Of a stretch of DNA of 36,746 bases, positions 1-36,746 are shown piece after piece; position 1 is the stretch's first letter; each line of letters opens with the position of its first letter. Origin of the DNA: Microcoleus sp. CAN_BIN18 (GTDB taxonomy: Bacteria > Cyanobacteriota > Cyanobacteriia > Cyanobacteriales > Microcoleaceae). Location of the stretch: assembly GCA_026786085.1 (NCBI GenBank), contig JAJAYT010000156.1:1-36746 (forward strand), in the 5' to 3' direction. Under the pieces are notes generated by a model. It was not told the origin of the DNA and did not search any database. It worked only from the letters and a program-made list of their open reading frames with translations. A program made the position numbers and the translations under genes.

Positions 1-1126
1 GGCGACTTACATCCCCTCCACAAGCAGAAGCGCTAGTTCCTAACGCCAGAATCCGCAATGCTTCATTTCTTATATTGATTGCTGCATTTACATCACGGTC
101 ATGGTGCGTATCACAATACTTACAAGTCCATGCCCTAACGTCAAGAGTCAAATTTTCAACTCGATTTAGGCAAACATGGCAAGTTTTGGATGAAGGGAAA
201 AATCTATCGATCTCGATATAAATATTGCCTTCAGACTCAGCCTTGTATTTAAGCATCGTGAGAAACATACCCCAGCCAACATCACTTATCGCTTTGGCTA
301 GATTATGATTTCGTACCATACCTTTGATGTTGAGATTTTCTACTGCAATAACTTGGTTTTCGTTGACTACCTTGCGGGATAGTTTGTGCAGAAAATCTTC
401 GCGACATCTAGCAATTTTGGAGTGGACTTTTGCCACTTTCAATCTTGCTTTATTGCGATTGTTGCTACCTTGATTTTTCTTGGATAGCTTTTGCTGTTTC
501 CGTTTTAGGTTCCTTTGATGCTTGACAAAGAATCTCGGATTATCAAACTTTGAGCCATCACTGGTAATTACAAAGTGAGTTAATCCAACATCAAGTCCAA
601 CAGCTTTATCAATTGACACTGCTTCGGCTTGAGCCTTACCGTCATCAACTAAAACAGAAACAAAGTATTTACCGTCAGGGTTGCGAGATACTGTGACAGT
701 TTTAATAGCTCCATCAAAAATTCTATGCAGTTTGCAATGCACTAAACCAATCTTAGGTAAATTGATATAGTCATTTTCAAACTTGACATTTTGGGGATAA
801 CTAATTGACTGTCTACCATGCTTAGACTTGAATTTCGGGAGCATGGCACGTTTATCGAAAAAGTTTTTGTAGGCTGTCGATAAATTCAACGCTACAACTT
901 GTAAGCATTGAGAATAAGGATCTTTTAGCCATTCATATTCTTTTTTGAGACTGGGCAACAAGCCTTGTATGTACCCTCTGGTCAATCCCTTGCCAGTATT
1001 ATTATATGTCTCTTGACAAAGATTTAAGGCATAATTCCAGAGCCATCTGCAACAGCCAAAAGACTTTGCAAGCAAGGTTTCTTGCTCACTTGTTGGATAG
1101 ATTCTGTATTTATATGCTTTATACAT
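1..1126 (-). CDS. tnpB: TnpB, RNA-guided nuclease of an IS200/IS605-like element (3' end outside window)
   Basis: The minus-strand reading frame starts at the ATG at 1126-1124 and stays open to the window edge (375 codons), so only the last few residues are missing. It begins MYKAYKYRIYPTSEQE, the usual TnpB/OrfB N-terminus. The RuvC-like nuclease is complete in its visible motifs: GLDVGLTHF (first Asp), VIAVENLNIKGM (Glu) and HHDRDVNAA (last Asp), with a CxxC...CxxC zinc ribbon (CHVC and CKYC) between the last two. TnpB proteins are RNA-guided DNA endonucleases that help the element persist. No tnpA lies on the upstream side seen here, so the element may be non-autonomous. The omega RNA and right end would lie beyond base 1. 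Confidence 0.93.
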   Translation of the reverse strand, partial: MYKAYKYRIYPTSEQETLLAKSFGCCRWLWNYALNLCQETYNNTGKGLTRGYIQGLLPSLKKEYEWLKDPYSQCLQVVALNLSTAYKNFFDKRAMLPKFKSKHGRQSISYPQNVKFENDYINLPKIGLVHCKLHRIFDGAIKTVTVSRNPDGKYFVSVLVDDGKAQAEAVSIDKAVGLDVGLTHFVITSDGSKFDNPRFFVKHQRNLKRKQQKLSKKNQGSNNRNKARLKVAKVHSKIARCREDFLHKLSRKVVNENQVIAVENLNIKGMVRNHNLAKAISDVGWGMFLTMLKYKAESEGNIYIEIDRFFPSSKTCHVCLNRVENLTLDVRAWTCKYCDTHHDRDVNAAINIRNEALRILALGTSASACGGDVSR

Positions 1127-1226
1127 TTATCGAGAACACCAAATACTGATCAGACTATCATAGCTCAAATAGATAGAATTGACTCGCTGTCGCTCAATTT
1201 GTTTTCTGGCTCGTTTTCATCCCGTC

Positions 1227-1249
1227 GCTCACCTGAGTACAGGTAGAGC
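1227..1249. other. Hairpin upstream of tnpB, possible transposon left-end stem-loop
   Basis: GCTC-ACCTG pairs with CAGGT-a-GAGC around an AGTA loop about 100 bp upstream of the tnpB start. IS200/IS605 elements carry subterminal hairpins instead of inverted repeats, so this could mark the left end. The exact element boundary cannot be fixed from one copy. Confidence 0.4.
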
Positions 1250-1645
1250 GCGGGACTTCCCACTCACGCTAGTTAAATTCAATTAATGAGCCGAAAAAAG
1301 GTGCTTCCGTAGCGTCAATAGCCAAGGGTATTCACCTAAAATGCGGGTTCCATACAATCCTTAAAAATTCTCCCATCCAGATTTCCTTCGCAAATCAAAG
1401 TTCGACGAATCTGTTGGAAGAAGTGTTAGGGGGCGATTCTCCTTTCCTACCAGTGAGTATCGCCGATCGAGAAAAATGTATTTGAGCCCAAATCGGGTAA
1501 TGCGCCCCGCAGGCATCCTTTGAATAGGCATAGGGTCTCGATCTTGGATCTTGTCAGGGCAAGTCTGATAACTGCAACCATTGGTGTCAATAGGCTCTAA
1601 ACTGGATTCAGGAAGGCGCGCAGCACAGGTTTAGGAAGGTCATCA
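1250..1645. other. Gene-free interval before mgtE
   Basis: About 400 bp between the tnpB element end and mgtE. No credible ORF, tRNA or recognisable magnesium riboswitch is seen. It ends in an AGGAAGG ribosome-binding site (1633-1639). The mgtE promoter presumably lies here but I cannot place it. Confidence 0.5.
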
Positions 1646-3043
1646 GTGACAGAAAAAAATTATCAATCCTCTTCGCTACCCACCTACGCGCGAAAAGAAC
1701 TGCGGGAATTAGTTCGATCGCAGTTAAAGGCCCTGTTGGAACAAGGAGACTTTCAAGGAGCAAAAGCGATTTTGCAGCCGGTGCAGGAAGCTGACATCGC
1801 TGAAGCTATCGAAGGCTTACCAGAAACCATGCAGGTGATAGCCTTTCGCTTGCTTGCTAAAGACGAAGCGATCGGAGTTTATGAATATCTTGACTCCAGC
1901 GTTCAGCAGTCCCTCTGCGAAAAATTCAAACGCCAAGAAGTCATTGATATTGTAGATAAAATGTCCCCGGACGATCGCGCTAAACTGTTTGACGAACTGC
2001 CGGCAATATTAGTCCGCCGCCTCTTGGGTGAATTGAGCTCAACGGAACGTGAAGCTACGGCCCAACTTTTGGGGTACGAAGCCAGTACCGCCGGCCGGAT
2101 CATGACCCCAGAATATATTTCTCTCAAAGAAAGCTTTACCGTCGCCCAAGCTTTAGACCGAATTCGCTCTTTGGCTAAAACTACGGAAACAATTTACTCT
2201 CTTTACGTCACCGATGCCGCCCGCAGCTTGACCGGCATTCTATCCCTGCGGGATTTAGTCACTTCCCCCCTGGACAAAACTGTCGGCGAAATTATGACCC
2301 GTGACGTAGTTTCTGTTCAAACTGGAACGGATCAAGAAGAAGTAGCTAGGCTAATCCAGCGTTATGATTTTTTAGCAGTCCCCGTTGTAGACCGCGAACA
2401 GCGTCTTGTGGGGATCATTACAGTTGACGACGCGATCGACATTTTAGAAGAAGAAGCCGATAAAGATATTTATGCCTTGGGTGGCGTCCAGTCTGGTGGT
2501 GACAATTATTTTCAGACCGATTTAATCACCGTTGCTCGCAAAAGGGTCGTATGGCTGTTTATTCTGCTTTTAACCAATACTGTCACTGGCGCAATCATTA
2601 GAGCTCAAGAAGATATTTTGCAACAAGTAGTCGCCCTAGCAGCCTTTATTCCGCTGCTGACTGGCACTGGAGGCAATGTCGGAGCCCAGTCCTCAACAGT
2701 TGTAATTCGCGGTTTGAACACTGACGAAATTACAGCAATGGGGCCGATGAAAATAATTGTGCGGGAGGGGATGGCGGGAGCGCTACTAGGAGCTATATTG
2801 GGGACGGTAGCGACTGGCTGGGCTTATATTCTGCAAGGGAATTTAGCAGTGGCGATCGCGGTGGGGGTGAGTTTGTTTGCGATCGCAATTTTAGCTTCTA
2901 TTGCCGGCTCATCTCTGCCGTTTCTATTTCGTTCTTTGGGTTTAGACCCGGCCTTAATGTCTGCTCCTTTTATAACCACCGCCGTTGATGTCCTTGGGGT
3001 CTTAATTTATTTCACTTTAGCTCGACTAATTTTGCAGATTTAA
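1646..3043 (+). CDS. mgtE: MgtE-family magnesium channel/transporter
   Basis: This 465-residue protein starts at a GTG with AGGAAGG six bases upstream. It has the MgtE plan: a soluble helical N-domain (about residues 20-130), two CBS domains (about 135-200 and 205-270, with GILSLRDL and GIITVDDAIDIL strand-helix motifs) and five predicted membrane segments from about residue 300. The pore motif PLLTGTGGNVGAQSST is present (GGNVG at 342-346). MgtE proteins are inner-membrane homodimeric Mg2+ channels; cytoplasmic Mg2+ bound between the N and CBS domains closes the pore. Length is normal for the family. It appears monocistronic. Confidence 0.96.
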   Translation: MTEKNYQSSSLPTYARKELRELVRSQLKALLEQGDFQGAKAILQPVQEADIAEAIEGLPETMQVIAFRLLAKDEAIGVYEYLDSSVQQSLCEKFKRQEVIDIVDKMSPDDRAKLFDELPAILVRRLLGELSSTEREATAQLLGYEASTAGRIMTPEYISLKESFTVAQALDRIRSLAKTTETIYSLYVTDAARSLTGILSLRDLVTSPLDKTVGEIMTRDVVSVQTGTDQEEVARLIQRYDFLAVPVVDREQRLVGIITVDDAIDILEEEADKDIYALGGVQSGGDNYFQTDLITVARKRVVWLFILLLTNTVTGAIIRAQEDILQQVVALAAFIPLLTGTGGNVGAQSSTVVIRGLNTDEITAMGPMKIIVREGMAGALLGAILGTVATGWAYILQGNLAVAIAVGVSLFAIAILASIAGSSLPFLFRSLGLDPALMSAPFITTAVDVLGVLIYFTLARLILQI

Positions 3044-3127
3044 TCTATTTAACTAGATTGTGACATACAAAAAAAACTATAGTAATTTTCGATTCGCTGA
3101 TGGGAAAGCCTTCCTATGCTATGAAGC

Positions 3128-3161
3128 CCAATTCCCAATTCCCAATTCCCAATTCCCAATT
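3128..3161. repeat. AATTCCC heptamer tandem repeat
   Basis: About five head-to-tail copies of the heptamer CCCAATT, typical of the short tandemly repeated sequences of filamentous cyanobacteria. It lies directly upstream of the 3170 start, in its 5' untranslated region. Confidence 0.9.
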
Positions 3162-3169
3162 AATAACCT

Positions 3170-4075
3170 ATGTCCTCATCCAATTCATCAACCAAAATCC
3201 CAAGTCCTAAATCGAGCAATTTGTTAGAAACTGCTGAATTGGCTTCTCTTGCTGCATCTGCTGTGGGATTGGCTGCTAGTTTGGTTTGGCAGCAGAGTGT
3301 TTATGCCCAAGTGCCGATAATCATGGCGCTGGTGTTGAATTTTGTGAACCGGCAGAAGCTGCACGGGCAAGTTAAAACAAGTACAGTGGCTGTGTTCGAT
3401 CGCGTAAATCAACAAGCAGCTACTACCGATCGCGCGATCGAGCAATTGCAACTTGCTGTAAATACTTTAGATGAAGCTCTTTCCCAAACATCTCGCGAAA
3501 ATCTGAATGCTACCCAAGGAGAAAACGCACATTCTCTAATTTCAGCAATTGAGAACCTGCGCCAGCGACTAATAATTTTGGAAAAAACTATTAAAATGAT
3601 TCAAAGCGAGATCGAAATTACTGGCCGCCAATTCAAACAGCGACCGGAGTTAGCACAAGTTGAAACTTTGACAGCAATAATGCTCGATTTGCAGCAGTTT
3701 ATCAACGAACTGCCGCAGTGGGGAAATTTGCAGCAGCGCCAGCTAACAGAGCTTCAGCAAAAAGTAGATGATGCTTTAGGGCGGCTATCTGAAGAAATTG
3801 CTGCTATTCCCAACCGGGTGCAGGAGGCTGTGGGCGATCGCAATTTTCAAGCTGAGAGTTCTGAGATTGAGAATAATGCCGATCGACCTAAAAACCAGAA
3901 TGAGAAAATTCGCCAGAAATATCCCAGAGCTTATGTCAAGTGGAGTCGGGAGGAAGACGAGAATTTGCAGAATGAATATACTAGCGGTCAACAAATTGGC
4001 GAATTAGTAAACAAATTTCAGCGACAGCCCGCTGCCATTCGTTCGCGATTGCAAAAATTAGGATTAATAGAATAA
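3170..4075 (+). CDS. Membrane-anchored coiled-coil protein with C-terminal SANT/Myb-like motif
   Basis: The 301-residue product is not a family I can name. Residues about 20-60 are hydrophobic (LAASAVGLAASLVW, then VPIIMALVLNFV), giving one or two membrane segments. Residues about 70-215 are heptad-rich and Gln/Glu-rich, predicted coiled coil. The C-terminus (about 250-301) reads YVKWSREEDENLQNEY...IGELVNKFQRQPAAIRSRLQKLGLIE, which resembles the small helical SANT/Myb-like modules that precede an IRSRLxKLG helix in several bacterial proteins. A membrane-tethered scaffold or DNA-contacting protein is conceivable but unproven. Composition matches the neighbours. Confidence 0.75.
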   Translation: MSSSNSSTKIPSPKSSNLLETAELASLAASAVGLAASLVWQQSVYAQVPIIMALVLNFVNRQKLHGQVKTSTVAVFDRVNQQAATTDRAIEQLQLAVNTLDEALSQTSRENLNATQGENAHSLISAIENLRQRLIILEKTIKMIQSEIEITGRQFKQRPELAQVETLTAIMLDLQQFINELPQWGNLQQRQLTELQQKVDDALGRLSEEIAAIPNRVQEAVGDRNFQAESSEIENNADRPKNQNEKIRQKYPRAYVKWSREEDENLQNEYTSGQQIGELVNKFQRQPAAIRSRLQKLGLIE

Positions 4076-4076
4076 T

Positions 4077-4171
4077 GGTAATTGGGAATTGGTAATTGGG
4101 AATTGGTAATTGGTAATTGGTAATTGGTAATTGATAATTGGTAATGGGGTAATTGGTAATTGGTAATTGGG
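4077..4171. repeat. AATTGGT/AATTGGG heptamer array
   Basis: About a dozen imperfect copies of the heptamer GGTAATT/GGGAATT in tandem, immediately after the stop codon of the upstream gene. It is the reverse-complement type of the AATTCCC array at 3128, so the gene between is flanked by the same repeat family in opposite orientations. Confidence 0.9.
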
Positions 4172-4174
4172 CAA

Positions 4175-4272
4175 TTCTCCCCTCTCCCTTCTTCCTTCTT
4201 CCTTCTTCCCTCTTCCTTCTTCCTTCTTCCCTCTTCCTTCTTCCTTCTTCCCTCTTCCTTCTTCCCTCTTCC
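4175..4272. repeat. 98-nt pure polypyrimidine tract (CTTCTTCC/CTCTTCC tandem repeat)
   Basis: Every base from 4175 to 4272 on the plus strand is C or T. It is built from repeated CTTCCTTCTTCC and CTTCCCTCTTCC units with a period near 21. Open frames over it on both strands (Ser/Leu/Pro repeats, or Glu/Gly/Arg repeats) are by-products of the repeat and not genes. Confidence 0.95.
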
Positions 4273-4274
4273 AT

Positions 4275-4319
4275 AACAAAGCGATCGCCCTTTTTTTTCA
4301 AAAGAGCGATCGCTTTGTT
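4275..4319. terminator. Perfect 14-bp hairpin between convergent genes, probable bidirectional terminator
   Basis: AACAAAGCGATCGC (4275-4288) is exactly repeated in inverted form at 4306-4319, with a 17-nt loop containing a run of eight T and a CTTTT/AAAAG inner pairing. Each arm contains a HIP1 octamer. It sits between the convergent 3170 gene and the parR-like gene, so it could terminate both transcripts. Confidence 0.6.
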
Positions 4320-4332
4320 GATTTATTCAGTC

Positions 4333-4350
4333 CCCGCTGCCAACAGCGGG
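4333..4350. repeat. Small hairpin of the dispersed CAGTCC...AGCGG repeat family
   Basis: CCCGCTG (4333-4339) and CAGCGGG (4344-4350) form a 7-bp stem with a 4-nt loop. The preceding TTTATTCAGTCC matches the longer copies near 8670 and (inverted) near 13312, so it looks like a short member of that family. It may add to termination. Confidence 0.5.
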
Positions 4351-4397
4351 CTACTAACATCACATCTCCAGGCTTTGTAGCCTTGCTCTACCTCATT

Positions 4398-4928
4398 CTA
4401 GAAATCTTGCGGTAACAAAGAACTCAAACGCTCCAACAACGGATCGGATTCCTGATAAGGAGCAACCTGAGCATCAGAAACTACACGATCATCATCAACC
4501 ACAGACTCAGACTCAATCAAATCAGGCTCTACTACTTTTGAAACTTGGGCAAAAGAAACTTGAGCAAAGTTACTGTCAACACTTCCCTGCAACTGCTCCA
4601 ACTGCGCGCTCAGTTGACTCAGGTGATGTTCCAGTCCCTCCAAACGGCTTAATTCCTCAGCAGAAACATGGCGCTCGAACTCAGCAAATTTGACCGCAAG
4701 TTCAGCAATACGCTGTTCCAACAGGTGAGAGCTATCTGTAGAGCTAGCAGACTCAGATATGGACAAAAACTGCCACAAAGCTTGCTTGCAGAGATTGCTG
4801 AAAGTCTGATACTTCGTAAAAGCCAACTCTTTTTCAATAGCCGCCAGCAAAGTTTGATCCGCAGCATCTTCCGTAAACGCCACCGAGAAATTCGCCTTAT
4901 TTTTTGCCCACAGTGCCATAGGGTTCAA
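4398..4928 (-). CDS. Probable ParR-like partner of the actin-like protein
   Basis: This 176-residue protein is encoded 11 nt downstream of the parM-like gene on the same strand. Residues about 12-58 (FSVAFTEDAADQTLLAAIEKEL, then TFSNLCKQALWQFL) fit a ribbon-helix-helix pattern: a short beta strand followed by two helices, as in the DNA-binding domain of ParR/StbB adaptors. Residues about 60-115 are Leu/Glu-rich and likely coiled coil; the tail is acidic and ends LLERLSSLLPQDF, which may be a short peptide for docking on filament ends. In type II plasmid segregation ParR binds centromere repeats and caps ParM filaments. The role is inferred from gene pairing and fold pattern. Confidence 0.65.
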   Translation of the reverse strand: MNPMALWAKNKANFSVAFTEDAADQTLLAAIEKELAFTKYQTFSNLCKQALWQFLSISESASSTDSSHLLEQRIAELAVKFAEFERHVSAEELSRLEGLEHHLSQLSAQLEQLQGSVDSNFAQVSFAQVSKVVEPDLIESESVVDDDRVVSDAQVAPYQESDPLLERLSSLLPQDF

Positions 4929-4939
4929 GCCTTAATGCG

Positions 4940-6022
4940 TTACTTTATCGTGGCTAGCTGAGCCTCAGCATAAATAAACTGTCCCAAAGCATTGGCTTTC
5001 CGAGAAGGCTGAGCCAAGTGAGCCTTAAGATTGGCATCTTTAAGCAAGGGTTGCAGCACCTCCCAGAAAAACTCGCCGCCGCCGCCAGTCAGAACCACAT
5101 CCGTCACCCGTTCAGGCAGCCACTGCACCAAACGTTCGGATAGTTCGTTAGCGAAAGCCTCGCGTAAATCCTTAATAATCGGATCTAAATTAGTCGGCTT
5201 AGTCGCTCCTCTCGGACGGTAGAAACGCTGGCCTTCCGGTTTATTCACCGCTTCAAGTAAAGACAGAGATTGAGGGTCTGCCCCCGGAATCTTTGAGGCA
5301 ACTTGTTCGTAGAACTTGTTCATTGCGAAGGAATCGCTTCTAGAAGCCGCCCGGGCGAACCGGAAACGATCGACCATTAACAAATCGGTAGTTTGGTGTC
5401 CGATATCGACAACAGCCACCGACAGTTCTGGCAACTCCGGCGAAAACTCCTTGTTGTCTTGAGCCTCGCACCAAATCAGACTGCCGAATCCTTCCGGCAT
5501 CACCCAAACATGGCGGATGTCAATTTCCAAACGCTCACCCCGGTACACCACAACGTGGGGAGAGCGCAGTTGGCTGATAATCTCTTCCTTTTCCTTCTCA
5601 AACTGATCCTGCGAATAAAACGGCAAACCTAGCACCACTGCCATTTCGCCTTTCATCTGGAAATATCCAGCACAGGAAAAAACCTTAACCAAAGCATCTA
5701 CTACTTTCGATTGGTCTGCGCCACCGAGATTAGCGCCAAAGTCTGCCGCCAGTTGGCCGATGGCGTACCCTTTGCCCTGGTACTCCAGCCACATATCCAA
5801 CAGAGGGTCTGTTGCTTTTGACTCAAAGCTGCCGCCCCGCACCTTTTCCACGGGCATAGCAGCCACGTTGGCAGGGATGAAAACAACGCTGTTTGGGTTG
5901 CGACTTACGCAAGCTTTAGTTGCAGTACGACCCAAATCAGCACTAATAATCGATTTGTGAGAAGCGATCTTAGTCTGCTGCGTCAGCATAGCCGAATTAG
6001 GAACAAGCTGTCTAGTTGTCAT
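4940..6022 (-). CDS. Actin-like ATPase of the ParM/StbA (MamK/Alp) type
   Basis: The 360-residue protein has the three nucleotide-binding signatures of the actin/Hsp70 ATPase fold: phosphate-1 ADLGRTATK (Asp29), phosphate-2 VVDIGHQTTD (Asp206) and adenosine loop VVLTGGGGEFF (312-316). It most resembles ParM/StbA proteins, which polymerise with ATP to push plasmid copies apart. The neighbours MgtE and FtsH are chromosomal, so this appears to be a chromosomal relative; such homologues occur in filamentous cyanobacteria with no settled function. The start ATG overlaps an ATGA sequence just beyond the end of the structured RNA element at 6043-6433, so its promoter may lie in or beyond that element. 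No clear Shine-Dalgarno is seen. Confidence 0.85.
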   Translation of the reverse strand: MTTRQLVPNSAMLTQQTKIASHKSIISADLGRTATKACVSRNPNSVVFIPANVAAMPVEKVRGGSFESKATDPLLDMWLEYQGKGYAIGQLAADFGANLGGADQSKVVDALVKVFSCAGYFQMKGEMAVVLGLPFYSQDQFEKEKEEIISQLRSPHVVVYRGERLEIDIRHVWVMPEGFGSLIWCEAQDNKEFSPELPELSVAVVDIGHQTTDLLMVDRFRFARAASRSDSFAMNKFYEQVASKIPGADPQSLSLLEAVNKPEGQRFYRPRGATKPTNLDPIIKDLREAFANELSERLVQWLPERVTDVVLTGGGGEFFWEVLQPLLKDANLKAHLAQPSRKANALGQFIYAEAQLATIK

Positions 6023-6042
6023 CAGAAAAATGGGTAGAAACC

Positions 6043-6059
6043 CCGTCCTTATAGGACGG
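6043..6059. other. CCGTCCT/AGGACGG hairpin, likely transposon-end stem-loop
   Basis: CCGTCCT (6043-6049) pairs with AGGACGG (6053-6059) around TAT. On the plus strand it is followed by CTTTATTATTTTTT and looks like a terminator; on the minus strand it lies at the 3' side of the structured RNA locus, 20 nt before the parM-like ATG. Similar CCGTCC...GGACGG stems flank the right ends of many cyanobacterial IS200/IS605-type elements, so I read it as the right end of a deleted element. Confidence 0.55.
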
Positions 6060-6091
6060 CTTTATTATTTTTTGGATTTACTAAGCAACTT

Positions 6092-6433
6092 GGGATTGGT
6101 TGGTTCGGTGTGCTTTTGTGTTGCACTCTCAACGGGACAGTTACCGTTTCAAGCCTCCCAATCCTGTACGCATAGTATTTTGCTCGCGCGATCGAGCCTA
6201 TGAAAGCGGGGTAAAGTTAGCTTGTCGGTCAATGTTTTCTGAGCTTTTTAGACTTGCAGCACTGTTTCAGTTACCTGGAAACTGTTTAACTGCAAATGAC
6301 ACTCTCAGGAGACTTCGCACTCTCCAGGGTGTCGTGACTCAAAAAACGTAGTCAGTTAAGACGATAGCTGGTCAGAACGGCTTGCTAGATTTCTCTTTCA
6401 AGCCTCATGCCGTCAGGGCTGAGGTTCCTGACG
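6092..6433 (-). ncRNA. Structured RNA, copy 1 (candidate stand-alone HEARO/IscB-type omega RNA)
   Basis: This region aligns end to end with 31870-32211, and no protein frame is shared. Conserved blocks include GGTGTCGTGAC and ACGTAGTCAGTTAAGAC (plus-strand sense). Four helices are kept although their bases differ between copies. In this copy: GGATTGG 6093-6099 with CCAATCC 6158-6164; GTGC 6110-6113 with GCAC 6123-6126 (9-nt loop); AACGG 6131-6135 with CCGTT 6144-6148 (8-nt loop); CCTCA-t-GCC 6403-6411 with GGC-TGAGG 6417-6424. Minus is the proposed transcribed strand, with CGTCAGGAAC at the 5' end, because HEARO/IscB guide RNAs begin after a variable 5' guide and this copy ends in a transposon-like hairpin. 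No IscB or other RuvC-HNH gene is nearby. RNA status is well supported; the family name is inference. Confidence 0.75.
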
Positions 6434-6717
6434 CCTTATCCCTTGACACTGCCGCGCTTAAAGACAGTGGGTTTTGCGGCGATTCTTCTAACTTTACCTA
6501 GATCGGTATTGAAATCAGCACCAAACATTATATTCGGGACGATCGCCCTTATGGTAACTAACCTAACTTTTTCTCGATCGCCACAATAATAATGTCTGTT
6601 GCCTGAGAGTGCATTGTTAAGTTAAATTTAGTAAAGATTCTGAGTGTAAACTTTTGTCGCACTCCGCCGACACCGCTAATTTACCCGATCTGTCACCAAT
6701 TCAAGGCACCCGCATTT
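6434..6717. other. Interval between RNA element and ftsH
   Basis: About 280 bp with no credible gene. It has a GCCGC (6451-6455)/GCGGC (6476-6480) stem just outside the RNA element. If the RNA is an IscB-type guide RNA on the minus strand, the bases immediately above 6433 would encode its guide. The ftsH promoter is probably within 6590-6717; no clear Shine-Dalgarno precedes the ftsH ATG. Confidence 0.4.
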
Positions 6718-8607
6718 ATGAAAATTTCTTGGCAAACTATACTACTTTGGACTTTACCCGTCTTAGTCATCGGATTTTTCTTGTGGCAGGGAGCCTTTGC
6801 CCCATCCCCAGCAGAGATGACCAAGAACACCGCCAGCACCCGCCTGAGCTACGGTAGGTTCTTAGATTACCTAAACGCCGATCGAGTCACCAGCGTTGAT
6901 CTGTACGACGGAGGTCGCACGGCGATCGTTCTAGCCGTCGATCCCGAACTGGACAATCACGAGCAGCGGTGGCGCGTGGACTTGCCCTCAAACGCCCCGG
7001 AACTGGTTTCTCGACTCAGAGCCTCCAAAATCAGCTTCGACACTCACCCCCTGCGTAACGACGGCGCTATCTGGGGAGTTTTAGGCAATCTAGTATTTCC
7101 CCTGTTGTTAGTAGGAGGGCTGTTTTTCCTCTTCCGCCGAGGTGGCGGCAACGTTCCAGGCGGCCCCGGTCAAGCCATGAATTTTGGCAAATCCAAAGCT
7201 CGCTTTCAAATGGAAGCTAAAACAGGCGTAGTGTTCGACGACGTAGCAGGCGTGGAAGAAGCCAAAGAAGAACTCGCCGAAGTCGTGACTTTCCTCAAAA
7301 AACCCGAACGCTTCACCGCAGTCGGCGCCAAGATTCCCAAAGGCGTGCTGCTAGTTGGCCCTCCCGGAACAGGTAAAACCATGCTGGCAAAAGCGATCGC
7401 AGGCGAAGCAGGCGTACCTTTCTTCAGCATCTCCGGTTCAGAATTTGTCGAAATGTTCGTCGGTGTCGGCGCATCCCGCGTCCGCGACTTGTTCAAGAAA
7501 GCTAAAGAAAATGCTCCTTGTATCATCTTCATCGATGAAATCGACGCAGTTGGTCGCCAGCGCGGCGCTGGTATCGGCGGTGGTAACGACGAACGGGAAC
7601 AAACCCTGAACCAGTTGCTGACCGAAATGGACGGTTTTGAGGGCAATACTGGCATCATCATCATTGCTGCCACCAACCGCCCCGACGTGCTCGACTCAGC
7701 GCTGCTGCGTCCGGGACGTTTTGACCGCCAAGTTAGCGTCGATGTACCGGATATCAAAGGTCGCTTGGAAATTCTGGAAGTTCACGCGCGCAACAAAAAG
7801 CTGTCTGCTGAGATTTCTTTGGATGCGATCGCCCGCCGCACTCCCGGTTTTACTGGCGCTGATTTGGCTAACTTACTCAACGAAGCTGCTATTTTAACAG
7901 CGAGACGCCGCAAAGAAGCGATTACGATGCTCGAAGTTGACGATGCAGTCGATCGCGTCGTCGCAGGTATGGAAGGCACACCGCTGGTGGACAGCAAGAG
8001 CAAACGCTTAATTGCTTACCACGAAATCGGCCACGCGATCGTCGGTACTGTGATTCAAGCCCACGATCCCGTACAAAAAGTTACCTTAGTTCCTCGCGGA
8101 CAGGCCCGCGGCTTGACTTGGTTCATGCCCAGCGAAGATCAAGGTTTGATTTCAAGATCGCAAATCTTAGCCCGGATTAGCGGTGCTTTGGGCGGCCGCG
8201 CAGCCGAAGAAGTAGTTTTCGGCGATGCTGAAGTCACCACCGGTGCTGGCAATGACTTGCAGCAAGTCAGCGGTATGGCGCGCCAAATGGTAACTCGCTA
8301 CGGGATGTCTACCTTGGGCCCGATCGCCCTGGAAGCTCAACAAAGCGAAATTTTCCTCGGCCGCGACTACACCGCGCGATCGGAATATTCCGAAGAAATC
8401 GCCTCTCGCATTGACGGACAAGTTCGATCGATTGTCGATCGTTGCTACGACGAAGCGCGCCAAATTATTCGTGACAATCGCACCGTGATCGATCGCTTAG
8501 TCGATTTGTTGATCGAAAAAGAAACCATCGACGGCGAAGAGTTGCGACTAATTATTTCTGAATACACTTTTGTACCTGAAAAAGAACAATACGTTCCTCA
8601 GCTTTAA
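6718..8607 (+). CDS. ftsH: ATP-dependent zinc metalloprotease FtsH (cyanobacterial FtsH2-like)
   Basis: The 629-residue protein has an N-terminal membrane helix (about 5-25), a lumenal/periplasmic segment, a second helix (about 118-138), an AAA+ domain and an M41 peptidase domain. Walker A GPPGTGKT is at 214-221, Walker B IIFIDE ends at Asp273-Glu274, the second region of homology is [21 protein letters not shown], and the zinc site is HEIGH (435-439) with the third ligand Asp513 in GAGNDLQQ. The N-terminus ([25 protein letters not shown]) and overall length match the FtsH2 type (compare Synechocystis Slr0228), which removes damaged D1 protein from photosystem II in thylakoids. A strong 12-bp hairpin follows the stop codon. 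Confidence 0.97.
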
Positions 8608-8650
8608 AAAGTCAGGGCGAATAGAATTCGCTGCTACGCATAGACAAAAA

Positions 8651-8720
8651 CCGCTGGCGCGGGTTGAATTTATTCAGTCCGCGCCAGCGGACTTTATTTG
8701 TGTAGTAGCGGTTTCAATCT
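8651..8720. repeat. Dispersed foldback repeat downstream of ftsH
   Basis: CCGCTGGCGCGG (8651-8662) pairs perfectly with CCGCGCCAGCGG (8679-8690). The right half, TATTCAGTCCGCG...GCGGAC, then TTTGTGTAG, AGCG and TTTCAATC, recurs in inverted orientation at 13261-13320. It may act as the ftsH terminator and belongs to a dispersed repeat family. Confidence 0.75.
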
Positions 8721-8795
8721 TTGTCATCAATACGTAGCTTTGTAATGTTAGGCTGGAAACAGCTTAAGTCTGCAACTGCTAACTAAGGACTAACT

Positions 8796-11360
8796 ATGTG
8801 TAGTGTGCCCACAGAGAGCGATCGATCCCTCCATACCTGCGAAACCTTGGTAGGAGAGCAAAAAGCAAAAATTCAGCAACTCGAAGAGCATTTGCAGCAA
8901 GAAAGAGCATTGCGTTTGGAATTAGAAGCAAGACTCAAATCAATCGAGAAATCGTACTCTTCGATCTCGACTATTTTTCTAGGTTTTACTGACAGCAAGG
9001 AATCGGATTTAGATCGAAGTCAGTTAATTGCAGCTCTGGAAACAAGCCAGGAAATGTATCGAACTCTCATCAGAAATTATCCAAATGGCTCGGTATTTTT
9101 GTTCGATCGCGATTTGCGATATATTCTAGTTGACGGTCAAGGTTTAGCACGAGCTGGACTTGACAAAGCAGAGTTGGAAGGCAAAACACTGTGGGAAGTA
9201 ACGCCACCTGAAGAATTGCCACTTTTTGAGACCAAATATCGCGCGGCTTTGGCAGGATCAGAGAATACTTTTGAATATAAATACCAGGATCGAATTTATT
9301 CCATAACACTTACTCCAGTCAAAAATGACCGGGGAGAGATTTTTGCAGGTATGGTAGTTGCTCAAGATATTACGGAAAATAAACAGGCAGAAATAGCGCT
9401 GCAAAAAATCAAAAATCAGCTAGAAATAAAATATAAAAAGCGTACTGAAGATTTGAAAATAGCTAACCAACAATTGCGGGAAGAAATTATCGATCGCTGG
9501 CGCGTCGAAGAGTTTTTGCGGGAAAGCAAGCAACAGCTAGAATTGTTTTTATCTCAATCTTTATATGGCTTTTTTTTTATAATGCTGAACGAACCAGTGC
9601 AGTGGGATGATACGATTGACCAGGAAAAAGTTTTGGATTATGTATTCGCTAACGGGCGGGTAACGAAGGCAAATGATGCTTTGAGTGTTCAATATGGAGC
9701 TACTAAGGAAGAGTTGATGGGGCTAACGCTTAACTCTTTTCTGTCCCACAATTTGGATATTGGTAGAGAGGTAATCCGGCAATTATTTGAGGCTGGTAGA
9801 TTACATATTGAATTTGACAAACGCAAGTTTGACGGCACTCAAATCTGGGTTGAAGGAGATTATATTTGCATTTACGACAGTCATCACAGAATCGTGGGAC
9901 ATTTTGGCGTACAGCGCGATATTAGCGATCGCAAAAAAACAGAAGCTGCACTGAAAGAAAGCGAAGAAAGGTTTCGACAGTTAGCAGAAAACATTGAAAG
10001 CGTCTTTTGGATGGTAAATGTTCAACCCCATCAAATGATTTATATCAGTCCTGGTTACGAAAAAATTTGGGGAAGAAGCTGCGCTGATTTGTATGCGTAC
10101 GGGCGCTTTTTTGCCAGCTCAATCTATCCAGAAGACCGCGAGCGTGTCATGTCTACTTTTACTAAAGAAATTGTATCTGAAGACGAAATTGAATATCGAA
10201 TAGTCAGACCAGATGGCGAAATTCGCTGGATTCGCGATCGGGCTTTTCCGATTAGAAATCAAGCTGGTAAAGTTTACCGAGTCGTTGGCATTGCAGAAGA
10301 TATCAGCGATAGCAAACAGGCAGAAAAAGCGCTCCGTGAAAGTGAAGAACGCTTCCGCCAGCTAGCAGAAAACATCCAAAATTCTTTCTGGCTAGTTTCT
10401 GCTGAATTAACCGATTTATTGTATATTAGTCCAGCTTACGAACAAATCTGGGGGCGCAGTCGCGAAGCATTGTATGCCAACCCCTTAAAATGGATGGAGT
10501 TTGTGCATCCAGAAGATAAACATTTGTTGCACGAAGCAATGGGGCGAGTGTTGCAGGGCGAGTCCAGCAGTAGCGAATATCGGATTTTTTTGCCAGATGG
10601 CACTATTCGCTGGGTGTGCGATCGAGCTTTTCCCATTTACGATGAATCGGGCAAAGTTTACCGTATCGCCGGTATTTGCGAAGATATCAGCGATCGCAAA
10701 TTTACCGAGTCCCGCATCCAAGCAGCACTCCGTGAAAAAGAAATATTGCTCAAAGAAATTCACCACCGAGTCAAAAATAATATGCAGGTAGTTTCCAGCC
10801 TGCTACAACTTCAAGCTCAATACATTGAAGACGAACCGACGCTAGCTTTATTTGAAGAAAGCCAGACTCGTATCCATTCAATGGCCCTGATTCACGAGCA
10901 ACTGTATCAGTCCGAAAATCTCGATCGAATCGATCTCCCCTCCTACGTCGAAGACTTGGTTGCTAATTTGTATCAATCTTTTGGTTGTTGCAACACTTCC
11001 ATCCAATTCAATCTCAATATTGATCCCATCTATTTAAACATAGAAACAGCAATTCCTTGCGGTTTAATTATCAACGAACTTGTTTCTAACTCGTTGAAAT
11101 ATGCCTTTACCGAAAGTTTGGCAGGTGAAATTAAGATTAATTTTTATTATGACACAGCTTCTCAGCAATTTCACTTAAGTATTCAAGACAACGGCAGCGG
11201 ATTTCCTACGGGTTTCGACGTAGAAAACACCGAAACATTAGGAGTCAGATTAGTACGGATGTTGACTCACCAATTAGATGGAACTCTGGTTATTGACAGT
11301 CAGTGTGGAACTTGTTACCATATTAGCTTCCTTGAGTTGAATTATCGGCGGCGCATTTAA
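8796..11360 (+). CDS. Multi-PAS sensor histidine kinase (HisKA_2/HATPase)
   Basis: The 854-residue protein begins with a coiled coil (about 15-55), followed by four PAS units (about 80-200, 245-385, 388-515 and 517-645), three ending in the PAC-type DISDR/DISDSK pattern, and a C-terminal kinase. The dimerisation box EIHHRVKNNMQVVSSLLQLQ (His656-His657) is the HisKA_2 type; an HATPase domain follows with N box IINELVSNSLKYAF and G1 box IQDNGSGFPTG. No membrane segment is present, so it should sense a cytoplasmic cue. PAS units 3 and 4 resemble each other closely and probably arose by duplication. Nine bases separate its stop from the next gene, so the two are one operon. Confidence 0.93.
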   Translation: MCSVPTESDRSLHTCETLVGEQKAKIQQLEEHLQQERALRLELEARLKSIEKSYSSISTIFLGFTDSKESDLDRSQLIAALETSQEMYRTLIRNYPNGSVFLFDRDLRYILVDGQGLARAGLDKAELEGKTLWEVTPPEELPLFETKYRAALAGSENTFEYKYQDRIYSITLTPVKNDRGEIFAGMVVAQDITENKQAEIALQKIKNQLEIKYKKRTEDLKIANQQLREEIIDRWRVEEFLRESKQQLELFLSQSLYGFFFIMLNEPVQWDDTIDQEKVLDYVFANGRVTKANDALSVQYGATKEELMGLTLNSFLSHNLDIGREVIRQLFEAGRLHIEFDKRKFDGTQIWVEGDYICIYDSHHRIVGHFGVQRDISDRKKTEAALKESEERFRQLAENIESVFWMVNVQPHQMIYISPGYEKIWGRSCADLYAYGRFFASSIYPEDRERVMSTFTKEIVSEDEIEYRIVRPDGEIRWIRDRAFPIRNQAGKVYRVVGIAEDISDSKQAEKALRESEERFRQLAENIQNSFWLVSAELTDLLYISPAYEQIWGRSREALYANPLKWMEFVHPEDKHLLHEAMGRVLQGESSSSEYRIFLPDGTIRWVCDRAFPIYDESGKVYRIAGICEDISDRKFTESRIQAALREKEILLKEIHHRVKNNMQVVSSLLQLQAQYIEDEPTLALFEESQTRIHSMALIHEQLYQSENLDRIDLPSYVEDLVANLYQSFGCCNTSIQFNLNIDPIYLNIETAIPCGLIINELVSNSLKYAFTESLAGEIKINFYYDTASQQFHLSIQDNGSGFPTGFDVENTETLGVRLVRMLTHQLDGTLVIDSQCGTCYHISFLELNYRRRI

Positions 11361-11369
11361 GAAAATAGT

Positions 11370-12599
11370 ATGAACCCTATAAAAATTTTGGTTGTAGAAG
11401 ACGAAATAATTGTCGCAGAAGATATAGGATTTAGATTAAAAAAACTGGGTTATATAGTAACAGCCACAGTTGCTTCAGGAGAAGAGGCTATTGAAAAAGT
11501 CACAGAAAATCAGCCAGATTTAGTGCTGATGGATATCGTGCTTAAAGGTGACATGGACGGCGTAACCGCAGCCGAAAAAATCCGAAGTAAGGTTGATATA
11601 CCAACAGTATTTTTAACAGCTTATGCCGACGATAAAACTTTGCAAAGAGCGAAACTTACAAACCCATTTGGTTACATTATAAAACCCTTTCAACAAAATG
11701 ATTTGCGAGTCGCGATCGAGATTGCCCTGCACAGGCACGAAATCGAAACCAAGATGCGAGAAGCTCTCAAGGCTTCGGAAGCCAGCAGAGAGTCGTTGGA
11801 GGAAAAATCGCACCGCCAAAACCAGTATATTTCAATGGCTGCTCACGAATTGCGGAACCCGCTCAACGCAATTTTAATCTCTGCGGAACTCCTAGAGCTC
11901 GATCGAACTCGCAGCAGTGACGAATCCCAAGTCAGAACCCTGCGCCTAGTGCACTCAGCTACCCAAAAGATGAACCAGCTCATCGATGATATGCTATTCA
12001 TGGGTCGAGCAGAATCAGGCAAACTCAAATGCAATCCATTACCAATAAATTTAGTCGAATTTTGTCAAGACTTGCTCGATCAATTGCAGTTAGGAAATGA
12101 AACCAAGCATCAACTAACATTAATCCCGTCAAACGTTACCAGTGCGATATTAGATCAACAATTGCTGCACGGAATTATTTCTAACTTAATCGTCAACGCC
12201 ATCAAATATTCCCCAAACGGCGGGAAAGTCAGCTTGGAATTGGAATACAGTCAAGCAGGCGATGGAGACAAAGAACCTATTTTCTGTTTGTCTCCTCAGT
12301 GTTTGTTTCCCAATTCCAAATTTACAAATATTAACTCTCCCTCACTAATTATCAAAATCCGAGACGAAGGTATAGGCATTCCCGAAACAGAATTAGAGAA
12401 AATATTTGAAATGTTCTACCGCTGCAAGAATACTGGGAGGATAAAAGGTAACGGTTTGGGATTAACAATTGTCAAAAAAGCTGTAGAATTGCAAGGAGGT
12501 GCGATCGGCTGCGAAAGCAAAATCGCCATTGGCACTACCTTCACAGTCGTACTTCCTTACGTAGCGCTTTCCTCGAAAAGAGATCGGACGTACGGTTGA
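11370..12599 (+). CDS. Receiver-histidine kinase hybrid (REC-HisKA-HATPase)
   Basis: The 409-residue protein carries an N-terminal receiver domain (Asp55 in DLVLMDIVL, acidic pair DE at 10-12, Thr in FLTAYAD, Lys in IIKPF). A short coiled coil and a classic HisKA box (ISMAAHELRNPLNAIL, His159) follow, then an HATPase with N box NLIVNAIKYSPNGG, G1 DEGIGIPE and G2 GNGLGLTIVKK. It is probably phosphorylated by the kinase encoded just upstream and passes the signal on, a common cyanobacterial relay design. The HATPase contains an insert of about 30 residues between the N and G1 boxes (around FCLSPQCLFPNSKF). No output domain is encoded next door. Confidence 0.93.
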   Translation: MNPIKILVVEDEIIVAEDIGFRLKKLGYIVTATVASGEEAIEKVTENQPDLVLMDIVLKGDMDGVTAAEKIRSKVDIPTVFLTAYADDKTLQRAKLTNPFGYIIKPFQQNDLRVAIEIALHRHEIETKMREALKASEASRESLEEKSHRQNQYISMAAHELRNPLNAILISAELLELDRTRSSDESQVRTLRLVHSATQKMNQLIDDMLFMGRAESGKLKCNPLPINLVEFCQDLLDQLQLGNETKHQLTLIPSNVTSAILDQQLLHGIISNLIVNAIKYSPNGGKVSLELEYSQAGDGDKEPIFCLSPQCLFPNSKFTNINSPSLIIKIRDEGIGIPETELEKIFEMFYRCKNTGRIKGNGLGLTIVKKAVELQGGAIGCESKIAIGTTFTVVLPYVALSSKRDRTYG

Positions 12600-12633
12600 A
12601 ACCGCGCCTACACAGCCTACACAGAGAAGACCG

Positions 12634-12649
12634 GGCGGTTTCAACCGCC
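12634..12649. terminator. GGCGGTT/AACCGCC hairpin between convergent genes
   Basis: A perfect 7-bp GC-rich stem with a 2-nt apex lies between the receiver-kinase and the convergent phosphatase gene and overlaps the latter's stop codon. No long T run follows, so terminator function is likely but not certain. Confidence 0.45.
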
Positions 12650-13240
12650 GTCTGATCTGCGATCAAATTTTGGTAAAATCCACTCAACCGCCGCCGCTAA
12701 ATTTTCTGCAACGAAATCCGGTTTAGTATGGTGTTGATATTGGCCACTCAACACACTTTCACCGTAACCAGTCTGCACCAAAATACCAGTACAACCAGCA
12801 TTGTGAGCCATATCAACATCAGTCGCCTTATCCCCCACCATAAAACTATTTCGCAAATCTAAATCCTGTTTCCAAGCGGCGGCTACCAACATCCCGGTAT
12901 TCGGTTTGCGCCAAGTTGTATAGCGTGCAAATTGTGGGTTAGTTCCGCCTTCTGCTTCGCTTAAATAAGGACAATAATAAACAGCATCTAATTTTGCTCC
13001 GGCTTCATCTTTTAATAGCTGACTGAGGCGTTCGTGCAGCGCTTCTACGTGGCTAATGGGATAATAATTCCTTGCCGGGCCTGATTGGTTAGAAACTAGA
13101 CAGCAAAATATTTGTTTGTCATTTAATTTGCGTACAGCTTGGGCTACTCCGGGGATTAAATGCAAATCTTCTACTTTGTGGATGTAGCCGGCTTCAATAT
13201 TTAACACGCCATCTCTGTCTAGAAATACTGCTCGTTTCAT
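12641..13240 (-). CDS. gmhB: HAD-superfamily phosphatase, GmhB-like (heptose 1,7-bisphosphate 7-phosphatase)
   Basis: The 199-residue protein has the HAD motifs in GmhB order: FLDRDGVLN (residues 6-14, nucleophile Asp8 and acid/base Asp10), VSNQSG, the Lys of RKPNTGM, and VGDKATDVDMA. GmhB removes the 7-phosphate of heptose bisphosphate in ADP-heptose synthesis for lipopolysaccharide. The usual zinc loop of GmhB (Cys-x-His ... Cys-x-Cys) is not intact: the segment reads CPYLSEAEGG...ARYTTWRKP, with one Cys left. The enzyme may be structural-zinc-free, as in some relatives, or act on another sugar phosphate. A GT9 heptosyltransferase gene lies 6.5 kb away. Confidence 0.85.
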   Translation of the reverse strand: MKRAVFLDRDGVLNIEAGYIHKVEDLHLIPGVAQAVRKLNDKQIFCCLVSNQSGPARNYYPISHVEALHERLSQLLKDEAGAKLDAVYYCPYLSEAEGGTNPQFARYTTWRKPNTGMLVAAAWKQDLDLRNSFMVGDKATDVDMAHNAGCTGILVQTGYGESVLSGQYQHHTKPDFVAENLAAAVEWILPKFDRRSDGG

Positions 13241-13266
13241 GGTTGTACTATATTTGATATAACTCG

Positions 13267-13312
13267 GCGATTGAAATCGCTTCTACACAAACAAAGTCCG
13301 CCTGCGCGGACT
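13267..13312. repeat. Dispersed foldback repeat, inverted relative to 8671-8720
   Basis: GCGATT-ga-AATCGC (13267-13280) is followed by AGTCCGC (13295-13301) paired with GCGGACT (13306-13312). The reverse complement matches the right half of the repeat after ftsH over about 45 bp with a few substitutions. It lies between the STAND operon's 3' end and the gmhB start. Confidence 0.7.
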
Positions 13313-13344
13313 GAATAGAAGAAATGCAAATCTAGGTAAACTCG

Positions 13345-14454
13345 TCATTCTAAAATAGATTGTTTGCCCAGCCATTCGCGGAAGCTGGCATGATACAAAC
13401 TATAACAAATTTCTCCTCCAATTTCTTGCTTATTTAAGAACTCGATCCAATTATCTAACGCTTTTTCAACCTCGTATTCATCCTCATCAATTATTTCGGA
13501 TATCGCACTGACAGACAAACCTGCTGTTGACTCTACCAAAAGATTCAACACAGACAATTCAACTGCCGATAAACCATCACCTTTCATCCGCAACCAGTGG
13601 TTTTGATAATACGCTGCTAAACCGGGAGGAAGTTCAGACAAAAGTGAGGACTCTCCCAGATTAGCATCGGGTTGTGAATTCTCGGTAATGGCAGGTAACA
13701 TCTGACTGAGATACATGAAATTGTTTTCGCCCAGAGTTGCGAGTTGTTGGCACAATTCCGGTGCATTTGATAAGTATTGTTGAATGTAGTTCAGCGCATC
13801 CTCGCGATTTTGGGCGGGATAATCTCTTAAATCGAGGGTTTGAGAGGGCGCTTCAATTAACAAACCGGATTTTTCTCGCAAAAACGGGCGGCGGGCGAGG
13901 ATAAAATAAGTGCGATCGCCCAAATACCTCGGCAGATAGAACAGATTTGTGCTGGGTGGTTGACTCGTGCGGGCGATCGCGTCTACAGTATCAATCGCAA
14001 TTACCAACCGTTGCTGCGGATCTAGTCGATCGCTAATTTTCTGAAGCAACAAAGACAAAAACCAATTCCCATCATTGGAGTCGAGATTTTGAAGTTGAGT
14101 TTTTAACTTGACAATTTCGGCTGTTTCCCCATTGCCCAGTAGGTATTTGTCAATCAGTTGAGTGCAGACAGAAGCGAGAAAATCGTGCGATCGATTTTTG
14201 CCCTCAACTCCAGCATTGTAATAGATACTGCGAGGATGGGCGGTGACATATTGAGCGAGGATGGAACTTTTGCCGCAGCCGGGAGTGCCGACAATTGTGA
14301 AATAACCGCGACTGTAGGAGGCTAGAAAATCGGAAATCGCAGAAAAAACAAACTTGCGCCCGACAAAATTCTCGGTTTTTTCTCGCAGGAGTTGCTGAAA
14401 TTCCCTTGGGTAAGCAGCGGTAGAGATGGGAGTTGCCAGAGGTGAGAAATTCAT
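13345..14454 (-). CDS. STAND/NACHT-type P-loop NTPase, second copy in operon
   Basis: I place the start at the ATG at 14454 (369 residues, MNFSPLATPIST), because its first four bases overlap the WD40 gene's stop as ATGA; a longer frame would run back to 14547 inside the WD40 gene. Walker A is GTPGCGKS (56-63); Walker B is RLVIAIDTVDA (Asp155, Asp158), with Ala where the first-gene paralogue has Glu233. It aligns over its whole length with the NTPase of the 16429-17871 gene (shared FVGRKFVF, RGYFTIVG, NNFMYLSQMLPAI, YYQNHWLRM, YHASFREWL), so the two are duplicates. It lacks both the HTH and the WD40 domain. It probably acts with the other two proteins, perhaps as a regulatory subunit with weakened hydrolysis. 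Confidence 0.85.
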   Translation of the reverse strand: MNFSPLATPISTAAYPREFQQLLREKTENFVGRKFVFSAISDFLASYSRGYFTIVGTPGCGKSSILAQYVTAHPRSIYYNAGVEGKNRSHDFLASVCTQLIDKYLLGNGETAEIVKLKTQLQNLDSNDGNWFLSLLLQKISDRLDPQQRLVIAIDTVDAIARTSQPPSTNLFYLPRYLGDRTYFILARRPFLREKSGLLIEAPSQTLDLRDYPAQNREDALNYIQQYLSNAPELCQQLATLGENNFMYLSQMLPAITENSQPDANLGESSLLSELPPGLAAYYQNHWLRMKGDGLSAVELSVLNLLVESTAGLSVSAISEIIDEDEYEVEKALDNWIEFLNKQEIGGEICYSLYHASFREWLGKQSILE

Positions 14455-16427
14455 GTTAGTGCCTCCACCCCTTCTAGCCGCAGGAAATATACGTTGCCAT
14501 ATCCGTCGCCTGCCACAATTGTCAGTCCATCTGGTGCAATAGCGCAAGACGTTATCGTACTTTCACCCGTGAAACTAGCAATGACATTTCCACTCGACAA
14601 ATCCCAGACTTTGAGGGTTTTGTCATCTGAACCAGAAATCGCCCGCTTGCCATCAGCAGTCACCGCTACTGAATTTACCGAGTAGCTGTGACCATTGAGA
14701 GTAAACAGTTCCTTTTCAGTTATTAAATCCCAGACTTTGAGGGTTTTGTCTGTTGAACCAGAAATCGCCCGCTTGCCATCAGCAGTGACAGCGACTGCAT
14801 TTACCCAGTTGCTGTGACCCTTTAAAGTAAACAGTTCCTTTTCAGTTATTAAATCCCAGACTTTGAGGGTGTTGTCCGATGAACCAGAAATCGCCCGCTT
14901 CCCATCAGCAGTGACCGCTACTGCATTTACCAAGTTGCTGTGACCCTTTAAAGTAAACTGTTGCTTTCCAGTTGTTAAATCCCAGACTTTGAGGGTTTTG
15001 TCACACGAACCAGAAATCGCCCGCTTGCCATCAGCAGTGACAGCAACTGCATTTACTGAGTTGCTGTGACCTTCAGAAGTAAAATCTTCCTTTCCAGTGG
15101 TTAAATCCCAGACTTTGAGGGTTTTATCATCTGAACCAGAAATTGCCCGCTTGCCATCAGCATTGACTGCTACTGCATTTACTGAGTTTCTATGGCCTTC
15201 GAGAGTAAATTCTTCCTTTCCAATGGTTAAATCCCAGACTTTGATGGTGTTGTCATCTGAACCAGAAATTGCTCGCTTGCCATCAGCAGTGATGGCTACT
15301 GCATTTACTGAGTTTCTATGGCCTTTGAGAGTAAACTGTTCGTTTCCAGTGGTTAAATCCCAGACTTTGAGAGTGTTGTCCAAAGAACCAGAAATCGCCT
15401 GTTTGCCATCAGCAGTGACGGCTACTGCATATACTGATTTCCTGTGACCAGTGAGACTAAATTCTTCCTTTCCAGTGGTTAAATCCCAGACTTTAAGGGT
15501 TTTGTCTCTTGAACCAGAAATCGCGCGCTTCCCATTAGCAGTGACTGCTACTGCATTTACTAATTGCCTGTGACCATTGAGAGTAAACTGTTCGTTTCCA
15601 GTGGTTAAATCCCAGACTTTGAGGGTGTTGTCCCACGAACCAGAAATCGCCCGCTGGCCATCAGCAGTGACGGCTACTGCATATACTAAGTCGCTGTGAC
15701 CCGTGAGAGTAAACAGTTCCTTTTCAGTGGTTAAATCCCAGACTTTAAGGCTTGTGTCCGATGAACCCGAAATCGCCCGCTTGCCATCAGCAGTGACAGC
15801 AACTGCATTTACTGAGTTGGTGTGACCATTGAGAGTTAACTGTTCCTTTCCAGTTGTTAAATCCCAGACTTTAAGGCTTGTGTCCGATGAACCCGAAATC
15901 GCCCGCTTGCCATCAGCAGTGACAGTAACTGCATTTACCGAGTTGCTGTGACGTTTAAGCGTGCGTATCAGTCCCCTACGAGGGGGAGTTAAACAGGGTG
16001 TCAAAGGACGCAACCAAGGTGCTGCTTTCCACTGCTTTGCTACCTCCAGCATTGCCTGAATCTCTGATATTTCAAAGTACAGTAAGCGCCCTAACAATTG
16101 TTCCGCCAGTTTGCTTTTATCTTGCTCCAAAATCTCGGCTGACATCCACAGTACCGCTTGAATCAAGTTCAGAGATTTCACTTTTTCTGGGTTGTACTCT
16201 TGGTGAGTTAATGCTTCTGAATCGTCAACCAAATCGAAATCACCCATCAGTGCCTGCACCCCAAACTCAGGATGCTGAATCTTTGCCATCAGGAAGTTAA
16301 AATCTGTCAGTCTTTGATAATACTTTTCTAAATTCCCTGACTTGACATGATTTGGTAGTAAGCTGCCCAGATAAGCACGTTGATAGAAAAGTGGTTTGGA
16401 CTCTAACTTGTCAGCAAATTCTCCCAT
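14451..16427 (-). CDS. WD40-repeat protein with STAND helical linker (separate sensor half)
   Basis: The 658-residue protein starts one base after the stop of the upstream NTPase gene (TGA-t-ATG) and overlaps the downstream gene by 4 bp. Residues 1-160 are helical and correspond to the linker that, in cyanobacterial NACHT-WD40 proteins, joins the NTPase to the propeller (KPLFYQRAYLGSLLPNHV, LLGRLL, APWLRPLTPCLTPP). Eleven nearly identical 42-residue WD40 repeats follow (161-622), then a twelfth diverged one. Split from its NTPase, it looks like the sensor half of a STAND protein. The frame is open 7 codons upstream of the ATG, to a TAG, so a frameshift split of a once-fused gene is possible. 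Confidence 0.9.
   Translation of the reverse strand: MGEFADKLESKPLFYQRAYLGSLLPNHVKSGNLEKYYQRLTDFNFLMAKIQHPEFGVQALMGDFDLVDDSEALTHQEYNPEKVKSLNLIQAVLWMSAEILEQDKSKLAEQLLGRLLYFEISEIQAMLEVAKQWKAAPWLRPLTPCLTPPRRGLIRTLKRHSNSVNAVTVTADGKRAISGSSDTSLKVWDLTTGKEQLTLNGHTNSVNAVAVTADGKRAISGSSDTSLKVWDLTTEKELFTLTGHSDLVYAVAVTADGQRAISGSWDNTLKVWDLTTGNEQFTLNGHRQLVNAVAVTANGKRAISGSRDKTLKVWDLTTGKEEFSLTGHRKSVYAVAVTADGKQAISGSLDNTLKVWDLTTGNEQFTLKGHRNSVNAVAITADGKRAISGSDDNTIKVWDLTIGKEEFTLEGHRNSVNAVAVNADGKRAISGSDDKTLKVWDLTTGKEDFTSEGHSNSVNAVAVTADGKRAISGSCDKTLKVWDLTTGKQQFTLKGHSNLVNAVAVTADGKRAISGSSDNTLKVWDLITEKELFTLKGHSNWVNAVAVTADGKRAISGSTDKTLKVWDLITEKELFTLNGHSYSVNSVAVTADGKRAISGSDDKTLKVWDLSSGNVIASFTGESTITSCAIAPDGLTIVAGDGYGNVYFLRLEGVEALT
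14562..15947 (-). repeat. Array of eleven 126-bp WD40-coding repeats
   Basis: The DNA encoding repeats 1-11 is a tandem array with exact 126-bp period and very high identity (AAATCCCAGACTTTGAGGGT recurs in almost every unit on the plus strand). No unit has an indel. Changes cluster at a few codons: the residue after SGS (S, S, W, R, L, D, D, C, S, T, D) and the three residues after GH. Confidence 0.95.
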
Positions 16428-16428
16428 A

Positions 16429-17871
16429 TCACGCCATCCCCTGTTCTAAATACTCAGCAATCTTTTGATTTATTTCCTGAAAAAATCTCCGCCTTGAATC
16501 CATCTCCCGTTTAGCTTTCAGAAAGTCAAGGAAACTAGCATGATAGATGGTGTAGCAGATTTCTCCGTCTACATTCAGCTTTTTCAAATACTCAACCCAC
16601 TTATCTTCTAAAACCTTTTTCACATCGCATTCATCCACCTCGGCAATTCCAGCAATCATCTCGCAGGGGATCGGCGTGCCAATCTCTAGTAAAATATACA
16701 AGACAATCTCCCTCAATTGCCCTGGATTAGCATCCATCTCCATCCGCACCCAATGGTTTTGATAATACTCTTGCAGCCCGTCTGGCAATTGATTTAAACT
16801 CAAGTCATTGTAATTGCCCTTAGCAATTGCTGGCAAAACATACCGCAAATACATAAAATTGTTTTCGCTCTTGTTTGCCACTTGCTCTACAAAACTTGTA
16901 TCGGTAATGCTGCGGGTTTGAATCCAGTTTCTCAGTCCATCTTTATAGTCAGAATCGGCATCGATCGCAAACCGAATATACTCTTTGATATCATTCTGAT
17001 TAAAATTGACATACTGGTCATCTCTCAAATCTAACTCTTTTACCGGAATTCCCGGAGATACAGACAGCCGCTTGTTACCGAGGTTATAAGGTCGCCTTGT
17101 CAGCAAGAAATAAACCCGATCTGGCAGAGTTGTCGGTAGATGTAAAAGATTTTCTCCTGGTTGTTGTTCGACTTCATCCAGTGCATCAATTGCAATTACC
17201 AAACGTTCGCAAGTACAGAGTTTTTCCGCCACCTTTGCCAGTAAAGTTGGTAAATCGGCATCTTCTGAATTTGGCAATTCGTAGCGGTCAATTAATTGCC
17301 GACGAATGCTCTTCAAAAACAATTCCGGTCGGTTTCGGCGTTCGACGAGAATATTGAAATAGCAGGGAGATTTATGTTCCCAGACGTATTTGGCAACGAT
17401 CGAACTTTTGCCCATTCCCGCATCCCCGATGATTGTAAAATAACCGTGAGGATTTGCGGTGATAAATTGCTGAAAAGTATCAAAAACAAATCTGCGGCCA
17501 CAAAATGTCCGAATTTTTTCTTCTATTAACGATCTAAATTCTTCTGGGTAGGGTGATGAGTTAGAAACTGGGGGAACAACTACTGGTGGTGATAGTTGAT
17601 AATACTTCTGTTTTAATTTAGTATGCAGAATATCCAATTTTCCTGCACCTCTTTGGTCAATAAGTTGAGGAAAACTATTTCCAAATTTTTTGTAAATCTC
17701 TCCCAGTCGCTGTTTTACAGTAGCTTCTGATATGCTGAATTTTACTGAAAGCTGTGCCTGATTTAAGGGTAATTTGTCAGGAGAGAAGAGTGCTGCTAAT
17801 AATGTTTCTGTTTGTTCCATAGATAATCCATGTCTCCCAGATTCGCCTTTAAGGAATTCTTGCCAATCCAT
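16429..17871 (-). CDS. HTH-NACHT/STAND NTPase, first gene of the split STAND operon
   Basis: The 480-residue protein has a predicted helix-turn-helix at about 10-75 (MEQTETLLAALFS, LNQAQLSVKFSISEATVKQRLGEIYKKFG), similar to the N-terminal helical domains of cyanobacterial NB-ARC/vWA-MoxR-associated proteins. A P-loop NTPase follows with Walker A GDAGMGKS (149-156), Walker B RLVIAIDALDEVE (Asp229, Asp232-Glu233) and sensor-like LLTRRP, then a winged-helix segment ending in YHASFLDFLKAK. Such proteins are signal-transduction switches that oligomerise on ligand detection, several being anti-phage. Here the sensor half is a separate coupled gene. The operon is divergent from the 18124 gene. Confidence 0.88.
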   Translation of the reverse strand: MDWQEFLKGESGRHGLSMEQTETLLAALFSPDKLPLNQAQLSVKFSISEATVKQRLGEIYKKFGNSFPQLIDQRGAGKLDILHTKLKQKYYQLSPPVVVPPVSNSSPYPEEFRSLIEEKIRTFCGRRFVFDTFQQFITANPHGYFTIIGDAGMGKSSIVAKYVWEHKSPCYFNILVERRNRPELFLKSIRRQLIDRYELPNSEDADLPTLLAKVAEKLCTCERLVIAIDALDEVEQQPGENLLHLPTTLPDRVYFLLTRRPYNLGNKRLSVSPGIPVKELDLRDDQYVNFNQNDIKEYIRFAIDADSDYKDGLRNWIQTRSITDTSFVEQVANKSENNFMYLRYVLPAIAKGNYNDLSLNQLPDGLQEYYQNHWVRMEMDANPGQLREIVLYILLEIGTPIPCEMIAGIAEVDECDVKKVLEDKWVEYLKKLNVDGEICYTIYHASFLDFLKAKREMDSRRRFFQEINQKIAEYLEQGMA

Positions 17872-17982
17872 CTAGGTTAACCCCAAATTTAAGTTTATTA
17901 CGACTTACGCACTGTCATGCACTTAAATCGTCCTGAGCCTTGCCAAGAATCGGGACGGGACTCAGCATGAGAGTAGTTTAAT

Positions 17983-18037
17983 TATACCTTGACTATACTT
18001 CGATTATACCAACCTTTAATATACCTAAGTTTATACC
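17983..18037. promoter_or_regulatory. Five phased TATACC direct repeats in a divergent intergenic region
   Basis: TATACC or TATACT occurs at 17983, 17994, 18005, 18020 and 18032, all in the same orientation; the first three are exactly 11 bp apart and the rest 15 and 12. Direct repeats at about one helical turn are the usual layout of OmpR/PhoB-family response-regulator sites, and such a regulator is encoded at 18805. The array lies 110 bp upstream of the STAND operon start and 90 bp upstream of the 18124 start, so it could control either. Confidence 0.5.
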
Positions 18038-18123
18038 TCTGGTCAACTTTACTCAATTAAATTGATGCCATGATTTTATCAAGACACAAAAACAAGTTTT
18101 GATAAACAAGAGAGGTCAGTCAA

Positions 18124-18750
18124 ATGAATTTTAAATTATTCGGCAACTCGCAAAACTCTGACGAAGATTATAGTGGAATCGGTATAAAACTTATGGGCAA
18201 AATTGCCGATGAGCTAAGTTATACCCGCACTTCTGACGGTCGCAACTGTTTGTTAATGGTGAAATATTATCAGCAGGTAGGTCTAGTACAACCCAAACAT
18301 AGCTCTCAAGCTGATTACTTTAAGCGGGCGATCGATATTTTAAACAGTTTTAACTGGCTTAAAGAGCAACCAACTTCCCAATTAGAGCCAAGCTCTTCTA
18401 ATCAGCCACTCCAAAAAATTACCACTCGACTAAATTCGGATATAAAGGGAATTACTCAAGTTTTATCGTGGGTCGAGCTGTTACAAAATATACAAACAAT
18501 TCCCGAAGCAGTTTTGCAGCAATTCAAACTCGCCGTCGTCGAAGGGTTTAGCAATGCTGTTCGCCACGCACACAAAAATCTGCCCTTAGAAACTCCGATC
18601 GAGCTCGCGTTCGCAGTTTTTGAAGAACGCCTAGAGATCGAAATTTGGGATTCTGGACAGCCTTTTGTTGAGTTTAAAGCGAAGTTGAAAGAAGAATTGC
18701 CAGAAAAAACTCTGTTTTGTTGGGACGACCTGAGTTTTACGTTTCACTAA
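18124..18750 (+). CDS. RsbW-type (HATPase_c_2) protein with permuted motif order
   Basis: The 208-residue protein has AGAGGT seven bases before its ATG. Its C-terminal part (about 100-190) is the first half of an anti-sigma-factor-kinase ATPase domain: N box VEGFSNAVRHAH (139-150) and G1 box WDSGQP (175-180). It then stops (LFCWDDLSFTFH) without the G2 lid. Residues 14-50 (EDYSGIGIKLMGKIADELSY, then RNCLLMVKYY) are what normally follows: the G2 lid and last strands of the same domain. The order is therefore reversed, as in a circular permutation or the fusion point of a tandem duplicate. Ordinary versions in cyanobacteria pair with PP2C phosphatases and anti-sigma antagonists. The next gene is a response regulator. 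Confidence 0.8.
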   Translation: MNFKLFGNSQNSDEDYSGIGIKLMGKIADELSYTRTSDGRNCLLMVKYYQQVGLVQPKHSSQADYFKRAIDILNSFNWLKEQPTSQLEPSSSNQPLQKITTRLNSDIKGITQVLSWVELLQNIQTIPEAVLQQFKLAVVEGFSNAVRHAHKNLPLETPIELAFAVFEERLEIEIWDSGQPFVEFKAKLKEELPEKTLFCWDDLSFTFH

Positions 18751-18804
18751 AGCTGTTTTGTAGTTGCCAGTTGTCCATTAACAGTAGGAAGAAATATTTT
18801 TGTT

Positions 18805-19524
18805 ATGGTTGTTGATACTACCCCCAAGATTCTGGTTGTGGATGATGACCCACTCATCCGCAATCTAGTTCATCGCTTTTTGAATCAGAAATATCAAGTA
18901 GATTCGGCAGCAGATGGCGATCGTGCTTTAGCATTATTTGAGGAATTCAAGCCTGTGCTAGTAATTCTCGATTGGAATTTGCCGGATACTACAGGCTATC
19001 ACCTCTGCCAAGAAATGCAGCGCCGTACTAATGTTTTTGTGGTAATGCTAAGCAGCCGCACAGACGAAGCTGATAAAATTAAAGCCCTGTCCGCTGGTGC
19101 TGATGACTATATCTGCAAACCTTTTGGTCTGGCGGAGTTAGCAGTTCGTATAGAAGTTGTGTTGAGACGCATGAAGTCTGTTACTCCATCACGTATCGTA
19201 TTCGATCAGTTCGCGATCGATCCAGCGCGTCGGGAAGCCACACTGAACGATCGAATTATCAAGTTAACAGCCTTGGAATTTGATATTTTGTATTTTTTGG
19301 CAAGTCATCCCGGTAAATCTTGGAATCGCCAACAGCTAATCGAAAAAATCTGGGGTTGGAACTGCGACGACACAGGAGAAGACCAACTTGTTAGCGTACA
19401 TATTAGTCAGATTCGCAAGAAAATGATTCAAGTTGATGCCACTGGGTCGCAGTTTATTAAAACTATTCACGGTTACGGTTACAGATTCGATCCGCCCGAT
19501 CGCACGACAATGGCAATTTACTAA
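18805..19524 (+). CDS. OmpR/PhoB-family response regulator
   Basis: The 239-residue protein has a receiver domain (acidic DDD at 13-15, phosphoacceptor Asp56 in VILDWNLPD, Ser in MLSSR, Lys in ICKPF) and a C-terminal winged helix (about 135-230; LTALEFDILYFLASHPGKSWNRQQL, VSVHISQIRKK, IKTIHGYGYRFD). It is a typical DNA-binding regulator of promoter direct repeats. It lies 54 bp after the permuted ATPase gene, probably in one transcript. No cognate kinase is adjacent. It is a candidate binder of the TATACC array upstream of the operon. Confidence 0.95.
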   Translation: MVVDTTPKILVVDDDPLIRNLVHRFLNQKYQVDSAADGDRALALFEEFKPVLVILDWNLPDTTGYHLCQEMQRRTNVFVVMLSSRTDEADKIKALSAGADDYICKPFGLAELAVRIEVVLRRMKSVTPSRIVFDQFAIDPARREATLNDRIIKLTALEFDILYFLASHPGKSWNRQQLIEKIWGWNCDDTGEDQLVSVHISQIRKKMIQVDATGSQFIKTIHGYGYRFDPPDRTTMAIY

Positions 19525-19597
19525 GGAGGAGACGGCAATGCCGTTTCCCTACCCCAAAATAGGAGGACACGGCAATGTCGTTTCCCTACCCCAAAAT
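19524..19597. repeat. 37-bp tandem repeat, two copies (GACGGCAATGCCGT type)
   Basis: Two adjacent 37-bp units (19524-19560 and 19561-19597) differ by only a few bases: AGGAGGAGACGGCAATGCCG and AGGAGGACACGGCAATGTCG, each followed by TTTCCCTACCCCAAAAT. The first starts in the stop codon of the response regulator gene. The core ACGGCAATGCCGT is a small palindrome. Confidence 0.9.
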
Positions 19598-19667
19598 GAT
19601 CGTAGCTTGCGGGGCGGAATGCCATCGCACTCCATGATAAATTCAACCATCCTCCGATTAATTGTAG

Positions 19668-19688
19668 GGACACGGCACTGCCGTGTCC
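19668..19688. terminator. GGACACGGC/GCCGTGTCC hairpin
   Basis: A perfect 9-bp stem (19668-19676 with 19680-19688, loop ACT) lies between the convergent response regulator and glycosyltransferase genes. It shares the ACACGGCA core of the 37-bp repeats upstream and probably belongs to the same family; termination is likely from position and strength. Confidence 0.55.
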
Positions 19689-19708
19689 TGACTTAGATAT
19701 CCTAGTTT

Positions 19709-20671
19709 TTAGCCGCCCCAAACTTTCTTTAAAACATCTTGAGGAGAGATGTCCGCCATCTTCCCAGTAGGAGATTTAATGCCCAAAAACCGATCGCTCT
19801 TTGGCAACAATTTCTCTGGATCTGTCGGGCCGAACAACGCAATTGTATAAGTTTGAACCGCCACAGCTAAGTGCATCGGCGCACTGTCAGTACACATCAT
19901 CAAATTAGCCGCAGCAATTGTCGCAGCCAATTTGCCCACATCATCGGGCGATGTCACTTTCACCTTCGGACACAACTTGATTAGTTCTGTCACAAAACCA
20001 GCATCTTCTGGCCCTTTAACAATCACAACTGGTAAATTTGGCTGGCGCTGCTGACAGTCTTCTATGATTTTTTGCCAATTGCCGATCGGGTAAATTTTGT
20101 CAATACCTTTAGACAGAGCTATCTGACTAGAACCGCCGTGAATTAGAATGTAACCGCTTTCTTTAATTCCCAACCGCTGCTGTTCCGCTTCCGCCCACTG
20201 AATGTCCATTTTTGGTACATTGATTGCTACTGGTGGACAAGCATTATTAATGTCAAAGCCTTGCAGCAAATCGTGGTACATTTCGGCGGCGTACTGCTCA
20301 GTTTTCAGCGGTACGGGATTGGTGAGAAATAAAGTATTGTTGCTTCCCACATAGCCAACTCTTTTGGGAATACCTGTCAGCCATAGCAGAAGTCCTACAC
20401 TCCACCGCTGGCCGAGGGAAATCACTGCTTCGTATTCGCGATCGCGAATTACACCCAGCAAATTGCCCCAATCCGCCATCGAGTTGCGGTCTTTGAAGTT
20501 GTAGGTTAAGACTTCTTTAACAGACTTACAGACTCGGTAAGCACCTTTTGCCCTCGGTTCGACGATCACATCAATTTGAGCATCGGGATAAGACTGCTTG
20601 AGGTCATCAAGAGTCGGGAAAAATAAAATTTGGTCGCCAATCCCGCCAGGGACAAGTGCTAGTATTCGCAT
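19709..20671 (-). CDS. Glycosyltransferase family 9 (heptosyltransferase-like)
   Basis: I take the start at 20671 (MRILALVPGGIGDQILFFPT, 320 residues), since GT9 proteins begin with exactly this strand-loop; the frame extends 18 codons upstream with no family resemblance. The family features are the GGIGDQ nucleotide-sugar loop, an N-terminal Rossmann domain ending near GIPKRVGY, and a C-terminal domain with YILIHGGSS and the CTDSAPMHLAVAVQTYTIALFGPTDP motif (Asp of TDSAPMHLA is typical). GT9 enzymes add heptose to lipopolysaccharide core at the inner membrane. In cyanobacteria the true sugar is often unknown. The gene is divergent from ispD. Confidence 0.88.
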   Translation of the reverse strand: MRILALVPGGIGDQILFFPTLDDLKQSYPDAQIDVIVEPRAKGAYRVCKSVKEVLTYNFKDRNSMADWGNLLGVIRDREYEAVISLGQRWSVGLLLWLTGIPKRVGYVGSNNTLFLTNPVPLKTEQYAAEMYHDLLQGFDINNACPPVAINVPKMDIQWAEAEQQRLGIKESGYILIHGGSSQIALSKGIDKIYPIGNWQKIIEDCQQRQPNLPVVIVKGPEDAGFVTELIKLCPKVKVTSPDDVGKLAATIAAANLMMCTDSAPMHLAVAVQTYTIALFGPTDPEKLLPKSDRFLGIKSPTGKMADISPQDVLKKVWGG

Positions 20672-20842
20672 CATAAACGATCGGGCTATTAGTGTTCGAG
20701 GTAGCTCTTTGCGATCGGCTGTCAACTATCAGCTTATAGTATTTCTAGACTTTAAAACCACTGGCTGACAGCGAAACAACTGATTGAAGAGTACAGGACG
20801 CTCTTATTATATATAGGTAGTTGGATTAAAAACGGTTAGTAA

Positions 20843-21538
20843 ATGCACTTATTAATTCCTGCGGCGGGTTCGGGGCGACGGATGGGGAGTCAGCGGAACA
20901 AACTGCTGCTGACTTTGCTCTCTAAACCTTTGCTGAGTTGGACTTTGGCCGCGGCTGAGGCTTCCGAGCACATTACCTGGATTGGGATCATCGGCCAGCC
21001 ACAGGATTTTCCTGATTTTGAAGCAATTCTGAGCAATTTATCTTTGGCTAAGCCTGTGAAACTGATTCAAGGAGGCGCAACTAGGCAAGAGTCAGTTTAC
21101 AACGGTTTGCAGAGTTTGCCTGCTGAGAGCGATCGCGTGTTGATACACGACGGTGCTCGATGTTTGGCAACTGCTGAATTGTTCGATCGGGCCGCAGACG
21201 CACTTTTGAGCTGTCCAGGCTTGATTGTCGCCGTCCCGGTCAAGGATACGATTAAGGTGGTAGATGAGCATCGGATTGTGCGAGACACACCGGAAAGGCG
21301 CAATTTGTGGGCCGCCCAGACTCCCCAAGGATTTGAAGTAAAGTTACTAAAGCAGTGTCACGCCCAAGGGCGAGAGAAGGGTTGGGAAGTTACTGATGAT
21401 GCGGCTTTGTTTGAAAAATGTGGTTTACCAGTACGAATTGTCGAGGGAGAAGAAACGAACTTGAAAGTGACAACTCCCGTTGATTTAGCACTAGCTGAAT
21501 TTATTTTGCGGCAGAGAACAATGACAGTTGACAGTTGA
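20843..21538 (+). CDS. ispD: 2-C-methyl-D-erythritol 4-phosphate cytidylyltransferase IspD
   Basis: The 231-residue protein has the CTP-binding N-terminus LIPAAGSGRRMGSQRNK (4-20), the central VLIHDGARC and VPVKDTIKVV, and the C-terminal AQTPQGFE, EVTDDAALFEKCG and EETNLKVTTPVDL motifs of IspD. The enzyme joins CTP and MEP to give CDP-methylerythritol in the non-mevalonate isoprenoid pathway, which supplies carotenoids, phytol and quinones. Length is standard. The gene is preceded by a possible TATATA -10 region (about 20809-20815) and stands alone. Confidence 0.97.
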   Translation: MHLLIPAAGSGRRMGSQRNKLLLTLLSKPLLSWTLAAAEASEHITWIGIIGQPQDFPDFEAILSNLSLAKPVKLIQGGATRQESVYNGLQSLPAESDRVLIHDGARCLATAELFDRAADALLSCPGLIVAVPVKDTIKVVDEHRIVRDTPERRNLWAAQTPQGFEVKLLKQCHAQGREKGWEVTDDAALFEKCGLPVRIVEGEETNLKVTTPVDLALAEFILRQRTMTVDS

Positions 21539-21559
21539 CAGTGGTTAGTTGCTACTTAT

Positions 21560-21604
21560 CAATTACCAATGCCCAATTACCAATTACCAATTACTAATTA
21601 CCAA
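21560..21604. repeat. AATTACC heptamer repeat
   Basis: About six imperfect copies of CCAATTA/CCAATGC in tandem between ispD and the Uma2 gene; the last bases of ispD and those following also carry TGACAGT repeats. Confidence 0.8.
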
Positions 21605-21655
21605 ACCTAAAACCGATAGTGTTATCATGAAAATATCATATCTGGAAGTAAATAT

Positions 21656-22549
21656 ATGATTTCTATTGCACCGATCGCACCACCATTACTCATAGGCGAA
21701 AAGCGAGTAGTGTTGAGAAATATTACTTGGGATGGTTATCAACAACTGTTGAAGATTTTGGGCGATAACCGAGCGGCTACATTGATATTCGATCGAGGGA
21801 CTTTAGAAATTACCATGCCTTTAGAACAACACGAATTTTCGGCACGCTTAATCGAGTTTTTGATTCGGATTTTGGTGGTAGAACTAGGTTTGAAGATTAA
21901 AACAATGGGTTCGACAACCCTCGATCGATCGGATCTAAATCGCGGTGCAGAACCAGACAATGCCTATTATATCCAAAATCAGCCCCTCGTAGCCGGTCGT
22001 ACAGTAGATTTAGCAACAGATCCAGCGCCAGATTTAGTAGTAGAAGTAGATATCACTCATACTGATATTGACAAGCCTGCTCTCTATGCCAGTTTGGGAG
22101 TATCAGAGTTCTGGAGGTATAATGGTAGAGAATGGCGGATTTATCAGCTCGAAAACTCTGAGTATTTGGAAGTATCTGTCAGCCCCACTTTTCCGATTCT
22201 ACCCAAAGAAAAGCTGTACGAATTTTTGGCAGCAGCGCAGTTAGATGAGGTAGAAGCAGAGGTGGATTTCCGCAACTGGGTGAGAGAAATGATCAAATCT
22301 AATTATCGAATCTATTGCAAATTTGATGTTTCATATAGGAACAGGCAAGATGCCAGTTCCACAAGAAAATTCACTCTTTGTGGAATGGGCATCTTGCCCG
22401 TTCTTGAGAATGGTGCAATATCTAAGCTAAAGCGGACTTTTAGTTCTGACTTGCTCATAAAGCTCTTCCATCACTTCAATAAACGAGTTATTGCGCTGCC
22501 AGAAAGCAGGAAAATCGCCTTGTTTTTTGACCGGAATACCAGCAACTAA
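21656..22549 (+). CDS. Uma2 (DUF820) family protein with aberrant C-terminal extension
   Basis: Residues 1 to about 215 are a normal Uma2/DUF820 domain (PD-(D/E)XK-like fold; LVVEVDITHTDIDKPALYASLGVSEFW, with the catalytic-type PDLVVEV at about 125-131). The family is hugely expanded in cyanobacteria; function is unknown though nuclease folds are predicted. Uma2 proteins usually end soon after the DFRNWV-type helix. Here the frame continues for about 70 more residues, first through a foldback repeat (22338-22404), then antisense into the 3' end of the broken SWIM gene. The original stop seems to have been lost by repeat insertion. The tail is unlikely to be functional. Confidence 0.82.
   Translation: MISIAPIAPPLLIGEKRVVLRNITWDGYQQLLKILGDNRAATLIFDRGTLEITMPLEQHEFSARLIEFLIRILVVELGLKIKTMGSTTLDRSDLNRGAEPDNAYYIQNQPLVAGRTVDLATDPAPDLVVEVDITHTDIDKPALYASLGVSEFWRYNGREWRIYQLENSEYLEVSVSPTFPILPKEKLYEFLAAAQLDEVEAEVDFRNWVREMIKSNYRIYCKFDVSYRNRQDASSTRKFTLCGMGILPVLENGAISKLKRTFSSDLLIKLFHHFNKRVIALPESRKIALFFDRNTSN
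22338..22404. repeat. MITE-like foldback element inserted in the Uma2 gene
   Basis: GGAACAGGCAAGATGCC (22338-22354) is inverted at 22387-22404 (GGGCATCTTGCCCGTTCT) and an inner pair TTCCACAA/TTTGTGGAA extends the stem, giving a 67-nt imperfect palindrome. The GAACAGGC/GCCTGTTC core recurs in the hairpin at 29331-29352, so it is a dispersed family. Confidence 0.8.
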
Positions 22550-23260
22550 TGGTTTTGTTAGGGGTTCCATTGTTTGAGGCAAACGCTTGGTTCCTTGCCA
22601 AAAATCCTGCAAGCGCTCAACAGCTTGGGCCGCAACTGTGGTAGGTCTAGTGTAATAAGATTCGGCTGGCTTGAGTGAACCTTGGGACAGTTGCAACTCT
22701 GCTGAAAGTGCCTAACCCAAAGGAGATTTGGCGAGTTCTTTGTATAAATCTTCTCGTGACAGTCCCCGCAATTCAAAGAGTAGAAATGGATCGCGATCGA
22801 GTTCGGCGGCTACCCGATAATAGACTCCAGCAATGTGTTTGCAGGGATTGCCATAATCTGGGCAAGAACACTGGGCATTAAAATCTTTCTCCCCGTGAGG
22901 TAGCAGATGTAAACCCAGGGTTGTAAAAGAATCTTCAATATTGCTAGGAATTTCGTTCAGCAGCAGTCTGGAAATCAAACTAGCTCTAGAAGCAATTAAG
23001 GCGATCGCAGCGGCCCATTTAGCGGCGCTAATCGGCTGAAACTCGATCGTGGTTATGTAAAGCGGTTCTTTGTAAACTCCAAAATAGGCATTGATAGAAC
23101 CTCTAACTCTAGCAAGGACGATGCCATCTTTAATCCCAAAGGAAGTGATTTTGCCGTTGTTGACGTAAGCTCTACCCCGACTTAAACGACCATCATCAGA
23201 GATATTGTCCAATGCTTGAATAAATTCTTGACCCCACCAGGTGCGACTAAACTTGCTCAT
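22427..23260 (-). pseudogene. SWIM zinc-finger protein gene interrupted by an in-frame TAG
   Basis: The first part (ATG at 23260, 182 codons) has the SWIM zinc signature CSCPDYGNPCKH (Cys131, Cys133, Cys140, His142) and ends LAKSPLG then TAG at 22714-22712. The same frame then continues for 94 codons, reading ALSAELQLSQGSLKPAESYY and on to EVMEELYEQVRTKS. This matches the expected C-terminus of the cyanobacterial SWIM proteins that accompany SNF2 ATPases, so a single base change of a sense codon (probably CAG, Gln) to TAG split it. It lies 4 bp downstream of the SNF2 gene. The N-terminal part with the zinc finger may still be made. A sequencing error cannot be excluded. Confidence 0.8.
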
Positions 23261-23264
23261 ACTA

Positions 23265-26200
23265 TTACTCCATAATGGCGCTTTGATTTAAAACAATTAA
23301 TTTCTTAAATGCTTCGTTATCCAATTCTGTTAACCACGATTCATCTGCGCCAACAATCGCTCCTGCTAGCTTCTTTTTGTCTTCCAGCATTTCATCAATG
23401 CGCTCTTCTAAGGTTCCCATAGCCACAAATTTGTGGACGAAAACATTGCGCTGTTGACCAATCCGAAATGCGCGATCCGTTGCTTGATCTTCGACTGCGG
23501 GATTCCACCAGCGATCGAAGTGAAACACATGGTTAGCTTTGGTTAATGTAATTCCTACGCCTCCTGCTTTGAGGGACAAAACAAATATTGAAGGCTCTGT
23601 CTCGGGGTCTTGAAAATCGACGATCATCTGCTCTCGTTTCTTGCGAGATTTACTACCGGATAGATAGTATGTTTTGTAGTGACAGACTTGGCGCAAATAC
23701 TTTTCTAGAGCTTGACCTAGTTCAGTAAATTGGGTAAAGATCAATAAACTTTCTCCTTCATCTAATACTTCCTCTACCATTTCGCTCAGACGGGTGAGTT
23801 TGTGCGATCGCTCGGGCGTAAATTCACTGCCATCCTGCAAGAACTGCATCGGATGATTGCAGATTTGTTTCAGCTTGGTGAGCGTCGCCAATATCAATCC
23901 TTTGCGCTGGATACCCTCCAATTCATTGATTTTTGTTTCAACATCTTTGACGACTGCTTGATAGAGAGATGCTTGTTCTTTAGTTAGATTGCAAAACAGC
24001 TTTTGTTCAACTTTATCTGGTAAGTCTTTGATGATGGATTTATCCGTTTTAACTCGACGTAAAATAAACGGCTCTACTAGCTTTTTGAGGGTTGCAGATT
24101 GACGGATATCGTTGTTTTTTTGAATCGGTAATTCAAAGTTACGCCGAAATTGGGTTTGATTACCGAGATAGCCGGGATTGAGGAAGTTAAAGATTGACCA
24201 TAAATCTAACAGACGGTTTTCGATCGGTGTTCCTGTCACTGCTAACCGATGGGGCGCATTCAGTTTGAGAATTGCTTTAGTTAGAGCCGCTTTCGGATTT
24301 TTTATGTTCTGCGCTTCATCTAGCACGATGCGATGCCACTTAATTTCACCTAGTAGCTTGGCATCGAGTCTGGCCAAAGCAAAGGATGTGATTAACAAAT
24401 CATTTTCCCGACAGGTTTGCTTAAATGCTTTGCTTTCTTTGGCTCGTTGCGTGCCGTGATGGATTGTTGCCTGCAATTGCGGTGCGAATTTCTGAATTTC
24501 ATGATACCAGTTGCCGACTACGGATGTAGGCGCAATGAGTAAGGTTGGCGGGATGTTTTTTATCCCGGCTTTTTGTGCCAATTCTCGTTCCTGAAGCAGT
24601 CTAGCAATCACTTGAATTGTTTTGCCCAAACCCATGTCATCAGCAAGGCAACCGTTCAATCCTAGCTGTTCCAGATATTGCAACCAGGAGACTCCCCGCT
24701 TTTGATATTCGCGCAGATTACCCTGCAAATGTTCGGGATTGTTGATCGCCTGAAGTTGACTTTTATCACCGAGTTTGTTCAGCATTTCGGCTAAGCTACT
24801 GTTGCGATCGACTTCCAATTCCAAATCTTCATTGTCCTCCGTTGTCAGCTTGAGAAAGTCCAACAGGCTCAATTCTGGATTGTCTTGCTGGTGAGTTTTC
24901 CAGAAATCCAGCATTTGCCGCATCTTATCCTGATCTAATTCCAACCATTGCCCTCGGAACTGTACCAGCGGGGTTTTGGCACTCACCAGTTGGTTCCATT
25001 CCCCTTCGTTGACTGGTTCACCGCCGATCGCCAAATCATACTGATACTCTACCAGTCGATCGAACGAAAAATATTGCTTGCTTTTATCTTCGCCCACAGA
25101 GAGGGATTTGCCCTTGGCTTTGAGCCGGACTTTTGCCCGTTTTCTGCCTTGGGGAGTGTACCACGCAGGCACAACCACCTTGTAGCCCGCATTTTCCAAC
25201 ACCCATGCAGACTCTCTGAGAAACCCAAATGCCGACTCCAGATTCAGCCCAATGCCGATCGGCTGGTCAGTTTCCAGTCCCGGCCACAGGGTAGGATAAA
25301 TTCGAGCAGCGTAGCCCAAATTCATCAGCAACTGTTGCTCAAATCCTTCTCCCATCTGCTTCTGGACTTGTTTTTGTTCAGGGGCACGCATCCGCCAATA
25401 GTCTTGTAGTGATAAACGCAGCGACGGATCTGCCTTGGGCGCAACCTGAAACTGAAGTTCCCAAAGAGCTTCTGACTCGGCTGGATCTTGTAACTTAAAG
25501 TAGAGATGGAACGATTGCTCTGATTGAGTGCGATCGATGCGATCGTGCCATCCCTGCCATTGCTTAAACTGTTCCATGCTAGTTTTTGCAACTTTGCCAC
25601 TACCATGCAAACAGTCAGAAAGGAGAGAATCAGCAATGTTCTTTTCAAAGAGTTGAGTCGTCGGCAGATGAGTCAGAATATTGACCAGCAAAGACTCCGA
25701 AAAGTGTCGTAATAGAGTTGTGCGATCGTAAAATTCTGGGGTTTCTCGTGGCTGATTCACCCCCGCCACACAAACCAACGGCATATATTCCACATATTGC
25801 TGAATAGTTGTTTCGTACTCTTCCCCAATGAACTCCCAGCCCGGATATATTTCAATTTTGCTAGCAGATGATTTCGCTTCAGCGGCCGCGATTATTGCTT
25901 TGCCTTTGGCTACCCGTTGAGTCTTCGTTGTAGTTGTAGTTTTGGCTTGTCGTCCCTTCGTTTTCGTTGAAGAAACAACAGTCTCCTCGGTTGATTTCGC
26001 CGACTTACCTTTGGCTTCAGAAACTTTCGCAGCAACTAATTCACGATAAGTGAGAGCGGGAATATACTGGTCTTTGAAAATGATTCGTTTGAGTGCTTGA
26101 GTGTAGTGAAACCAAAATAGTAAATCTGCTCCAAGTTGAATTTCTGCGAGGTTGTGCAGCGCCATAAAATGCAGGTCATCGATCAGGCTGACAACGTTAT

Positions 26201-26579
26201 TAACAAAACCGCCTATTTTGTCTGAAGTGACAGTCCGGTAGCAATCAATCTGCCAATATTGAAACTCGAATGATTCGGGTAATTCTTCCTCCAGATAACG
26301 AGATAGCTCCAGGGAAGGTAAGGGTTGATTGTCAACGGTTGGCAACAAAAAATACTGGGGCGAAATCAAGTCTTCTATCTGGCGAGGAAGTGGTGGTTTA
26401 ATTCCTAGCTCTGTGCTCAACAGCGTCGCCAAATCCGCCGCAGCACTTTGTCGGGGATGACGCTGGGTAGGTTTACGAAACTGCTTTTGTTCGATCGTTT
26501 CAACCCACAGGTAGAATGCTCCCTGCTGGATAAATTCTTCTCCTGGCTGGGGAATCCAAGTTCCGTGAAGGATTTTCAT
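23265..26579 (-). CDS. SNF2/RapA-family DEAD/DEAH-box ATPase
   Basis: The 1104-residue protein has a long N-terminal region (1 to about 590, including a basic Lys/Thr-rich linker about 190-240) and an SNF2 helicase core. Motif I is DDMGLGKT (647-654), motif II DEAQ (754-757), motif III VTGTPIENRL, motif V VGITLTKANHVFHFDRWWNPAVEDQ and motif VI RAFRIGQ (1036-1042). Such proteins are ATP-driven double-stranded DNA translocases acting on DNA-protein or RNA polymerase complexes. Co-transcription with a SWIM gene is the typical arrangement, suggesting the SWIM protein recruits DNA or a partner. The pairing gene here is broken by a stop codon. Confidence 0.95.
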   Translation of the reverse strand: MKILHGTWIPQPGEEFIQQGAFYLWVETIEQKQFRKPTQRHPRQSAAADLATLLSTELGIKPPLPRQIEDLISPQYFLLPTVDNQPLPSLELSRYLEEELPESFEFQYWQIDCYRTVTSDKIGGFVNNVVSLIDDLHFMALHNLAEIQLGADLLFWFHYTQALKRIIFKDQYIPALTYRELVAAKVSEAKGKSAKSTEETVVSSTKTKGRQAKTTTTTKTQRVAKGKAIIAAAEAKSSASKIEIYPGWEFIGEEYETTIQQYVEYMPLVCVAGVNQPRETPEFYDRTTLLRHFSESLLVNILTHLPTTQLFEKNIADSLLSDCLHGSGKVAKTSMEQFKQWQGWHDRIDRTQSEQSFHLYFKLQDPAESEALWELQFQVAPKADPSLRLSLQDYWRMRAPEQKQVQKQMGEGFEQQLLMNLGYAARIYPTLWPGLETDQPIGIGLNLESAFGFLRESAWVLENAGYKVVVPAWYTPQGRKRAKVRLKAKGKSLSVGEDKSKQYFSFDRLVEYQYDLAIGGEPVNEGEWNQLVSAKTPLVQFRGQWLELDQDKMRQMLDFWKTHQQDNPELSLLDFLKLTTEDNEDLELEVDRNSSLAEMLNKLGDKSQLQAINNPEHLQGNLREYQKRGVSWLQYLEQLGLNGCLADDMGLGKTIQVIARLLQERELAQKAGIKNIPPTLLIAPTSVVGNWYHEIQKFAPQLQATIHHGTQRAKESKAFKQTCRENDLLITSFALARLDAKLLGEIKWHRIVLDEAQNIKNPKAALTKAILKLNAPHRLAVTGTPIENRLLDLWSIFNFLNPGYLGNQTQFRRNFELPIQKNNDIRQSATLKKLVEPFILRRVKTDKSIIKDLPDKVEQKLFCNLTKEQASLYQAVVKDVETKINELEGIQRKGLILATLTKLKQICNHPMQFLQDGSEFTPERSHKLTRLSEMVEEVLDEGESLLIFTQFTELGQALEKYLRQVCHYKTYYLSGSKSRKKREQMIVDFQDPETEPSIFVLSLKAGGVGITLTKANHVFHFDRWWNPAVEDQATDRAFRIGQQRNVFVHKFVAMGTLEERIDEMLEDKKKLAGAIVGADESWLTELDNEAFKKLIVLNQSAIME

Positions 26580-26726
26580 AAAAAGTCACTGAAACGGCTG
26601 CACCTGCTTTTGAGTTTATCAGAAGTTTTGACAGATGCGATCGCATTCGGGAGTTAGAATAAGTTATTCTTTCCCAGGCAGATCCGGGGAACCAGTAAAA
26701 AATAATACAATCCGAGGTTGAAAACA

Positions 26727-27050
26727 ATGCAATATAGCGGTAGATGGCGGATCGCAGAGATGGCAATGTGGGATAGTGATTACTTGGACATGGAAGTTGA
26801 AGCATATATCGAGATTGAGCCTAACGGTTCAGGAGAATTTCAATTTGGTTTAGTATCAGGTCAAATTGACGGCGGAGTGATAAAAGATGGAAAGAATCGG
26901 CGATTTGAGTTTACCTGGGATGGTAATGATGAAAACGATCCTGCATCTGGTAGCGGTTGGCTAAAATTAACAGATAAAAACTCGATAAATGGCGAAATCG
27001 AATTCCATCAAGGCGATCGATCTAGTCTTGTGGCTGAGCGCATAAGTTAA
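26727..27050 (+). CDS. Conserved small protein of unknown function
   Basis: The start is the ATG at 26727, 9 bases after GAGG (26714-26717); an upstream TTG at 26718 would add three residues but overlaps the ribosome site. The 107-residue product reads MQYSGRWRIAEMAMWDSDYLDMEV...GEFQFGLVSGQIDGGV...RRFEFTWDGNDENDPASGSGW. It is beta-strand-rich, acidic (pI low), soluble and without a signal peptide. I recognise the pattern as a conserved bacterial hypothetical but not its function. It is divergent from the SNF2 gene. Confidence 0.8.
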   Translation: MQYSGRWRIAEMAMWDSDYLDMEVEAYIEIEPNGSGEFQFGLVSGQIDGGVIKDGKNRRFEFTWDGNDENDPASGSGWLKLTDKNSINGEIEFHQGDRSSLVAERIS

Positions 27051-27242
27051 TGGGCGATCGCGATTGCAACCATGCCCTTCTTTACTCATATAGAAGTTTG
27101 CGTGCGAAAAGTGCTTGAGCAAATACGATTTTCCAAGATTTTTGCTAAATTAGTAAAATCCCAGCCATCCAAAAGAGTACCGCGCCAACCCGTCAAATAG
27201 TGATTATCCAAGCTAAACAAGTTCAGTAGGAGCAAACCAACC

Positions 27243-27824
27243 ATGATCGCCGCAAAAGAAAACTTTCCTCAACTTACCCCAGCAGAATACTTCACCTGGG
27301 AAGAAAAGCAGTTAGAAAAGCATGAATATATCGACAGTGAAGTCTACGCCATGAGTGGCGGCAGCGTCAATCATGGTCGCATTGCCATCAGACTTACTGC
27401 CATGTTCGATAATCATTTAGAAAATAGTGGTTGCATAACGGGTAATTCTGATATCAAGATTAACATCGTTGAAACCAGTAACTATACTTACCCTGATGCC
27501 AGCGTCACCTGCGACGATCGCGATAAAACCACAACCCAATACATTACCTACCCCTGCCTAATCGTTGAAGTTCTCTCTCCCAGCACTGAGGCATACGATC
27601 GCGGTGGTAAATTTAGAATGTACCGCAACAACCCTGTCTTACAAGATTACCTATTGGTTAGTTCCACCAGTATCGAAATGGATTTGTATCACAAAAATGA
27701 TGCTGGTGAATGGCTGATCATTAACTACAAAGAAGGCGATACCATAGAACTCAAGAGTATCAATCTCAGTTTTGCGATCGAGCAAGTCTATCGCGGCCTC
27801 GACCTTACACCAGAACCTAAATAA
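27243..27824 (+). CDS. Uma2 (DUF820) family protein
   Basis: The 193-residue protein has the Uma2 layout: FTWEEKQLEKHEYIDSEVYAM, then GRIAIRLTAMF, TYPDASVTCDD, YPCLIVEVLSPSTEAYDRGGKFRMYRN and LQDYLLVSS. The PD...ExK-like residues (Asp in YPDASV, Glu in IVEVLSP) suggest a restriction-endonuclease-like fold. A GGAG ribosome site lies before the ATG. Unlike the 21656 copy its length is normal and the gene is intact. It converges on the LysR gene with only 15 bp between stop codons. Confidence 0.92.
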   Translation: MIAAKENFPQLTPAEYFTWEEKQLEKHEYIDSEVYAMSGGSVNHGRIAIRLTAMFDNHLENSGCITGNSDIKINIVETSNYTYPDASVTCDDRDKTTTQYITYPCLIVEVLSPSTEAYDRGGKFRMYRNNPVLQDYLLVSSTSIEMDLYHKNDAGEWLIINYKEGDTIELKSINLSFAIEQVYRGLDLTPEPK

Positions 27825-27839
27825 GAGTCTATTAACCAG

Positions 27840-28772
27840 TCATGAAGGGTTGATCGGAAACTCGCCCTCATTCTCAACCTCTGCACGACTTTTAACTAAA
27901 TCTAAAAATGCAAACACGGCCGGAATTAACAACCCATCCCTTAAAACAGCCACCCCAATTATCCTCTCAAAATCTGCTGGTAAACTGCAAACTTTCACTT
28001 TAGCAGGTATCGGTTCCGCTGCCAAACGTGGCAAAATTGCTGTACCCAAACCTTGTAACACCATACTCACAATAGTTGAATCTTCGCTGAGTTCGTAAGC
28101 GATATTTATGGGCAACTCTGAAGTTGCCAAATATTTGCGAAGTGGTATCGAACAAGCTGTTTCTGGCGGCTGCAAAATCAGAGGATAAGCCGCTAATTCT
28201 TCCCAGGTAATCTTAGTGTTTAGTAATTTCGCTGTTGGTGGCAGTAAAACAATATATTTATCCCGTAAAATTTCCCTCGTTTCAAATTCATCTGAGATGG
28301 GAAGAGAGACAAAACCGATATCTGCTTTGCCCGATCGCAAAGCCTCTTCCACAGCCTGGGTATAATAGACTTCAGTTATGCTGACAGCAATGTTGGGAAA
28401 GCGATCGCGAAATTGAGCTATAATACCCGGCAGGATATGAGTTGCGACACTCCGAAAAGTCACTATCCGTACTTGGCCTCCCTGCAAACCTTTCTCTAAA
28501 TCGGCTTCTTTGACCATCATTTCCAAGGCGCGGGCTATTTGATGTCCGTGAATCAATACCCTTTCCCCCACGGGCGTTAGTTGAGCACCGTGTCGCCCTC
28601 GGTGGAACAGTTGCACCCCCAATTCTGTTTCTAAAGAGGCGATGGCGTGGCTGACTGCTGATTGCGACAATTCCAATCCCAAAGCCGCCCCGCTAAAGTT
28701 GGCACACTCTGCTACTGCTATCAAAGCCTGAATTTGAGAGAGTTTCATCCGCCGCGTATTGATTTCGTTCAT
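27840..28772 (-). CDS. LysR-type transcriptional regulator
   Basis: The 310-residue protein has the N-terminal LysR helix-turn-helix (KLSQIQALIAVAECANFSGAALGLELSQSAVSHAIASLETELGVQLFHR, about 10-60) and a periplasmic-binding-protein-like effector domain (about 95-300). The first eight residues (MNEINTRR) may be extra; MKLSQIQ at 28748 is an alternative start. The effector is not predictable from sequence. No divergent target gene is adjacent (the 29014 gene starts 240 bp away). Confidence 0.93.
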   Translation of the reverse strand: MNEINTRRMKLSQIQALIAVAECANFSGAALGLELSQSAVSHAIASLETELGVQLFHRGRHGAQLTPVGERVLIHGHQIARALEMMVKEADLEKGLQGGQVRIVTFRSVATHILPGIIAQFRDRFPNIAVSITEVYYTQAVEEALRSGKADIGFVSLPISDEFETREILRDKYIVLLPPTAKLLNTKITWEELAAYPLILQPPETACSIPLRKYLATSELPINIAYELSEDSTIVSMVLQGLGTAILPRLAAEPIPAKVKVCSLPADFERIIGVAVLRDGLLIPAVFAFLDLVKSRAEVENEGEFPINPS

Positions 28773-29013
28773 TACCTTTTCGCCTAGAATTTCAATCTAT
28801 CGATTTTATTCATACAATCTATGCAAGCAATGCTTTGATTGTCAATGCCCGGAGAGTTAAGGTTAATTCATCAGGTAAAAGATGAACTTTTACAAGAATT
28901 TCACGCCAACAGCAGCGTGTTATAACTGCTATGAAAATATTGCAGTGTTTAAGCTTTTGGTTGTGATTTTATTGTGGAAGTTTTGTAGGAATTACAAGTT
29001 GAAGGTGTTGGCT

Positions 29014-29307
29014 ATGTCTACTTTTAAAAATCGGATCGATACCCGGAATATTAAATTTGTTTTGATGGCAAATCGAGCTAAAATCGACCAAAAACAGCAA
29101 GGGCGATCAATTTTTTCAGCTATTAATCAAAGTTGGCAGTTTTTCCTCTCCTTCGCGGCTGGCGGAGACGAACTGAAAATTTGGCAGACATCCGATCGCA
29201 ATGGTAACACTTACTGGCATGGTTGCGATCGGGCGACTGGTCGTTATACCTGTGTGGCGACTGATGATCAAATGCGCGCTTGGATCGATCGGCGTTATTG
29301 CCAATAG
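29014..29307 (+). CDS. Conserved small cyanobacterial protein of unknown function
   Basis: The start is the ATG at 29014, eight bases after GAAGG (29001-29005), giving 97 residues; an upstream ATG at 28882 would add a Cys/Tyr-rich stretch with no support. The C-terminal half, WQTSDRNGNTYWHGCDRATGRYTCVATDDQMRAWIDRRY, is a compact domain recurring in small cyanobacterial hypotheticals. It is basic at the N-terminus and lacks a signal peptide or membrane segment. Function unknown. Confidence 0.7.
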   Translation: MSTFKNRIDTRNIKFVLMANRAKIDQKQQGRSIFSAINQSWQFFLSFAAGGDELKIWQTSDRNGNTYWHGCDRATGRYTCVATDDQMRAWIDRRYCQ

Positions 29308-29330
29308 ACAACTCCTAAAAAGCAGATTGT

Positions 29331-29352
29331 GAACAGGCTTTCGGGCCTGTTC
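29331..29352 (+). terminator. GAACAGGC/GCCTGTTC hairpin
   Basis: An exact 8-bp inverted repeat with a 6-nt loop, 24 bp after the small gene's stop. It shares its core with the foldback element at 22338-22404, so it may be a minimal dispersed-repeat copy serving as terminator. Confidence 0.5.
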
Positions 29353-29408
29353 CACAAGAATTATGGGAGATGTCTAATAGTTCTAATTTTTTATTCCCAG
29401 GAGATGCT

Positions 29409-29714
29409 ATGCTTCAAATACATTCCGAATGCGCAGCGCCCGTTAGCGGAGCCCGCCCCTACGGGGGCTACGCCAACGAAGAGGATCGCATAATCGTCAT
29501 GAAAAACGAGGTGTACAGGTTGCCTCAAACTCATCGAGAAATTCAAGTTTTGTCAGGAATTGCTTGGATCACACTTGACAAACAGGACATCATCTTGCAA
29601 AGCGCTGAAAAAACATCACTTCCACCCAGCAAAAACTGGGCTGTCATCTCCGCTCTCAACAATATGCCGCTGATTCTAGCAGTCTGGCAAGACAAAAGCC
29701 CAGCCAGAACCTAG
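29409..29714 (+). CDS. Small DUF2917-like protein carrying an in-frame repeat insertion
   Basis: The start at 29409 is chosen because AGGAG ends five bases upstream; the frame extends back to 29370. The 101-residue product has a core VYRLPQTHREIQVLSGIAWITLDKQDIIL...SLPPS..WAVISAL that resembles the DUF2917 cupin-like fold. Residues about 8-22 (CAAPVSGARPYGGYA) are encoded by 29431-29474, a GC-rich sequence that looks like a cyanobacterial dispersed repeat rather than gene sequence, in frame. Function unknown. Confidence 0.6.
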   Translation: MLQIHSECAAPVSGARPYGGYANEEDRIIVMKNEVYRLPQTHREIQVLSGIAWITLDKQDIILQSAEKTSLPPSKNWAVISALNNMPLILAVWQDKSPART

Positions 29715-29794
29715 CAATTAACAAAAATTCGGCAGGAACACCCCAAAAAGCTCTATCTTAATAGTTATCACTTGGCTATTGGAGGACTCGATCG

Positions 29795-30859
29795 GTGTAC
29801 TGCCGCTCTTACCGCTTCAGCTATGTCGCAGCTATAAGTATTGTGTTATCGCCCGCACTCAGCTTGCTGGCAATCTCAGACGCTCACGCATTTGCCCAAA
29901 TTATAGATGCTACGCTGACTCAAGCGATCGATCGCGCTCAAGCAACAAACCCCAAAACGCAAGCTGACAAACTCTTGGAAACAGGAGTAAAACAGCACCG
30001 CGAGGGTTTGTTTCGAGAAGCCATCCAAACTTTTGAGCAAGTTTTGGCAATTCGCAAGTAACTAGGCGACCAAGCCGGAATCGGCGAAACCCTCAACAAT
30101 ATGGGGGAAGCTTATGCCGAAATGGGTTTGAGGCCGAAAGCTTTGGAAGTTTTGCGCCAAGCTTTAGTCATTCACCGAGAAATCAGCGGAGGGCGTCGTA
30201 TCGCGCGCACTCTCAATCTCATCGGTTTCGTTAACCGGATTGGGGATAAGTTTGACGAAGCGATGAAACTGCACCAAGAAGCTTTGGAACTAGCTAAAAC
30301 TGCCGATGACCAAATTGAAATAGCAGAATCATTTCACAACATTGCGGCTGTGTACGCAGAACAGGCAAATTATGCCAAGGCGATCGAATTTTACCAGCAA
30401 GCGCGGACAATTCGCACTCAAGAGAGCGATCGGCGCGATTTAGGCCGTACTCTCAATAACATGGGCGGCGTATATTACAACATCGGCGACTTTGACAGAG
30501 CGATGGAATTTTATCACCAAGCTTTAGCAATTCGCCGGGAAATTGGAGACAGGGCTGGGGTTGGCCGCCTCCTCAACAATATGGCACTTACTTCTCGCAA
30601 ACAGGGCAAAGATACTCAAGCGCTAATCTATTTTCAGCAAGCGATACCGATGTTGGAAGCCATCGGCGACAAGACAAGTATCGGACGCTTGCTAAATAAT
30701 ATGGGCGCGATTTACGAAAGTCTCCGTCAATATCCTAAAGCTCTCGAATCCTACGACAGAGCTTTGAAAATGGCTCGCGAAAGTGGGGATAAAGCTGGAG
30801 AAACTACGGCGATGGAGGGCATTAAGCGATTGTCGTCGGGGCAGATTGTGCCGCAATAA
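29795..30859 (+). pseudogene. Secreted TPR-repeat protein gene interrupted by an in-frame TAA
   Basis: GGAGG lies nine bases before a GTG start. The first segment encodes a Sec signal peptide (about 1-31, ending AHA) and the first TPR (GLFREAIQTFEQVLAIRK), then TAA at 30059-30061. The same frame continues without shift: LGDQAGIGETLNNMGEAYAE and five or six further TPRs with the GD-linked 40-residue period (LNNMGGVYYNIGDFDRAMEFYHQALAIRREIGD). The stop sits where RKELGD or RKQLGD is usual, so one base change from GAA or CAA is the simplest explanation. A C-terminal fragment could start at 30101. Intact relatives are periplasmic or lipoprotein scaffolds with TPR superhelices. Confidence 0.85.
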
Positions 30860-31000
30860 TGGCAGTTATGCCGATCGACTTTGGCGACAATTTGGCAGTA
30901 ATCTGTCAGTTTTTGCATCCTGTGTTGCTAAAAATACATTGTCGTTGAAGCCGGGCGAAACATTGGCTAAATTCAATTATCGATCCTATCACAAATTGTC

Positions 31001-31022
31001 GTAGGGAATGCTTCGCCCCTAC
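31001..31022. repeat. GTAGGG/CCCTAC foldback
   Basis: GTAGGG-aatgcttcgc-CCCTAC (31001-31022) is a small dispersed-type palindrome between the TPR pseudogene and the HNH gene. The 30860-31056 interval has no other recognisable feature. Confidence 0.45.
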
Positions 31023-31056
31023 TTGATTTATTGGCTAGTGAATAGTAAGATCGATC

Positions 31057-31509
31057 TTATGAATTTTGGCGAGAATCGCTAGAGGGAGGATGCCACCCTG
31101 CTCTAATCCATAAACGACGAGCTTTGATAATCGCTCTTTCATTATGATATCGATCGTTAAGGTCTAATCGATCGCAAGTTCCCCTACCTGTTGGAGTAAT
31201 ACCGATTATTTCTAAACCATCTACAGACCAGATAAAATGATCGAACCATTGCTGTTGACGTGGATTAAATAAAGTTACTTCCTGTTCAGTTTCTGGGTCA
31301 GTACCAGTAATAAAGTTATAGCGATTATTATTACAGCGATGACAAGCTAAAGCTAAGTTTTCTAGTTCATCACTACCACCAATTGATCGAGGTAAAATAT
31401 GATCCATCGTAAATAGAGTAGAGCTACTTTCTTCGGCAGAATGGCAATACTCACAAAAAAAACTGGCCCTACTTCTTACTAAATTTCGAGTAGTAGGGTT
31501 TATAGACAT
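31057..31509 (-). CDS. HNH endonuclease
   Basis: The 150-residue protein has the HNH fold with zinc: CEYC (Cys19, Cys22), TMDHILPRSIGGSDELENLALACHRCNNNR (Asp36-His37, Asn51, Cys56, Cys59, Asn61). It contains only the HNH domain; no RuvC is present, so it is not IscB. It overlaps the upstream 81-residue gene by 10 bp, so the two are coupled. Small-ORF/HNH pairs like this occur widely in cyanobacteria with unknown role; a toxin-antitoxin or mobile-element role is conceivable. Confidence 0.9.
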   Translation of the reverse strand: MSINPTTRNLVRSRASFFCEYCHSAEESSSTLFTMDHILPRSIGGSDELENLALACHRCNNNRYNFITGTDPETEQEVTLFNPRQQQWFDHFIWSVDGLEIIGITPTGRGTCDRLDLNDRYHNERAIIKARRLWIRAGWHPPSSDSRQNS

Positions 31510-31745
31510 GAAGCTGCTATAACTTTAGCGTTAATTAAGGTGAAAATTCGATCCAGTTCTAGTAAACTTGCTAGTTCTACAACCTCTTCTGAAGTCAAAA
31601 GATTAGCCTTTTTTCCCTCAGCTAGTTCTTCCAATCTAGCTTGCAGATTTTCGGTAAATTTGAATAAGCAAAGATTTCTGACTTTCTGAATCGATATGTC
31701 ACTATCAATCCAGTAAGATGGTTGTACCATAAGTTCAGCTATCAT
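31500..31745 (-). CDS. Small partner protein of the HNH endonuclease
   Basis: The 81-residue protein (MIAELMVQPSYWIDSDISIQ...LLTSEEVVELASLLELDRIFTLINAK) is helical in its second half. It overlaps the HNH gene start by 10 bp. I do not recognise its family. Its position just upstream of HNH and its size would suit an inhibitor or a DNA-targeting partner. The start is 125 bp downstream of the structured RNA copy 2 on the same strand. Confidence 0.65.
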   Translation of the reverse strand: MIAELMVQPSYWIDSDISIQKVRNLCLFKFTENLQARLEELAEGKKANLLTSEEVVELASLLELDRIFTLINAKVIAASCL

Positions 31746-31869
31746 AAAAAAAAACTCGGTAAGTGGGAAACTCAGGGTCTTTACACTTGAGAGGAAAACG
31801 ACCAGGCGGTTTCAACACATTCGACTACGCGAGCGTGACCGCCGCCTTGAATCTTTCCATTACCGCCGG

Positions 31870-32211
31870 GCGAGTTGTTCGATCAGGTGTACTTTTGTAG
31901 TGTACTTTCGATGGGACAATTACCATCTCAAACCTTACAACTCGCGATCGCATAATGTTTGCTCGATTAGAGCCTCCCTTGCGGGGTGATGTTAGCTTCG
32001 CCAAGGTTATAAAGGCTTGTTGAGCTTGCAACACTGTTCCAGTGACTTTAGAACTTTTTAATTACAAACGACAGAGCGGGGAACTAGCTTCGCATTCCGG
32101 GGTGTCGTGACCTAAATAACGTAGTCAGTTAAGACTTGGGCTGGTCAGAATAGCTTGCTTCGAGACTTGCTCGCGACCAAGCTCAGTGTCTTTAGACCTG
32201 AGTTCCTGACG
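31870..32211 (-). ncRNA. Structured RNA, copy 2 (candidate stand-alone HEARO/IscB-type omega RNA)
   Basis: This diverged homologue of 6092-6433 keeps the same helices with different bases: GCGAGTTGT 31870-31878 with ACAACTCGC 31937-31945; GTAC 31889-31892 with GTAC 31902-31905 (9-nt loop as in copy 1); GATGG 31910-31914 with CCATC 31923-31927 (loop GACAATTA against GACAGTTA in copy 1); CTCAG-t-GTCT 32182-32191 with AGAC-CTGAG 32194-32202. Unpaired blocks GGTGTCGTGAC and ACGTAGTCAGTTAAGAC are identical in both. On the minus strand it begins CGTCAGGAAC. It precedes the small-ORF/HNH pair on the same strand by 125 bp. The copy-1 end hairpin (CCGTCCT) is absent here. Confidence 0.75.
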
Positions 32212-32319
32212 GTGATTTCCTTACTCAATTACTAATGTAAACCAATCACTATACCATCAAATTGAGTTGATTTAAAATTGTTTGAGTTAATTTTTATATA
32301 ATTTATCCACCAAAGTTAT

Positions 32320-33897
32320 TTAAACGCCTCCTTTTGCCCTCTCCAGCTTTGAACCGTGCAAAGCAAAAACCGGAGTCAGAGCAGATTTGCCCTTGAGAGA
32401 AACAGCTCCCAAAGCCTCGCAGTTGAATTGTAGCCCGATCGACTCAAACACCGTTTGACCAATCAAAATTTGGTTTTCCTCCGCCTTGCTCATCAACCGA
32501 GCAGCCGTATTCACCGTATTGCCGAGGATATTAAACTCCCTGCGCCCGCGCGGTTTTCCAACCTCAGCAGCAAACACCGGCCCCAGACACAGCCCAATTT
32601 GACAACTTACTTTCACCTCTTCAACCCCGATAATTACTGGAGGCAAGTCTACAATAATATCTCGGATCGCAATCGCCGCACTAGCAGCGCGACTGGGGTC
32701 ATCCGTGTGAACGTCGGGCACGCCAAAATAAATTAGCATATCCGAACCGTCCAAGTGTGCCGTTACTTTTTGCAGCACGCCGCCTTTGGCTGACACCACA
32801 GCATCAATTAGCGCAAAAACCCGAGAACAGCCGAGTACCAGGCGGGCTTCTTCGGCTGGCGTTGCTTTGTCCACCAACTTCGGTAAACCAATCAAGTTGA
32901 CAAACATCACCGTCGGTTCAGGAAAATCCGGCGGAATTTTTCGCCTGTCAGCATTTTCAACCAGTAGTCTCAGAATTGTTTTGGGAATATAACTAGCAAG
33001 GGGTTCAAGCCGCTTCACCGCTTCCTCGATTTCGCTGACCAAACCTGAAACGCTGCGATCGAGCAATACCGAACTTGGCATCCGTCGTCCAGTCAAAGTA
33101 ATATCATACTCTCCGAGGCGATCGTCCGTAAAATCATCCGCCACCAACAAATAACCCGATTTCCCCGGTTCAAAGCGAAATTGCTCTCCCAAAGCCAAAC
33201 TAGCAGTTTCAGTCAAACACACCCGCCCCACAGTCCCAGAACCCTCAGCCTGCTTGGCTTGCTGCACTGACTGCCCCAGCAGTACGTGGGCCATTCGTAG
33301 CGGCGTACCGATATCCGCACTAATGTAGCGGCCGCAGTGGATACCCACCCGCATTCTCAAAGACAAAACACCCCGCGCCGTTTGAATATTTGCAAATTTA
33401 GCCATCGCCCGCTGCATCCGCAAACCAGCCCGCACCGCCCTAGCTGTATCCTGTTCGTGCTTCCCAGCCAAAAACTGCACCAGCAGCGCGTCTCCGGTAA
33501 ACTCCAGCAAATCCCCGCCCGATTTGCTGACGATTTCGATCATTGAGGCAAAATAGTCGTTAATCACCCCCAGCAGCGTTTCAGCGCCCTTGCGCCCCTG
33601 GGCTGCGTTCGCTTCCAACAGCGACGTAAACCCTGCCAAATCCGTGAACAGCAAAGCGCCTGTTTGCCACTGGTAGCGCACCTCCCCCGGCTGGGGCGGA
33701 GATTTGGACACGGGCCTGGGCACGTAGTCGTGGAGGATGTAGCGGAGGGTGCGCAGGTGCTCAAAAACCCCCATTAGCGTTGCGGGGGAGGGATCTACCC
33801 ACGCCGCAGCGTAGAGTTCGGCGGAAAGCAGCGCTCGCAGTCGCAGTTCGATCGCAGCTAAGGGAGGATTGTAGGTTAATCTATTATTAATTTCCAC
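32320..33897 (-). CDS. Class III nucleotide cyclase with tandem catalytic-like domains
   Basis: The 525-residue protein has two cyclase homology domains, as in mammalian soluble adenylyl cyclase. The first (about 75-260) has ALLFTDLAGFTS (metal Asp86), GGDLLEFTGDALLVQF (Asp136) and GIHCGRYISADIG. The second (about 325-515) is degenerate: PTVMFVNLIG has Asn where the metal Asp is expected, and its Asp loop is enlarged (TAHLDGSDMLIYF), though NILGNTVNTAARL is kept. In the first domain Glu132 sits where Lys normally selects adenine. It should make cAMP, or act as a regulatory or degenerate cyclase. No membrane segment. A short TATA-like AT-rich stretch lies before 33897. Confidence 0.9.
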   Translation of the reverse strand: MEINNRLTYNPPLAAIELRLRALLSAELYAAAWVDPSPATLMGVFEHLRTLRYILHDYVPRPVSKSPPQPGEVRYQWQTGALLFTDLAGFTSLLEANAAQGRKGAETLLGVINDYFASMIEIVSKSGGDLLEFTGDALLVQFLAGKHEQDTARAVRAGLRMQRAMAKFANIQTARGVLSLRMRVGIHCGRYISADIGTPLRMAHVLLGQSVQQAKQAEGSGTVGRVCLTETASLALGEQFRFEPGKSGYLLVADDFTDDRLGEYDITLTGRRMPSSVLLDRSVSGLVSEIEEAVKRLEPLASYIPKTILRLLVENADRRKIPPDFPEPTVMFVNLIGLPKLVDKATPAEEARLVLGCSRVFALIDAVVSAKGGVLQKVTAHLDGSDMLIYFGVPDVHTDDPSRAASAAIAIRDIIVDLPPVIIGVEEVKVSCQIGLCLGPVFAAEVGKPRGRREFNILGNTVNTAARLMSKAEENQILIGQTVFESIGLQFNCEALGAVSLKGKSALTPVFALHGSKLERAKGGV

Positions 33898-33985
33898 CTA
33901 GTCCATTCTTAAAAAATAAGGTTAGTTCGATCGATAAGAGAGGCAACAACAACAGCTAGACCCATAGTATTATGATAAGTTTCCA

Positions 33986-34246
33986 GTGACTCGATACCAG
34001 CCCAACCCAAAACCCACGATCGCAATTTCCGAAAGTCAAAGCTTGCTAGCTCCCGATTTAATCCGAGCTGCTCGATCGGCATATAGTATTTATCTGAATG
34101 TGCATTCCGAGCAGATGCAGCATCCGATTGGTGTAGTTGTCAGTCACCGAAGCGATCGAGGTCAGCTAATTTTTGCTTCGCAGCCCGTTTTGTTGCCCGG
34201 TGAACGTTTTGTTACCTTTGATGAAATTGAATCTCAAATGTATTAG
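33986..34246 (+). CDS. Small hypothetical protein
   Basis: The 86-residue frame starts at a GTG with no clear Shine-Dalgarno. Product: VTRYQPNPKPTIAISESQSL...QPVLLPGERFVTFDEIESQMY. It is short but with HIP1-rich codon usage like its neighbours and a plausible beta-rich C-terminus. Divergent from the cyclase gene. Family not recognised. Confidence 0.5.
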   Translation: MTRYQPNPKPTIAISESQSLLAPDLIRAARSAYSIYLNVHSEQMQHPIGVVVSHRSDRGQLIFASQPVLLPGERFVTFDEIESQMY

Positions 34247-34247
34247 G

Positions 34248-34310
34248 CAGTTGACGGTTGATAGTTGACAGTTGATAGTTGACAGTTGGCAGTTGACGGT
34301 TGGCAGTTGG
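34248..34310. repeat. CAGTTGA heptamer array
   Basis: About nine head-to-tail copies of CAGTTGA/TAGTTGA/CAGTTGG directly after the small gene's stop, another short tandem repeat type of this genome. Confidence 0.9.
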
Positions 34311-34356
34311 TGATTACTAAGTAAAAATTCACAACTAAAAATACATCGCTAAATTG

Positions 34357-34484
34357 CAAAAAAAGGTTCGTAGTGAGGACTTTAGTCCGCATCTTTCGTG
34401 ACTAGGAATTGGATTCCTAACAAAAAAAGGTTCGTAGTGAGGACTTTAGTCCGCATCTTTCATGACTAGGAATTGGATTCCTAA
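34357..34484. repeat. 64-bp tandem duplication with two hairpins per unit
   Basis: Units 34357-34420 and 34421-34484 are identical except for one base (34399 G against 34463 A region, CGTG/CATG). Each contains GGACT-tt-AGTCC and TAGGAAT-tgg-ATTCCTA stems. The unit is rich in A at its start (CAAAAAAAGG). No third copy or spacer is present. Confidence 0.95.
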
Positions 34485-34572
34485 CGCTCCCACCTGATAG
34501 GTAATTTAATGTAAAAAACATCACAGCTAACAACTAATAAATAACCACAGTCAAGATTCAACAGATAACTTA

Positions 34573-35400
34573 ATGGAAATTATATTTAATTCCCTTGTCA
34601 CCGCGATCGTCTTTGTTTTCGGTTCAGCGATCGGCAGCTTCCTAAATGTGGTAGTTTATCGGTTGCCTGCGGGTTTGTCGGTGATACACCCTCCTTCTCG
34701 CTGTCCCAAATGTTTAAATCAACTCAGATTGTACGAAAATGTACCCGTGTTCGGTTGGCTGTGGCTGCGGGGACGCTGCAATCACTGCCGCAGTAGGATT
34801 TCAGCCCGCTATCCGCTGGTGGAAGCAGCTACGGGTTTGCTATTTTTGCTGATCTTCTGGCAGTTTGGGGTGAGTGTGCAAACTCTGGGTTTGTGGGTTT
34901 TGTTTAGCTGGCTGTTGGCTTTGTCTTTGATTGATTGCGATACAATGACTTTGCCTAATTCTTTAACTCGATCGGGCTTGGTGGCTGGATTGGTTTTTCA
35001 AGTGGCAAAAGGTTTGTCGCCGACGTTTAGCCCGATCGACTCTGTTAACAATCTGGTACTCGGCGGTATCCTAGGAGCAGTTGTCGGGTTGTGGCTGTTT
35101 GATATCATTGGTTTTGCAGGCTCGATCGCCTTTGGGCAAAATGCTCTGGGGATGGGAGATACTAAACTGGCAGCCTTGATGGGGGCTTGGCTGGGCTGGA
35201 AATACTTGCTGATAGCAGGGTTTATCGCCTGTTTAGGCGGGGCTTTTGTGGGTGGCGGGGCGATCGCGATCGGATTGCTCGATCGGCGTCAACCAATGCC
35301 CTTCGGCCCGTTTCTGGCGATCGGTGCAGCAATTGCGGCTCTGTGGGGCGAAGCGATATTATCTATTTACTTACACTTGTTTTTCCCTAATTTTGGTTGA
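34573..35400 (+). CDS. pilD: Prepilin peptidase (A24 family, PilD type)
   Basis: The 275-residue membrane protein has the N-terminal methylase-like loop with CPKC (Cys44, Cys47) and CNHC (Cys69, Cys72) zinc ligands, the first catalytic region LIDCDTMTLPN (Asp121, Asp123) and GMGDTKL (Asp196), with about eight hydrophobic segments. It cleaves and N-methylates type IV prepilins at the inner membrane, needed for pili, motility and competence. Upstream is the tandem duplication, so its promoter lies in repeat-rich DNA. Confidence 0.96.
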   Translation: MEIIFNSLVTAIVFVFGSAIGSFLNVVVYRLPAGLSVIHPPSRCPKCLNQLRLYENVPVFGWLWLRGRCNHCRSRISARYPLVEAATGLLFLLIFWQFGVSVQTLGLWVLFSWLLALSLIDCDTMTLPNSLTRSGLVAGLVFQVAKGLSPTFSPIDSVNNLVLGGILGAVVGLWLFDIIGFAGSIAFGQNALGMGDTKLAALMGAWLGWKYLLIAGFIACLGGAFVGGGAIAIGLLDRRQPMPFGPFLAIGAAIAALWGEAILSIYLHLFFPNFG

Positions 35401-35463
35401 TGACCCTAATTTTCCCCGCGCCATCAAAGGCAATATCGTCTCATAAATTGGTAAAATTACCCT

Positions 35464-35682
35464 GTGTCTTGGATTACACTTACAACCACTAGCTTTCGTT
35501 GGGAAGCGGAATTAATGCAGCAGATCCTGGCTGCTCATCAAATCCCGGCTCGGATTATCGACTTGGGCGTAGCATCTTATTTAGGTGCAGGAAGTGCTAC
35601 AGCCCTGCAAGTTCTTCCAGAACACCATCCGTCAGCATCACTCCTCATCAGTCCAGTTGAAGATGAGCCAGAACAAGAGTGA
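35464..35682 (+). CDS. DUF2007-like small protein
   Basis: The 72-residue protein starts at a GTG (SWITLTTTSFRWEAELMQQILAAHQIPARIIDLG...ALQVLPEHHPSASLLI). The pattern of a strand, a helix with LMQQILAAHQIPA, and a strand with VLPEHHPSA fits the DUF2007 'putative signal transducing' fold. The short 63-bp gap from pilD suggests co-transcription. Confidence 0.8.
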   Translation: MSWITLTTTSFRWEAELMQQILAAHQIPARIIDLGVASYLGAGSATALQVLPEHHPSASLLISPVEDEPEQE

Positions 35683-35683
35683 T

Positions 35684-35734
35684 TAGTCATTAGTCAACAG
35701 TCATTAGTCAACAGTCAATAGTCAACAGTCAATA
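35684..35734. repeat. TTAGTCA/ACAGTCA heptamer array
   Basis: Seven or so imperfect heptamers (TTAGTCA, ACAGTCA, ATAGTCA) follow the DUF2007 stop codon. Confidence 0.9.
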
Positions 35735-35892
35735 GTATATAAGTGATATCGTTGACTTTTGTATCAGAATAATAACGTTCGGAGCGGGGAGATCGCGTCC
35801 CGCTTGGCTCCGCGAGAGGTTCGCCCTGTGAGTGCGATCGGGCGCAAAGAGAGTATAATTCCGATGTAGTGCGGACTTGATATCACAACTGG
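35735..35892. other. Non-coding spacer with a GC-rich palindromic segment
   Basis: Contains GGAGCGGGGAGATCGCGTCC and a CGCGAGAGG stretch (about 35780-35821), like the GC-rich dispersed repeats inserted elsewhere in this window; no ORF. Confidence 0.4.
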
Positions 35893-35968
35893 CAATTGAC
35901 AACTAACAATTGACAACTAACAATTCCCAATTACCAATTCCCAATTACCAACTACCAATTACCAATTC
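35893..35968. repeat. CAATTGA/CAATTCC/CAATTAC heptamer array
   Basis: About ten copies of AATTxCC/AATTGAC heptamers end ten bases before the accD start, so the accD leader is built from repeat DNA. Confidence 0.9.
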
Positions 35969-35978
35969 CTAAGTTTTA

Positions 35979-36746
35979 ATGTCTCTATTTGATTGGTTTG
36001 CAAATCGCCGAAAATCAGTACCCAACTCCCAAGAACGGCCGGAACGAGAAATCGCGGACGGACTTTGGCATAAATGCCCAGCTTGCGATGCCCTGAGTTA
36101 TACCAAAGACCTGCGAGCAAATCAAATGGTTTGCTTGGAATGCGGGCATCATATCAGAGTTTACAGCGACGATCGCATCGAGCAATTGATCGATCCCAAT
36201 ACCTGGGTACCAATTAACGAAAAACTGCACGCCACCGATCCCCTGAAATTTCGCGATCGCAAAAAATATAGCGATCGACTCCGCGAAACCCAAGAAAAAA
36301 CCGGCCACCTAGACGCAGTAGAAACAGGCATCGGCAAACTCGAAAATTTGATCGTCGCCCTCGGAGTCATGGAATTTCAGTTCATCGGCGGCAGCATGGG
36401 CTCAGTTGTCGGAGAAAAACTGACCCGCCTCATCGAACACGCCACGCGAGAACGCTTACCCGTGATTATTGTCTGCGCTTCCGGCGGCGCGAGAATGCAG
36501 GAAGGAATGCTCAGCCTGATGCAAATGGCCAAGATTTCCGGGGCTCTGGAGCGCCATCGGGAAGCGAGACTGCTTTACATCCCAATTTTGACCCACCCGA
36601 CCACCGGCGGCGTCACCGCCAGTTTTGCCATGCTGGGAGACGTGATTATTGCAGAGCCAAAAGCTACTGTAGCTTTTACAGGCGGCCGAGTAATCGAGCA
36701 AACTCTGCGGGAAAAGCTGCCGGAAAATTATCAAACTTCCGAATAC
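35979..36746 (+). CDS. accD: Acetyl-CoA carboxylase carboxyltransferase subunit beta (3' part outside window)
   Basis: Starts at ATG 35979 and is open to the window edge (256 codons). The N-terminal zinc ribbon CPAC...CLEC (residues about 33-55) and the crotonase-like core [39 protein letters not shown]...[22 protein letters not shown] identify AccD. With AccA it transfers carboxyl from carboxybiotin to acetyl-CoA, making malonyl-CoA for fatty acids. About 50-60 residues are missing at the C-terminus. Confidence 0.97.

Follow-up and report, generated by a model that had tools for sequence, protein, structure and literature searches.

Two loci on a contig of Microcoleus sp. CAN_BIN18 are probably non-autonomous OMEGA (IS200/IS605-type) elements that would use IscB in trans and in which a structured domain, here called D, has replaced the iscB gene. 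Both lie in one stretch of 36,746 nucleotides that was analyzed as a whole (the window; contig JAJAYT010000156.1), and each is organized in the order left end with HEARO omega RNA, D, right end, and ATGA. The parts of the two elements and their immediate surroundings are as follows.

4940..6022, minus strand: parM-like gene (actin-like protein), with the element in its upstream region (Pfam ALP_N, E = 6.1e-16)
6019..6022, minus strand: ATGA, right flank of copy 1, putative TAM and start codon of the parM-like gene (from the junction and the ORF)
6023-6432, minus strand: whole element, copy 1, up to the ATGA at which the next ORF starts
6023..6080, minus strand: right end of copy 1, type B (resembles the sequence after the iscB ORF of contig C385)
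about 6081..6209, minus strand: domain D of copy 1, in the place of the iscB ORF (113.6 bits with model R1, which was built from sequences that include both window copies of D, so that their scores are not independent)
6211..6432, minus strand: HEARO/omega RNA of copy 1, with the ATGC..AGT loop lost (RF02033, 108.4 bits, E = 1.2e-21)
6433..6448, minus strand: predicted 16-nt guide of copy 1, equal to the left flank (adjoins ATGA in empty sites)
6527..6532, minus strand: TATAAT, a possible -10 box of the native parM promoter that would read through the element (from upstream sequences of genus orthologs)
31742..31745, minus strand: ATGA, right flank of copy 2, putative TAM and start codon of an 81-aa ORF (from empty sites in 11 genus relatives)
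31746-32210, minus strand: whole element, copy 2, up to the ATGA at which the next ORF starts
31746..31858, minus strand: right end of copy 2, type A (resembles the sequence after the iscB ORF of contig C19)
31859..31985, minus strand: domain D of copy 2 (model R1, 122.5 bits, subject to the same dependence)
31986..32210, minus strand: HEARO/omega RNA of copy 2, with the loop motif kept (RF02033, 138.4 bits, E = 6.1e-29)
32211..32226, minus strand: predicted guide of copy 2, equal to the left flank (compared with 11 empty sites)

An Rfam scan of the window returned two matches above the gathering score (83 bits for RF02033), both to HEARO and both on the minus strand, in agreement with the first-pass annotation, which had read 6092-6433 and a second copy at 31870-32211 as an IscB-type omega RNA on that strand. 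The four helices that had been reported to differ between the two loci in a compensating way are all present in the sequence, and they belong to two separate structures. CCTCA/TGAGG is part of the first hairpin in the HEARO match, whereas the other three fall outside the Rfam model and belong to D: GGATTGG/CCAATCC closes the domain, and AACGG/CCGTT and GTGC/GCAC form two hairpins within it. The interval proposed for copy 1 holds HEARO in its upper two thirds (6211-6432), but the element proper spans 6023-6432, with D below HEARO.

The window copies share with HEARO/IscB omega RNAs a whole-model match above gathering, the 5' position of the guide, and the strand, and two sister copies of the window loci have an IscB gene directly 3'. 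They differ in having no iscB ORF and an extra 3' domain, and copy 1 also lacks one conserved loop. HEARO RNA is described as carrying a reprogrammable 5' spacer (PMC9755519), and stand-alone omega RNAs as able to function with IscB (PMC9581776, citing Altae-Tran 2021). Because stand-alone copies are a known form according to the latter, the lack of an adjacent iscB does not exclude HEARO membership; the arrangement there, a guide RNA without a nuclease gene and a nuclease elsewhere in the genome, is also that of the window copies. HEARO and stand-alone omega RNAs are thus already known, and it is D and the junction at the start codon that find no mention in the literature searched, a partial selection whose scope excluded the original HEARO and OMEGA papers.

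The rest of the genome, surveyed as a 6.03-Mb assembly in 668 contigs, holds 24 HEARO matches, 19 of them above gathering, and only two IscB genes (contigs C19 and C385), so that most HEARO copies stand alone. Each IscB gene lies directly 3' of a HEARO, and both encoded proteins contain the RRXRR and HNH domains; that of C19 shows a relationship to IscB structures. Further copies and a candidate trans-acting IscB, which had been suggested as worth a search, are therefore both present in the genome, and the earlier description of copy 1 as having no IscB nearby is accurate, as the window contig encodes no RRXRR protein and the genome's two are at C19 and C385. Across the family, HEARO matches occur in 43 of 59 genomes, our own counted. 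What follows HEARO in the 24 own copies is iscB in two, D in 13 (some cut by contig ends) and, by reading, tandem hairpins in five and truncated or unclear sequence in four. The tandem hairpins, a third kind of content for this slot, mostly have CAACCATA-type loops (L003, L006, L010, L013, and L023). Different right ends follow the two iscB genes, and the stand-alone copies with ends available have the C19 type, the C385 type, or a related form (by eye and pattern), with left ends that start GTCAG (compared by eye). Judged by eye, these ends are common to the stand-alone copies and the full iscB elements of the same genome.

D was absent from 20 sampled iscB loci in relatives and from the genome's own iscB loci. 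In 19 of the 20 relatives' loci the iscB ORF starts 17-30 nt after HEARO, and in the remaining one it starts 6 nt after. Since iscB loci are without D and their ORF begins so soon after HEARO, D takes up the position that the iscB gene has there. The idea that D derives from a leftover iscB 3' end was rejected, given its absence from these same loci.

On comparative grounds, D is a real RNA structure, and the earlier suggestion of selection for RNA structure holds in two sets of sequences. Among 11 D copies from our own genome, the three helices (22 pairs) are paired in 95.9% of cells, compared with 25-43% for slid partners. Nine pairs have changed on both sides, a number reached in 2 of 500 shuffles, and on four of five measures the observed value lies above nearly all shuffles; further pair types were not above shuffles in this set (357 of 500 reached the observed value). 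In 53 distinct D sequences from other cyanobacteria, whose alignment was fitted to the model and is biased in its favor to that extent, 94.3% of cells are paired versus 29-40% for slid partners, 19 of 28 pairs are doubly changed, and none of 500 shuffles matches on any of the five measures. Support for the fold comes from this comparison, since folding of single sequences is only mildly better than that of shuffles (z = -1.8 and -2.6).

IS200/IS605-type elements move as single strands, and D sits in a mobile element of this family, which makes it conceivable that D is a DNA structure used in single-strand transposition and not an RNA. We regard this as very improbable. The pairs of D include 167 G-U against 21 A-C in the model-fitted alignment, where fitting to an RNA model favors G-U somewhat, and 22 against 5 in the own-genome alignment; such an excess would be predicted for a functional RNA of the minus strand. 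The 20 sampled iscB loci, moreover, have no D.

Other identities for D were considered and rejected. D has no Rfam match above gathering in the window, and a permissive search with the D of the L008 copy gave four matches at E up to 10, all far below gathering, which led us to set aside a known RNA. A coding sequence was rejected by eye because a frame of about 30 codons, open in many copies, is interrupted by a stop in L014 and by a frameshift in L012, and because helix changes compensate at the RNA level yet alter codons. A short ORF starting from a conserved TATGCG was also rejected by eye, as its length and frame vary. Separately, the HEARO tail ACATTACC might conceivably pair with the D end GGTAATG; this pairing is nearly invariant, with mismatches in copies that have ATCACC.

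D is distributed well beyond the window. A search with the D model, our own genome counted in each sample, detected it in 24 of the 39 genomes that made up one draw of relatives and, within the family, in 38 of 59. A pattern scan of a genome collection recovered at least 106 stretches with the D pattern; among the matches listed, the organisms of 80 such stretches are all cyanobacterial and include Nostocales. Searching 54 of these 80 listed loci with the D model gave 55 matches, 53 of them distinct, and a HEARO match, in some cases partial or weak, lies near D in 39 of the 43 loci among these 54 that were checked for it. A second set, referred to below as the 80 D loci, consists of 80 of the 124 model matches in the 39-genome draw (own genome included), with 77 from relatives and three at contig ends of our own genome (L092, L101, and L111). 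HEARO is directly 5' of D in 65 of these 80. The other 15 comprise seven with a diverged RNA, one cut by a contig end, and seven with a decayed omega RNA or none.

The diverged RNA scores 25-32 bits against Rfam HEARO in five loci, among the matches listed, and all seven loci match a profile that was built from those same seven. Seven loci that encode an RRXRR protein about 350 aa long were fetched from relatives, and in all seven this RNA sits directly 5' of the protein. The one such protein examined lacks an HNH domain, and its residues 3-305 (of 351) match the structure of DtIsrB. These RRXRR proteins are IsrB-like, and D follows both IscB-type and IsrB-type omega RNAs. The likeness to IsrB elements thus lies in the diverged omega RNA, which precedes these proteins and also precedes D in seven loci; the window copies, in contrast, are IscB-type, and both RRXRR proteins of our own genome have HNH. 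Beyond weak partial matches, the diverged RNA was not found in the 20 iscB loci or in the own copies. Among genus relatives, IsrB-like genes with the diverged omega RNA directly 5' are located at L331-L336 and L343.

The insertion sites connect these elements to start codons. Orthologs of the parM-like gene are present in 24 genus relatives, and of the 25 genus genomes that have the gene (own counted), 18 show an empty site. An empty site reads TGTCAAGGGATAAGGC, or nearly so, followed by 37 bp that open with ATGA and then by ATGACAACT, which is the start of the parM-like gene. The first-pass annotation had placed the guide just above 6433, and the empty sites fit this position: the 16-nt left flank of copy 1 adjoins ATGA in the 18 empty relatives, with an exact match in ten, one mismatch in seven, and two mismatches in one. 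In the window, as in G019 and G023, the element meets its left flank at the first ATGA and its right flank at the second, which is the start codon, and the 37 bp are missing. With junctions at different ATGAs and 37 bp lost, the insertion of copy 1 was not a simple precise event. The loss in these three genomes looks like the outcome of a shift of the right end onto the start codon. Other elements or remnants, with both right-end types, end at the same parM-like start codon in G007, G014, G022, and G025 (L202-L205), so this site has been hit or refilled more than once. L204 also contains a tract with four mismatches to the copy 1 guide plus ATGA. Two distant parM-like orthologs that are not among the 25 (L206 and L207) have neither HEARO nor D.

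At copy 2, the window reads CACC, element, ATGA, and all 11 genus relatives read have CACC or AACC directly followed by ATGA. A fixed tetranucleotide therefore borders the insertion, without target duplication. The flank of copy 2 differs from the 16 bases before ATGA at three positions in nine of the 11 empty sites, at four in one, and at six in one, and the longer left flank is recognizable by BLAST in 3 of 11 relatives only. A third gene, which we take to be GH57-like, has an element of one of two kinds in 5 of 25 genomes and none in 20, where the gene starts with ATGA in 14 and ATGG in six.

Right ends were recognized by pattern in 68 of the 80 D loci, all at ATGA, a result that is partly built in because the pattern requires ATGA or GTGA; the 12 loci left out have unrecognized right ends, and that of L118 was probably set wrongly. 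The ATG opens an ORF of at least 60 codons at 53 of these 68 right ends, which are not independent because several loci are orthologs of one insertion, versus 46 of 217 ATGA sites in the window, a control that was not matched for intergenic position. A much higher control comes from the gene-dense loci around the parM-like gene, where such an ORF starts at 243 of 539 ATGA sites. Ten of the 24 own copies have a right end recognized by pattern, and seven of these open an ORF of at least 60 codons.

Because ATGA contains ATG, many insertions lie precisely before start codons and leave the reading frame intact. The recognition motif of DtIsrB is NTGA, and TTGA and ATGA targets are cut, according to PMC9581776. 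Plausibly, then, the nuclease recognition motif and the host start codon are the same bases, with the motif of the genome's own IscBs read from the flank only. If the flanking motif is the start codon, this would explain how the elements can be numerous without gene breakage, and guide RNAs lying within host-gene leaders could be co-opted for regulation.

These start-codon junctions also suggest a different role for D, in which D and the right end act mainly in cis as a leader that enables expression of the downstream gene after insertion at its start codon and that, in some genes, the host retains once the omega RNA is degraded by mutation. We consider this possible but doubtful. In its favor, right ends open long ORFs more often than window ATGA sites do, but some iscB elements without D also end before long ORFs. 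The clearest case is the third gene. In L154 (G018), the 5' part of HEARO upstream of this gene has been replaced, by sequence that we take to be like the end of a group II intron, and D and the right end are kept. Between L151 and L154 (G002 and G018), D and the right end are identical at 188 of 191 positions compared with 99 of 116 four-fold sites (Fisher p = 1e-5), and between L148 and L154 the figures are 187 of 191 and 105 of 117 (p = 0.003); D itself retains 96 of 98 bases in L154 versus L148 or L151. The conservation of D where HEARO has been destroyed argues for a function of D apart from the omega RNA. Other comparisons point the other way. L143 and L154 (G011 and G018), at the same gene, show no difference (170 of 189 versus 104 of 117). 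For L153 and L157, at what is presumably gatB, D is identical at 102 of 107 positions and four-fold sites at 112 of 115, and for L098 and L138 the counts are 104 of 125 and 85 of 102. In the parM trio, HEARO and D are conserved about alike. D has outlasted HEARO so well at one gene only, and exchange between copies is possible there.

Between these two roles, D as a stabilizing or separating 3' module of the guide RNA has the edge over D as a leader, although we hold this without much confidence. D stands where the gene would be and comes after IscB-type as well as IsrB-type RNAs, which fits a module of a stand-alone guide RNA. In the mechanism that we propose, transcription would pass through the element toward the downstream gene, probably from the promoter of that gene. 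The omega RNA, with flanking DNA transcribed as its 5' guide, would bind IscB made by the full elements, and the complex would cut a chromosome without the element at guide plus ATGA; repair from the occupied chromosome would then restore the element. D most likely would stabilize or end the stand-alone omega RNA at the point where the iscB message would otherwise begin, and this is the least supported step. A scan for consensus promoters found none, including any for an omega-RNA promoter of the element's own near 6440-6455, and the TATAAT at 6527..6532 was not picked up by it. Within the right end of copy 1, a CCGTCC/GGACGG hairpin (6043-6059) is terminator-like on the plus strand; 0.8 such sites are expected by chance.

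To our knowledge, what lets stand-alone omega RNAs work without a nuclease gene of their own is not settled. D is a concrete candidate for that role, as a conserved domain that occurs in the absence of the nuclease gene and behind guide RNAs of both the IscB and the IsrB type. We put forward only tentatively the wider proposal that D is an undescribed cyanobacterial RNA module that replaces the nuclease gene in solo IscB and IsrB omega-RNA elements and enables them to borrow a nuclease in trans, with the start-codon motif making the elements leaders of host genes. If this is true, elements with D would show how transposon guide RNAs can naturally give rise to RNA-guided gene control. A possible parallel exists in Limnospira maxima, whose HEARO RNA is given as 343 nt in PMC12286853. 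This exceeds the 211 positions of the Rfam model and is near the 342 bases that the first-pass annotation had marked for copy 1; compared by length only, the extra length may be due to D.

Whether the window copies are active bears on all of the above, and both loci could instead be inert remains of mobile elements, with covariation inherited from active elements elsewhere. This we think rather unlikely. Copy 1 is without a conserved loop and several copies are broken in relatives, as would be expected of remains. Canonical TnpA was not found in our own 668-contig assembly, where the sole Y1 match is a 203-aa frame at 32 bits; Y1 (TnpA) matches are strong in many genus relatives. The lack of a canonical TnpA makes present-day mobility of the elements only putative. 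Against inert remains, both IscB genes are open, the family is numerous, as the HEARO count among the 59 genomes indicates, and the HEARO of copy 2 keeps its fold at 138 bits together with its loop motif.

For non-autonomous elements served by IscB in trans, the two window copies may differ in their present state. The ATGC..AGT loop is strongly conserved in the consensus of the HEARO model and, by pattern, is present in 22 of the 24 own HEARO copies, including copy 2, and also in the G019 ortholog of copy 1. Copy 1 itself lacks the loop, and its HEARO score is the second lowest of the 19 above gathering. With this loop lost, copy 1 may be inactive as a guide RNA and guide nothing any more, whereas copy 2, from its sequence, looks intact. 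Downstream of copy 2, at 31057-31509 on the minus strand, lies an ORF for a 150-aa HNH endonuclease without an RRXRR match.
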